Source: Pseudozyma flocculosa PF-1 | Taxonomy: Eukaryota > Basidiomycota > Ustilaginomycetes > Ustilaginales > Ustilaginaceae | Direction: 5' to 3' | Assembly: GCF_000417875.1 (NCBI RefSeq) | Contig: NW_006920889.1 | Span: 532,163 to 596,162 of the forward strand | DNA: 64,000 bases | Shown here: piece after piece, positions 1-64,000 of the stretch | Numbering within the stretch: position 1 is the first letter of the stretch | How the letters are laid out: each line of letters opens with the position of its first letter | Position numbers and translations under genes: made by a program | Notes under the pieces: generated by a model | Databases searched by the model: none | What the model was told of the DNA's origin: nothing | The model's input: only the letters and a program-made list of their open reading frames with translations

Positions 1-2
1 CG

Positions 3-2336
3 TCGGCCCAGTCCGACTACTTCTCCCAGCCCGGCTACCGCGGAAACCTCACCACATCACAGACCATCGCCCTCCTCAAACTATGGCGCCGCTTCCTCCG
101 CCTCTGCGAGACCGCAGCACCCAACACCGCACAGCCAAACCCGCCCAACGCCACAAAGCACAGACCACTCCCGCACTCGTCATCATCACCCTCGCTCTCC
201 GCACCCTACTCGGCCTCGGCCTCATCCTCGGCATCTGCATCCGGTGACCGTCTCGACGCAAAACACGCACCCTACCATGCACAGCCCGACGATGCCGCTG
301 CCGCTGCCGCCGCAATCCAAGACGGTTACCGCCACCACTCCCGCGCAACGCCACCACCACCAGCTCAACAACAACAACAACAACGAGATGGAAACGGCCA
401 CACCGACAGCAACAACCTTCCCCCGCAGGACGACAAGCTCAAGGACCACCTCCGCTCCATCGAAGAGTCAAAGGACCTCCACGCCTTTGTCGCCACCCAC
501 GGCGGCGCCGCCCTCAAGCGCGAGTTCTGGGCCATGGTCAAGGGCGAGCACCCAGACGCCGTCATGCTCCGCTTCCTCCGCGCCCGCAAGTGGAACGTCG
601 ACCGCGCCCTCGCCGTCATCGGCAGCGCCTGCGCCTTCCGCGTCCAGCACAACGTCACCCAGCTCATGAAAAACGGCGAGCTGGGCCTCGTCCGCACCCG
701 CGGCGGCATGAACATCTTCCGCAACGGCATCAGCTACATCCTCGGCGCCACCCCCAACGGCGAGCCCATCTACACCATCGAGGTCGGCTCCCACTACAGC
801 TCCAACCAGACGGCCGAGGAGCTCAAGAATGCCGTCATCTTTATGCAGGAGTGCCTCTCGCTCATGATGCCGCCGCCCGTCGAGAAAAAGGTCGTCATCT
901 TCAACCTCAACAACTTTGGCATCCGCAACATGGACTGGTCCATTGTCCTCTTTATGGCAAAGACGATGGAGTCCTTCTACCCAGAGACGCTCGCACGCGT
1001 CTACGTCCACGGCGCGCCCTGGATCTTTAAGCCCATCTGGTCCATCCTCCGCCCGCTCCTCGACCCCGTCGTGCGCGACAAGATCCGCCTCACCTGGAAG
1101 GTCGAGGAGCTCTCGGAGCACGTCCCCGTCGACCACCTGCCCAAAAAGACGCTCCACGGCAACCTCGACTTTGAATTCCTCTTCCCCGAGCCCGAGCCCG
1201 GCGAAAACGACGTCCAGAAGGACACGGCCGCCCACGACGCGCTGCGCCTTGCCTACCTCGACGTCGTCACCGAGTTTGAGAACGCGACGCGCGCCCTCGC
1301 GCGCTGCTACCGCAACTCGACGGCGGCGGCGGCAGCGGCGTCGTCGTTGTCGCTCTCGTCGTGGTCCGAGGCGCCGGGCGGCCAGAGTCAGAGGAACATT
1401 GGATCGCGTCGGGCCCGGAAGCTGGGTCGTCGTGGACAGGGCAGCAGCGGTGGCGGTGGCGGTGGGCGCGACGAGTTTGATAATGGCCACGGCAACGGCA
1501 ACGGCCACGACGATGTCGACAACGACGATGACGACGGCGATGATGATGGCGAGCCAGAGGGCAGCGCGAGCCTGCGGGCGATGCGCGACGTGCTGGCGAC
1601 CAAGCTGCGCGTCGCCTGGCTGCGGCTCAAGCCCTACGTCATCGGCAAGACAAAGTACGACCGGTGGGGCGTGGCCCAGGACGACGGCACCATACGCTGG
1701 ACCTACAAGACGCTGGCGGGGCGCGTCGACACCCAGATCCTGGGCGAGGGCACCTCGTTGCCCGCCCTCGAACGCGCCCTGGCCGAAATCGAAGGCGCCC
1801 ACTCGATGCCCGGCCCTCTGCCTCAACCGGCCGCAACATCGGCGTCGGCGGCGCCGGCGGCGGCGGGGCATGCTGCTCCGTCGACGGCAAACGGTGGCAC
1901 ATCTCGACATCGAAACGGTGCGGGCCCCTCGTCTGTCGTTGCAGATCAGAAGACCTCGACGGGTCCAGCCATAGCAGCAGCAGCAACAACGACGACGACG
2001 ACGACGACAACGACGACAGCGGCACCACATACGCGCTCCAACCTGTCGACGGCGCCCGTCGTCGTGGCACCTCGATCCTCGTCATCTCTTTCCTCGTCGG
2101 CCGCAACAACCCCGTCCCAACCCCGCGACCCCGCCCTCGTCGCCACCCTTGCTCCCGACGCAGCATCGACGGATGAATCGCGACGAGGGGCCAAGGAGGC
2201 CGAGGGCCAGAGCACGAGGGGCAAAGCGAGCATCGAAACGGAACCGGGCCGCTTCCAGGATATCATCCCGATCCACCCTTCGGACCCGGCGTTTGAAAAG
2301 GCCCGCAATGCGGATCACGAAGTCGCCCCATCGTAG
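3..2336 (+). CDS. CRAL-TRIO (Sec14-type) lipid-transfer protein, 5'-partial
   Basis: The frame is open from base 3 to the TAG at 2334, giving at least 777 residues, so the ATG at 534 is internal. Near the partial N-terminus is GYRGNLT (residues 11-17), the kind of segment that opens fungal Csr1/Sfh-like proteins, so the true start is probably just outside the window. A CRAL-TRIO-N helix follows (VMLRFLRARKWNVDRAL, about 187-203). The lipid-binding lobe lies at about 250-370 and includes HGAPWIFKPIWSILRPLLDP. Family members exchange phosphatidylinositol and other lipids between membranes; the exact ligand cannot be read from sequence. A Gly/Asp-rich insertion (around base 1440-1560) and a Thr/Ser/Ala-rich tail look disordered. 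The gene converges on the zinc-finger gene to its right. The family call is firm; orthology to a particular Sec14 homologue is inferred. Confidence 0.9.
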   Translation, partial: SAQSDYFSQPGYRGNLTTSQTIALLKLWRRFLRLCETAAPNTAQPNPPNATKHRPLPHSSSSPSLSAPYSASASSSASASGDRLDAKHAPYHAQPDDAAAAAAAIQDGYRHHSRATPPPPAQQQQQQRDGNGHTDSNNLPPQDDKLKDHLRSIEESKDLHAFVATHGGAALKREFWAMVKGEHPDAVMLRFLRARKWNVDRALAVIGSACAFRVQHNVTQLMKNGELGLVRTRGGMNIFRNGISYILGATPNGEPIYTIEVGSHYSSNQTAEELKNAVIFMQECLSLMMPPPVEKKVVIFNLNNFGIRNMDWSIVLFMAKTMESFYPETLARVYVHGAPWIFKPIWSILRPLLDPVVRDKIRLTWKVEELSEHVPVDHLPKKTLHGNLDFEFLFPEPEPGENDVQKDTAAHDALRLAYLDVVTEFENATRALARCYRNSTAAAAAASSLSLSSWSEAPGGQSQRNIGSRRARKLGRRGQGSSGGGGGGRDEFDNGHGNGNGHDDVDNDDDDGDDDGEPEGSASLRAMRDVLATKLRVAWLRLKPYVIGKTKYDRWGVAQDDGTIRWTYKTLAGRVDTQILGEGTSLPALERALAEIEGAHSMPGPLPQPAATSASAAPAAAGHAAPSTANGGTSRHRNGAGPSSVVADQKTSTGPAIAAAATTTTTTTTTTTAAPHTRSNLSTAPVVVAPRSSSSLSSSAATTPSQPRDPALVATLAPDAASTDESRRGAKEAEGQSTRGKASIETEPGRFQDIIPIHPSDPAFEKARNADHEVAPS

Positions 2337-2784
2337 TCGTTGTCGCCGTAGTCGTCCTAGATCCACGCACCATCCCTGCGTGCTCCACTCCTCGCTGCTG
2401 CGCTCTGCTCCCCCTCTCTTCCCCGGCGGTTTCGACACATGGTGTCTTTTGGATCGCGGGCTGTACTCGATCGGTTCCAGGTCCGGTCTCGTACCGTACC
2501 GGCCTGGCCTGGCCCGGCTTGGCTTGGCTGCAGCGTTGGCCCCGCTTTGTAGGCATGCGTCTGTTCGGATGGCATGGGCTCGGCACCCGGAATAGTAAAG
2601 TTGGTCGACCTAGACGGACCCGAAAGAGGGCCGTGTGCGAAGAGACGTCGGGCCCATCTTGACGTGTGCCTCTCGGCCGCCCTAGCGCTCCAGCGATGAC
2701 CCTCCCTCTTCTCCCTGCAGCCGTCGCCTTCGCCGTCGCCGTCGCCGCCTTCGCCGCCGAGCGTCGCCGCTGCGCGCCCTGCTT
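2337..2784. other. Spacer between convergent genes
   Basis: These 448 bases separate two converging stop codons. They contain GGCCTGGCCTGGCC-like simple sequence near 2503-2530 and no convincing gene. Confidence 0.7.
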
Positions 2785-4847
2785 TCACTTGGCGCTGTGC
2801 CGCAGGCGCTCGTGGCGGAGCATGGCGTCCTTGCGCGAAAAGCTGGCGCTGCACGTCTTGCACTTCCACTCGACGACGGCCATGCTCTTTTTCGGATCGA
2901 CCTCCTTGCCCAGCACGATGCAATCTTGCATCGTCAGCTTGCCCTCGCGCACCAGGCTCGCCTCTTCGCGCGCGTGGATCGTCTCGCGGTGCCGCGCCAG
3001 GTCGTACGGCCGGTGGAAGGCCGTCTGGCACACGCTGCCCGTGATCGGCGAGCGGTAGTCGCACCGCGTCGAGCCCGTCGTACCCGCCGTCGGTCGACCG
3101 GCGCCGCCCGCAGTGGGCGAGTCGCTGCTCCGCGCGACTGCCGACGTCTTTTTGCCGTCACCGCCGCCGCCGCCGCCGCTGCTCGTCGCCTTGGTCTTGC
3201 GACGCCGCTTCTGCGGTACTTTGGTCGCGGTCGACGAGCTGGCGCCGGCGCCGCCGCCGTGGTCCTCGTACCCGGATCCTTCGAGGTCGTCCCACTCCTC
3301 GTCGTCTTCCTCCTCGCCCGACGCCTCGATCTTGTCGTCCTTGGCCTCGACAGGGCTCCGCTTCGGCCCATCTTGGACCAGCCGGAGCGCATCGGCGACG
3401 GTCGAGACGGTGCCAGCCGAGGACGTGCCAAACTTGCCCGCCGCCCCACCGGCGCCGACCGGCGGCGAGACAGTCTTCTTGGGCTGCCCCCCGATGACCT
3501 GAGCAGAGCTGCGGATCGATGGGCTCTGGCTGCCGTCGTCCTGGCTGCCCCCCATGCTGACATCGTCGACCGATGCACCGCCCCGCGGTCCGGCCGCGGC
3601 CGTCGAGGCCTGCCCAGGCGCCATGGCACCGCCGATGCCCGCCGCCGCGACGCTCAGCCCGCTGTCTTGGCTTCCCGGAATGTAGCCGTAGCCGCCCATC
3701 ATGCCCGGCATCATCATGCGCGACGGCTTGCCGCCCGTCGTCCGGTACTTTGACTTGCCCGCCATCGTCGCACCGTCCGCGTCTAGGTCCTCGGACGACG
3801 ACTGCTCCTTTGGCTTGGGTCGGCCATTCAACGCACCACCACCGCCGGCACCGCCGCTGCCGAAGGCGTTGGCGTGTGCTCGGTTGCGCCGGTCGTCGTC
3901 CGAGTCGCTGCTCGACGCAGAGACGTCGGCGAAGCGGGGGATCGAAGTCGTACTCTGCCGGTGCTTGTGCGCCCAAGGCTCGGCCCGGACGTGGCCCCAG
4001 GCTCCTCCTCCTCCGCCGCCGCCGCCGGGAGTCCTGTCAGAGCTCGAGCCGGAACGGGAAAAGCTCTGCGACCGCCGTCCTTGCGAGCCGCTGGCCGAGC
4101 CCTGGCTGCCGCTCGGCGGCTTGGCCGGATAGTTGAGGTAGAGGCTCGAAGGCCCGCCCCGGATCATGCTGGGCCGCATGTTGGGAGGGTAGTAGGGCCT
4201 CTCGTCCTCGTCGTCGTCGGTGCTGGTGGTGTCGAAGCTCTCGCTGGGGCTAAAGATGCTGCTCTGCGAGCCAGATTCCTGGCTGGTGCTGCCTCGCCCC
4301 TCGACCTGGTGCGGGTGGTGGCCCGGCCGTCTGGGATAGTGGTGCTGCTTGGCCGTCTCGGTCCGGCTCATGGGGATGCGCGTGTGAGCGTCGCCCGACG
4401 CAGGCTTGTGGGTCGACTTGCCGGGCGTCGAGGTCGGCGTCTTTGCCGCCGAGTCATGCACCTCAAAGGCGCTCGTCTTGGGCGTCCGGGTGCCGGCAAT
4501 CTGCTGCTGCTGCTGGGCTGCGACGCCGCTCGTGTCCCTCTTGGCATGGCCCGCCAGCGCATCGGCGAGCCCAGGCGGCACAGGCGCAAACAGGCTCGGC
4601 ATGTTTCCCAGCCCGGAATGGGCCAGCGCGGACTCGACATCGTCGTAGTCGAGGAACGCCTGCTGAGGGCTCACTGTGAGGCCGCTGGGTTCCCGTCTCA
4701 GCTCGCGACGACCGCCCGGACCTTGTCGATTCTGAGCCATGGATGGTGGCGGCTGCGCATCAGCCTGACGAAAAGACATCTGGTGCTGCCGTTGCTGCTG
4801 CTGTTGTTGCTGTTGCTGTTGCAGCTGCTGTTGCTGCTGCTGAAGAA

Positions 4848-4891
<44 letters not shown>

Positions 4892-5650
4892 GGCTGTGGC
4901 TGCGACTGCGACTGCGACTGCGAAAAGGGCTGCGATGGCGGTGGCATCGCCTGGTTGGCGAGCATCTCGGCCTGGCTGGCATTCTGCGACAGGCTGCCCG
5001 TCCCGAAGTAGGGCGTCCACTGCGAAGTGGTCGACGAGTCGAGCTCGGTCGGGAAGCCCTGCGAGTTCTTGCCCCACGAGACCGACTGGGTGAAGCTGGC
5101 ATCGAAGCTGCTGCTGCGCCGCCGCGGCTGGCCGGGTCTCTCTGGGTAGCACGGCACCGAGCCCATGTAGTCGTTGGCCCCGCCGCCGCCCATGGCTCTC
5201 GGCGTGGCCTCGCCGGAGCGGTAGGTGGAGCTGCTGCCATGCGTCTGCCCGATGTCGTAGTCCGGAAAGAGGCTAAACGAGGGCGCGACGCCGGCCTGCA
5301 TGGGGTCTGAAGAGGCCGACATGGGGCTGATCTGGCTGTTGCTTTGCGAGCCGTAGTTGCGCTGCTGCATAATGTCGCGGAGCGGGCCCTTGAAGGCGCG
5401 CGAGTCGACGCCTGCCAGCTCGGCGCGGATCTGGGCCTTGACCCTCTCCTGCTGCTCGTGGGTCATGCCGTTGCTGCCGGGCGATCCAAAGTTGGCATAG
5501 GCGGCGTTGAGGGCCTCTTGATTGTCGAGCGCCTGGTTTGGTATGGATTCGCCGAGGGAGAGCTCGTGCATCGGTGCTCCCAGAGTGCCGCTGGGTGGGT
5601 CCTTGGTGGGCTGCTGCGGTGTCGCGGTGCTATCTGCCAGGCCCGTCTGC

Positions 5651-5688
<38 letters not shown>

Positions 5689-6078
5689 GTGAGCCTGCCG
5701 CAGTGCGAGCATCTGATTTGCATCGATGCCGTGCCACGATGCCGAGTAGCCGTGGCTGCGCTGACGCTTCTTTTGCGGGCTGCCGGCCATGTCGAGCGTG
5801 CCCATCATCGCCGTTGCTGCGGACGGGTCGTCGAGCAGCGGCGACTGGCTCGGATGAGGCGATCGATGCTGGGTGAAGGAGGACGAGGGGGCAATGTCGA
5901 CGGGCATGGCGTACTGAGAGCCGGTCTGGGATGCGGAAGGAAACGGGCCCTGGCTGAAACCGCCGTTGGTGGCGGGTCCCATGGCGGCAGCTTGCGTCGC
6001 CGATGCCATGGAGCCCTGGCTCGGCGGCAGGCTGGGGCCTGGCTCGTCGAAGAGGATGAAGTCCTTATTGTGCTGCAT
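2785..6078 (-). CDS. polyQ-rich two-finger C2H2 transcription factor
   Basis: An uninterrupted 1097-residue frame runs from the ATG at 6078 to a TGA at 2785. Residues 1-1000 are low-complexity Ser/Gln/Pro/Gly sequence, with glutamine runs near residues 131-145 and 400-445, typical of an activation region. Two zinc fingers close the protein. The first has an unusually wide CX10C spacing (C1006, C1017, H1030, H1035) and contains FHRPYDLARHRETIH. The second is a standard CX2C finger (C1073, C1076, H1089, H1094) with FSRKDAMLRH. A wide first finger with a PYDLxRHxxTIH core followed by an FSRxDA finger resembles the Rpn4 class of proteasome-gene activators, but that link is from memory of the family, so no symbol is given. 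The protein should act in the nucleus. Repeat-tract lengths are likely polymorphic. Confidence 0.9.
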
Positions 6079-6279
6079 CTTGGCGGACGGGCGTGCGGGC
6101 GAGTGAGCCGTCCTCGCGCGGCGCGTGTCGGGTCGAGTCGCGATGGCAGGGGCGGATCAGGCCCCGAAAGGGTGTGATGGATGGACGCGGGCGAAGGAGC
6201 TGACGACGAGGCGAGTTTGACGACGGTGTGAAAGGGTGACCGCGATTCAGATAACGAAACGCAGAGTGGATGCTTGGCA

Positions 6280-6303
6280 AAGAGAGAGAGAGAGAGAGAG
6301 AGA
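6280..6303. repeat. (AG)n microsatellite
   Basis: About twelve AG dinucleotides in a row, some 200 bases upstream of the zinc-finger gene's start codon on its 5' side. Such purine tracts are common in fungal 5' regions. Confidence 0.9.
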
Positions 6304-6824
6304 CGAGGGTGGCTGTCCCGCTGGACTGTTGGCCTACCAGGCCGAAGGCTTAGACGAGCTGGCAGCGTCAAGCGGGGCCAGACGGGTAAGCCGAGCGCGG
6401 GTCGGTGAGCAGTTCGGATGTGCCTATACCGCTGCCTGTGCGGGTGCGATCCGATGGTTGCGAGCGGGCGTCGTCGGCAAAGAGCCGTTGATTAGCAAGA
6501 TCCAAGCAGGTAGGCGGGCTGGTCGAGGTCGCTGTCGAGGGATCTGCGCCGTGGTGCTCGTCGTCGCCGTCGCCGTCGCCGTCGTCGGGCACCGAGGACA
6601 AGCCTGGCTCGATGTTGGCGCTGGGCGGTGGTCGGCCCGGTGGATGGCAGTGCGATGCGGAAGGGTGCGCTGCGCCTGTTGGATGCGCAATCACGGGTGG
6701 AACGGCAGAGTAGCAAGGCCGAACTGGTAGCGCTCTGCTGGCTTGGTCGGACGTGGAGCGACGATGGAGAGACGACGGGGGGCAAGCAAGGTGGGAAGAT
6801 CAGACGGCGAGCAAGCAAGCAAGG

Positions 6825-6855
6825 CCAGGTCAGGTCAGGTCAGGTCAGGCCAGGC
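6825..6855. repeat. GGTCA/GGCCA pentamer array
   Basis: About five copies of CAGGT grade into CAGGC. This belongs to the GGCCA/GGCCT simple-sequence class found in many spacers of this window. Confidence 0.85.
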
Positions 6856-7285
6856 AGCAGCAAGACAGGTGTCGGTCTGGCTGATGCGACAGGCGGGCGG
6901 GCGGGCGAGCCAGCCAGGGCCAGCCTTAGCCAAAGCCGCCAGGGAGCAGGCGGGAAAGGGCAGCGTGCGAGCGCGGCCTGGCTGACCTGGCTCTCTCTCG
7001 CTGCCCTGCCCTGCCTTGCGCTGCCTCGCCCAGGCCTGCCGCTGGTGATGCTGGGCTGCTGCTCGTACCGCTGTGCGGACCACTGCGCTCGGCCCCCAGC
7101 TGCCGAGTGACGGTCCCTGGCGCCTTGCCCAGCGCTGCTTGGCCTTGCTTGTCTGGCCTGCCTCATGCTCACGCGCCCCGCCTCTCCTTTCCTCTCCTGG
7201 CTGACCCGAGGCCAGGCCAGGCCAGGCTAGGCTATCCTCTCTGGCCTGCCCGACTTGGGCCTACCCCTGCGACGCCCAACGACGC

Positions 7286-7319
7286 GCCTCGCCCTCGCCC
7301 TCGCCCTCGCCCTCGCCCG
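7286..7319. repeat. (CCTCGC)n hexamer array
   Basis: Five or more tandem copies of CCTCGC. The same class on the opposite strand (GGGCGA) recurs at 34234-34267 and 60290-60330. Confidence 0.85.
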
Positions 7320-7670
7320 CGAAAAAAGTGGAGCAGGTTCCAGCAGCCTCTGAGTAAGCTGCCCTGCCCTGGCCTGGCCCGGCCGTCGAGATCCAGCAGA
7401 TGAGGGGACCCTTGATCAGCTCGCTTCTGGCCTCAAGCGACCCGCCCACCCTCCCGCAAGGGTTCTCCCCGCTTCCACGCACTCGGCGGTCGGCCCGCTC
7501 GCCCGCGCCAGTCCGATCTCCGAGCCGTCAGCAGGTCTTGCACTTCGAGAGACGGCCAGTTAAACAGGCTCGGGCGTGGCAGTTCAGGCTGTGCCTCGTC
7601 GCGACCTCTGCCACCGGTTGCATGGCGGTTACAATTATACAGCCAAAATATCGGCCCCTTGATCACATGA

Positions 7671-7776
7671 GCCTCCTTAGCTCAGTGGTAGAGCGCGTCA
7701 CTAGTACTCCGGATCGACGCCGTTCGGTCTTGGACTCGCTATGACGAGGTCAGTCGTTCAAATCGGCTAGGAGGCA
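7671..7776 (+). tRNA. tRNA-Thr(AGT) with a 34-nt intron
   Basis: All cloverleaf arms are visible. The acceptor stem GCCTCCT pairs perfectly with AGGAGGC, followed by discriminator A. The D arm is AGCTC..GAGC. The anticodon stem CGTCA/TGACG encloses loop CTAGTAA with anticodon AGT. The T arm AGTCG-TTCAAAT-CGGCT has one G-T pair. A 34-base intron (7707-7740) sits one base 3' of the anticodon, the canonical place for eukaryotic tRNA introns. A T6 run at 7782-7787 fits an RNA polymerase III terminator. Inosine at position 34 would let it read ACT, ACC and possibly ACA codons. Confidence 0.95.
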
Positions 7777-9206
7777 ATCCCTTTTTTCACTCCTTCTTTT
7801 ATCCAAGCCTCCCACGGCCTGCTCGAAGATTCTTTTCAGACACAGTCCAGTCACGACGAGGCAGTTGGGTGCGGCGGAGCATGGCGTCGACAGCCGTCAC
7901 CAGAGCCGACTAGGCCGGCGGCAACGAGATCAGGGATATGACGGGCGACGGCGGTGCTGGGTGGACGATAGACGGGTATGGCGGCCGGGATGCCATCGCC
8001 TGGTCGCCTCTTTGACCTGGAAACGAGTGCGAACCGTAGGGACCGTCGCGAGCGAGCGTGCCTTCGATGATGATGATCTCGGCGCGCGGTTCCGAGCTGA
8101 TGCGAGGCGGGGTCGAGGCAGACGACGGTCATGCTCTCGTCAAAGTGGCTCTGATCGTCGACGACGGGAGACTAATGGGCGACGCAGCGTCCCAGCCTCA
8201 GCCTCAGCCTCAAAGGGTCATCCAGCACGCCGCTTTCTCAAGTTGCGGTTTCTGTCATCAGCCTGTTGCTGCGTACGGCGCGTTGCTAATGGCCACTTGA
8301 AGCTGGGCATCGGCGATGGCCGCCATCTGGCCCCTTATGATCTCAAGGCGTCGCAAGGAAGCCCGCTTGCAGGCCTCGTCTCATGCCCGCCTCGACGCTC
8401 GGCGAGGCCTGGGTGCGGCTGGATACGGCGCGGTGCCCGGTGGGGGAGCCGGCGGGTTGGCCGACTGGCTTGGCGCTGCGCTGCGGTTCGGCCCGCTCGA
8501 ATGCGGAACGAGGCGCCTCCGCGGCTCAAAGGCGATGTTCTGCGTGCGTGTGCGTGGCCGTGGACGCGACGCCGTGCCGGAGAGGTTTCGCCTCGCCGGC
8601 TGCTCGTGGTGGAATGAAGTGGCGGTGCGGAAGACGAAGAAGGCCCAGCGAGGCCGTCAGCCGTTGTTAGGCCCAAGGGCTGGAAGGGAGCGTGCACGGA
8701 CCATCCCCTGCGCCTGCTTGGCCCTCTAGCCGGCCTGAGCTTCTTGCCTGCTCCACATGCGAGGGCAAACAGCCAGCCGCAAAGGCCCGGCCAGGCCAAG
8801 CGAAGACGCCAACGAGCGCTTCCAGGCCGGCAAGCAGGCGCTGGCGGGCAAGCCGCTCAGGGTCCAACCCAAAAAGTGCAAGCAGGTTGGATGAGGCAGG
8901 CCAGCTTCTCCAACCCAGCGTGCTCAGGCCCCAAGGCCCGCGCCCGTCTTGTCGCCTTGCCCTGCCTCGCTGCTCGCCACCATCACCACCACCGCCGTCA
9001 CTCTCCTTCTCGCTCCTAAGTGCAAATCACACTTCAAGCTGTCGCTCCTTCGCCAGTTCACCCTCCGTGCTCGCGCACCTCGCGCGTCGTTCCAGTCCCA
9101 GCTCCGTCCATCGCCCCTCGACCTCGCGCCTCTCCACGCCCTCCGTCCATCCCTGCAGCATCGACCCATCTGGACCTGGCTCCGCTCCCTCCTCCCGCCG
9201 CCCACC
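7777..9206. other. Spacer between tRNA-Thr and REX2
   Basis: No gene is supported here. Several open frames of 100-250 codons exist on both strands, but they are Arg/Ala-rich, lack domains and overlap one another, as expected of GC-rich noncoding DNA. The final 200 bases, C/T-rich, are the likely REX2 promoter and 5' leader. Confidence 0.6.
7782..7787 (+). terminator. Pol III terminator of tRNA-Thr
   Basis: A run of six T residues starts five bases after the tRNA 3' end. Confidence 0.8.
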
Positions 9207-10455
9207 ATGTCCGACGGCACCAATGCCACCGCCGCCTCTTCCGCTCCTGCTGGCACCGGAGCTGGAGCCGCACCCGTAGAGGTGCCCGTCCTTGGCTTTA
9301 CCACCTTCACCGCCCTACCCACCTTTGCCGTCTCGCCCATCCCGCCGCCGCCGGCCACGCGTCGCCTCACCCACTCCGACGGCCCGCTCGTCTGGATCGA
9401 CTGCGAAATGACCGGCCTTCTCGCCACCGACCGCCTCCTCGAGATCGCCGTCATCATCACCGACGCGCAGCTCAACCCGCTCGACGAGGGCGTCAGCTAC
9501 GTCATCAAGACGGAAAAGCACGTCCTCGACGCCATGGGCGAGTGGTGTGTGCGTAGCCCCGCTGCTCTGCCTCGGCCCCTCTCTTGTCGTCCAGTGCTGC
9601 ACAGCCTAGCGTCGTGCTGACATTGATGCGGCTATACCGCCTCGCAATCACCACGACCACCACAACCCAGGTCAACCAACACGGCATCTCGGGTCTCACG
9701 GCCGCCTGCCTCGACCCCACCGTCGCCAGGTCGCACCAGGACGTCCGCAAGGCCGTCCTGGCCTACATTATCGACCGCGTACCCGCCAAGCGCATCGGCG
9801 TGCTCGCTGGCAACACGGTCCACGCCGACAAGGTCTTCCTGCAGCGCGAGCTGCCAGAGGTGCGTGCGTGTGCGCGCATACAGCCTCCGCCTGGCTGGCC
9901 AGCCTAGCGGACTGCGTTGCCTCGACTACCTCCCGTTGGTGGACATGACTGACGAGGTGGCGTGCCTCTTCCGGTCCCCTCGTCGCCTCTGCGCGCAACG
10001 ACAGCTGGTGGAACACCTGCACTACCGCATCGTCGACGTATCCTCGTTCAAGGAATGCGTCCGCAGGTGGTACGGCGAAGAGCATGTGTGGCAGGGTGGA
10101 AAGGGAAGCCACCGGTGCGTACCCTCCACCCCTTTCGACTGCTCCCGCTCCCGATCGGTTCCTTGCGCTGCCGCCCCTTGCCCATCGCTCATCCTCTCTC
10201 TTTCACCATCTCGTGCCATCTTCACCAGAGCACTCGACGACATCAGGGGAAGCATCGAAGGTACGTCCCACCCACCCTCTCCCTCGCCTCGCCTCGTCCT
10301 GCGCCCAGCCTGTCGTCATTCATCCTGACCCCTTCACTCCCTCTCCCTCTCCCTCTTTCTCTTCTCGCTCCGCTGCCACCACCCACGGCGCGGTAGAGTT
10401 GAAGCACTACCGCCAACGCTTCTTCGTCCCGCCCTCGTCGGTCCAGGCTTCCTGA
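9207..10455 (+). CDS. REX2: Oligoribonuclease (DEDDh 3'-5' exonuclease), five exons
   Basis: The enzyme degrades 2-5-nt RNA fragments to mononucleotides. Joining 9207-9548, 9671-9859, 10005-10114, 10229-10260 and 10397-10455 gives 243 residues ending in TGA. All four introns are GT-AG (GTGCGT, GTGCGT, GTGCGT, GTACGT donors). The DEDDh residues are visible: WIDCEMTG (D65, E67), the GNTVHADKVFL segment (D167) and HYRIVD (H183, D188). The exon joins restore the family-typical MGEWC/VNQHG, ELPE/LVEHLHYRIVD and SIE/ELKHYRQRFF. I chose the ATG at 9207 (CCCACCATG). The frame stays open further upstream without an ATG, and that stretch is Arg-rich, so a mitochondrial leader from a non-AUG start is possible but unproven. 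The bacterial Orn and yeast Rex2 families are about 180-270 residues, so the length fits. Confidence 0.93.
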
Positions 10456-10528
10456 GATCGCGCCATCCGGCTCTATTTCTCGGATCGATGCGAGGGAGGG
10501 AGGAAACAGGGTCGCAAATCTCTCGTCT

Positions 10529-12419
10529 CTAGAACGAGCGGAGTAGGGCTTCCCGCGCCTTGGCCTGGTTCGTCTTGAGCCTGCCAAAGTCCAGTCCAGA
10601 AATACACACGCCGGCGGGCAAGCAGGGAAAGGGGTGTCAGCCACTCTGCATCAACTTCGCAGGTACCGCGGCGCTGCGCTGGACACTCACTGTTCATTCT
10701 CGACCTCGAGCTCCCGGATGCGCGTGTTGCGTTCCCGCAGCTGCTCCTTGAGCTTTTGAATCTCCTCCTCCATCTCCTTGGCCTTGCCCGCGCTGCTCGC
10801 CGCCGAGGATCCGTTGGCGGTGGTGGTGGTCGGAGCGTCATTGTCGCGCAGGGCGGCAAACGTGCTTTTTGCCTCGCTCCGGCCCGTTCCGTCGTGCGAG
10901 GGCTGGACAAACGTCGACTTTTGCGAAATCGCCGTGCTCGTCCCGCTGTTGCCGGACGACGACGATGCGGCGGCAGCGGCGGCGGCGGGTGCTGGTGTTG
11001 GCGCTGCTTTTGCTGCTGCCGGAGCGGGCGCCGCTGCGGGTGTGGGTGCGGATGCAGGGGCGGGCGTGGCTGGTGCTGGTGCTGCTGCTGCTGCTGGTGC
11101 GGCAGCGGCGGGGGTAGCAGCAGCGGGGGCCGCCTTGGGCGCCGACGCCGTGGCCGACGCAGCGGGGATTTGCCCGCCCGTCAGGCCGCGTCCATTCTCA
11201 AGGTCGACGAGGTTGCGCGGTGCGCGCTTGCCCTCGAAAATTCCTTGGCCGTCAGGCTGGGCACGTTGCTGGGCGCGGGCGGGAAGATGTCGGCCTGGAA
11301 GCTCTCGGCGCGGCGCGGCACCTGGAAGCTCATGGGCTGCACCGTGGTGCCCATGACCTTGTAGGCGCGCGCAATCTCGTTTTCGTCGGTGTTGAGGAAG
11401 CGGCGCCCGACAAACGTGAGGCCGCGCTGCGGGTCCGACGACTTTGTCTCGGTGAGGTAGTGGAGCTCGTCGTTTTCGAGCTCGTAGTAGCGGATGTTGC
11501 CGTCGCCCTTGCCGGCGAGGAAGACAATGTTGTTGTCGGACCAAAAGGGCATGATGATGCCGCTCGACGTGTCGAGGGTGATGTTGCGGATGGGGCCGGC
11601 GGCGAGGTTCTTGGTGTCCCAGAGGAAGAGCTGTCGGTCCGACATCTTGCTGAAGCCCGTCGAGATGGCGCGGTCGCTGTCGCCGCACCAGATGACGCGG
11701 GCGCCCTTGACGCCGCCGTGGCTGTCGGCCACCTGGACGGGCTGCTCGCCCTGGCGCGGGTCAAAGGTGCGGATCTTGCGGTCGCGGCAGGTGGCGATGA
11801 CGGTGGTGCCCGTCCAGTCCCAGTCAAAAGACTGGATGGTGTCGGTGAAGCCGCGGAGCGAGATTGAGGGCGAGGTGGGCGCCGAGTCGGCGTGGGTGAC
11901 GTCAAAGAGCTTGATGACGTGGTCGGCGGTGGCGGCGGCGAGCACGTTGGAGGCCGTCGGGTGGAAGGCGACCTGGCCCACCTTGCGGCCGCCGGCCGAG
12001 ATGCGTGCCCAGGGCTGGAAGTCGCGTACGCCGCCGTTGCGCTCGCGCTCCTTTTCGGACCAGTCGAGCTGGTCAAAGTTGGCGTCGTCGATCCTCCAGA
12101 GGCCGACGGTGCCGTCGTCGCTGGCGCTGGCGACGAAGCTGTCGTCAAAGGGGCTGAAGGCGGTGTCGAGGACGGGTGCGGTGTGTCCGCGGCAGAGCGG
12201 GTAGATGTCGGGCAGCTTGCCGGGGCGGCTGAGGGGGATGATGGCAAAGGCGCCTCCGCCCGATGCCTGCCAGTTTAGCGAAATGTACTTTCCATTGGCG
12301 GCGATGAGGTTCGTGTCCCAGGCCGAGTTGGAGACCTTTGCGTTTTCATAACTGGCCTCCTTTTTGGCGGGGGTGCCAAAGACGTGGCGGTACTTGGACG
12401 GTCGCACGAACCGGCTCAT
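10529..12419 (-). CDS. CRN1: Coronin (WD40 actin-binding protein), apparent frameshift
   Basis: Coronin binds F-actin and regulates Arp2/3. The protein starts at the ATG at 12419 with the conserved MSRFVRPSKYRHVFG and a WD40 propeller (for example GHTAPVLDTAFSPFDD and DDGTVGLWRI). The first frame runs cleanly to the A4 run at 11237-11240 (T4 on the coding strand). Beyond it the expected coronin sequence (EGKRAPRNLVDL) continues in another frame. One extra T would join LTAKEF to it, so a missing base in a homopolymer is the simplest reading. After an Ala/Pro-rich linker comes the C-terminal coiled coil (KAKEMEEEIQKLKEQLRERN). A 110-base intron (10581-10690, GTGAGT donor, CTGAC branch point, GGCAG acceptor) leads to a last exon at 10529-10580 that continues the coiled coil. 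The total is about 593 residues after allowing for the shift. The gene shares a divergent promoter with POB3. Confidence 0.92.
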
Positions 12420-13025
12420 GGCGGGCGCGAGGGGGCGGGGCGGGCGGTTGAGGGTGGAATGGGGGGAAGGGGGGCGGGTGAGGGTGTCGATAAAAGGGTG
12501 AGCGAGCGAGGGGGTGAGGAGATGGCGGTGATGGCGGTGGTGATGGCGGTGGTGATGGTCGACTCTGTGAGGCCTGGAGAAGGGCAGGAGCGAGGCCGAG
12601 GGTAGCAGACGAGAGGGCTGCTGGCGATCCGTCCGGCGATGGTGCCGTCGAGTTGGATCAAAGGGGGGCGGTGCATCGGAGCGGGCCGTCGTCCGATGCT
12701 GCGCCGCCCACCGGCTAGAGCGTGGCCAGCTGGCCAGGCCAGGCCAGGCAGGCCAGGCTTTGAAGCCCCGCCCTGGCTTTGCTGGCTCACGGCGATCCGT
12801 GCGCCCGCCTCCTCGCCCCGAACCCGAGACAGCGGGCGACTTCTTCCAGACCCTCTCCTTACGTCAGCCTGACAAGCAGCACCACCCTCAACCGTGAGGC
12901 TAGGGCTGGCCCAGGCTCGACCCCCCACCCCCTACCTGTCCGCGTCGCGCGCTTCCAGGCAACGCGCAGCCAAAGTGGCAGGCAGGCAGACCAAAGGCCA
13001 GCCCGAGCAGGCGCAGGCCAACAGG

Positions 13026-13052
13026 CGGCTGGCTGGCTGGCTGGCTGGCTGG
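13026..13052. repeat. (GGCT)n tetramer array
   Basis: About six tandem GGCT units in the coronin/POB3 promoter region. Confidence 0.85.
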
Positions 13053-13279
13053 CCGGGCGGCGGGCGGACCAACTTTTTCCAAGCCGCCACCAAGCATCCT
13101 CGATTCACCCACCGCCTCCGCCTTTTCTCCCAACACCCCTCCATCCCCCCGCTCAGCCTTCGCGCGCTTGTCTGCCGCCGTCACCTCGATCGCCTCGCAC
13201 ACCGCGTCGTACCCTCCTTTCTCTCGCCGCCTCGCTCGACTGCTTTGGCCTCCTGACCCTCCGCCCCTCGACTGCAACT

Positions 13280-13280
<1 letters not shown>

Positions 13281-13325
<45 letters not shown>

Positions 13326-13332
13326 CAACGAC
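13281..13332. repeat. (GAC)n trinucleotide array in POB3 5' leader
   Basis: About sixteen GAC/AAC triplets end some 50 bases before the POB3 ATG, so they probably lie in its 5' untranslated leader. Confidence 0.85.
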
Positions 13333-13379
13333 GGCCGTGCTGCGCCGCACCACATCCCGCCTCTCCACGACCGCCCACC

Positions 13380-15110
13380 ATGTCGACCACCACGCAATGG
13401 GACAACATCTTCCACGGCCTCGATACCACCGCGGGTAAGCTGCGCATGTCGTCCGGCGGCCTCGGCTGGAAGCCCATCGGCGGAGACGCCAGCGCCACCA
13501 TCACCATCCCCGCAGACCACATGCACGCCTTCCACTGGGTCCGCGTCGCACGCAACTTCCAGCTCTCCATCCACCTCAACCGCGACCGAGAGACGCCGCT
13601 CCCAAGCCAGCCCAACCCGCGCCGCTCCACCTTTGACGGCTTCCTGCGCGAAGACTACGACAAGCTCGCCGCACAGATCCGCCAGTTCTTTGGCAAGCCC
13701 CTCGAGGCCACTGAGATCTCGATGCGCGGCTGGAACTGGGGCAAGGCAGACATCAGCAACACCGACGTCCAGTTTCTCGTGCGCGACAAGCTCGCCTTTG
13801 AGCTGCCCCTCGCCCACCTCGCCAACAGCAACATCGCAAAGACCGAGGTCTCGATGGAGTTCCTCAACCCCGAGCAGCAGCAGCCCGTCGCCAACACGGG
13901 CGCATCGGCAGACGGCCGCGCCAGCTCCAGCAGCAAGTCGAGGAAGGGCAAGGGCGACCAGCTCGTCGAGATGCGCTTCTACATCCCCGGACAGGCCACA
14001 AAGGACGACGCCAGCGACGCCGCAGGAGAGGGCGCGGCGGCCGGGGCGGCGGGCGGCGCGGACGGCGCAGACGGCGACAACGAGACGGCCGCCGAGGCGT
14101 TCCACGAGGCGCTCAAGTCCAAGGCCGACATTGGCCAGGTGGCCGGCGACTCGATTGTCGTCTTCAAGGAGGTCCTCGTCCTCACGCCGCGCGGCCGCTA
14201 CGACATCGACGTCTTCCACAACTTTATCCGCCTGCGCGGCAAGACGTACGACTACAAGATCCTCCACAGCTCGATGAACAAGCTCTTCCTCCTGCCCAAG
14301 TCCGACGAGATCCACGTCATGCTCGTCATCGGCCTCGACCCGCCCATCCGCCAGGGCCAGACCCGCTACCCCTACCTCGTTCTCCAGTTCCCGCGCGAGG
14401 AGGAGATGGACGCCGAGCTCAACATCGACGACGAGACGCTCCAGACAAAGTACGACGGCAAGCTCAAGAAGCGGTACGAGGAGCCCACGTTCCGCATCGT
14501 CACCAACATGTTCAAGGTGCTCTCGGGCCAGAAGGTGTCGACGCCCGGCGAGTTTGAGTCGAGCAGCGGCCAGAGCAGCATCAAGTGCAACGTCAAGGCC
14601 ACCGACGGCAACCTGTACCCGCTGGAAAAGTCGCTCATCTGGGTTTCCAAGCAGCCCGTCTACGTGCCCTACTCGGACATCCACCAGGCCGTGCTGAGCC
14701 GCGTCGGCGGGGCGGTGGCGTCGTCCAAGACGTTTGACCTGCGCGTCATCAACAAGAGCGGGTCGGAGCACACGTTCCAGAGCATCTCGCGCGAGGAGCT
14801 CGACCGGCTCAAGGCGCACCTGGGCGAGCGCAAGGTCAAGATCAAGAACGAGATGGCCGAGGAGACGGGCGGCATTGCCGCCGCCGCCGCCGCCGGCCTG
14901 CTGAGCGACGACGACGAGGACATGGAGGACGTCGGCGGGCGGGGCGGCGGCGACGACGACGACGAGGACAGCGAGGAGGACGAGGACTTCCGCGACGAGG
15001 ACAGCGATGACGGCGGATCGCCCTCGGAGGCGTCGAGCGACGAAGACGATGGCGGCGGCGCGGGTGGTGCGAGCGATGCCGAGCGGCCACGCAAGAAGCG
15101 AAAGGATTGA
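13380..15110 (+). CDS. POB3: FACT histone-chaperone subunit Pob3
   Basis: Pob3 pairs with Spt16 to form FACT, which displaces and rebuilds H2A-H2B during transcription and replication. The frame is 576 residues without introns and starts at CCACCATG. The N-terminus carries the Pob3-N/SSRP1 PH-like domain (WDNIFHGLDTTAGKLRMSSGG, then GWKPIGG and IPADHMHAFHWVRVARNF). The structure-specific-recognition middle follows, with the conserved YDYKILHSSMNKLFLLPK segment. The Rtt106-like PH domain (KCNVKATDGNLYPLEKSLIWVSKQP) comes next. The tail from about residue 500 is acidic (EDMED, DDDDEDSEEDED) and ends in a basic ERPRKKRKD. There is no HMG box, as in other fungal Pob3 proteins, which rely on a separate HMG protein. 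The Ala/Gly-rich insertion around bases 14010-14090 is lineage-specific low complexity. Confidence 0.97.
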   Translation: MSTTTQWDNIFHGLDTTAGKLRMSSGGLGWKPIGGDASATITIPADHMHAFHWVRVARNFQLSIHLNRDRETPLPSQPNPRRSTFDGFLREDYDKLAAQIRQFFGKPLEATEISMRGWNWGKADISNTDVQFLVRDKLAFELPLAHLANSNIAKTEVSMEFLNPEQQQPVANTGASADGRASSSSKSRKGKGDQLVEMRFYIPGQATKDDASDAAGEGAAAGAAGGADGADGDNETAAEAFHEALKSKADIGQVAGDSIVVFKEVLVLTPRGRYDIDVFHNFIRLRGKTYDYKILHSSMNKLFLLPKSDEIHVMLVIGLDPPIRQGQTRYPYLVLQFPREEEMDAELNIDDETLQTKYDGKLKKRYEEPTFRIVTNMFKVLSGQKVSTPGEFESSSGQSSIKCNVKATDGNLYPLEKSLIWVSKQPVYVPYSDIHQAVLSRVGGAVASSKTFDLRVINKSGSEHTFQSISREELDRLKAHLGERKVKIKNEMAEETGGIAAAAAAGLLSDDDEDMEDVGGRGGGDDDDEDSEEDEDFRDEDSDDGGSPSEASSDEDDGGGAGGASDAERPRKKRKD

Positions 15111-15301
15111 GCGGAGTGCGCGCGCGGTCGTCGATCGAATGATCTGCTCGTCTGCTCTCCTGACCTCCCTGTGGCAGCAACGTCGCTCGTCGACATCGAC
15201 ACGCCGATGCCCGAATGAATGTATTCTATATCACCACGACGGGGCGACCGGCCCGCACGGCGACGTTGCAAGCTCAACATCACTGCATTGACTCAAAGGT
15301 A

Positions 15302-15345
15302 GCCCAGCCCAGCCCAGCCCGGCCCGGCCAGGCCAGGCCAGGCCG
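15302..15345. repeat. AGCCC/GGCCA simple-sequence array
   Basis: Tandem AGCCC grades into GGCCA pentamers in the short spacer where POB3 and the kinase-like gene converge. Confidence 0.85.
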
Positions 15346-15406
15346 AGATAAGCCCAGTTCAGACCAGCTCTGCAACCATGGCGAGATGTGTCGACGACCG
15401 CAGCCT

Positions 15407-16645
15407 CTATGACCCGTCGGGCATCTCGCCCTTGCCTTCATGCCTCCACCGCTGGAGGACAGCGGCGGTCCAAGCCTCGTCGCAGAGCAGTCGCTCGGCT
15501 CTATCAGTCAACCACGCCACGTTTCCCCAGAACCCACCGCTCCATCCGGCGAGGAAGCAGGTCCAAGCGACGAGGGCGAGGTCAAAGTCGGCCTCGAGGT
15601 CGGCGAGCGGGTACCACTGTGTTCTTGCCTCGTGCGCGTCACGGATGCCGAGCTGGTCGAGTGGCAGCGCGTCGATCAAGATGTCGTGGTACATCTTCAG
15701 CAGCTCGTCCGCAGACGCGGAGGGGGAGAGGAGCGAAGTGGGGATCGAGGTGGCGAAAAACTTGGCCAGATCCTGTACGCCCAGCGAGAGACCTGGGTAC
15801 TGGAAATCGTAAAATGCCACCGCCTGGCCCGCCGAAGACGACGAGGAAGAGGGAGAGGAGAAGGCCATGTTGGCAGCTTTGACGTCGCCGTGGCATAGCG
15901 TCAGCCTTGAACGCAGACGAGGGCTGCGCAGACACCAGTCGATGGCGTAGGGGAGGGGCGAGTCCTTGTGCAGACCGAGCCGACCCCACTTTGACGTCGG
16001 GGCGATGGCGGCCAGTTCCGACAGGCGCGTAGAGAGGTAGGTGTACCCGCCCTGTCTCCACAGGCCTGTCCTATCGCCGTCGTCGGTGCCGGACGGCGAC
16101 GAGGACGGCACCGAGGGGGGAGGAAAGAAGTCGTCCAGATCGACCCGCTGCGCAAGACCGGAAAAGGTGGCGTGGTACTTTGCGAGCCACTCGACGGCGA
16201 GGTGGACCTGGGACGGGGAGAGCGTGGCCCTCTTTTCCGCAAACTCCGGAAAGCCGTCGCGCAGGTCGGTCAGGAGCGTCGCCCTACCTCCTCGACTCGT
16301 CAGCGCCGTGCCGACCAGGGAGGGGGCGTGCACGTCGGCCGGGAGGCGTGTGCGGAAGCGCGCGTAAAAGTTGGTCTCTACGACGTACGAGATGCGTTTG
16401 CGTTCCGACGAAAGCGAAGAGGAGGATGAGGGAGCGGGAGCGTCGATGTACTTGAGTATCAGCGTGTAGCGTGATGGCGGCGGCGAGGAGGAGGAGGAAG
16501 GGGGCGGCGCGGAGGAGAGGGTGAGGCGGAAGATGGCACCGTACCCGGCCCAAAGATCCGTCAGGTGCTCGGCATGGACGATCGAGTGCGATGGTGGTAG
16601 GAGGGGACGCAGAGCATCCCGCACGTCATCCGGCAGCGAGGCCAT
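15407..16645 (-). CDS. Aminoglycoside/choline-kinase-like phosphotransferase
   Basis: An intronless 412-residue frame runs from the ATG at 16645 to a TAG at 15407. It has the protein-kinase-like fold signature of the APH/CHK/EcKL superfamily. The Brenner motif is LCHGDVKAAN (H252-G-D254, N259), whose Asp is the catalytic base. The metal-binding FYDFQYPG follows (D280). A likely ATP-anchoring lysine is K65 in LILKYI, with a partner Glu at 90. An internal Ser-rich loop (residues 263-273) and another at 47-56 are low complexity. Such enzymes phosphorylate hydroxyl groups of small molecules such as choline, ethanolamine, sugars or steroids; the substrate cannot be called. It converges with POB3 and diverges from the secreted-protein array. 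Confidence 0.85.
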   Translation of the reverse strand: MASLPDDVRDALRPLLPPSHSIVHAEHLTDLWAGYGAIFRLTLSSAPPPSSSSSPPPSRYTLILKYIDAPAPSSSSSLSSERKRISYVVETNFYARFRTRLPADVHAPSLVGTALTSRGGRATLLTDLRDGFPEFAEKRATLSPSQVHLAVEWLAKYHATFSGLAQRVDLDDFFPPPSVPSSSPSGTDDGDRTGLWRQGGYTYLSTRLSELAAIAPTSKWGRLGLHKDSPLPYAIDWCLRSPRLRSRLTLCHGDVKAANMAFSSPSSSSSSAGQAVAFYDFQYPGLSLGVQDLAKFFATSIPTSLLSPSASADELLKMYHDILIDALPLDQLGIRDAHEARTQWYPLADLEADFDLALVAWTCFLAGWSGGFWGNVAWLTDRAERLLCDEAWTAAVLQRWRHEGKGEMPDGS

Positions 16646-17606
16646 GTGTGCGTCCTGGTACAGAAGGTCGGAGGGTGGCGATGACGGCGGTGATGGTCGG
16701 TAGGAGGGAAGAAGAAGGAAGAAGCAAGGTGGGCCGCCTGTCCTTTGTCCCGCGGCCCGTGCGCGCCAGGGTCCAGCTCGGGATGCCTGACAGCCGCGCC
16801 GAGCTCAGCTTTGCACATAGCCTGTCAAGAGCCGGCTCGGGACGGCATGGCGCTCAACCTCGCCCCCTCCGCTCCTCCTTTTGCCACCGCTTGCCCCGGC
16901 TTCGTCGACTCATTTGCAACCCCAGGCATCCGCACTGCCAGCCCATCGTATGACCCGTTCGTTGCGATCGGCCAGCTCGCCGATGGCACCAAGCGGCCGG
17001 AATTGGGCCTCTGGTACCTCGACCCCTTACCTCCTATCGTCCCTGGGTCATCCTTGCTCCTTGTCGTCCCACTCTGGGGATACACCAAACCGAGCTCAAT
17101 CGGACTCGCTCGTCATTGAGGCCGAGGTGAAATCTTCGTTCTGCCTCGACCTTCCGCGAGTCTGATTGGGTAGGGCATACTTTGCCCCCGACAGCTATCG
17201 CCAGCCTCAACTCACATCTCCATCGCCCCTGTCTCAGGTAGTATCGCATCCTTGTTCTAGCCGAGTTGGGTTTCCCAGAGCTCTCGAAGTCTTACAGATC
17301 CGACACAATGCCGATGTGGGTCGAGATTGCGCCTCACGATTGCCGTCGCTGCTCAGTGGTCTTGGCCCCCCCACCACCACCACCACCTTGCTGAGCTCGA
17401 CACGACGCCCGAGTGGGTCGAGTTTGCAGCTGCCGGCACGGCTCATCCCCAGGCTGAGCACCGATTCGCCCTCTCGCCGACGCCGGGCGGGCAGCAAAGA
17501 CATAAAAAGCGGGTCAAACGGCCCCTTGGCTCCCTTGAGCCTACTGACTCGCGTCTTCAACGCCCTCTCTATCTCTTGCACTCCCCGCAACCAGCAACCA
17601 GCAACC
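16646..17606. other. Divergent spacer upstream of the secreted-protein array
   Basis: About 960 bases between the kinase-like start codon and the first secreted-protein ATG. The right part, from about 17241, is duplicated upstream of the second secreted-protein gene. Confidence 0.7.
17502..17509 (+). promoter_or_regulatory. TATA-like element of secreted-protein gene 1
   Basis: ATAAAAAG lies about 100 bases before the ATG, followed by GCGGGTCAAACGGCCCCTTG, which is nearly identical upstream of gene 2. Confidence 0.6.
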
Positions 17607-18105
17607 ATGAAGCTCTCCACCCGCTCCGCCCTGCTCCTGATGGTGCTTCTTGTCGCCCAATACGCAGCAGCCGCCAACCCTTGTGCCGACGCTTACACAC
17701 CAGGCGTCAAGTGGAAGACATACGTAGCAGGCAAGCTAGGGTGGTTCAACGTCGCCATCCTCAAAGACCATTACCAGTACCAATTCGCTTCGGCGACGGA
17801 CGGAGCTAACGCCGGCAGCTGGACGCTCGAACAGAAGCTCGGCCCGAACAACATGGAAACCATCGTCCCGCTGACCTCGGCCTACAGCTGCTTCAACGTG
17901 GACCCTACATCCTCTGGGGATGCCGTCAATGCCATCAACGCGTTCGTCCTTGGCGCCACCGACCGCCTCCAGGACTACTATATCAACTGTGAGCATCGCA
18001 GCGTCAGACGCCTTCGTTCTCACGACTTCCTGGTCTGACTCGCCTCGCCCCCCGTGTACGCATGCGCACACAGACAAGGGAGCTCTTGGCCAGCTGTCCG
18101 CGTAG
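17607..18105 (+). CDS. Small secreted protein 1 (candidate effector)
   Basis: Joining 17607-17988 and 18074-18105 gives 137 residues. The signal peptide is clear (MKLSTRSALLLMVLLVAQYAAA, about 22 residues, Ala-rich cleavage site). The mature part has only two cysteines (NPCAD and YSCFNVD) and shares SWTLEQKLGP, METI and DAVNAINAFVL blocks with gene 2. The 85-base intron is phase 1 (GTGAGC donor, ACACAG acceptor), and the last exon adds YKGALGQLSA. Reading through the donor would instead add an unrelated tail, so splicing is preferred because gene 2 has the same arrangement. No enzymatic motif is visible and I do not recognise the family. Secretion, small size and tandem copies suggest a host-interaction effector, but that role is inferred. 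Confidence 0.85.
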
Positions 18106-19223
18106 CAGGCTCAACCAGGTGGCACGCAGTGCCACGTCACGGCGTGGAAAGAACAGTGCCAGTCTTGGCTGCTCTCAGCTTTCCGACTCGCCGCCTTGTG
18201 TGCCGCAAAGCAGCACACCGGAGGTCTGCCCACACCATTTCGCGACGACGAGGGTCGCTGCGCGAGCATGAGAGCGTGACCTGCCAAGAGCCGGCCGGCC
18301 GGCGCAGATCGAAATTGGCCTCGTTCCGCTCGTTTTGTATCGTCGTCACAAATCGCTGAACCCGAACTTCGTATGTATCCCGCGCAACGATTACGCTTGC
18401 TTTTCCAGCCTTGGTGCCGACCTCGAGCATTTTGCAACTGCGCAGGCGGTGCCGCCTGGACGCAGGTCTCCCGCGTGCAAGCCCACGCCCAGCCTCGGGC
18501 TAGTCGATGTCGTCTTGCTGCGCCCGACCACCGCAGCCTCGGTCTTGACTCGAGCGCGTCGGGTTGCTTTCTGCCTCGCCCCCTCCTGACCTCCGGAACG
18601 CCCCCTTCGGCCCCACAGGGGCTGCGATAGGTCCTACACTGTCCCACTCTGGATAGAACCAGTTCAAGCTCTATCAATTCCGCTCGGTTTTGGCCCACCA
18701 GAGGCGCCGTCGTCATTCTGCCCCCACCTTGCGTGATGCCGATGGTGATGTCAGCCCTGCCCCGGGCATCGATCGGCCACCTCGACTCGCGACTTCAATG
18801 AACCCCAGCCAGTATCACATCCTTGTTCTACAGCGGTAGCTGGCTGATGTGCGCCTGAGCTCACAAAGACGCTCGCATTGCTGTCACCCACATACATAGA
18901 TCAGGGAGATCCGAAACAACGCCGTCGTGGATCGAGGATGCGATTCACAACTGCCGACGCTGCTCATTACATATATTCAGATTGGTCTTGGCCGGCCCCA
19001 CCTCTCTCGGCTCGATACAGCGCCTGCGTGGGTCTAGAATGCAACAGCCGAAGCCGCTCATCCTCGGAACGAGCAGCGGATCATCCTCTCGACGACAGTT
19101 GTCGCACAGCAAACACATACATAAAGAGCGCGTCAAACGGCCCCTTGACCCCCCGAGCCTACTCATTCGCGTCCCCAGCGCCCACGCCCTCTCCACCTCT
19201 CGCACTCTCCGCAACCAGCAACC
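18106..19223. other. Spacer between secreted-protein genes 1 and 2
   Basis: The spacer holds the 3' part of duplication copy 1, then unique sequence, then from about 18811 the duplicated promoter of gene 2. No further gene is seen. Confidence 0.65.
19120..19126 (+). promoter_or_regulatory. TATA-like element of secreted-protein gene 2
   Basis: CATAAAG lies about 100 bases before the ATG and is followed by GCGCGTCAAACGGCCCCTTG, matching gene 1. Confidence 0.6.
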
Positions 19224-19752
19224 ATGAAGCTCTGCACCGGCCCCGTCCTGCTCCTGACCGTGCTGTTTGCTGTCCAGCACGCAGCAGTCGCCGACGATTG
19301 TCTCGACAGTCCCCCGCCGGGCCGCGATTGGTGGACTTTTCGGGCAGGTCGCCTCGGAAGCTTCGAGGTTTGGAGTCTCGGAAACGGCAGATACCAATTC
19401 GAATTCGAACCAAACGACGGACAGCCTGCCGACTCGACCTGGACTCTCGAACAGAAACTCGGCCCGAACGATATGGAGACCATCATCCGGCCGACCCACG
19501 CCACCAGCTGCGCCAATGTGGACTCTGAAGCTTATTCAGACGCTACCAACGCTCTCAATGCCTTCGTCCTCGCGCAGTATGACCGCCTGCAGAACTACTA
19601 CATCAGCTGTGAGCATCGCTGCGGCAAAGCGTTCCCCCCCTCCCCTCCATTCCGGGGCCAACTGACTGACATGTTTTGCTCCTCTGTACCAATGTACGTA
19701 CACACACACAGACAATGGACAACTCGGCCAGCTTGGCCTGTACAACTACTGA
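19224..19752 (+). CDS. Small secreted protein 2 (candidate effector, paralogue of 1)
   Basis: Joining 19224-19608 and 19712-19752 gives 141 residues. The signal peptide is MKLCTGPVLLLTVLFAVQHA plus AVA. The mature protein shares with gene 1 the blocks WTLEQKLGPNDMETI, the S-C-x-NVD cysteine, NAFVL and DRLQNYYI. Its own start (DDCLDSPPPGRDWW) differs strongly, so the N-terminal third diverges fastest. The phase-1 intron (GTGAGCATCG donor shared with gene 1, CACACAG acceptor) is at the same position. The last exon encodes YNGQLGQLGLYNY against YKGALGQLSA in gene 1. Function is unknown; a secreted effector is the leading inference. Confidence 0.85.
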
Positions 19753-20836
19753 TGGCATGGCACTGTGTGGCACAGCGCAGACAGGGCAGTGATGGTCTTG
19801 GCCTCGCCCGCCCCTCGGCGCTGCCAGTTTGTGCACTGCACAGCGGCATAGCGGACATCTGTCAAATCATCCCGAGACGACGAACGGTTGCCGCGCGAGC
19901 ACGAGAGCGTGTGCGCCCAGGGTGCTCCTCCATCGCACTGCCTCCATTTCTAGCCGCCCTTCTCGCCTTTCCAGCATCCCTCCCTCCTCTCTCCTCTGTT
20001 GCCGTGGGCGTGTTCAGCTGTTGCCTGACCGCTCAGCTAGAACATGCGTGTGTCACTCGCTGCAGGCGCTCGTTGATGTCGACAATCTGCCGCCTCGCCG
20101 CCGATCCGGCGTGTCCGAAGCCCTCTGGCAAGCACCACGTTCCTGGTATTTCTGCCGGCGAACTGTGACGAGTCCTCTGCCCTCTTGAGCCGTGCTGCAT
20201 GTGGGACGACCACTCGCCGGTAAGCCACTTGCAGCGCATCTTGACCTTGACGCCTGCCTCATTTCCCGCTTTGAAGTGGTCTCGGCATTTGCGCAGCCTG
20301 CTTCATGGCGACGCCGAGTGAGGAGCCCAAGGATGAAATTGGGGCGGTCGTAGGTGGGTTGCAATGCTGAGACAGCCGCCGTTCAAGGCGGAACACTCTG
20401 CTACGGTCGTCCTGCCACCGTGGCTCGCCTGCCTGGCAACCATGCCGCATCTTGCTGCCCCATACGGGTATCTTTCGTGCCCTTTGACGCCATTCTGGGC
20501 GCTGCCCCCCCCTGCAGTATCATTCTTCTTGATTCATGATTGCGCCCATGGGGCGCTCGACCCACCTCCGGACAGCGTGACTGCCGACGACCGGCAATGT
20601 CACGATTTTCGTCACTTTGCGACGTCAAACACCCATCTCGGAGGCACCACTTGCGAGGATACGAGGTGGGGCGTACGGAAATCTCGATACTTTCCCCTTC
20701 CGGCCAGCACAACCAGCAGCGACGAGGGCAAGTAAGGAAAGGCATACATAAATACACAGCTGTCCTGACTGAGCGTGCCGTCCCTTCTCGGACAAGCCTC
20801 TCCTCCCTCACCAAGCTCAAGCTCAACTCGTCAACG
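19753..20836. other. Spacer between secreted-protein genes 2 and 3
   Basis: The spacer contains the end of duplication copy 2 and then unique sequence with the promoter of gene 3. Short open frames here show no signal peptide or family resemblance. Confidence 0.65.
20747..20754 (+). promoter_or_regulatory. TATA-like element of secreted-protein gene 3
   Basis: CATAAATA lies about 85 bases before the ATG at 20837. Confidence 0.6.
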
Positions 20837-21378
20837 ATGCAGATCACCGCCGCCTTCCTGTTCCTCTCTGGCCTGCTGAGCGCCAGCAGCTGTCGCGCCT
20901 AGACGATTTCGTGGACGGTCGAGGGCAAGCCCGCCAGCGGCCTTACCGCTAGCGCCGTCGCCATTTTGGTGCCCCCCGTAGGTGGAACAGCGGCCTGGCC
21001 CTACGGCAACTTCTACGTCAACAGCCAGGGATCGCTAGACGTCTTCTGCTTCGAAGCCGTCAGGCCGATGGGTGCCATTAACTGGGCCCTGACCATCGAC
21101 GGACATTCCATCACCCGCCCGCACCCGAACATGGACTGCGCGGTCCCTGATCCGGGCTCGCAGGCCGCCCAAGCCGTCGATGTCTTCAAGAAGGGCAAAG
21201 GAGATGTCACCCGCTACGGTATTATCTGTGAGTAACCTCGATGGGCCGCCTGGTCGACCTTGACGCGGACCGCATCTCATCCGTGTCGCCGCTCCTTGCT
21301 CCTCACCTTTGTCGCCACGCAGACAACGGAAAGGGTCCCGTTACCGACTTCCGCGCTGTCAGCCCCATTCATAACTAG
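20837..21378 (+). pseudogene. Small secreted protein 3, in-frame TAG after the signal peptide
   Basis: The gene has the array's architecture. A signal peptide (MQITAAFLFLSGLLSASSC) is followed at 20900-20902 by TAG, after which the same frame stays open for 108 codons to a GTGAGT donor at 21228. A GCAG acceptor at 21322 leads, in phase 1, to a last exon starting YNGKG and ending in TAG at 21376. Downstream of the stop the family blocks are present: LDVFCFEA, INWAL and HPNMDC. A single base difference in the stop codon, intact splice sites and no other lesion mean it is either a very young pseudogene, a polymorphic null allele, a sequence error or a readthrough gene. The first Met after the stop (20966 onward) is not an ATG, so simple re-initiation there is unlikely. 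Confidence 0.75.
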
Positions 21379-21740
21379 ATACGACGTCGTGGCTCAGTAA
21401 GGATGTACGGATCCCTCGTACCTCGACTGTCACGGGTCGCTACCTTCCGACAAGCAATTCTGTCTTCTACGGCCGCAGTCTTGTTGCTACCTCATGTCGC
21501 TTCGAGCCTTGATCCGTATCTAATTTGATGTGAACACTGCTTGCCCCGCAGCATCGGGTTGCAGCGGCCCCTTCTGAACAGCTCAGCGAGCGGGGGCTAG
21601 CCACCTCATCGTATCGCTTGCCCGCCTATCGAGCTCTCTGAGCTTCGAGACTGCGACATCGCCCGACTTCGGAGCGACCCTTGCCTCCGCGTCTGGGAAG
21701 GCTTGTCCACTTTGCGCCTTGTTGTACTGGACCCGCCCTG

Positions 21741-21878
21741 ACCCACCTCGACCCACCTCGACCTACCTCGACCCACCTCGACCCACCTCGACCCACCTCG
21801 ACCCACCTCGACCCACCTCGATCCACCTCGACCCACCTCGACCCACCTCGACCCATCTCAGCCCCTCTCGACCCACCA
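21741..21878. repeat. 10-bp minisatellite, unit ACCCACCTCG
   Basis: Eleven head-to-tail units (21741-21850, two with single substitutions) are followed by degenerate units to about 21878. The length is not a multiple of three per unit, so it is not a coding repeat. Confidence 0.95.
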
Positions 21879-22236
21879 AACCCGGACAACGACATGGGCG
21901 ACGTACGATGATGGGCTGACGATCTGGCAATGATGGGCGCGGTCCATTGAGAGGTGGGTCGAGATCGTAGGCCCCTCATTACAGCCAGCCGGGCCGGGCC
22001 CTCGATCGGTGGGTCGAGGGAGACTTCGATGGCCTCCGGCCCGTTGACTCGGGAACTGTCGCCTCGAACTGGCAGCCGTCTTCCGTCCCAGCTCGAGCCC
22101 GTCGTAAGCAAGGTGGGGCTCAAACGCCATGACTGCACCTTCGGCCCCGGACATTCGGCCCGTACGCTTGTCCGATCTTTTCCTGCCCCACCGATTCGGA
22201 CGAGGGCTTCCGGTAGGCCATCGAGACCGGGAAGGG

Positions 22237-22243
22237 TATATAG
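22237..22243 (+). promoter_or_regulatory. TATA box of secreted-protein gene 4
   Basis: TATATAG lies about 130 bases before the ATG at 22370. A pair of GATTCRACC..GCAGACTCCC repeats lies between it and the start codon. Confidence 0.6.
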
Positions 22244-22369
22244 CTAGGCACCTCACGTCGTCCCCCTGCCCGCCCCGTCGATTCAACCGCGCAGACTCCC
22301 CTCCCCTGTCGATTCGACCACGCAGACTCCCACCCCTTCAAATCGCGCGACCCTATTCGTACCGCCAAC

Positions 22370-22955
22370 ATGAAGCTCTCCGCCAGCCTGTACTCAGTCG
22401 CGGCCCTGATGCTGGCCGGTGTCAGCCTCGCTCTTCCGGATGACATCGGCGAGACTCCTTACCCTAACTATCCCTCCGGTAGCGACAGTTGGACCGTCGA
22501 CGGTGGAGAGCCCGGTACGGTCCCCACCGCCATTCTCGCGACCGCCATGGGCTCGGCGGGCATGTTTCAGATCTTCACGTCGGACGCCGATGGTGACCTC
22601 CTCTGCTTCTCAACCGAGGGCGCCGCCACTTCGAGCCGCTGGCAGATGTTCGACAACAATGTTGCCATCACTCTGGGCCATCCTGACGTGGACTGCAGCC
22701 GCGCCAAGGACGATCCGAGGAGGCAAGCGGCCGTCAAGGCGATCAGCAGCAAGGACTTCAAGTCTGGCCGCTATAGCTTCCAGGGTGGGTATAAGCAAGC
22801 TCTTGGACGTGGCTAAGGAAAAACAGGGTAGCTGACATGGCGGTGCTTTCTCTGTCCTATGTCTGTTGCCCGGTGCCTCATGAACAGTCGGCAAGCAGAG
22901 GGTGTGGTTGCAGAACAACCCTTTGGCTCTGTCCAACACTCGGCCGCGCGCATGA
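22370..22955 (+). CDS. Small secreted protein 4 (candidate effector)
   Basis: Joining 22370-22784 and 22888-22955 gives 160 residues. The signal peptide is MKLSASLYSVAALMLAGVS plus LA. The mature part has two cysteines in the pattern DLLCFSTEG ... HPDVDCSRA, shared with gene 3 (VFCFEA ... HPNMDC) and gene 5 (LFCLAT ... HPIGDC). A tryptophan and a V/I-T-L strand lie between them. A 103-base phase-1 intron (GTGGGT donor, GCTGAC branch point, GAACAG acceptor) sits where the other members have theirs. The last exon encodes VGKQRVWLQNNPLALSNTR. No catalytic motif is visible. Genes 3, 4 and 5 resemble each other more than they resemble genes 1 and 2. Confidence 0.83.
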
Positions 22956-23930
22956 ACGACGCTCTTGGCGTTTTCGCGGTCCAGCGCTCGTGGAATGCTC
23001 TCCGCTCCCCACGGCGCTCAGCTGGGTAGATTGCGCGCCTGCTCGGTCCGTTCAGGCGACGGCCCATCCCGCCTCGCAGCGTGGCGTCGCGCCGCCTAGG
23101 TGACGCGCGTAGCCGCCGCAACGTTTCCCGTTTCATGTCAGTCAGCTAGTCCGAATGCCCTTTTCATCGATCGCAAGACCCCCTAGCCAGCCCTTCCAAC
23201 ATGAGTGTGACCCGACATGCTACCCCGAACGTAGCTTCTCCATGCGTCCAACTTATCCGTGTTTACGCCCTGCCCGACCGACCCTGCGGCGGCTGCAGAG
23301 TCGTTATGAGGCCCGACGCACTTCTGTGGTGTGCAGATGAAGCTATGGCGAAGCATCGCATCAGGAGAGGGCGGTTGAGTAGTATCGAGGGAGCGGCGGG
23401 CAGCGAACGGCCTCGAGGCGGCCTGGTGCTTCCAGAAGGGCAGTGCCTCACGATAGATGAATGCATCGAATAAGGTGTCTGCCCTCTCTCCCTCGGGTCT
23501 CGTCGGCTTGAGCAGCTGTTGCCACCGCTATGTATGTAGCTCGAGTGCGAGCAGGATGCGCTATCGCTGGCAAGATATGGACCTGCGCCGTTGGCGGGGC
23601 CCAATCGCTCCAGGAAGCCGTGTTGGGGTGGTTCTGCGGTGATTGCCGCTGCTTCAGCTTTGGAAGCCGGCCATTGCTGCACCGCCACATTCGGGCAGAG
23701 TCAAGATCATATTGCACCCCACCCTCCGCCCTGTTGTGCGGGGATCGGGGACCCACCGACGTACGAGGTGGGCGCGAAACGATTGACCGAAGAGTGCGGC
23801 ACAGAGGTAGTAGTAGGGGGATGGAGAGGTTTTCGTATAAGGGATCCATGGTCGCCCTCCCTCCCTTTGCGCCTCGACCGTCCGCCCTTTCCTCTCTCTC
23901 TCACCCCAGAAGACCAGACAAGCCACTAAG
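22956..23930. other. Spacer between secreted-protein genes 4 and 5
   Basis: About 975 bases with no supported gene. The last 100 bases hold the promoter of gene 5. Confidence 0.6.
23836..23841 (+). promoter_or_regulatory. TATA-like element of secreted-protein gene 5
   Basis: TATAAG lies about 90 bases before the ATG at 23931. An out-of-frame upstream ATG occurs at 23848 if transcription starts early. Confidence 0.5.
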
Positions 23931-24811
23931 ATGAAGCTCTCTCTCGCTCTTCTGCCCATCGCAGTGGTCCTGCTGGCCGGTAGCAGCTCAGCCCTCGTCC
24001 CTCCTACTCTGCCCACCGCGGATGGAAACCCGGTCCGCCAGGTCAGGTTGGTGGGCAGTCGCGAGGCCAGCGGACTCGGCACGCTCAAGCTCTACGAAAG
24101 CTATGATGCGGGCCAGCTCTTCTGCCTCGCCACTAGCCTTGGCCCCGGTTCGTGGAGGCTGCAGGACAGGGGGCAGGACGTCACGCTCCAGCCCCATCCC
24201 ATCGGCGACTGCGCCCGTGTCGGGAACGACGCCAAGAAGAAGGCGGCCTTCCAGCTTCTCCAGAGCGGCAAGTTCCGTCCCCGGGAGTTCAGCATCATCG
24301 GTGAGTGATTCGTCCACGTCGGATGCCTATGATCCTCGGGCGCGGCGGCTGATGCCCCGACCTCGTCGACTCGTTTCATCGCGCTCGAACGCTAGTGGGT
24401 GGCAGGCTGCCCTTCTACCTGGAGCCGCCGTCGCAGGGCTGAGTCCAGAGCCCGAGCCATCCTGCACCGCACTCGTCGGCCGGATCGAGATGGCGCTGGC
24501 AGGCAAGGCTAGTCACCACTCTGGAAGGCGTCGCGGGGCGCCCGTGCTCTTGTTCCGTACCAACTTCGCCATCGAATGTCGATCCCGTGTTTTCTTCTCT
24601 TTGTCGAGGCTTTGCAGGGGAGCATGGGGAGCAACTCGGGGGCAAAGCGCCGGGGGGTCTCCATCCGGCCCGACGGCGTCGGCACGTCTCGGATCCTGAG
24701 CGCGTATCTGAGCAACTCTCCGTTGGCTCTGTGCAACCACCGGAGGTCGGGCGGCCGTCCGTGGAGGCTGCAGATCAGAGCGTCGCGAGGTCACGCCCGA
24801 GCTTCGCATGA
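23931..24811 (+). CDS. Small secreted protein 5 (candidate effector), 3' end uncertain
   Basis: The first exon (23931-24300, 123 codons) is firm: signal peptide MKLSLALLPIAVVLLAGSSSA, the LFCLAT ... HPIGDC cysteine pair of genes 3 and 4, KKKAAFQLL, and a GTGAGT phase-1 donor at the conserved place. The end is not firm. The best acceptor (CTTTGCAG, ending 24617) gives a last exon 24618-24811 and 187 residues in total, with an Arg-rich tail. However, the stretch matching gene 4's last exon (SNSPLALCNHRR against QNNPLALSNTR) lies at about 24711-24746 in a different frame. The site corresponding to gene 4's acceptor reads GGCG rather than CAG here. Either the acceptor has moved and changed the tail, or a further splice or sequence error is involved. 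Confidence 0.65.
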
Positions 24812-25041
24812 TGATGGACTCGATGCCCTCGGGGTAATATCCGTGACTTTGATGATGTGCGATGCTCTCAATGGATGGATGTACATGCAGCAGCGGCAAA
24901 AGGCCTGAACGGGACACTCCCCGTCGATGTCGCATCACATGCGGCCCTGTCCGTTGGCCGTCGCATGTCGTCGCCCTTTTCTATCCACGCCCCTCCGTGA
25001 TCTCGTCGTCGTCGTCGTCGTCGTCGCGACGCGCGGCCGGC

Positions 25042-28000
25042 TTAGACCAGGGGCACAAACGCCGCCCGCTCGGCCCAGCCGAGCTCGCCGCGCTCCGTCT
25101 TGCCAAAGTAGTACCGCCGGTCCTCGCTGTCAATGTACAGCACCCGGAACAGGTCGCCCGTGGCGTACTCGAGCAGCGGGTAGCCGTAGACGCTGCTGGC
25201 CTGCGCCTCGTGCGAGCGCCCAGGGCTGTCGGCCACGGCCGCCATGGTCGCCACCACCTGGTGCTGGCTCGACAGGATGTCCGTCAGCCGGGACGCCACG
25301 GTCGACGCCGACGAAGATGCCGACGCCGTCGAGGCCTCTGCCGCGTAGCTGATGTTGGGTTCACCCGTCGGCGGTGTAAAGGCGCCTCCACCCGCCACGG
25401 AAAACGACGAGCGCTGCGAGTGGGCCAGCGTCCTGAGCGACGGCGCCGAATGCGTGTTGGTCGACCGCAGCTCGTCGGCATTGTCTTCCGAGATTGAGCT
25501 GGCCCGCTCCGGGATGCGCTCCAAAAAGGAAGCGTCGCGGCTGTCGTCGGCGCCGGTCCCAAACAGCGTCTCGCTGCCGCTGAAGGTGAGCGCGGGCAGC
25601 ACCGGCACGCTCGTCCTCTTGCTGGCCTCGGCTGACCGCTCCTCGACGAGGTCCCTCTTGAAAAACGAGCGGAGCGGCGTGTCTTTGCTGATCGGCGTCG
25701 GCGGCTTGGATGATGCGGCATCGTCTGCGTCGTCTTCCGACGGCTTCGCCGCGCTCGGCCCCGTCGCAGCACCGTGATCCTCTAGATGAAGCCGAGTCAG
25801 CCCCATGCGAGGGCTGACCATGCTGTCGTTGCTGCTGGCGGGTCGCGAGGGATGGCTGGACACGCTGCCTCGGCCCCAATTCATCCCCAGGCTGCCGAAT
25901 GCGCCGGAGCCGGCGCCACCAACGCCGCTGCCTCCGCTGCCGCGGCCACCGCCGACGCCCGCGTCCGCGCCGAGCACGGATGAGATCTGCACCGGCGATC
26001 CGAGCCCTTGCTCGGTGCCGTTGAGCTTTGGCGACGTTGAGCCGATCGCTGGCGAAGAGTAGGGCGTCGGCTCCCGGGAGCCGCTGGCGGTCATGAACGA
26101 GCCGCGAGAGCCCGTTGCATCGCCGCGCTTGGCCACGGGCAGCTGCTCGAGCAGGGGCGTCATGCTGTAGGTGGGGTTCGCGACCGTGGGCGGCGTGAAC
26201 TCGGGCTTGGGCAGATCGGTGCGAAGCTGCAGCGGCGAGAAGCCGGCGGCCGACGCGTTGCTGGGCTCGGCCTCGTGCCGCCGCCGCGTGATCTGCAGGT
26301 TCTCGGCGTAGGCTGCGATGCCGCTGTGCACCTCCCAAAACATCTTGACCGGATTGAGGTGGCGCATGCTGGGCTGCTGCGTCTGCGGGTCAGGCCGGAT
26401 CTCCTCCTCGCGATCGGCCCATGCAAAGTTGCGCCAGAAGTCGACCAGCGCCCGCTGCACGCGCATGTGGTGCGCCGCCTGCAGCCGCGCCAGCGACTCG
26501 ACGCAGATGTCGACCAGGCTCTGCACGCCGTAGTTGAACTGCGGCAGCTCATCCATGAGCTGGGTGTGCAACGCGACGAACGCGCCGGCGCTCTCGGCCA
26601 GTTTGCGGTCGGGCGCCTTTGCACCGGCCTTGAGCATCTCGTTGCGGTACCGCGTGTAGTCGGGCTCGCGGTCGTTGCGCTTCGCCACCACCGACTTTGG
26701 GTTGGAAAACATCCGCGCAAGGCGCTCCGCCATCGGGACGATGCTCGAGCGGATCTCGGCGTCGAGCTGCTGCCACGCCTCGTCGACCAGGCGGTCCCTG
26801 AGGATCGAGAGCAGGGCCACGAGCCTCTCGTCGACTCCCGCGGCTGCCGAGTCGGACGCGTCGTCGTCGAGCAGGTACACCTGCCGCCAGCGCTCGAGCA
26901 GGCCGACCTGGGCGACGTAGCACTGCCGCAGGCTCTCGGACCAGTCGAGACACTGCCGCGGCAGCGCTTCCAGGCCAGCCTCGAGGCGGAGCAGCTGCTC
27001 CACCAGCGACCGGTACGTCTGCTCGTCCTCTGCGATGATGTCCGGCGGCGGGCCGACGACGGCGGTGCGGATCTTTTCCTGCTGCCGCTTGATCTTCTTG
27101 ATGGTGCCGTGCTGCACCTTTTGGCTGGCGGTGCGGCGGGCGGCCTTGCCGGCGACGATCTGGTCGACGAGATCCTTGCGCTTCTTGACCTCGTTGATGT
27201 GGTCGGCCACCTTCTGGATCTCGACCAGCGAGGCGCGCAGCTCGGCGTGGTCCGGATGCTCCTCGGAGGTGTTGGCGAGGAGCTCGTGGATGAGCAGCGG
27301 GTACTTGAGCACGCGCTGCACCGGCTTGATGAGGAGCGAAGACAGGTCCCAGGCGTTGGTGTGCCGGCGCGCGACGGCGGTGCAGTCTCGGAGGAATGCC
27401 GATACCTTGGGCTCGGACGACAAGAGCTCTTGCAGCCTCGACATCGAAGCTTCGTGCCGGGAGCAGTACGCCGCATACACCTGGTCGATGCGCGGCATCT
27501 ACGTGGGCGGCGGAGAGAGGATGAGGCGTCAGCAAATGGCCCAGTGTCGCGGCCGGTCCGACGCAAGGCGAGCGAGTTTACTCACCAGCCGCAGAAAGGC
27601 GCCTCCGACGCGGTCGTCCTCGTCCCTCTCGCGGACGCCCTCCTTTGCTAGGGCGGCGTTGGCCTCCTCGGCCGTGACGGTGCAGCGGCTGCCCACAGCC
27701 GCTTCGAGGACCGCCGTCATCTCGTCGGCCAACGCAGCGCACTGCTCGAGCTGGGCAAAGATGATGCGAACGTCGGCTGCGCTAAAGGGAGCATCGGGCG
27801 TACCTGGACCCGCGGAGAAGCTGCCGCCGGGGTAGCCTGGCAGGAAGCTGGTGGGCGTCGACGCAGTGGACGGTGCCGACGAACTGCCGAGGCTGGCGGA
27901 GCTGTGATTGGCGAGGCGGCTCATGGGCGGTGCTGCGCCGGCGGCCGCGGCGACAATGGCGGTGGCAGCGACGGCTTTGGCCCCATTGACCGGCTGCCTC

Positions 28001-31000
28001 GCCAGCGCTCCCGACGTCGGGCCCGGAGACAGCGGCGGTCCGCCAGCGCGGATGCCGCCGACGCTGGACGGCAGAGGTGGCAGCGGATGGGCAGCACCAT
28101 CGGACGTCTGGGAGCTCAGCGACGACACGGTGTAGGTCGACGACCGGTTGCTCGGATTGCTCGACGCAAACGAGGCGGGTGAGGTCGAGGTGTGCGTCAT
28201 GGCCGTGGTACCGCCGAGGCTGTGCGGGTTCGAGTCGGCCGAGACGTGGCGCAGCAGGTGCTTTGCCGGCGATTGCGGGTTCGGCTGCATAATCGTCGGC
28301 GGCTGGCCCAACGACTGCGGCAGCCTCTGCTGCTGGGATTGCGGTAACGCCTGGTGCTGCGACTGCGGCCGGGATGGCGCTGGCGATGCAGTGACCGGCT
28401 GGAAGAAGCCCGAGGAGCTGAGTCCAAAGGGAGAGGCCTGGCTAGCCACGACGATCCCAGCCAGCGTTCGGGCCCGCGCCAGGTAGACGTCGCGGGCGAC
28501 AGCGAGGTCCGAGGCGTAGCTTCGCTCCGTCTCGAGCAGCTCTCGTAACACGTACCACCGCTTGACGACGCGCTTCTGCTCGTCGTCGAGGTGCTCCCGG
28601 TCAATGATCCACGGGCGCGGCTTTGTGGCTAGGCTCGCGCCTACGGACGGGCTCGGCGACGCAGGTCCGGCCGGGACGCCGTGGATGGCAACGGCGGCGG
28701 CAGCAGCAGCAGCAGCAGAAGCAGCAGCCCGCGCGTCTCCGCTCGAAGCTGGCAGACCATCGACGACCGCCGGTGACCCGAGCCTGCCGTTAACCAAAGT
28801 GTCGAGCGCCCCGTCGCCGAGCGATTGGACGTGCTGGGCAACCACCTCGTCATCAAAAACGCGACGGATCTGGGGCCGCACCGCTTCGCCCTTGGCCTTT
28901 TTGGTGCCCTTGCTCTTCCTCAGTGTGTTGGGCGCCGCTGCCACGTCGGGGTCGTGATCGCCGCCTCCGAGGTCCCGCGCAAACGACCAGATCTTGCTGC
29001 CTGTGCCGCCCTCCTTCTTGCGCTTCTCGTTGCCGGGCGTCGCGCCGACGGCCGAGGCGGCCTCGCTGGCCTCGTTGGACGCGTCGACCGTCTTGCTCCG
29101 GCTACGGCCCGTACGGAACGAGCTGCCGAGCGTCAGCTTGGAGCGCTTGCTGCTCGAGTGGGCCATCCCGCCGGCATCGCGGTCGAGCCGCGAACCGACC
29201 GGATCGTCGATGAGCGTCACGCCTCGTCCATCGCCTCGCCCGCGGTCGGAGCCGTCCTCGGCCGCCCAGGGCGCGTCATGCGGCGATAGCGCCGAGAGGG
29301 CACTGGCAGAAAGGCTCTTGGGGATTCCGGCATCCTCGCCGAGGCCGATACCGAGGTTGGTCGGCTGGCGGCGCTGCTCGGCAAATTGCACCATCGGCGG
29401 CCGGTGCAACTGCGCCTGCCGCTCGCTATCGGCGTCACGATGATTGCCAGCAACGTCACCAACGCCGACGCCAGCGGGCACGTCTTCTTCGTCGACGATA
29501 TCGATAGCCGATCGACCTGGCTGAGTGGAGGCCGGACTGTCGATCCAGGGCAAAACGGTGAGTTCCGAATGGCCGACAGCATCGGGAGACCCAAGCCCTT
29601 CCGGCTGCCGCGTCTGCCATGCCGACAGCAGGCTCTCCGAGGTCTCGGCGGCAAGGCCGGGGCTGGCAAAGGCGAAGGGGTGTCGCAGCTGCGCAGCTCC
29701 TTCTCCCTCTCCTCCGCTTCCCGCGCCCACCTCGCCTCCGCTGCCACCGCCGTGGACCGGGTCGCTGACGGATCTCGACGAACCCGGCCTAGGAAGAAGC
29801 GAAGGGCTGCGCTGACTCCGCAGGGGGTTCTTGGGCGGCAAGCCAGGTCGCAAGTGATCCGCACTCGCCCCAGCGCCAACCGCCGACCCCCCAACGACGG
29901 GCGAAGAGACATGCCGTCCCGGCGACAGCGGGCTGGATCCAATCGAGGCGTGCCACTCCTTCCAGAGGCCCTGGACGTTTTCAAGGAGCGGCGTGCCGGG
30001 CTTGCTGCCTCCACGGCTGCCGTTGGCCGGACTGCCCGTCGGGGTCTCCTCGGCGATCGGAGAGCTTAAAAGCTGGTTCTCGTACGCACTGGAGATTGAG
30101 TTCGAGTGGGCGTGCTGCGACGACTCGGCGGTGCGCGGTCGCGACATCCGCATCTGCTGCCGCGCGAAGCCGCTCGGCGATCTCGGGGAGCCATGGCTCG
30201 ATTCGGGGCGCCCGCTCGACGAAATGGCCGAGCTGCTCGTCGTCCGCGGCAGGATCTGCGGCGGCGCGGACGAGAGACCTCGGCTTGAGGCGCTAGCGCT
30301 GGACTGTAGCGGGCTCGCAAACGGGTGCGGGCCATGGATGGGCCCGTGGCTCGATCCGCGGTTAGCAGAGGGCCTCGCGACGTGCGACAGGGGACTGCCC
30401 TCGGCGCCATGGCCGTGGAGGCTGCTGGACCTCGGCATGTAAGCGGAACGTCCGGTGAGGTTGCCGGCGAAGCTGCTATCGTGGCTGCTGGCGTTGCTCG
30501 GCTGTCGGCTGAGCGTGCCATCCTGCGACTGCTCGCGCCGTCGGTGCGCCCGAGACAGGCTTCCGGCTGGACCAAGACCAGGGACTTCGTGCGTCGCGTT
30601 GTCGTCGGCGCGACCGTGCTGCACCTCCATGTTGGTGATCGCAGCGAGCGCCTCTCCGGTTTTGGTCCCAAGAGACCGTTTCGTCGGCGGCGGCGCGAAG
30701 GGCGCCGTAGGGGTGATTGACCGATCGTCTCCGTGGGAGTCCTGCAGGTCCAGAGCAGCCGTTCCAGACCCCCTTGCCGAGCCCGAAGGGGTCTGGGGCG
30801 AGGACGACGAGGCGTGCTGCTCCTCCGCAGCAGAGAGCAATGTCGCCGACGAGCTCTGGGCGTCTGCGTTGCGCTCTCCCTCGGGCGCGTCGATCGGCAC
30901 CGGAGGTGGCGTCCGCGAGGGCGGTGGCAAGGGTGAGGCGGTGCGGAGCGCGGCAGATCTGCGGCGCTCGGACACGGCGAGGCTTTCACTCGCGTCCCTG

Positions 31001-33314
31001 ACACGCCTGCTGCCTACAATCGCAGAATCCGGCGGGGCGCTCTCTTCGGCCGTGACGCTGCTCCCGGACGCTGCCTTGCGGTGGGCCGACGCCGCAGGCA
31101 TGACGAGAAAGGAGTGGTCCGTCGGGAAGCTGGCGTTCGTCGAGGATTGAGAGCTGAGACTGTCTCCGTCGATGCTGCTTTGGACACTCGGCCGGCGAGC
31201 TTCGCGAAGACCTATCTCGTGCTGCAACGGAGCCGCGGCTGGTGCGAGCATCGGCGTCGGCCGAACGAAGCCGGGCTCGACGACTTCCGCCCGGGTGGTC
31301 GAGGAAGGGCCGAGATCGACTGTGCAGCGAGGTCAGGGTCGAGGATGCTCCGAGCACCGACATGTCAGCAACACTGGGGGAGGCCGCGTGCGATGATGCC
31401 CACCGCCGTCGTTCGAGACAAAGCTACGGGAACATGGAAGACTAACTCACAGTTGCTCGCAGTCGAAGCGTCGTTTGAAGTGGCTGCCAAGTCGCCATTC
31501 AGCGGCCGAGTGTAGGTCGCGCCTCTGCGTCCCACCGCCTGTCGGTATCCGCTGTCGCCGGTGTCGGACCGGGCGTGGCGGATGCTGCTGGCCATGGTCG
31601 ACACCGATGGCGAGGGCGAGGGCGACCGAACCGACTTGCGCAGCGAGCTCGACGACACCTTCTGCCGCAACGGCGCCGCGGCGGCGCGCGGCCCCGCAAG
31701 CCTCGCCAGAGAGCTGCTGCTGCCGCCCATGGCCGATCCGTGCTCGACTGGCGTTCCGCCTCGGGTATGCGGCCTGCCGGCGACGCTGTTGACCGAGGCT
31801 GAGCGCCGCGGAGCGGCAGCCGCAGAAGCCGCATGCGACTCGCTGCGGACCGAGTGCGCGATGGAGGCGGTGTCGCTCCAGTCGGAAGAATGGAACTCGT
31901 GCGAGCTCGGCGTCGGACTGAGGAGGCCGCCGGGACGGGCGAAGGATGGGCCAGCGGCGGGCGCGCCAGTCCCAACAGCAAGCGAAGGGCCCGACGATGC
32001 CGGCGTCGCAGCATGACCGACGTCTGCTGAAGACCTGGAGGACGAGGACGACTTGAAGCCAAACAAACGAGCGCGCAGGCTCGGCTTCGGCTGGGCAGGG
32101 GCCGATTTGGCCGTCGCAGAGGCTGAAGATGGGCCAGAGCCGGCGATGGTCGGGCTAGGTGAGCCTGAAGCAGATGCGGCTCGAGGTCCCGGTGTGGACG
32201 ACGACGGAGGTGCGGCGCGGGAGGAGCCCTTCTTGGCGCCACTGCTGGCCGAACGAGAACGCGGAAGGCCCGCAGACCCAGCGGACCCAAATTCCAGCGC
32301 CTGCTGCAACGCCGCATCGGGAGCGCCCTTTGACGAGCTGGAGGCGGCCTCGAAGCCGCCGACGAGCCTCTCGACCTTGGAGCGGCCGACGCTGGTCGGC
32401 CCGCTGACGCTGCGCGGCATGCCCTGGCCGCTTCCGGCATCGCGGCCCGCCAGCATGGCCGGCGGACCTAGCCTGGACTCGTCCCGCTGCTGGCGAACGT
32501 GGAGCCGCTCGTCTGTTGGTTGGAGTCCCCAATGCTCCTGGGATCGGGAGATGTCGTTGACCTCCTTCCGAGGTGATCCGCTCGGTCGTCGCGGGGCCTT
32601 GTCGTGGGGGCCGAGCGATCGGCTCGGGGAAGACGGACCGCCATCGGCGGCTGGAGCCGATCTGTGCGACCGCTGCGAGTATGCGCGAGCGCGATCCAGG
32701 CCGCCTTCCGACGCCAGCAGCTCCTCCTTGGGGCTGACGGAGCTGCCCTCGGTGGAGCGGGCGCTTTGGGAACGCGACTCTTCGTAGTGCACTCGCGTGC
32801 TGCGCGATGGCGAGGATGCCAGGGAGCTCGACATGCTGTAGTAGGCCGAGGCCGCCGACGCCCGCCTCTCCATCGGTATCGGCGGGGGCGCCATGTAGAC
32901 GGGGGATCGCGAGCGGGCGATCAGGCCAGGCGCCGAGCGTGCATCATCTACGGAGGGCGAGATGGACGCCTCGGACGCGGCGGCGAGAATCGAGCTGCGG
33001 GAGCTGCGCCGCGCTCTCGGCTCGAGGCCGGCGACGAGAGAGGGCTCAAGCCCCTCGATGTCGCCGGCACCGGGCACGCCGAGCTGCGCACCAAACGAGC
33101 CCGTCCTCGTCTTGGATAGCGACCTGGGAGACGGCGATGGCTCAGGGCGGAGGTGGGCCGAGGGAGGAGAGGGCGTCTTGTGAGGTTGCGGCGACAGCTT
33201 CGGCGACGTCGAGGTCGGGTCGATGGGACCCCGAGCTGGTCTGCCAGGTCGGTGCTCAGTTGCGCTGTTGCAATGTGGGCCTTCTGGCTGCCACACTGGC
33301 TGTCTGTCAGGCAC
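25042..33314 (-). CDS. DH-BAR-SH3 Rho-family guanine-nucleotide exchange factor
   Basis: Exons at 33314-31451, 31319-27586 and 27498-25042 join cleanly (131-base phase-1 intron and 87-base phase-0 intron, both GTGAGT donors). The first in-frame ATG is at 32894, giving 2544 residues; the frame is open to 33314 without an ATG, so an upstream exon may be missing. The N-terminal half is Ser/Pro-rich. The Dbl-homology domain starts at RVVKRWYVLRELLETERSY (about 1390), is split by about 230 low-complexity residues, and resumes at VRIIFAQLEQ. It continues across the second intron to the signature LSSLLIKPVQRVLKYPLLIHELL. A helical BAR-like region follows (about 1860-2090), then disordered sequence and a C-terminal SH3-like domain (TGDLFRVLYID). 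Domain order matches fission-yeast Gef1/Tuba-type Cdc42 activators at membranes, here with an added SH3. The target GTPase is inferred. Confidence 0.88.
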
Positions 33315-34233
33315 GCTTCAGTCCAGGTTGAAAAACTGCAGTGGCTGTGCCAGCCTTCTTCTGCGGCTGCAAGACTGTCGATGGTGGACGCTCCTTGTAC
33401 GCGCCGGGAGCGGCTTTAGTGGGGAATCACCAATCGGTGGGTGAGTAGATCGGAAATCTCTGTTGGCAAGTGAAGGCGACACCAGAGACTGCTGCTCTGG
33501 AGAATGGCGGGAGCCGTCTGCCGTCTGGTTGGCGCGGCTGGTGGACGTTGTACGAAAGTCGCAGTCGGGAGCGACGCGGCAGGGCTCTCTCTACGAGCGG
33601 ACGTCGCAGGGCGAGTGAGTGGGCGAGCGTGTGCCGTGGCAGCCGTGCCGGGCAGCGAGCGAGCCTGACCGCCAGGAGCTGCGATGGCGGGAGCTTGTGA
33701 GATGGCGGCAACCCGAGGCCAGCCTGGAGTGGTGCGGCGACCTCTGGACGACTGCGAGCGGGCCACGGTCGCTACGAAGCGATGTCGAGATCCAGGTGGG
33801 TCTGGCAAGGTGGTTGTTGCAGGCGCCTGATTGTGGCGGCCGTGCTAGACTGGAGCGCAGGATCTGCTAGCCGCAAGCCCGTTGGCGGGAGAACGGCGGG
33901 CTGATGGACGCGATGGTGGTGGTGGCGACAAGGGCACGGTGTATATGGCTGCGTGCGGGTCGTCAGGGGTCGGTCGGAATGCGGTCCTTCTCGACAAGCA
34001 AGCAGTGGTCGGTTTGGGACGAAACTCCGACCAGGCGGCGGGGTCGCTGGTCTTTGGCGGCGCAGGTTCGAGCTCAGCTCCGCGGTACCAGAAGCACGAG
34101 GAGTGTACGTCGAGTAGTCGGCACCGCCCGGAGCTTCGAGGTCGGGTGCGTGGCAGGCGAGCAGTCTAGGATGCTCCTGGAGCGCGGCTCTTCCGAAGCG
34201 GTCAGCGGTGAAAGAAGTCAGGCGTGCGATGAG

Positions 34234-34267
34234 CGGGCGAGGGCGAGGGCGAGGGCGAGGGCGAGGG
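34234..34267. repeat. (GGGCGA)n hexamer array
   Basis: Five tandem GGGCGA units, the reverse strand of the CCTCGC class at 7286-7319. Confidence 0.85.
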
Positions 34268-34434
34268 ATGGTCAGGGTGGTGAGGCAAGGCGGTCGTGGG
34301 GGTTGGTGGCACGCACCCGGCCAGACAGCCAGCTCGCCAGCCCGACAGCCCGTGGCATGTGCGAGCCCGCTCGCAAGCAAGGCCAGGCAGACCGGGTCGG
34401 GTGCCCGCCGAGCAAGCGCAGCGGCCAGGCAGGC

Positions 34435-34471
34435 CTAGCAAGCAAGCAGGCAAGCAGGCAAGCAAGCAAGG
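34435..34471. repeat. (AGGC/AAGC)n tetramer array
   Basis: About nine alternating AAGC/AGGC tetramers in tandem. A second such array lies at about 36270-36305. Confidence 0.85.
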
Positions 34472-36214
34472 TTGAGCCCTGAGGCGGCCTGCTGCCGTGG
34501 CCCGCTCGACTCCTCGCGGCCTGACCCCACGCGCCAGGGCCCCCTAGCCTGGGATTTCGGGATTTTGTATTGCGGCGAGGGCCTAGCGTAAATGCCGCCC
34601 GGGAGAGGCAATACAAATTTTCGACTCTCATGCGGGCGAGCCCCACGCAGCACCCCTGCCTGCCTTTTCCCTCGCACCGTACCCCAACTCGCGCCCACCA
34701 GCAGGCTTGGCAGGCCGCCGGCCCGCAGCCGGGATGAGGCCGGCGTCCAGCGAGGCTGCTTGTGTAACTCTCTCCCAGGTCGCCTCACCGTCCATCGGCC
34801 GTCGCTGTCGCCGTCGCCATCGTCAACGCCCGCGACCCTGGCCTGCCATCCAAGTCCCCAAGCGGTCCCGCTGTCGCCTTCCGCACACATACACTGCGCC
34901 GTTGGGGCCGTCGCCAACGGAAGCGGTCTGACTGCGGCGTCCGTCTGCCGACCACCGTCGCAGCACCACCTGGTCGGACGATGAATCCGAGAGAATGTCG
35001 CGGGTGCTTGATTGACGGTCCAACCGAGAGACGGCCGTCTCCTCCGCTGCGCAGCGACAGCGAGTACCGCCAGACGTGCCCGGCACAGCGGCGGGTGATC
35101 CGGAGATGCCAACGTCGCGCCACGCACCTCGGCGACGGGCCGAAGCAGAACGCAGCTTAACGCAACGCGAGCCTCTGACAGGTGTCGGATCGCTACAACG
35201 AGTCTGCGAGGACCGCACCATGTGCAAGCGCCGAATGAAGCTGCCATACCCTCTTGCTGCGCGAGACATCGACACCTGGAAGAAGGAAGCCAGCCTGCGA
35301 TCGACGAGAGGGTACCGGGCAGAACTCGCCGGCGGTGTCCGGCACCGCGACGAGTCAGGTCCACGGCTAGGCTTTCCGTACCGCATCGATATCGCTGCGT
35401 ACGGACGGTGCCGACGGTGGTGTATCGACCCCGGACTCTCTGCTGGCATCGAGCGGGACTGTTCCGCACCCACTTGGCCAGGCCGCTTCTCTGGCCGACA
35501 TCGGCCCGCTCCCGCTCGCCGAGTGGATCGATCCCGTCTCGGGACCACCAGGCTAGGCCGCTCGCACCGGGACCAGACGCAGGCGCAGGGCGAGGCGGAA
35601 GGTGGTGCGAACTGTGCCGAGTCTGTATCTGGGATGGGGCTGCGCGTGGCCCGTCTTTCGCAGGTGGTGGTCGCGGTGGCCGGCGACGATGTCGGTGCCC
35701 GTCGCTAGGCGTCTCTGTCACGCTGGATAGGCTCGGTTCGGGCTGTCGACTGCCTGCCTCTTGGCCAGAGAGAGGGGCTGAACAGCGTAGGTGCGAGGGA
35801 GAGGGTGAAGAGCAGAGACGAGCGTAGCTGCCCGTCGCCTCGAGCCTCGTAGCAGCTCGACGTTGGCGGGGCCAGGCTGCGGCCACCAGCATTCAGCCCA
35901 GCCTCGCTGCCAGCGCCCGCGCCTGCGCCTGCGCCAGTGACTGCCCACCCGCCAAGGGAGGACAGGGCAGGTACCGTCCTTCTTTCTTGGCCTCCGTCCC
36001 GCGGCCGTCGTTGCTGGTCAGAGGCTTGCCGCCACAGCTCGTTCGCCCGCCCCGGCCAGCAGGCTACGGTCGTCGGATGGACGCACCAGGCCGGGCAGCA
36101 AATGAAGCGGACGGCGGATTGCGTCCGATGCCAGGCGGTCAGCCCCGAGCCAGGCCGCCGGCTACAGACGGCAAGCAGGCAGGCGTGCGTCCCGACAGCT
36201 CCCTGTGGGGCCAG

Positions 36215-36306
36215 CCGCCCAGGCCAGGCCAGGCGTGGCCGAGTGGAGAGGAAAGGTCTGGCCAGGCCAGGCCAAGCAAGCAGGCAAGCAGGCAGGCACG
36301 CAAGCA
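36215..36306. repeat. GGCCA plus AGGC simple-sequence cluster
   Basis: Two blocks of CAGGCCAGGCCAGG are followed by AAGC/AGGC tetramers, about 440 bases before the F-box-like gene. Confidence 0.8.
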
Positions 36307-36741
36307 GGGACGGCTCTGCGCTCGGCCCTCTTCCTCCGCCTGCATTCTTCCTAGCCCTGGCTGGCTTGGCCCCGAAATTCCTTCTTCGCCCTCTTGCAAC
36401 TCCCCACCACCTCCCGTCCGCGGCCCATCCCAGCCTCGGCCTCAAGCAGGGCACCGTCAAAGCGATCCGATCCTCCGCCACTCGAGCTACAGTAGTATCG
36501 GTCCATCACGCGCCGGCTCGGACCGCCCTCGTCGAGTAGGCGACGCTCCAGCCGCATCGCCAAGCGAGGACAGGTCACCGGCTGCCATCGAGGCGGCCAC
36601 GGCCGGACTGCCAACACAGCTACGTACGCAGCATCGGCTGGCATCGTGCCCACCCATTGTCAGCTGCAGCCGTCCTCAGGACCCTGTCCATCTTCCACCT
36701 TCCGCTCTCGTCACCGCGCGTGCCGGGCTGCCCTTGGCAAG

Positions 36742-38373
36742 ATGCCGGGATCGGGCATACATGCGGACCCGGCGGGTAGGCCCAACAGCGCCGATGACAA
36801 TCATCACGCCATGGCGACGCGCTCGCCTGCCACGACACCCGGCCCGGGCTTCCGCATGCTGCCGTCGCGCGGCAAGGCGAGGGCGGTGACGCCGCCGGAG
36901 CAGCTGTCCGCCGTCCTGCCTTCGAACCTGGTCTCGAGGATCTTCGACGAGCTCTTCCGCGACACCGTCTGCGGATGCAACGCCCCGGCCGCCTTCTCCC
37001 TGGTCCCTGACAGCCTCATGGACGGACCCTATCTCACCGAGGGAGCCTGGGTCTGGCTCGCGATCCACTGGCGAAACGAGTTTGTGCCGCTCAGGCGCCT
37101 CTGCTCCCAGTGGAAGTCGATCCGTGAGTAACCTCCGTTCCGCTGCGCCAAGCCGGGCTCTGGCCTCGACCCTGCAGAGCCGACGCGGATCTCCCTGGGT
37201 TGGTGAACCTCTTGCACTCTTGAGCCGATATCGACGTCGCCTCACGTGGCATGATTCCAGCTGACTCGTTTCGCAACCCCCTGCCATCCTGCCTCGACAG
37301 TCGAGCATCGGACCGAGTGGTTCTACATCGTCCAGCTGTACACCGGGATCGAAGTCGTGCCGGCGCAGGTCGGCATCTCGCCCTTCGAATTTGCCCAGGA
37401 CGTCCTCCAGCGCGGATGCAGCCTGTGTCAGATCACGGATGCGTCCAGAAGCCTGGCCCGCGAGGAGCTCATGCGCTGGTACTTTACGGGTCTCGGTTCC
37501 GTGCTGGTGAGTGGCACGGGCGCGCGCTGAGATGTGGCGATTCCGCGTCGTATGCGTCCCTGGCCGTCGACGCAAGCATGCCCCGGAGCAAATCGTCGCC
37601 CCTGGCGTCGAGGCCATGGCGGATGTTGACCTGGGCTCTCTCCGTCCGGCTGGCTCGCTCCACCGCAGGTCTGCGAGCAACACTTCTACGTGCTGCACAA
37701 GCAGTCCTGGCAGCAAGCCACGGGCGAGGCTGCAGACGAGGAGTCGAGCGACGAGACGGAGGGTACCGCCCAGGCGGCCGAGGACGAGGGCGAGGACGAC
37801 GAGGTCGAGGTCGAGGTCGAGGTCGAGGTCGAGGAGGACGATGAAGACCACGAGGAGGAGGAGGAAGAGGAAGAAGACGAAGGAGAGCAGGAGGAGGGGG
37901 AGGTAGAAGAGGGAGAAGAGGCGCAGATCGAAGCCGAAGGGGACCATTGCGGCTCCGACAGCGTCGACAGCGGCGCTGGGGGCAAAAGCGCATCGCTGTC
38001 GGGAAGCAACGAGGCGGCGACCGAGGCAAGCGACCCAGCCGAAGAGGAGTGCACCTGCAGCATCTGCGTGCGCGGCAAGCGAAAGCGCGACGACAGCGAC
38101 GAGGAGCACCGATCGCCACGGGCAGGAGCCGAGGCGGACGACGCGTCGGTCAACCAAGCCGCCAGGGCGGCCTACGTCCAGGCCCAGCTGCGCAAGCAGA
38201 GCTTCCTGCTCCGAAAGATCCGATCCCAAAAGCAGGGTGACGATTCCGAGCAGACCTCGGAGCGCCTGACCAGGCTCGAGGAGCAGACTGAGCGAGGCTC
38301 ACTATTCAGCCCCAAGTTGATGGGATGGCTCGAGGAGCTGGCCATCGGCGAGCTGAAGAGGAGGAGGAAGTGA
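36742..38373 (+). CDS. F-box-like protein with long acidic region, three exons
   Basis: Joining 36742-37123, 37301-37506 and 37669-38373 gives 430 residues. Introns are phase 1 (GTGAGT/CGACAG) and phase 0 (GTGAGT/CCGCAG). Residues 56-125 read as a divergent F-box: LSAVLPSNLVSRIFDELF, an insertion with VCGCN, then VPLRRLCSQWKSI. F-boxes recruit Skp1 in SCF ubiquitin ligases, but the spacing is stretched, so this is tentative. The middle (TEWFYIVQLYTGIEVVP) is not recognised. A long Glu/Asp run with EVEVEVEVEVEEDDED follows, then CTCSICVRGKRKR, which pairs cysteines with a possible nuclear-localisation signal, and a charged helical C-terminus. The first ATG of the frame (AAGATGC, 36742) was chosen; 36811 is an alternative. 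Confidence 0.8.
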
Positions 38374-39383
38374 TGGCCGGCCGCTCACATCGCTGTCGGC
38401 CGCACAGCAACAGCGGGAAAGGATCGCCGCTGGAGCGGGGACGAGTATTGACGAGCAAGGACCGGGATCACGGCGACCTCCGACGCCTGGGGACGCGGCA
38501 CCAAACGGAAGACGGCGCGACGGGATCGCAAGCACATGAGAGAAGGCCAGCGGCAACGACGACAGAGGACGAGCTGTCAAGAGTCTCCGCCAATATCAAA
38601 CAGGTCAACGACATATGAAAGGCCGCTTGAGAGCACCAGCAACATCACCGGCATCAGCTCCGTCACAGGCCGCACGCCAGCACGAGCGAGCATCGCATCA
38701 GAACGCCATCGAGGCACAAAGGGCCGTACACATCAGCGTCCCAGCAGGCAGTGGCATCGCAGTCAGGTTGGGCATGCGTCGCAGAATACGAAACCTTGCA
38801 GCGGCGCAAGAAGGACTGAGCAGGCGAGACGACGTCTCCGCCCGCCATGGTTCGGCGCCGCCTCCGGTCCGATTGTAGGCCCGCCGATCACTGAGCAATC
38901 AGAGTCGTTGAACCGTCAGATGGTGATGCCGGACAGAACCGGCAGCTCGTGCGCTGGAAGCACGCCTCCACCTCTGTCGATGCTGCTGTTCCTGTCCGTT
39001 TGCCAGACGTTGAAGAGCGGAGAGGGTTGAAGGTGAGGGTGGTCGGGATGATGGAGTCAGTCTGCCAGGCGAGAGCGGGAAGGCGGAGCGAGGCTGTCTG
39101 CCTGCACCCTGGCGCACGGACGCAACCGCATTTGGTGCTGGGCCCATGTCGCCGCACTGCAGGCTGGCCTGGAGGGCCGGCGTGGGCTCGTGCCTGCTTG
39201 CTTCTTCCTCCTCCGCCTCGGCGACGACCGCCGCCACCGCCACCGCCATCATCGCCGCCATCCTCACGACTTCCCGCTCATCTGAGCAGCCTTCATCCGT
39301 GAGAGAGGCACCACATACGCCTCGGATGCTTAGCGGTTGGCCATCGCCGACATGATCCGCCACCCTCATCGCCCTCGTCGACA
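38374..39383. other. Spacer between the F-box-like gene and MGS1
   Basis: About 1.0 kb of 3' and 5' flanks between two plus-strand genes. No further gene or notable repeat is seen. Confidence 0.65.
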
Positions 39384-41552
39384 ATGACCTCCACACCGTC
39401 TCAGCTCGTCGAGTGCCCGAATTGCCAGCGCACCCTGCCGTATACCCACCTCAACCCGCACCTCGATCGCTGCCTCGTTTCCGAGCCGGCAGCCCACGAC
39501 GGCGCGGATAGAAATGGCAGCAGTGGTACCGGCAAGGCCGAGGACGACTCGCATCCTCCAACTCAGACCGCCACTCTGAGCCGCTCCTTCTTCTCACCCG
39601 CTTCGGCCTCGGCGAGCACCCCTCTCAGGGCAAAGTCCAACGGTGCTGGAGCCAGACCGTCCCCCCAGGCAGAGCCTTTCCATGCACAGCTCCATGCTCA
39701 TCCGACGAAGCGCCAGAGGCTCGAGAGCGACGCCGGCTCCCCTCGGCCCGCCAGTCGCAGCACCCCTGCCAATGGCGCCGACCTCAGCAGCGGCGCGGCT
39801 CAGCGCACCTTCACGAGCCCTGCGCCCCAGGCTCTGCCTCATCCCCAACATCCGCAGTCGAGCGCGCGTAGCCGCATTGACGCCGCCAAGCCCTTTGCCG
39901 AACGCATGCGGCCCCAGAGCCTCGACGACTACGTCGGGCAGGACCAGGTCATCAACGGACCCCTCAAGATGCTGCTACGCCAGGGCCGCATCCCCTCGAT
40001 GATCCTCTGGGGCCCTCCCGGCACGGGCAAGACGACGCTCGCCCGCCTGCTGGCCAAGTCGACCCACTCGACCTCGGACAGCACCGGCCCCTCGAGGAAC
40101 TCGGCCGCCGCGCACCGCCCGCCGCCCCACCGCTTCGTCGAGATCTCGGCGACCACGGCGGGCACCGCGGATGTCAAAAAGATCATGGACGAGGCGCTCA
40201 ATCGCCTCCAGCTCACCGGTCAGCCGACGCTCCTCTTTATCGACGAGATCCAGCGCTTCAGCCGCGCCCAGCAGGACGTCTTCCTGCCATCGGTCGAAAA
40301 GGGGCAGATTGTCCTGGTCGCCGCCACGACCGAGAACCCTTCGTTTCGGCTGCAGGGCGCGCTGCTGTCGCGGATGCGCGTCTTTGTCCTGACCAAGCTC
40401 AGCGTCGACGAATGCTGCACCGTGCTGAACAAGGCCATCGAGCGGGTGAGGCAGGAGCGGCGGATGGACCACCTAGGCGAAGAGGCCGGCGGCGACGATG
40501 CTGCCGACCCGCTGGCGCACATTGACGCAGATCTCGTACGCTGGATCGCCAACGTGGCCGACGGCGACGCCCGGACGGCGCTCGGAGCGCTCGAGCTCGC
40601 CTTTTCGACGACGGACCCAGGGCTCTCGTCTGCCGACAACGTCGACCGGCTCAAAAAGGCCCTGTCGCGGACCGCGCTCCAGTACGACCGGACGGGCGAC
40701 GGCCACTACGACACGATCAGCGCGCTGCACAAGTCGATCCGCGGCTCGGACGCCAATGCCGCCCTCTACTGGCTGGCGCGCATGGTGTGCTCGGGCGACG
40801 ACCCGCTCTTTATCGCGCGGCGCCTCATCGTGGCGGCCTCGGAGGACATCGACTCGCTCGAGGCGCTGCAGATGGCCACGGCCACGTACCAGGCGTGCCA
40901 GGTCGTGGGCCTGCCAGAGTGCGGCGAGAACCTGGCGCAGTGCGTCGTCTTTCTCGCCGAGCGGCCCAAGAGCACGCGCAGCTACCGCGCCTGGAAGAAG
41001 GTCAAGGCGTGCGTCGAGGGCGACTACAACCACCCCGTCCCGCTCCACATCCGCAACGCGCCCACCAAGCTCATGAAGGACATCGGGTATGGCCGTGAAT
41101 ACCGGTACGAGCCGCGCTTCGCGCACCCCGTGTATCAGGAGTTTCTGCCGGACGAGATCAAGACGAGGCGCTTCCTCTCGCCCCCTCCCCGATCGGAGGA
41201 AGACGTGGGCGAGGCAGACGAGGCGTCAGGCGATGCGGATGCGCCGTCGTCGTCCGAGGAGGCGCGCAGATCCGCCTCTGAGCCCGCCTCTGCCGATGGC
41301 CCTGTCGCAGCGCCGACGAAGTTCAGCTCGACGATGCCCAAGGCGGCGGGCATCGGTCCGGGGTCTTGCCAGCGGCAGTTTGAGATCGGCGCGCGCGCCG
41401 TCGACCTGGACCTGCTCGACGAGTGGGAGCGGGAACGCAATGGCGGCAAGCCCTGGAGCGGACGCCGGGAGCTCGAGAGGATGCTGGCCCGGTTGCAGAA
41501 CGACGTCGACGCCGCTGCAGTGGTCAAGAAGGACGAGGCGGGTGGCGCATAG
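39384..41552 (+). CDS. MGS1: AAA ATPase Mgs1/WRNIP1 (replication-fork maintenance)
   Basis: An intronless 722-residue frame starts at ACAATGACC. Residues 11-30 form a ubiquitin-binding UBZ4 zinc finger (C11, C14, H26, C30 in CPNCQRTLPYTHLNPHLDRC). After a Ser/Pro-rich linker the AAA core begins at ERMRPQSLDDYVGQ. Walker A is GPPGTGKT, Walker B/DEIQ is LLFIDEIQRFSRAQQD, and sensor 1 and arginine-finger segments are ATTENPSFRL and LLSRMRVF. The MgsA-type C-terminal domain follows (DGHYDTISALHKSIRGSD, ALYWLARMVCSGDDPLFIARRL, then PLHIRNAPTKLMKDIGYG). The ATPase is a clamp-loader relative that acts with ubiquitinated PCNA at stalled forks. A lineage-specific Ser/Ala insertion lies near residues 610-650 and the tail is charged. 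Confidence 0.97.
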   Translation: MTSTPSQLVECPNCQRTLPYTHLNPHLDRCLVSEPAAHDGADRNGSSGTGKAEDDSHPPTQTATLSRSFFSPASASASTPLRAKSNGAGARPSPQAEPFHAQLHAHPTKRQRLESDAGSPRPASRSTPANGADLSSGAAQRTFTSPAPQALPHPQHPQSSARSRIDAAKPFAERMRPQSLDDYVGQDQVINGPLKMLLRQGRIPSMILWGPPGTGKTTLARLLAKSTHSTSDSTGPSRNSAAAHRPPPHRFVEISATTAGTADVKKIMDEALNRLQLTGQPTLLFIDEIQRFSRAQQDVFLPSVEKGQIVLVAATTENPSFRLQGALLSRMRVFVLTKLSVDECCTVLNKAIERVRQERRMDHLGEEAGGDDAADPLAHIDADLVRWIANVADGDARTALGALELAFSTTDPGLSSADNVDRLKKALSRTALQYDRTGDGHYDTISALHKSIRGSDANAALYWLARMVCSGDDPLFIARRLIVAASEDIDSLEALQMATATYQACQVVGLPECGENLAQCVVFLAERPKSTRSYRAWKKVKACVEGDYNHPVPLHIRNAPTKLMKDIGYGREYRYEPRFAHPVYQEFLPDEIKTRRFLSPPPRSEEDVGEADEASGDADAPSSSEEARRSASEPASADGPVAAPTKFSSTMPKAAGIGPGSCQRQFEIGARAVDLDLLDEWERERNGGKPWSGRRELERMLARLQNDVDAAAVVKKDEAGGA

Positions 41553-42037
41553 GTCGACGGGGGCTGTGGTCGCTGCAACTCGGCGCCCCGGCGGTGCCGT
41601 GGCTGAGCAAGCGGGGTGCGCTCGCAGCTCACATCGACCCGTGGGGTCACAAGGACTCGCTTGCTTGAGCAATCAGCATCTCATCGTTCATCGGTAGTCG
41701 TCCGTATATCGAGGCCGGTCTTCGGGCGGCGCTGGCGACCAACAAGGAAGGAGCTGGGGTCGAGCTTGACGGATTGGTGTCTTGGAACTTGGCACTCCAT
41801 GGGCAGCGACGAGGACGACAAGTCGTCGCACCCCAGAGAAGTCGCAATGGGGTAAGAGATGCGAGGCGGGATCTCGTTTGGACCAGGCAGGCCGAGTCGG
41901 GAAGATGCGCAGTGCGTTGCCGGGCCACAGGTCAGCCCCATCGTCTCGCCGACGACGCAACGCGAGCACGTTCCCGACGAGTGGACGTGGCTGCGTGCGT
42001 GTCTAGGATACGCTGCTGCCGTTGCGCTCTCGACGAG

Positions 42038-42051
42038 CTACTGTACAGTAG
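42038..42051. promoter_or_regulatory. Perfect 14-bp palindrome CTACTGTACAGTAG
   Basis: The site equals its own reverse complement over 14 bases, as a dimeric regulator's site would. Related TACWGTA sequences recur through this spacer. A regulatory role is inferred only. Confidence 0.35.
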
Positions 42052-45000
42052 ACCAAGCGGGTGGGTGGCGGTACATGACACATGACATTGAAGACAGGTG
42101 GTACGTCGAAGCCCGACACCTGGTTGCTACGTTGCGTCGCGACGACGAGAGAGGGAGACGTCCAGCTCAACTCAGCTTGCTGGCTTGGCCCTGCCCTGCC
42201 TGCCTTGCATGGGTCGACGCCGACTCCGACGCCAGCGCCGGTGCATAGAAAACGACCCGCCACGTACGGCTTCCCCGCGGCTTCGTTGCCGGGAGTCTGT
42301 TGATCCCCGTCCGTTGTCCTCTCTCTGAAAGTCGAAGAGACCCTCCCTGCATCCTCACTGTTTGCATGGTCTCCTGACAACCGTCAAAGATTCTCGTTGC
42401 TATACATCCCCTTGCCTGTCTATCCGGACAACCGTCATGGATCAAGCAGGCCAGGGGGTCGTAGAGAAGCAGGCCGGGACCCTTGCTTGGTTGTTCTGCT
42501 TTGCTTTGCGATGTGCGACGCTGCGTTGCGTTGCCCCGAGCCCGTTCTCCGTCTGCCTCTGGACCGGTTGGCCCCTGCCTGGCACCGTCAAGCGAGGAGG
42601 GCGGGGTAAGGCCCAACTAGCCTGACCGCGGAGCGACCTGTCCGCACAGCACAACTATCTGGTATGTGCTCGGTCGAAGCAGTGGCCCGCTCCGCATCTC
42701 CATCCTGAGTGGCTACCGTACGAGGTGACGAGGGGATAGCCCCAACACGCAGACCGCCTTCGCATCCGCGGCTTTCGCTCCGCCACGCCACCTCGCCACT
42801 TCCTGTCAGGCCAGGCTGGTCGACTTGCGGATCCGTTCCGTACGTGATCGTTCGTCTACGTGCCTCATTTTGGTCTATCCCCTCTTCCCTGCCCTGCCCT
42901 CCCTACCCTGCCCGCGTCATCCTGCTCAACCTCGCTTAGTCGCTGTGCCCAGAGCAGCGCCACGGGACACAGCGCGAGCTGGCCTAGGCTGGGTGGCGAA
43001 CAAGCCAGAGCGCAATTTAGCTTGGCGCTAGCGTGGGATCCGCCCAGCTCCGCTCCGCCTCGTATGTCCCACCCGCCATCCCCGCCATCGACGGACGGTA
43101 GGTACAGTGGCTGTGCCGTCGCCGTGGCTGAGCATCACCGCGCCGAAAAACTCTCAATCGATGGGATGCGACTTGCCTGGCGGCGCAGAGCCCCGTCTCG
43201 CCGCGCGGCCCTGCTCCACGGAGACGAGATTAATACATAGTCAATCAGCCGCCGTCCCGTCCCGTCCACGACCGTGGCTGCCTGCACGAGCTTCCACCCA
43301 TGTCAGTCCTAGGTACTGTACCGGTGTCCTCTCTGAACTTGACCGAGGTGGCGATGGAAAGGACGTGCAACCAAGCTGACGGAAGCTGGCGTTGTGCACA
43401 GCAGGTAGTTAGTGGACGTCTGGTGCTGCCCAGCGCGAAATGGAAGCCACCAACCAAGTTGAACAGATCCAGAAGCCGTACGCATCAAAGGGGGGCAAGC
43501 AAGCCTGACAACCGAACGAGCACCGCCTGCGTTGTTGCAACGCTGAGCGTAGTCCCGCATCGAAGCGCCACCTCGGCCCGACTGCTTCCCATCGCCCCGC
43601 CGGCAGCACGTCCACATCGTTCAGCATCTAACTATGCGATCTTCCTCCTGGCCGGTTGATGTCGAATGCAGCAGAAGTCGGGGCTTCGTGATCAGTTTCT
43701 ACAGGAAGACGATGGCTGCTGTGAGTCTGTGCATCCCTGCTCTACCTGCCTGGCCAGCCGGTCCATAGCGGCAGGTCCTCCGGCGAGCGAGACATGGGGC
43801 CCGGCGCCGATGCATGTATCGCGAATGGCCGTGGGCGTTTGATTGCAGCGAGTAGTGACTCAGGAGGGAAGGCCGCCCGCCCGTCCGCCCGTCAGCCTTT
43901 TCGCCCCCGCTCAGTCCTCACCTGTCTACCGGTACTTACCTACTGTATGTAGCCTGCCTTGGCCAAACGCGCCATCCTCCCACCGAACGACCGATGGGTT
44001 CGACCAGACCTCGGCAAGCGGCACGACGACGGACGGAAAGCACGGCGGCGTAGCGCGGGCAAGGCCAGGCCGTCGCCGCGGTCGTCATTGACCCATCCAT
44101 CATCGGAGCATGGCTCGCCGAGACCTACCGTAAGTGTAAGGCGTGTCCTGGCCGAGCAAAAGACGCAGAGTAGGTACAGGAACAGTCCAGCCCCGGTGTC
44201 AGCCGCCGCCGCTCCCGGCTCGACGACGACGACGACGACGCTCTTTCATGCTCCACCCCTCTGTTGCAGCTTCAGATCGAATCGGCCTGGCCTTAGCTTG
44301 AACGGGGTGCACGGCGCTGATCCCGCAGATCGACGGCGTTTACCGGCAGCCCCGACTGCGCGCCACCCCGAGCAAAGACAAGAAAGCAGGCGAGCGAGCA
44401 GGCAGCTGGGCGCACAGTTTCCACACTCGCACGCTCCTGCCTCGCCCGGCCCCCCCGATGCGCCACACGGACATACCTCGGCGCCCCGATAGGCTGATAC
44501 GACGACACGACGGAGCCTCGACCGCTTGGCTCGGGGCAGCGTGGACGGGAATGAAGGTACAGTATGTATACAGTAGCACGCTCGATGGACTGGCTACAGA
44601 GAGTGGACTCTTGCGCCCTGGACCAGCGTTGACTTGGGGAAATCAACGACGGACGACCACAGTGACTTGCGACCGCGGAGAGGCGGGCATGATTTGACCG
44701 GTCAGCCGGTCGACGCGGCGGGCACGTTTGCTGAGCATATGGCCTCTCGCCACGCTCCGCCCGCCCGTGAGCCTTTTTCCTGCCTGATGCTCAGCAGCGG
44801 TGTGGCAGCTGCGACATCAAATACCCGATGCACGCTAGACGATGGAGCCGCCTCGGCCTGCATGCTCGTGCATGCATGCTTTGCCCAGCTTGGCTTCCAT
44901 TTCGCTTGGCTTTGCATCCAAGACCTCTCCGCCGTCTCCCGCCGCCGTGCTCCGCCCCCCCACCCCGGTCTCGACTCGACTCGATCCGCCGTCCCGGGTC

Positions 45001-45898
45001 GATCTCACTGTACAGGCCATCGTGCCGGCGACACCGTCGTTTGGCCAGTCGTGACACCTCCCTCTGCTTCCGCTCCGCGACATCTCAAACGCCAGGCGAG
45101 CCAGACTGAAACTCCGTAAAGTGCTGCTTCCCCTTCCCCTCGTTACGCGCGGTCAGCTCCACGGCCCGCCATGGCCTGGCTCTGCCTGGTCAGATCCGCA
45201 CCTCTCGTTTTGCCGCCGCTCCCAAACGGCAGGCGAGCTTAGACGAGAGACGCAGCTCCGTCTTCCGATGCAGTCGACACGCTACCGTACTGTGACCTCG
45301 GCCGTCCACCTTCAAAACAGAGTAACTCTCCGCGATAACCTTGCGAGGTCTGTGTACTGTACGCAAACCGCCGTGGGGCCAAACATGGCAGATGCAATAC
45401 CGTACAGTACCGGCTCCATCTTGGTTCCCCTGCCGCTGATCATGCGCTGTCCTGGACGCCAAGTCGCTGGCCGCTGCCGTGCTTGCCGCGTCCCCGGCCT
45501 CGCCTGCGACTCAAATCGAAGCCAAGCCAGAGTCTTCCTGGTGTTTCTGTTCCCTCGCCAAGCTCGGCCCTGCAGGCCAGCCAGCCGGTCGTTGCCACCC
45601 ACCATTCGTTCCCTGGCTGGTGGTGGCGGGGTCCTGAGCGCGGTAGGCCACGGCCTGGCCTGCCATTCCCAGCGCGACACTCGCCACCGCGCCCGCCTGT
45701 GCCGCCGCCTTCCTCGCCGGCTCTCGTCTCGCTCGCCTGTTCCTAGCGCTGTCTGCGGCGCCTTGCTGGTCTGCGGTTATGTCCGCCTACAGTAGCCAGA
45801 CATCCAAGCATCAGCGCATCGGCGCCCGACATCGTGCAGCAGTACCGTACCTCTTGACTCAGAACAGCAGAGCGACTACACCGCCCTTGCCGCGAGCA

Positions 45899-45904
45899 TA
45901 TAAG
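45899..45904 (+). promoter_or_regulatory. TATA box of cutinase gene 1
   Basis: TATAAG lies about 175 bases before the ATG at 46078. The leader between is C/T-rich. Confidence 0.6.
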
Positions 45905-46077
45905 AACCTTCGACTGGCCGTCGTCTAGCAGTGGCCCCCTTCATCCTCCTCACCCCATCACACCCATCCCTCTCTTCCTCCCACCTTGCTGGCAAGACCT
46001 AAAGCCCATCCTCCCGTCGATTTCACCCCCTCTCTACCCGTCTCCGACGCTCCCCTCTCAAACAACTCTCTCTCACG

Positions 46078-47199
46078 ATGCAGTTCAACGCCCTCTTCCT
46101 CATCGCGCTGGCCAGCTTCGCCACCGCGCTCCCCGAGCCCATCGCCGTCGACGGTAACACCGCCGACGCCGTCGCGCCCAGGTGGGGCAGCTACCCCTCG
46201 TGGGGCGGCAGCAGCGGCGGCAGCACCGGTGGCAGCTGGTGGGGCGGCTCGACTGGCGGCTCGACTGGCGGCTCCTCTGACGCCAGCAGTGGATCCTCGA
46301 GCGGCGGCTCGTCGTCGGCCGCTGCGTGCAACAGCTACAGTGAGTTGCCCTGCTTTCCCCCTCGTCTCCCGATCCCAACCCCATACCTCATCCTCGCTGA
46401 CCGTCCTTCCCTCCACATCTACTCCCTCTCTTGTCGCAGCTGTCATCACCACCCGCGGCACAGGCGAGGCCCAGGGCCCGTCGGCCGGTTTCCGCACCAT
46501 GAACTCGCAGCTCACCTCGTCGACCTCCGGCGGCAAGCTGTACAACACCGTCTACCCCGCCGGCTTCAGCCAGAACTCGGCCCAGGGCACCCAGGACATC
46601 GTCAACAAGGTCACCACCACCCTGCGCTCCAACCCCAACGAGTGCTTCATCCTCCAGGGCTACTCGCAGGGAGGCGCCGCCACCACAAACGCCCTCCCCA
46701 AGCTCACCGGATCGGCCTTCGACGCCGTCAAGGGCGTTTTCATCATCGGTAACCCCCTCCACAAGCGTGGCCTTGATTGCAACGTCGACTCCAACGGCGG
46801 CACCACGACTAAGAACGTCCAGGGCATCTCTGCCGGCCTCGGCAGCGGAATCCCGCAGAACTGGGTCTCGAAGACGATGGACGTTTGCGCTTTCGTGAGT
46901 CGTCCCTGGATCGCCATGTTCACCGCCCTCCATTGCACACCGGGAGGCTGGACATGCATTGGCTTCGATGGCGGTTCAACGAGGTACAAGGAGCTGAGGT
47001 ACTGACACCATCGCCACCGTGTATCGACCTCGACGCGCTCTTCTTTTTCCCCGCCTCCCTGCTGCTGCCGTGACAGGGCGACGGCGTTTGCGACACCACG
47101 AACGGTCGCGGCATCAACGGCCCCCACCTCTCCTACGGCAGCGACAGGAACGTTCAGCAGATGGGCCTCACCTTCATGAAGAAGCAGCTTGGCCGCTAA
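46078..47199 (+). CDS. Secreted cutinase-family (CE5) esterase 1
   Basis: Joining 46078-46339, 46440-46894 and 47077-47199 gives 279 residues. Introns are phase 1 (GTGAGT/TCGCAG) and phase 0 (GTGAGT/TGACAG). A signal peptide (MQFNALFLIALASFATA) precedes a Ser/Gly/Trp-rich linker (about residues 34-80). The catalytic domain starts at CNSYTVITTRGTGE. The nucleophile elbow is GYSQGG (S163), and the other triad residues are probably D241 in GDGVCD and H256 in GPHLSYG. Five cysteines (84, 156, one in LDCN, one in DVCAF, 244) allow the family's disulfides. CE5 enzymes hydrolyse cutin polyester or acetyl groups on xylan; the particular substrate cannot be read. The low-complexity linker before the catalytic domain is unusual, since most cutinases have only a short pro-region. 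Confidence 0.93.
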
Positions 47200-49280
47200 A
47201 GCCTCGAAGGCGCAACGGGCATCGAGGAGCAGGTTCGGGTCCCGTGCTTGTGCTCATGTCGAGCATCGTCGGACCGCCTGTTCCACCCTTTCCCACTGTC
47301 CCGCACCTTCCTTTCCGCTCGTCCAGCATCACTACTACTATACACCCAATCTTCTACTTTCTACTCTCTCTCTCTCTCTTCATTATTGATACCGCGCCTC
47401 GTATCCGAGCGCCGCACGGCCGCTGTCTAGCCTAGAGGATCTCCCCCCCTGGCTCCTCGCGGACGTTTTCTTCCTCCCCCCTTTGCTTCTCTCCGCTAAG
47501 GTCGTCTCGAAATCAAACTACTGCCTGGTCGTTATCGCTCTTTCCCTTCTGTCCACCCATGTGCCTGTGACTTGATGCTCGCTTTCTCGTGGCTCACTTG
47601 GCTAAATGACGCCCGGCGCGATGTCGGCTCTCAGTTCCTGGACGTTTGGACGTCGCCCGTCCTAGGTCGAGGAGGATGCAGTCGAGTTGGCCATCGTGTT
47701 GGACTGGACCCGACGAGGTGGCCACCAGAACCGCGCCCCTCGCTGCGCCGGCCATCCGTCCCTGTCCGACACGTTCCTCGGCCTTGCCCGTCCGTCCGTG
47801 GCTCCATCAGGCCATCCGTGCATTGAGGTCCGGTCTGGTTCCGCGATACCACTGTACTAGCTCTCGCTTTCGGTCAACGGGCCATCGCTAGCCCCGATGC
47901 GGATCGCATGGCCACGTATGTACGCATGGTCCCGACCCCTTCCCACCACCCCCCTTGCTCGCAGGCAGAGCCACCTACTCGTCGAGTCGTCATCCGATGG
48001 ACTCAACCGTCCGTCCTAGTCCATCTGTCTGTGTTTCAACAAGCAATGATATATGCCCGCCCGGGGACCCATACTGCGCGCTAAACCGAGCTAGACTGAG
48101 CCCCGTGGCCGTTAGCCACCTCCCCTTCCCCCTTTAAGCCCCCTGCTGCGCCCCGCCGTGACCGGCGCAGCCCGGCCCGGTGCGGCGTGACAACCATGCG
48201 AACACTACTGAAGCTCTGACTCGCCCGCCATCTTGACGGCGCGCAAGGTGTGCCGGCCTGTGCTTCGTGAACGATGACGGCGGCCAACGTCAGCCAGCTG
48301 AGCTAGGGATGATGCACCTCGCCTCAGCTCAACGGCTCGTCCATCGAGCAACCGGAAGCCATCCCGCCCTCGCCCGCCGAGCCCGTTCGGAAGGTGCCCG
48401 AATCGCCAGGCGGGCTTTCCAATTGAATTCATTCAGGATTCTTGGTGCCCCCAGGATTTTTGGTTGGCGCCTCGCCGCCAAGGGCTTGTCATGCCTGCCG
48501 CTCCGCCCCCTCCGCATGTCCGCCGGCAGCGGAACGGTCGTTGGGTGTTGCAGCGGCGCGCGCGTTGTACGTGTCAACGGCGCTATGTATGTACATACGC
48601 CCTCGCTACGCCACACGCGGCTGGGCGCAGTCATGGATGGACATGGACAGATCGCGCGTGATCATCGACTGACACTCGCCCGTGTCACCGTCGCCCAACT
48701 ACCCGGCCGCGCCTGGCACCTCTGATCCCAACCCTCCGCCCTGCGCTCCATGCCCACCCGTTCCGAGGGTCGTGGGCCGGTCCTCCTCGCCCCTCTTTCC
48801 TCTCTCTCGCGCTCGGCCCCACCGCGCGGCGCCTGGGACTAAGAGCCACTTCGACCGACTCTGCTCAGCCTGACCGAATCGATGGCCTGGCCCTGTGTCA
48901 CGACCTCCAGTGCAAATTGACACGGCGTTGCCATCGCTGCGCGTCCCCGTCTGCGCCCGACATCGAGGCTAGTAAGTCGGGGGCGAATATCAGGACAGCC
49001 TCAGCCTGCCATCATCCTTGCGCCGTCTCCCCATCCTCCCATCAGCTAATCAGCCCTCCGTCCCCTCCCCCTGCCCCTTCAGACGCCCTCTCTCCCAATC
49101 GTTCTTCATCCTCTTGCTGGCAAGACCTCGAACGCGCGTTTAACCCCTCGCCCTTCACTCCCCTCCTTCACTCCCCTCCTTCATCCCCTGTTCGATTTCT
49201 CTTCCTACCTCTTCGCGTCTGCGACCACCACCAAGTACTCTTTCCAGCTTCGTCTCGCCTCCTCGATCGACGCCCTTGCG
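47200..49280. other. Spacer between the two cutinase genes
   Basis: About 2.1 kb, starting with the C/T-rich 3' flank of cutinase 1 (a TC run near 47365-47380). No gene is supported. The final 200 bases are the promoter and C/T-rich leader of cutinase 2. Confidence 0.6.
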
Positions 49281-51032
49281 ATGCAGGTCGCCGTCCTTTT
49301 TGCCATCGCCCTGGCCGGCCTGGCCAGCGCGCACCCCAACCCCAAAGCCCTCATGATGGGCGGCGGGATGCCCAAGATGCCCGGTATGGGCGGAGGCTTG
49401 ATGGGCGGCGGCATGCCCAAGATGCCCGGTATGGGCGGAGGCATGATGGGCGGCGGGATGCCCAGCTTCGGCGGTCTCGGCGGCGGCGGAGGCGGTATGC
49501 CCGGCCTCGGCGGCCTCGGAGGCGGCGGTGGCGGTATGCCCAGCTTTGGTGGCCTCGGCGGCGGCGGCGGCGGCGGCATGCCCGGCCTCGGTGGTCTCGG
49601 AGGCGGTGGCGGCGGTATGCCCAGCTTTGGTGGCCTGGGCGGCGGCGGTGGCGGCGGCATGCCCAGCTTCGGTGGTCTCGGAGGCGGTTCCAGCGGNNNN
49701 NNNNNNNNNNNNNNNNNNNNNNNNNNNNNNNNNNNNNNNNNNNNNNNNNNNNNNNNNNNNNNNNNNNNNNNNNNNNNNNNNNNNNNNNNNNNNNNNNNNN
49801 NNNNNNNNNNNNNNNGGTGGGCGGCATGCCCAGCTTCGGTGGTCTCGGAGGCGGTTCCAGCGGCGGCGGCGCCTCGTGGTCGGTTCCTCCGATGCGAGGC
49901 GGCGGCCGCCCGGCGGTGGTCCGCTGCCGGTGGCGGCTCTGGTGGGGCTACAGGCACCGGTGGCGCAGCGGGTGGTGCTGCCCTGGTGGTGGTAGCGCCG
50001 CCGGCGGTGCTGGTGCTCCCACGGGCGCCGCATGCAACAGCTACAGTGAGTCTACCCGTCCAGACAGAGCGCGTCCTTCAACGTCACGCCCGACTCCCCA
50101 TCCCTCTCCGACGCGGACCCCTCTCATCCCTGCCCCCTCCCCGGCCCAACCGTTGACCAACGCTCTGCCACCTCTCCCCCCAACCCGCCCACCTTCACAC
50201 CGTCTCCTCCGCCCCCTTCTGCCTCTGCCTCCGACCCCGGCTGCAGCCATCATCACGACGCGCGGTACGGGCGAGATGCAAGGCCCCTCTGCGGGCTTCC
50301 GCACCATGAACTCGCAGATCACGTCGGCCGTGCCCGGCGGAAAGCTGTACAACACCATGTACGCCGCCGGATTCGACCAGAACTCGGCGCAGGGCACGCA
50401 GGATATCGTCAACAACGTGACCAACACCATCCGCCAGAACCCCAACGAGTGCTTCATCCTCCAGGGCTACTCGCAGGGCGCCGCCGCCACGACCAACGCC
50501 CTCGCCAAGATCACGGGCGCAGGCTTTGACGCCGTCAAAGGGGTCGTGATGGTGGGAAATCCCCTCCACCGCAAAGGCCTCGCCTGCAACGTCGATGACA
50601 AGGGAGGTACCTCGACGATGAACGTGCAAGGAATGATGGCCATGATGGGCGGTGGTGTCCCCCAGAACTGGGTCTCGAAGACGTTGGATATCTGCGCCTA
50701 CGTGAGTCTTGCCGCATCGCCAAGTGCCCCGTGGAAGGCTGCACATGGCACGACAGACGGCACAAGGAGATTGCTATCGATTCGAGATGCGAATGACGGA
50801 AGAGATGTGCTGACACCGCCATCCCGCCGTGACGATATCCACCTCGACGCGTCTCGCTCTTTTCCTTCCCGCCCTCGTCTGCGCCTCTGCACCTCCGTGT
50901 GGACGACAGGGCGACGGCGTGTGCGACACCTCGCACGGTATGGGCATCAACGCCGCGCACATGTCGTACGGCGGCAGCCAGACGGTGCAAGCGATGGGCC
51001 TCAAGTTTATGCAGAAGCAGCTGGGCCACTGA
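49281..51032 (+). CDS. Secreted cutinase-family (CE5) esterase 2 with Gly/Met repeat linker; interrupted by gap
   Basis: The ATG at 49281 opens a signal peptide (MQVAVLFAIALAGLASA). A repetitive linker follows: GGMPKMPGMGGG units, then MPSFGGLGGGG and MPGLGGLGGGG units, running into the assembly gap at 49697-49815. After the gap, exon 1 ends at CNSY (50045). Exons 50247-50701 (455 bases) and 50910-51032 (123 bases) have exactly the lengths and phases of cutinase 1. The domain is intact: TIITTRGTGE, GYSQGAAATTNA nucleophile elbow, GDGVCDTS and AAHMSYGG. Across 49816-50032 the glycine-rich reading appears to switch frame twice, probably from sequence errors next to the gap. The long Gly/Met linker could act as a flexible spacer or wall-anchoring segment; that is inference. 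The two genes are clearly a tandem duplicate pair. Confidence 0.88.
49697..49815. other. Assembly gap (119 N)
   Basis: The run of N lies inside a near-perfect coding repeat: the same GGAGGCGGTTCCAGCGG ends the sequence on the left and recurs at about 49847-49863 on the right. The true length and frame across it are unknown. Confidence 0.99.
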
Positions 51033-52164
51033 GCGCCCTGGCGGCGCGCGGCGTGAGCCGGCTTGCCAGGGCTGCCGGCTTTGGCCCTCATCTCTGCGGC
51101 ACGGCGCGGCGCGGCGCGGCGCCAACCGACTGGACCGGACCGACGTCGATGCGATCGTTCACTGCGATCCATCTGTTGCTGTCGGTCGCCTCTGGTCGGT
51201 TGCGCCCGGATACACGGCGGTGCCCGCCCTCTCCCACTCGCTCACCTCGCCTCGTTTCGCCTCGTCTCTATCTCGTCTCGTCTCACCTGGCCCCAGTGTC
51301 ACCCCTGGGCCAACTTCACTCTGCAGCTGCGCCGCGGTTGCCGTGGTCCCATCTCGTTCGCTCCCTTGCGCGCTCCTCCCGCCTCTCCGATCCATCCCTT
51401 GCTGCTCCAGCCACGCAGCACGGGTGAACCACGTCCCTCCTTTCTCCTCCCCCTCGATCTGTCTATGCGTCGATGCCCTCGATGGCAGGCCGTCTGAGCG
51501 GGCCGATGCAGGCAGACCAAGGCGAGGCGCCGTCGCGGTCGCCCCGTCGCACCGCACCGCACCGCACCATCCTTTGACCGAATGCGAATGTAGCACTACA
51601 CCCGACCCTCCCTCTTTGTCGTTGATCGTTGATCGAACTCTTTCTCGTTGATCGTTGATCGAGCCCAGAGCTGTCCTTGACCCTTGTTCTTGTCCCGGTC
51701 TGAACGCATCCACCAGGCGCGGTGAGCCATGGCATCCTTGGTCGTTGTGATGCGCGCGTGCTGGTGGCCACGGCCGTGGTGGCGTCTGTTGCGGGTCTGT
51801 TTTTGCCTGCGGGGGCTGTCGATGTCGCGCCAGCCAGGCCCCGCTGGCTGCTGCTGCTGGCTGCAGGGTTCAGCGCCCGTCTCGGGGAAAAGGCAGGGAG
51901 CGAGACAGGGGCCTGGCCTGTCGCCCACGTACGCCCTTCCAGGCCCTCGTGCCAGCGCGCGGGCGAAAAGGCCGTGTGTTGGTCTTGCAGTTGCTCCACA
52001 TTTCACCTCCTCGCACTCGACCACCACCACCGCCGCCATCGACTCTTCCGCAGCCCCTCCGCGCCGCCACCGCGCCGTCACCACATCCGTCACCCGCTAG
52101 CTCGTCTGTCCGCCTCTCTGTCTCTTCGCCTCTCGCCTCCCCGCCACCCCGCCACCCCGCCGCC
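51033..52164. other. Spacer between cutinase 2 and the myosin light-chain gene
   Basis: About 1.1 kb with short direct repeats (GGCGC near 51100-51120, CTCGTCTCGTCTC near 51260, and GTTGATCGTTGATCGA twice near 51620-51661). No gene is supported. Confidence 0.6.
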
Positions 52165-52934
52165 ATGTCGGGACCATCGACGCTGCTCAACCCGGCGGCA
52201 CGCTCCAATGCCGTGTCGCAGCTGCGCGCCACGTCGGCACTCAAGGGCAACCACCCGCGCCAGTCGTCGTCGTCGGGCGTGTACAACACCTTCTCGCCCA
52301 AGCAGATCCAGGGCTTCAAGGAGGCCTTTAACATGATCGACCAGGACGGCGACGGCCTCATCTCGCGCGCCGACCTCGCAGGCATGCTCCAGAACCTCGG
52401 CCAGGAGCCCAAACCCTCCACCCTCGACGCCCACTTTGCCTCGGCCGGCTCCTCGTCGTCGTCGTCGGGCAGTGCCAGCGCCACGATCAACTTTACCCAG
52501 TTCCTCACCATGTTCGGCGAGCACCTCGCCGAGCTCGACGAGGCCTCGACCCTCGTCGACGCTTTCGAGTGCTTTGACGAGCGCGACCAGGGCGTCATTG
52601 ATGCCGGAGAGATCCGATACTGGCTCAGCGAGGTCGGCGACCGCATGACTGAACAGGAGGTGAGCAGGGGCCTCGCCTACTGATCGCGATCCTTCCCGCA
52701 TCGTCCACTCACCCTCACCCTCGCCCTCACCGACTGCCCCCCCCCAGATCGACCGCCTCCTCTCGGGCCCCTTTACTGACCGATCCGGCAAAAACTTTGA
52801 CTACAAGGCCTGTACGTTGCGCCTGCCCTGCCTGCGCCGAGTGTCGACCTGTCCCTGCCGCTGACCGTCAGTCTTGCCCTGCTGCCGCAGTCGTCGAGGC
52901 CATCAAGATGTCGGAACCTGCCGAGCTGGAATGA
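52165..52934 (+). CDS. RLC1: Myosin II regulatory light chain (EF-hand), three exons
   Basis: Joining 52165-52659, 52748-52811 and 52891-52934 gives 200 residues. Introns are phase 0 (GTGAGC/CCCCAG) and phase 1 (GTACGT/CCGCAG). FSPKQIQGFKEAFNMIDQDG followed by DGLISRADL is the regulatory-light-chain EF-hand 1, with a complete calcium/magnesium loop (D59, D61, D63, D70). Later EF-hands lack the full ligand set, as is normal for the family. The Ser-rich RQSSSSG at residues 32-38, just before EF-hand 1, is where regulatory phosphorylation occurs in homologues. A Ser-rich loop (about 93-101) is an insertion. The protein should bind the IQ motif of myosin II in the cytokinetic ring. The exon-2 and exon-3 joins restore DRLLSGPFTDRSGKNFDYKA/FVEAIK, as expected. 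Confidence 0.9.
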
Positions 52935-54143
52935 CGGCACGACGGCGTCGGACCCCATATCGCTCATGACGTGCACGCCCCGCCGTCGAGCCAGGTCGGA
53001 ACATGCCCGCCCCGGCCCGCTGTATCTATACCCTCCCCCGACCAGGAACAATCTCCCAGCCTCTGTCAAATCCCCCGCAGGGACGCGTGCATCGATCGCC
53101 AGGTGACAGGTTGCCAGCGACGGCGGGAACGTGATGAGATGAACCGGGCGCCAGCGAGGTCCGAGTGCAGACGATGTCGGCAGTCGAAGTGGCCATACGG
53201 CGGCACAAGCGCGGGGGGGTCGATGTATGGACGAGGCGATGGCGTCGCTCGCCTGGGAGCAGGAGGGGGTCACGAGGTCGATGTCGCGGCGAGCGGCGAG
53301 ACGAGGCGTCGGGGGCGGTCGAACCTCTACGAGACCGAGAAAGGTGCCCCTGCACAGCTGGCTGGCGATTGCACCGCAGCGACCGGCGCAGCAGAGGGCG
53401 GGACACGGCGTATCCTCGTGCCAGCCTATCAAACCCCATCGCCGGCGCCTCCTCTTGACCGAGGGACGCTTCCGAACGCGGACGGCACGTAGCGAGCCTC
53501 TGTCTGGCTGAGCATCGCCGCGTCAGAGTCGAGTCGAGTCGGTCCTACCTAGCCTCTCTGGCTCGATACGACTTGCATGGCCGGCCCTCGAACCGAACGC
53601 AGTCTGGTGGTGCTCGAGGAGATGCGGCGACCAAGAGAGCTCGAGAGTCGCAGCCATGTCGAGGTTTCCTTGGGTTGCCGGAACCAGGTCGGTCCGGTGC
53701 GGTGCGGCGTGGTGGCGCCTTGTAGCGGGCAGAGAGGACCGACCTTTGATGGCCTGGCCGGTGTGGGCAGGCCGGTGTTGGCAGGCCGGTGTTGGCAGGC
53801 AAACCTAGCCTGCTCGTCAGTCCCCCCGCCTGCTTTTGGCCATCCTGCTTGACCCCATGTGGAGGAGGCTTGCCTGCAAGGATGCTGCTGCCTGGCCCGT
53901 GATTGCGTGCTTGCCTGCCCGCCTTTGCCCTAACCCGCTTGGCTTGGCCTGGCCTGGCCTGGCCACCCGAGAGATTCTTCTGACCTGCCTGGGCCTGGCC
54001 TGGCCGGTCTGCTTGGGCACCTCGCTCATCCTCTCTCCACCACGACGACGACGACGAGCGGCCACACTCACCAACGACCGCCACTCACCAGCGCCTCACC
54101 CCTCACCTCTCGCCGCTCCCTCTCACACTCTCCCGCACCGACC
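52935..54143. other. Spacer between myosin light-chain and carrier genes
   Basis: About 1.2 kb. It includes GGCAGGCCGGTGTT duplicates near 53767-53800 and GGCCT pentamers at about 53940-54005. No gene is supported. Confidence 0.6.
53938..54006. repeat. GGCCT pentamer arrays
   Basis: Two short runs of TGGCCTGGCCTGGCC separated by about 30 bases, upstream of the carrier gene. Confidence 0.8.
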
Positions 54144-55109
54144 ATGCCGTCCCGCACCGACACCTCTGCACCACGGCCACCACCGCCATCCGAAGGCTGG
54201 CCACCCTTCACGCTTCCCCTCACCGACCTGGTCGCCGGTTCAGCGGCGGGGTCGGCGCAGGTGCTGGTGGGCCAGCCGCTGGATACCATCAAGGTGCGCG
54301 CGCAGACGGCGGCCGTGGGACGCTTCACGGGGCCCATGGACGTGCTCCGCCAGACGCTGCGCCACGAAGGCCTCGGCGGCCTGTACAAGGGCATCACGCC
54401 GCCCCTCGTCGGCGTCGCCGCACAGACCTCGATCCTCTTCACCGCCTTCAACCTCTCCAAACGCCTCGTATCCCCCCTCTGCCCCTCGAACCTCTCCGTC
54501 TCCCAAATCGCCCTCGCGGGCGGTATAGCCGGCGGCGTCAATACCGTCCTGAGCGCACCCATCGAACTCGTCAAGATCCGACAGCAGTCCAACTACGACG
54601 CCCGCTCCGCTTCCATGCTCTCCGTCTTCAACTCCCTCCGCCGCGACGTCGGATGGAAATCGGGCGTCTACCGCGGCTTCTGGATCACATTCTGGAGAGA
54701 GATCCCCGCCTACTCGGCCTTTTACGCCGCCTTTGAAGCCTCGAAACGCGCATTCGCAGCCACCCTCCACCCCTCGTCGTCGTCGTCGTCGTCGTCGCAC
54801 CTCGACGCTCCCGCTTCCATACCCATCTGGGCACTCATGCTCTCCGGATCCGCGGGCGGAATCGCAAACTGGCTCGCCTCGTACCCCTTGGACGTCGTCA
54901 AGAGCCGCGTACAGCTCTCCGACGAACCCCTCGCCCGCGGCGGCATCGCAGGATCGAGGTACATCGCCCACCAGACCGCACACATCTACCGCACAGAGGG
55001 CCCGCGCGCCTTTGTCCGCGGCCTCAGCCCCACCCTCCTCCGCGCCATCCCCGCCGCCGCGGCCACCTTTACCACGTTTGAACTCGTAAAGCGCTTCCTC
55101 GACGCCTAG
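54144..55109 (+). CDS. Mitochondrial carrier family (SLC25) protein
   Basis: An intronless 321-residue frame begins at ACCATGCCG. It has the threefold carrier repeat with PX[DE]XX[KR] signatures: QPLDTIK (P45, D47, K50), APIELVK (P139, E141, K144) and YPLDVVK (P248, D250, K253). Each is followed by a GxxxG/YKG-type helix segment (GLYKGITPPL, GVYRGFW, AFVRGLSPTLLRAIPAAA). Six transmembrane helices are expected in the inner mitochondrial membrane. A Ser-rich insertion (residues 211-218) lies before repeat 3. Sequence suggests the amino-acid/acylcarnitine-type branch (Crc1, Ort1 and Ymc relatives), but the substrate cannot be assigned with confidence. The long minus-strand frame across it is antisense shadow. 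Confidence 0.95.
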   Translation: MPSRTDTSAPRPPPPSEGWPPFTLPLTDLVAGSAAGSAQVLVGQPLDTIKVRAQTAAVGRFTGPMDVLRQTLRHEGLGGLYKGITPPLVGVAAQTSILFTAFNLSKRLVSPLCPSNLSVSQIALAGGIAGGVNTVLSAPIELVKIRQQSNYDARSASMLSVFNSLRRDVGWKSGVYRGFWITFWREIPAYSAFYAAFEASKRAFAATLHPSSSSSSSSHLDAPASIPIWALMLSGSAGGIANWLASYPLDVVKSRVQLSDEPLARGGIAGSRYIAHQTAHIYRTEGPRAFVRGLSPTLLRAIPAAAATFTTFELVKRFLDA

Positions 55110-55602
55110 CCCGCCCCCGCCCGGGGTCCCGACTCGCAGCCGCAACACGGCACGCCAAGGTTGGACGGTTCGACGGATCGACGGACGGATGGGTTGAAAA
55201 GCAGGGCAAGGGCAGCGGCGGCGGCGTCGGCGGCAGTGGCGGCGGCGAACGGAAGGCACGTCGGCCCAAAGCGCCCCTCCCGCCTGCACATCGAGCAAGG
55301 GGCATGGTACATCTAAGATACAGGCAAAGAGCGCACGGAGCGGGATCGGGTCAAGCGAGCGTGGTGGGTGCGGCGGAAACGAGCGTCGGAGCGGAAGGCG
55401 AGGCAGTCGAGTCGACGCGGGCGTCGAAGGCGAGGGGCAACAGCACATCGCCAAGGGGGGATCGGCGCTGCATCGCCGGAACAAAAAAAGGCCGCAGCGG
55501 CCAAGCCATGGCAATCGCAGCAGCCCTGCCGCCTCTGTTTGGGAAGTCGAGTGGCCGGCATGCATGCGATTGGACGACTCGCGCCGGCCTCTGTGATCCC
55601 TT
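55110..55602. other. Spacer between convergent carrier and membrane-protein genes
   Basis: 493 bases separate two converging genes. No gene or strong repeat is seen. Confidence 0.7.
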
Positions 55603-58388
55603 TTAGGCCGCGCGGCCTCCATTGACGCCAGCGGGAGCATGCGCCGCCGCCGGGCCGGTCCAGAACTCGTCCTCGTCCTCGTCTTCCTGGACCGAGGCCG
55701 GTGCCGCGGCCGACGAGGTTCCATCGGCGCGGGCGCTGGCGGCGCTGGCAACGCCGTCCGACGGATGCGCGCGCCCACCATCGGCGGCCGGTGCAAACGT
55801 GCCCGAGTCGCTCTGCATCCAGCCGCGGGCCGGCGACGGCTGCTGGTGGGACGTGGGCGACGAGGGCGAGACGCGCGTAATCGTCTCGTACTGCGGCGGC
55901 AGCTCCATGATCTGCTCCGGGTACTCTCCCTCGCCGTCGCCGTCGGCCGTGTCGTCGAGCAACAGCCCGGCATCGGCATGGTGGATGATGCGCGTGGTGC
56001 CCGTCCGGCTGTTGCCGCCGCTGCTGCCGTCGCCACGCCGGTAGGCCGAGGCCGACGAGGCGTCGCGGCGCATCGGCACCGACACGTCGTTGCTGTCGTC
56101 GAAGGGATTGCTCGAAAGATGGAAGCGGCCGGACGAGTACGAGCCCGACGAAGCCGTCTGGTAGCTGCGCCACGTGCGCGAGTTGGCCGTGCCCTGGCCG
56201 AGGTGGCGGTGCTGCTGCTGCTGCTGGAGGAAGTCGTCGCCTTCGCCAAACACGCCACGGACGGGCGTGATCAGGTCCTCGTACCCATCGCCAGCATCGC
56301 CCGAGGCAAAGTCGGACCGGTGTGTCCGGCCGGCGCCGACGCGTCCCGACACCGACTTGACCGTTCCATCGCGCGCGACGCCCGCAGCCACGCCCGGCGA
56401 ATAGCTCTGGTGGTTGGGCCACGGTGATCGATCCAGCGGGCTGGCAATGTCGTCCTCGCTCGGCAGCGAGCCGCCGTTGGAGCCAAACTGCGATCGCACC
56501 CCGCCCGACCTCCACGTGTCTGCGCCCTCGGGTGACGACGGATCGTCGCGGAACGCTGAAAACGGCCCGACCGAGCCATCGACGGGAGAGCCGTCATTGC
56601 CAAGCCCCATGCTGCCCCGGCGCAGCTGCAGCTGCGGACGGAAGCCCTCGTTGGCGTACGCGGGCGTGCCCGACCGGCTCTGGGCCGCAGAGGCCGAGGG
56701 ACTGGAAAAGGTCTGCGTAAGGGCATAGGCGTCGGCAGACGAGCCGTTGCGGCCATCGCCTCCCCCCACGGGCCGCAGGCCGACTGACTCAAAAGCGTTC
56801 GAGGTCCAGCTTCTCAGCGAGCCCCGCCGCGAGACACCGTTGGCCTGTCCCCGGCTGCCCGAGGTCGGAGCCGGGTCGCGGAAAATGTTGGACCCAGTCG
56901 GGCTCTGGGGCGTCCGCAGCGAGTCGCCGTTGTCTTCGCCGTCGAGTGGCTGGTGCTGGTGCTGGCGCTGGTGCTGGCCGGCCGACCCGCGCCTCTTGCC
57001 GCCGCCAAACAGGCCCGGGGCGATTGGCATCGACGTGTTGATGTTGAACGGCATCGACGGGTCACTGGGGAGGTCCCACGTCTTGACGCCGCTCCTGCGC
57101 GCGCGCCGGCGGCAGATGCACCAGATGATAAAGGCCGACCCCAGCCCGATGGCGACGCCGATGGCCACCAGACCGCCGACGAGCCCCGCTGGGCTAGAGC
57201 TGTTGCTCTCGACGCGGCGGCCGTTCCTGACCGTCTCGCGGATCGTGACGGTGCTGACCTGGCCGTTGGTGGTCAGCACGGAGCGCAGGGTCGATGTGGC
57301 ATCGGGAAAGACGGTGGCCGAGCTGATGGTCGATACGGGCACCAGCAGGTCGCGCCCGTACGACGAGGCCATGCCGAGGCAGCTGTCCGAGGCATACTCG
57401 TTGAGCCCGACGATGTTGACCCTCGAGACGCCTCCGTTGCCGTGGGGGCCCGTGTCGCCCATGGTCATCATGAAGCGCGAGCCGCCGTGCATCGCCATCT
57501 GCCACGTCAGCTTGCCGGACGAGGCATTGGTGACAGGGACGTTGAGCGGCGCGGTGCTCTCCGGCAGCATGATGATCGACAGCGGCTCGGCGTAGGCGCC
57601 GCGCCAGAAGATGTCAAAGTCGGAGCACTGCGAAGGCGAGCGCTCCGTGTAAAAGATAAAGTCGGTGCCGCCGCCGTAGGACGCGCAGTTGGTGTCGGGC
57701 CCGTCGGCGACCTGCATAAAGGCCGACGAGTTGGACATGAGGCCCGTCGAGTCGGTGATGGTGACGATGAGGTTGGGGTGCGTCGTGGCGCCCCGGAACG
57801 TGGGCACGTCGAACTGGTACATCCAGAGCTGCTTGTCGATGGCGTCGTAGGTGGCGCCCACTGGTCGTCGCGAGACGAGAAGGCCGCGGGTGCGAGGAGG
57901 CATTGGGCGACATGGCGGACAGATAAGCACGGATGCACACAGCGGCGAGAGGGCCGATCAGCGAGTCGGGGAGCGGGGAAACACTCACAGCTGACTGTAT
58001 ACGGCCACCAGTCCTCGATGGTGACCATGACCTGGAATGGCGGTGCGCCGCGGCGCGGGTCGAAGGTGATGTTCATCGGCTGGCAGGTGAGGGGCGGGCT
58101 GACGTTGATGTCGACCCAGTGCGGCATCGAGGACAGGTCGGGGCTCTCGGCGGCATGAATCTGGTTGAGCCGCTCGTCATCTAGATGCCGAGCGGGTATC
58201 GGCGATGGGGCCGGTGTCGGCGTCGGCGCGGGGACAGGTGAGGGTGCAGGGCTGGGAGACGGACCGGCAGAGACGAGCGAGATGGGCCCAAAGCAGAGAA
58301 GCAGGAAGCAGAAGAGGGGCAGGAGCAGTGACGCCGCAGGCAGGGCCCTGGTCCGGATGCTGAGATTTGGCGGGCGAGATCGAGGCAT
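55603..58388 (-). CDS. Type I single-pass membrane protein with long cytoplasmic tail
   Basis: Joining 58388-57989 and 57860-55603 across a 128-base phase-1 intron (GTGAGT/CGACCAG) gives 885 residues. A signal peptide (hydrophobic core LPAASLLLPLFCFLLLCF) is followed by a Pro/Ser/Ala linker. The ectodomain contains LTCQPMNITFDPRRGAPPFQ and WWPYTVS/LGATYDAIDKQLWMYQ, beta-sandwich-like segments seen in many basidiomycete surface proteins, then several cysteines. One transmembrane helix (about 357-380, AGLVGGLVAIGVAIGLGSAF) is followed by a basic stop-transfer CRRRARR. The remaining 500 residues are disordered and Ser/Gly-rich. The layout (signal, ectodomain, one helix, long tail) suggests a surface sensor or adhesin, but I do not recognise a named family. 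The start was set at 58388 because the signal peptide follows it directly. Confidence 0.83.
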
Positions 58389-60289
58389 CGCATGGTCGCT
58401 GCCGCGGCGAGCAGCAGGGAGGGGGCAGGTCGAGGTGGCAAAAGAGGCCTCGAGGTGTTCGGCGGCGAGTGCTATGGAGCTCGGACCGGGCGCCGACGGC
58501 TGAAGCAGGCGATCCAGCGGGCCGGCGACGATGCCCGCGGTCGATGAGACGGCCGGACGGCCGCCGGTGGAATCTGGCCCCGGGCGGCGTGCCTCGGTGT
58601 CGCCGGTTGGACGGAGATGCGTGCGCCGTTTGCAGTGATTGGTGGGCCGAGTGAGGACGAGCAGCCCTGGCCGGCTCGGGCTGGATGGAGGCAGGCCGCA
58701 GCCGCATCGACAAGGACGGTCTTGGGTCATGGCGTCGGCAAAGGGCGTCGAGCGGTGTTGGCGAGGGAGGGGCTGTGACGAGTAGCGGGACAGCCTCAGC
58801 AATCCATCAAGACGATGGGCGATTGAGGAAGCTTGGGTCGGTCGGTGCAAGCTGAGCACGACCTGCCTGCGGCAGACGGGCAGGACGGTTGGAGGGGATG
58901 CCAGGTCGGAAGATGTCGCAGGCGAGCGTGGCTCCGTCAAGACCGGATCATGCGTCGGGACCGTCCCGGCCTGTCCCGGCAAAGAGAATGGTCGGGAGAA
59001 GCCGAAAAGGAGTAAAGTCGTGGGAGGGTGGTGGTGAGGATGGTATCGACGGATGGCGTCCGAGGGTAGAAGATGGTGGGCACGAAGGGGTCCGAGCCAG
59101 AGGGCAGGTCGAGGCCGGAACTGGGAGCGGGCCGATGTGAGACGCCTCGGTCGGGCGCGGATAGAGCGGTCCGGATGCGCAGGCTAGGGCGTCGACGTAG
59201 CGCGGCGTCGAGACGATGGCAGAGCGGGCCGCCAGTCGTGCGCAGCAGCAGTCCAGGCCTCGCGCGCCGAGGACGGCCGGCCCGGGTTTTAAGGTTAAGA
59301 GATGGGCCGAGGATTACGCCGAGGGTGCGCTGTAGTGACAGTCAGGGTAGATGAGCGTGGTGAAGACAGGGCGACGAGCGGTGGGTGAGGTGCAGGAGGA
59401 GGTTATGGCGATGGTGGCCGTGGTGCACGCGGTTGGGTGATGACGATGGCCACGAGAGAAGACCAGGCTGACGGCGATGACAGCAGACAGAATGGCGAGT
59501 AGCAACAGCGGCCGCGGCGGCGGAACGGTACGAGCGGCGCGCAGGCCAAGAGCAAGGGCTCCTTGACGACAGCCCGGAAGGCAAAACGGAGCCGGCCAGG
59601 TTCCAGATGGAGACCAGATGCCTTGCACCGCAGCTCGTAGCGTGGCGGGGTGTAGCGGATCGGATCGGTCCGCTGATGGACGGATCGAGGCGGAGAGAGG
59701 GGGTCCTGTGGAGAGAGAGAGGGGAAGACGAGCGAGTCGAGGAGGCGAGGAAGGAGGGAGAGCAAGGCGAACGTTTGCGGTGCGGTACGGTGCGGTGGAG
59801 CGGCAGCAGCGGCCAGAGGCAGCCAGGCTGGAGGAGCGTCAGGCAACCAGCAGCAGCAGGCGGGGGGAGCCGCAGGCAGCCAGGGAGAGAGGCAGGCCGG
59901 CAGCAGCGAGGGGGGGCCAGCTTAGAGAAGGCGTCGTTCCGCAGGAGAGCGGGCGCGGGCCCTCTTTGCCTTTTCGCCGCCTGCCCTGCTCTGCCCCGTC
60001 GAGACCCGCCCGCCCGCTCGCGGTTGGCTGCCTGCCTGCCGTTCTGCCAGCCTGCCTAGGCTCGTTGGCCTCGGCCCTGGGGCCAACCAGCCAAGCCAGC
60101 CAGGCACGCCCGCCGCTTGCCCCGCCCAACAATTTGCCCAAGCAAAGAGTACGTAGCGACGACACGGCAGCATCCCCCCCTCGTCGAGCCCCCTGGCTGC
60201 CTGTGCGCTCCCACCCATTGCCCTCGGGCGTGCAGGGGCGTGGGCAGCCAGGAGCACCATGCTTCATAGATCTCAACGCCAGGGGCAGG

Positions 60290-60330
60290 GCCAGGGCCAG
60301 GGCCAGGGCCAGGGCGAGGGCGAGGGCGGG
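60290..60330. repeat. (GGGCCA/GGGCGA)n hexamer array
   Basis: About four GGGCCA units followed by GGGCGA units. It belongs to the hexamer class seen at 7286 and 34234. Confidence 0.85.
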
Positions 60331-60795
60331 AAGGCCTTTGCACCGCTTGGCGTGGCCGGGGGTTGGCTTAACAACGAGCGAGCGGGAGGAGCGAGACGGG
60401 CCTTTCCCCTCTTGTCCTGCCTCCCCGCCCTGCCCGTCTTCGGGGTACAGACGTCGATCTTATCTCGTCTGATCTGGAAGCTCGTCCTTGCATGACCAAA
60501 GCGCGCTCCTCCATGATGCCGACATTTTCGGCAATCCAGAACTCGGCCAGCGGAAGAGGGCGAGCGGCATTCGGGCCGGAGCCGAAGACTGCCCTTAGCC
60601 GCCGCCGACACCAGATCGATGCAGTGCCATGCCCCAATCCACCCCTCGCCGCTCTGCTCGACGACCTGACTGCCTGACTGCCTGACTGCCTGCCTGCCTA
60701 CGTATCTGCCCGCCCATGCTGCACCGACAGTCGTCCCGCCTTGCCATCCGAGCATTCGGAGTCCCTCAGACGGCCGATCATCTTGCCCCAGCAGC

Positions 60796-60802
60796 AAAAA
60801 AA
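60796..60802 (-). terminator. Pol III terminator of tRNA-Glu
   Basis: A run of seven A on the plus strand (T7 on the coding strand) begins eight bases beyond the tRNA 3' end. Confidence 0.8.
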
Positions 60803-60810
60803 GCAATGCC

Positions 60811-60909
60811 TTCCCGGCCGGGGAATCGAACCCCGATCTGAACAGCGCCCGAAACGCCACAGGGGCGCACCGTGAGAGTGTCCTATACTGACCATTGTAC
60901 TAACCAGGA
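60811..60909 (-). tRNA. tRNA-Glu(CTC) with a 27-nt intron
   Basis: On the minus strand, acceptor TCCTGGT pairs with GCCGGGA (two G-T pairs), with discriminator A. The D arm is GTAC..GTAT. Anticodon stem GGACA/TGTTC encloses loop CTCTCAC with anticodon CTC, reading GAG. The T arm CGGGG-TTCGATT-CCCCG is perfect. The intron (60846-60872, 27 nt) sits one base 3' of the anticodon, and the mature tRNA is 72 nt. GAG is the favoured Glu codon in this GC-rich genome. Confidence 0.95.
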
Positions 60910-61219
60910 GCGAATCGATGAAGAAGAGATCAACGAGTTGGCGATATGACGGGCTGAGGGCGGGGTCAGCCGAAGGTGCGACCGTGACGGTGGGCGAGCG
61001 GGACGGCGAGGGAGTCGGCCGCGCGGGCAGGGGGGCAGCGCTCCTCCACTTTGTGGGGTCGGCACCGCCCGCTCGGCTCTTCGACTTGGCTCCTCGACTT
61101 GGCGGGCTATGTCATCGGCCGCCCCGCCGCTGCGACGACGACCGACCGTCAGCACCACCACCACCACCACCACATCCTCCCGCCCCGCCCCGCTTCCGTC
61201 TCGCCCCGCCCCGCGTGCC
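60910..61219. other. Spacer between tRNA-Glu and the HNH-like gene
   Basis: 310 bases forming the promoter and leader of the next gene; a CACCAC run near 61155-61172 is the only simple sequence. Confidence 0.65.
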
Positions 61220-62546
61220 ATGGTCAAGAAGCGCACGACCGGCGCGGGGCCAATCGATACCTCCTCGGCTGTCAAGGCGACTGCCGCTGCTGCGGTTCAG
61301 GGCAACGACAACGACGGCGACGGCAGTGACCAACGCCACCACGACCTCGCCCTCTTTCGACAGGCCCTCGCCGCGTGCCTGCCCCGTCACTGCTCGTCGA
61401 CCCGCGCAGATGGGCTTCGGACCGGCGGCAAGGTCTTCGACGCGTACGGCGACGCAGACGACGTCGAGCTGTGAGTGCAGAGCGGTGCCCGATGCCCGGT
61501 GCCTTGACCGTGATCCCGCGCGCGCTTCGCTCAGAGACGCCACTTCTGACGAGCATCGTCCTCGTCTCGTTTCATCGCTCGCCTCATCGCCTGACTCGTT
61601 GCCTGCATTCCTGCCCGCCCGCCCCGCCCGCCTGTCCGCCCCCGTGGATCGACCGACGCACCGGCTGTACAGACTGGACGACGCCGTGGACCACGTCTGC
61701 CTCGACCTCGCCGCTGACACGCTCGATGCGCTCCTGGGCCAAGCCAAGTCCGCAGCGACCGTCGGAACGGACGCCGGCGGCCTCTATGACGGGACGCTGT
61801 CCAGCATCGACGGCCACCCGCTCAGCGCCGCCATCTCGGACGCCGCGCTCGAGATCCTCGCGCTCGACTCGGTCGATCCTGCCCTCGTCCTCTCAGAGAC
61901 GCTCGACGATTACATCGACCTGCTCGCAGCCCAGGCCGCCGACGACGGCATAGACGGGCAGGCGGGCAGCTACGGCAGGGAGAGCAAAAAGGGAGAGCTC
62001 GGCGAGTGCCAGCTCTGCGAGAGGAGGATGATGCTGACCGCGCAGTGAGTCGCCCATCCACCCCCGGAGCGACAGCCTCTCGTCATCCTCGACGCTGATG
62101 CCCATCGCCTCTGCTCGCACCCGCTCGCCATCCCAACCTCGTCCGGCGGCAGCCACCTGATACCCCGAGAGACGCACGACCTCCTCCTCAAGCGCGGCGT
62201 CTATACCAAAAAGGAGATGCAGACCCGCATCGCCTGGCTCTGCCGTGAGTCCTTGCGCTTGCCGCGTCTGCCTCAATATCGGCGCCGACGTCTACCATCG
62301 CACCGCCACTGACGCCCTCAGTCCGGCGCGGCCTTTCTGCCTCCGCCGTGTCGCCGCATCCTACACACAGGCCCCTGCCACACCGCCGTGCACAACCACA
62401 TCCCCACGTCGGTCCTCGCCGCCGACTACAACACCGTCGAAAAGCTGCTTCAGCACGAGGGCGTCTACAAGTGGGCACGGTACGCCAGCAGGCTAAAGGA
62501 AAAGGATCGCGCGTTCAAGGGCACCGGACTGCGGGAAAAGCGGTGA
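61220..62546 (+). CDS. HNH-like zinc-binding protein, four exons
   Basis: Joining 61220-61470, 61673-62044, 62153-62244 and 62371-62546 gives 296 residues. Introns are phase 2, 2 and 1 with GTGAGT donors. The first 200 residues include an acidic/helical region (LDDAVDHVCLDLAADTLDALLG). The conserved part comes from the last three exons: CQLCERRMMLTA, then HHLIPRETH, then WLCRPCHTAVHNHI. This is a CxxC ... HH ... CxxC-H-x3-H arrangement as in HNH-fold nucleases and related treble-clef zinc domains. The C-terminal VEKLLQHEGVYKWARYASRL resembles the helix that follows this domain in uncharacterised fungal proteins. Whether it cuts DNA is unknown. It is the last gene before the telomere. Confidence 0.82.
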
Positions 62547-62976
62547 GCCGGGCACATCGCCGCTCCGCTCGCCTCTCGCACGCTGTTGCACGGTCCCGCG
62601 GCCCTCGATGTGGCATGGGATGGCATGCCGTGTCCATCCCGTCACAGCTGCCGCCGTTGCCGCCCGACGGTCGTTTGTATATCGGTGCAGCCGTTGGACG
62701 TAGAGGGAAGCAGACAGTGCCGCCGAGCATCGTCGTTGAAAATCACTGCGAAAATGACACGCACCTGCTCGGCCCTAGCCCCTGCTGTTCGTGACCCACT
62801 GGGCCCCACCCCTGCAAGACCAGCTTTGTAACCCAACCCACCACAGCCTGTGAGGTCCACCATCCTCTTCTCCACCACAGCCAAACCTTTGAAGAGGCAC
62901 TCTTCAGGTCAACCCTGACCACTTCTTGACTCTGACTGGCCTAAGGACATCATAACCCAGAAGGCAAGAATGGGAA
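62547..62976. other. Spacer between the last gene and the subtelomeric repeats
   Basis: 430 bases without a supported gene; base composition begins to shift towards less GC. Confidence 0.6.
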
Positions 62977-62990
62977 CCCCTTGTAACCCT
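62977..62990. repeat. Subtelomeric inverted repeat, left arm
   Basis: CCCCTTGTAACCCT is the exact reverse complement of AGGGTTACAAGGGG at 63885-63898. A third copy, AGGGTTACAAGG, lies at 63478-63489. Confidence 0.85.
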
Positions 62991-63106
62991 AACCCTAAAC
63001 CCCAGCCCCAACCCTAACCCCAGCCCTAACCCTAACCCTAGCCCCAGCCCTAACCTTAACCCGAGCCCCAACCCTAACCCTGGCCCCAGCCCTAGACCTA
63101 ACACAG
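62984..63106. repeat. Degenerate interstitial telomere-like tract (CCCTAA orientation)
   Basis: About twenty units of CCCTAA mixed with CCCCAGC, CCTTAAC and similar variants. The C-rich strand is on top, opposite to the terminal TTAGGG repeats, so the tract points away from the chromosome end. Confidence 0.9.
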
Positions 63107-63110
63107 CCAA

Positions 63111-63160
63111 AACCCATCGCTCCGCTTTAGGGTTTCACCCATCGCTCGGCTTTAGGGTGT
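63111..63160. repeat. Two copies of a 24-26-bp repeat ending in TTTAGGGT
   Basis: ACCCATCGCTCSGCTTTAGG occurs twice in tandem next to the telomere-like tract, each ending in a telomere-like TTTAGGGT. Confidence 0.85.
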
Positions 63161-63489
63161 AACGGTCGACCTGGCGGTGCACAGAAGATTGTCCAAGGGG
63201 GGGAGAAGTCTCTGCGCGTCGGAGGGCGATCGCTTCGGTGCTTCCGTCAGAGGCGCGAGAGAGGTTCGGGAACGGCGGGTTGATACCGAGGGCAACTGTG
63301 AGCACCGTTGGCAGGCGTCCACGGTCAAGGATGACTACGGAAGTGAGCTGGCGTGGTGATCTGTCGATAGACGTCGCAATTGCTAGACAACGGTAGCCTC
63401 GGGCTCTCACGTCAATGGAAGACGAGCAAGCGGTGAGGACTGGTATTGACTAGACTGGATGAGGGTGTCGCGCGGCTAGGGTTACAAGG

Positions 63490-63884
63490 TGATGTGGGCA
63501 GGGTTAGGGGCAGACCGATTCTTGACAAACTATTTTCATATGATAGATAGGCCACTTATACCCTACCATGCAAAGTATGGGGGTCAGCGGATCAGCGGTC
63601 ATGGAGATCGGAGCCCTCAAAGTTGGAGCGTTTTTGACAAAAAGTTGTCAAAACCCAAACATTTTTGCACCAAAAGGGGCGTAATGGAGGGTATAAATGA
63701 GGCATACACAGAGGCAGGGCTTTCCCTGGAAGGTCAGGGAGTGCGGGTGGAAAAAGTGGTTTTCGGGCCAAATCCTAAGGGGGGACCCTTGGGACCCCCT
63801 GGCTGACGACAAAATCTCCACCGATCTGTCTGAAACTTTTACGGTAGAGGGAGAGGGGCACAGCCAGTGGATAGGGTTAGGGTG
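63490..63884. other. Less GC-rich subtelomeric block
   Basis: This block is visibly richer in A/T than the rest of the window (ACTATTTTCATATGATAGA near 63530 and ACAAAAAGTTGTCAAAA near 63636). It contains a 105-codon plus-strand frame beginning at a GTG, without recognisable domains. It may be a transposon or subtelomeric-repeat remnant, or noncoding. Confidence 0.6.
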
Positions 63885-63898
63885 AGGGTTACAAGGGG
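63885..63898. repeat. Subtelomeric inverted repeat, right arm
   Basis: AGGGTTACAAGGGG is the exact partner of 62977-62990, bounding a 0.9-kb segment. Confidence 0.85.
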
Positions 63899-63977
63899 GG
63901 GCCACGCAGGGTTAGGGTTGGGATTTTCTTCCCGCAAATGATTCCATCTTACAAGGTGTTCTGTGGGAAAAACATGG

Positions 63978-64000
63978 TAGGGCTAGGGTTAGGGTTAGGG
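63978..64000 (+). repeat. Telomeric TTAGGG repeats at the window edge
   Basis: TAGGGC followed by TAGGGT-type units ends exactly at the window edge, with the G-rich strand running 5' to 3' outward as at a right chromosome end. More telomere-like fragments lie at 63870-63890 and 63911-63928. Only about four units are present, so the array is cut by the window or assembly. Confidence 0.85.

What the first reader, a model, noticed from the sequence alone, without database searches (positions are those of the whole stretch)
17241..24900. Five-gene array of small, fast-diverging secreted proteins
Five consecutive plus-strand genes (starts 17607, 19224, 20837, 22370, 23931) each have a signal peptide, an MKL or MQI start, one long exon of 123-138 codons, few cysteines, a TATA-like element 85-130 bases upstream and one intron. 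They fall into two subgroups: genes 1-2 (SWTLEQKLGP, METI, S-C-x-NVD) and genes 3-5 ([VL][FL]C[FL] ... HP..DC). The subgroups share only the layout, a tryptophan-centred core and the splice position. I recognise no described family. In smut fungi such arrays commonly encode host-colonisation effectors, and a subtelomeric setting fits.
Basis: partly seen in the sequence, partly recalled or inferred. Interest (0 to 1): 0.85.

Follow-up and report, generated by a model that had tools for sequence, protein, structure and literature searches.

The report
Orphan secreted-protein family in biocontrol yeast
The five-gene array is real, but one of its genes is broken and the array is part of a larger family of fast-changing secreted proteins, seen so far only in Pseudozyma flocculosa, a yeast known for attacking powdery mildew, so these proteins may be tools of a fungus-against-fungus contest.

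Summary
The array is real with one correction. Four of the five genes (g1, g2, g4, g5) are intact; g3 has an in-frame stop at codon 22, just after its signal peptide. The genome is Pseudozyma flocculosa PF-1: g1 and g2 equal PFL1_05781 and PFL1_05782, splice included. This fungus is a biocontrol antagonist of powdery mildews. Six more genes of the same design lie on the same contig, in two clusters about 395-447 kb away, making 11. The design is an MK start, hydrophobic N-terminus, two cysteines, a tryptophan core, and a phase-1 intron before a 10-24-codon last exon; the same scan finds 10, 0 and 0 such genes in phases 1, 0 and 2. Leave-one-out profiles recover 11 of 11; leaving whole clusters out is weaker. 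A word-limited search of 5.8 billion proteins gave only this species. Both predicted folds are strand-rich; the best PDB match, not significant, is the ToxA-like effector SIX8. I read it as an orphan effector-like family, perhaps used at the mildew-leaf interface. Function is inferred; published expression tables could test it.

The parts
17607..17988 (+). g1 exon 1 (PFL1_05781), hydrophobic N-terminus plus core, 127 codons and first base of split codon
   Evidence: spliced g1 equals P0124 (NCBI PFL1_05781) letter for letter
17989..18073 (+). g1 phase-1 intron, 85 nt
18074..18105 (+). g1 exon 2, tail YKGALGQLSA
19224..19608 (+). g2 exon 1 (PFL1_05782), 128 codons
   Evidence: spliced g2 equals P0122 (NCBI PFL1_05782)
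19609..19711 (+). g2 phase-1 intron, 103 nt
19712..19752 (+). g2 exon 2
20837..21227 (+). g3 exon 1, interrupted by an in-frame TAG at 20900-20902 (codon 22); treated as two separate pieces
21228..21322 (+). g3 predicted phase-1 intron, 95 nt
21323..21378 (+). g3 exon 2
21740..21880 (.). tandem decamer (ctcgacccac) between g3 and g4; the same 10-mer (either strand) also lies upstream of g1, g3 and g4
22370..22784 (+). g4 exon 1, 138 codons
22785..22887 (+). g4 predicted phase-1 intron, 103 nt
22888..22955 (+). g4 exon 2
23931..24300 (+). g5 exon 1, 123 codons
24301..24395 (+). g5 predicted phase-1 intron, 95 nt
24396..24442 (+). g5 exon 2

Best explanation
The array is the contig-end part of an orphan, rapidly diverging family of small secreted proteins in the mildew-antagonist yeast Pseudozyma flocculosa. 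Shown: 11 loci (10 intact, one interrupted) in three clusters on one contig, sharing an MK-type start, two cysteines, a tryptophan core, a predicted phase-1 intron and a short last exon; no relative found elsewhere with the searches made. Inferred: one ancestral gene spread by duplication into clusters, and the copies then diverged in sequence while keeping a small strand-rich fold pinned by a disulfide, the pattern described for 'sequence-unrelated, structurally similar' effectors. Inferred with less certainty: the proteins are secreted when the yeast meets a powdery mildew colony on a leaf and bind proteins of the mildew or of the plant at that interface (no enzyme family matched), with copies tuned to different targets. 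Confidence: family real about 0.9; restricted to this lineage about 0.75; effector-type function in the three-partner interaction about 0.4. The figure below is for the whole statement.
For: Family: leave-one-out profiles rank 11 of 11 members above every non-family segment among 3,421 six-frame segments, and again 11 of 11 with the first 20 residues of the profile members removed, E 1.2e-6 to 0.13. g3-g5 against the cluster at 102-106 kb, mature parts only: hhalign E 6e-6, probability 85%. The intron design occurs 10/0/0 times in phases 1/0/2. The three annotated family proteins that were found (PFL1_05781, 05782, 05670) have exactly the predicted splice. Orphan status: a profile search of 5.77e9 proteins (1,129 candidates scored) gave 4 hits, three annotated as P. 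flocculosa PF-1 and one the g4 frame itself; no Pfam row passes its cut-off; one PDB row at E 0.46. Fast divergence: g1-g2 dN 0.39, dS 0.70, ratio 0.56 (bootstrap 0.35-0.87), against 0.28 (0.16-0.46) for two cutinase genes of similar dS (0.65) in the same window. Fold: both models (pLDDT 83.4 and 78.1) have a strand meander, then a helix, then a strand; the top two of 350,542 PDB chains for g2 are the fungal effectors SIX8 (E 0.024, prob 0.97) and ToxA (E 0.28, prob 0.38). Setting: P. flocculosa is reported to have about 200 unique candidate effectors, and a group of ten is strongly expressed in contact with mildew and nearly silent in culture (PMC6079639, passages); its effector Pf2826 is reported as needed for full biocontrol and was seen around mildew haustoria and spores (PMC10210494, passages).
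Confidence: 0.43

Rival explanations
1. Decaying relics of a plant-infection effector family from the smut ancestor of P. flocculosa, under relaxed selection and no longer used.
For: g3 is interrupted. The lineage is reported to have lost key smut effectors and plant pathogenicity of the smut type (PMC6079639, passages). Clustered secreted families (mig1-related, Tin2-like) are described in smuts (PMC4081819, passages; PMC9816061, passages). g1-g2 dN/dS 0.56 is higher than the cutinase control 0.28.
Against: 10 of 11 loci keep open frames with usable splice sites. No smut protein is among the 4 hits, although that search reaches only relatives sharing short exact words. The ratio is still below 1.
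Confidence: 0.25
2. Directly antifungal secreted proteins (killer-toxin-like or membrane-active) that kill mildew or competing microbes.
For: The producing species antagonises a fungus (PMC6079639, passages). Small, secreted proteins with a possible disulfide in many variants would fit.
Against: Only two cysteines each, whereas many antifungal killer proteins are cysteine-rich (recalled). No killer toxin by name among the 50 rows shown of 756 in the viral structure library for g2 (several rows are unnamed), nor in the one PDB sequence row. Immunity of the producer was not examined.
Confidence: 0.15
3. Ordinary surface or wall proteins of the yeast (adhesion, wall protection, ligand binding) with no role in interactions.
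For: FnIII-type and carbohydrate-binding-module folds are among the weak matches, as expected for binding modules.
Against: Such proteins are usually conserved in relatives (recalled); one search found none. Tandem, contig-end, fast-diverging copies would be unusual. Wall anchors were not searched for.
Confidence: 0.17

Closest known systems
Tin2-like effectors of the Ustilago maydis chromosome 19 cluster ('SUSS' effectors; PMC9816061, passages read)
   Same: Species-specific family of sequence-dissimilar secreted proteins in genomic clusters, explained there by duplication, divergence and sub-cluster expansion from one ancestor, with further members on other chromosomes.
   Different: U. maydis is a plant pathogen. 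No Tin2 sequence or model was compared here, so a shared fold is untested. The family here is recognised by a conserved phase-1 intron and lies, as far as searched, on one contig.
mig1-related secreted proteins of Ustilago and Sporisorium (PMC4081819, passages read)
   Same: Clustered family of smut secreted effectors with copy-number change between species.
   Different: No such protein among the hits; no Mig1 sequence was compared directly.
ToxA-like effectors (ToxA, AvrL567, Avr2, SIX7, SIX8; PMC10942635, passages read)
   Same: Small secreted fungal beta-sandwich proteins; SIX8 and ToxA are the top two Foldseek rows for g2.
Pf2826 and the other candidate effectors of P. flocculosa (PMC10210494, PMC6079639, passages read)
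   Same: Same fungus, secreted, reported as unique to the species.
   Different: Pf2826 is 454 residues with LVIVD repeats, so not of this design; pf02382 is described as carrying a lipocalin domain. Their sequences were not compared here.

Membership tests
The P. flocculosa family described here (two-Cys, phase-1-intron) | Profile built without the gene finds it above all non-family segments | tested here: met
   11 of 11 loci; when whole clusters are left out, 8 of 11 still have no better non-family segment (not g2, b153, b152)
The P. flocculosa family described here (two-Cys, phase-1-intron) | One phase-1 intron before a 10-24-codon last exon | tested here: met
   11 of 11 loci including g3; for the four genes found by the scan (a106, b155, b153, b152) phase 1 was a search criterion; three of the 11 agree with public gene models
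ToxA-like effectors | Beta-sandwich fold superposing on ToxA, Avr2 or SIX8 | tested here: inconclusive
ToxA-like effectors | Solved structure or demonstrated effector activity | not testable with these tools
   No structure or assay
Tin2-like (SUSS) effectors of U. maydis | Structural match to the Tin2 fold | not tested
   No Tin2 sequence or model was compared
Tin2-like (SUSS) effectors of U. maydis | Genomic clusters of diverged secreted paralogs | tested here: met
   Three clusters on C21; a feature of the kind, not proof of membership
mig1-related effectors | Detectable sequence similarity to Mig1 proteins | tested here: inconclusive
   No such protein among the 4 hits of the profile search, which needs shared 5-residue words
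Any Pfam family | Score above the curated cut-off | tested here: not met
   0 of 5 exon-1 proteins or pieces from the window reach a cut-off; the six outside genes were not scanned

The most novel reading that the evidence does not exclude
A biocontrol yeast related to plant-infecting smuts carries its own expanding, fast-evolving effector family of ToxA-like beta-sandwich proteins, kept in contig-end and internal clusters and directed at another fungus (powdery mildew) or its haustorial interface. This would be an effector arms race between two fungi that uses the same kind of fold and genome layout as plant pathogens use against plants.
Probability: 0.25. Interest if true: 0.82.

Novelty: new member of a known kind. 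Interest (0 to 1): 0.52.

Why it matters
Effectors are mostly studied between microbes and plants. P. flocculosa is a reported case of effectors in a fungus-fungus-plant interaction, with about 200 candidates unique to it (PMC6079639, passages). Showing that at least 11 loci are one family with a recognisable gene signature (two cysteines, tryptophan core, phase-1 intron before a short last exon) gives a way to group orphans that plain sequence search separates; in the passages read I saw no such grouping. It also gives a testable prediction about which genes may act together on mildew.
Full report
What is there. The window is the right end (532163-596162) of a 596,162-base contig, C21, of a 23.0 Mb, 33-contig genome; its last bases are a short run of TTAGGG-type repeat. 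Splice prediction gives one GT-AG intron in each (85, 103, 95, 103 and 95 nt), always after the first base of a codon and followed by a last exon of 10-22 codons. g1 and g2 resemble each other (55% over the matched stretch, E 5e-31). g4 finds g5 (E 5.5e-5) and the downstream piece of g3 (E 0.0011). g3 carries an in-frame TAG at codon 22, directly after the hydrophobic N-terminus; its downstream frame and predicted splice sites are otherwise open, so the lesion could be recent, a sequencing error, or an allele. I did not read through it.

Which organism. A profile of the family found four proteins among 5.77 billion (1,129 candidates scored): the g4 frame itself and three annotated proteins of Pseudozyma flocculosa PF-1. 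P0124 (PFL1_05781), P0122 (PFL1_05782) and P0123 (PFL1_05670) equal my spliced g1, g2 and b152 letter for letter. Why g4, g5 and the other outside genes did not appear as annotated proteins is not known: they may be unannotated or may have missed the word filter. NCBI taxonomy puts the species in Ustilaginaceae; the window's POB3 protein is closest to Thecaphora frezii (80%) and Testicularia cyperi (81%) among named hits.

A larger family. A very weak hit of g5 at C21:102575-102862 (E 2.7) proved to be a gene of the same design (a102: MKL start, two cysteines, phase-1 intron, tail VNG...). It found a neighbour, a104 (E 4e-5; frame, splice). A scan for the design over C21:1-200000 and C21:522163-596162 added a106, b155, b153 and b152. 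Of 11 protein searches of the genome, every match at E 0.001 or better lay on C21. These searches see only fairly close relatives; 322,162 bases of C21 were not held, about 26 kb of the held part reads N, and the other 32 contigs were not scanned for the design, so 11 is a lower bound.

Is it one family? Leave-one-out profiles place 11 of 11 members above all non-family segments of 3,421, and also with the first 20 residues of the profile members removed. Withholding a whole cluster is harder: g5 E 7e-7, g4 8e-6, b155 6e-5, a102 8e-5, a104 0.002, g1 0.009, g3 piece 0.085, a106 0.23, b153 0.36, g2 1.0, b152 6.6; the last three of these with b153, g2 and b152 beaten by 3, 1 and 18 non-family segments. 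Profiles of g3-5 alone or of the five window loci alone do not reach the whole family. Profile comparison with signal peptides kept gives E 5.5e-10 for g3-5 against the six outside genes, 2.1e-4 for g1-2 against the six, and 0.0048 for g1-2 against g3-5. Mature-only comparison links g3-5 to the 102-106 kb cluster firmly (E 6e-6, probability 85%), but the 152-155 kb cluster to g3-5 (E 0.014, 3%) and to the 102-106 kb cluster (E 0.0074, 5%) poorly, g1-2 to the other nine weakly (E 6.6e-4, 27%) and g1-2 to g3-5 not convincingly (E 0.037, 1.4%). The phase control (10 hits in phase 1; none in phases 0 or 2 with MK start and two cysteines) supports common descent. For a106, b155, b153 and b152 phase 1 was a condition of the scan, but the five array genes, a102 and a104 were found without it: 7 of 7 in phase 1. 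In g1-2 the first cysteine sits near the mature N-terminus instead of in the third strand region (alignment; models), so the disulfide, if formed, would differ between subgroups (inference).

Rate. g1-g2: dS 0.70, dN 0.39, ratio 0.56 (95% bootstrap 0.35-0.87). Two cutinase-like genes at 46499 and 50306 of the same window (133 codons), with similar dS (0.65), have dN 0.18, ratio 0.28 (0.16-0.46). So the proteins change about twice as fast at similar dS, without a ratio above one, and the intervals overlap. The more diverged pairs g4-g5 (0.72) and a102-a104 (1.06, without the a104 last exon) are too uncertain to use.

How it most likely works. P. flocculosa is described as drawing nutrients from barley through powdery mildew before the haustoria collapse, with ten of its unique candidate effectors strongly expressed on mildew and almost silent in culture (PMC6079639, passages). 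One effector, Pf2826, is reported as needed for full biocontrol, was found around haustoria and spores, and interacted with barley PR proteins and a mildew effector candidate (PMC10210494, passages). Orphan, clustered, secreted, fast-changing proteins without an enzyme family in such a fungus are best explained as binding-type effectors of this interaction. That step is inference: no expression or binding result for these 11 genes was seen, and Pf2826 itself (454 residues, LVIVD repeats) is not of this design.

Relation to known systems. The closest described kind is the sequence-unrelated, structurally similar effector cluster, such as the Tin2-like genes of U. maydis, where an array of seemingly unrelated proteins was argued to descend from a single ancestor (PMC9816061, passages). 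The mig1-related clusters are another smut example (PMC4081819, passages). Membership in either was not shown. I call this a new family of a known kind, in an unusual host biology. On checking, two odds were lowered slightly (family real 0.93 to 0.9; lineage-restricted 0.8 to 0.75; whole statement 0.45 to 0.43), because the weak cluster-to-cluster comparisons had been left out of the first version.

Noticed in passing
C21:102862(-), 104159(+), 106315(-), 155198(-), 153690(-), 152261(-) (L028, L033): Six further genes of the same design in two clusters on the same contig.
   Followed up: yes
window 46078-51427: Two neighbouring cutinase-like genes (PF01083 for the first; the second recognised by its similarity to it), used here as a rate control; a run of N lies at 49697-49815 in the second gene's region.
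   Followed up: partly
window 62980-64000: Degenerate CCCTAA-type repeats inside the last kilobase and a short TTAGGG-type run at the contig end.
   Followed up: no
window 21740-21880; also 17316, 17413, 20556, 21954, 22009: The 10-mer GTGGGTCGAG (either strand) occurs 14 times in the window, all inside the array, nine in a tandem block; one copy lies 258 bp upstream of family gene b152.
   Followed up: partly
window 13380-15107: POB3 is closer to Thecaphora frezii and Testicularia cyperi (80-81%) than to Sporisorium scitamineum (73%) in one search listing, although the taxonomy places the species in Ustilaginaceae. One gene only.
   Followed up: no
P0001 (g4 frame): The g4 frame is listed with a longest contig of 473,869 bases, different from C21's 596,162, so another assembly or isolate with g4 may exist.
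   Followed up: no
C21 near 152 kb: PFL1_05670 (b152) is numbered close to pf05678, one of two metalloprotease genes with the highest expression among lytic enzymes on mildew in PMC6079639; a possible shared region, judged by gene number only.
   Followed up: no
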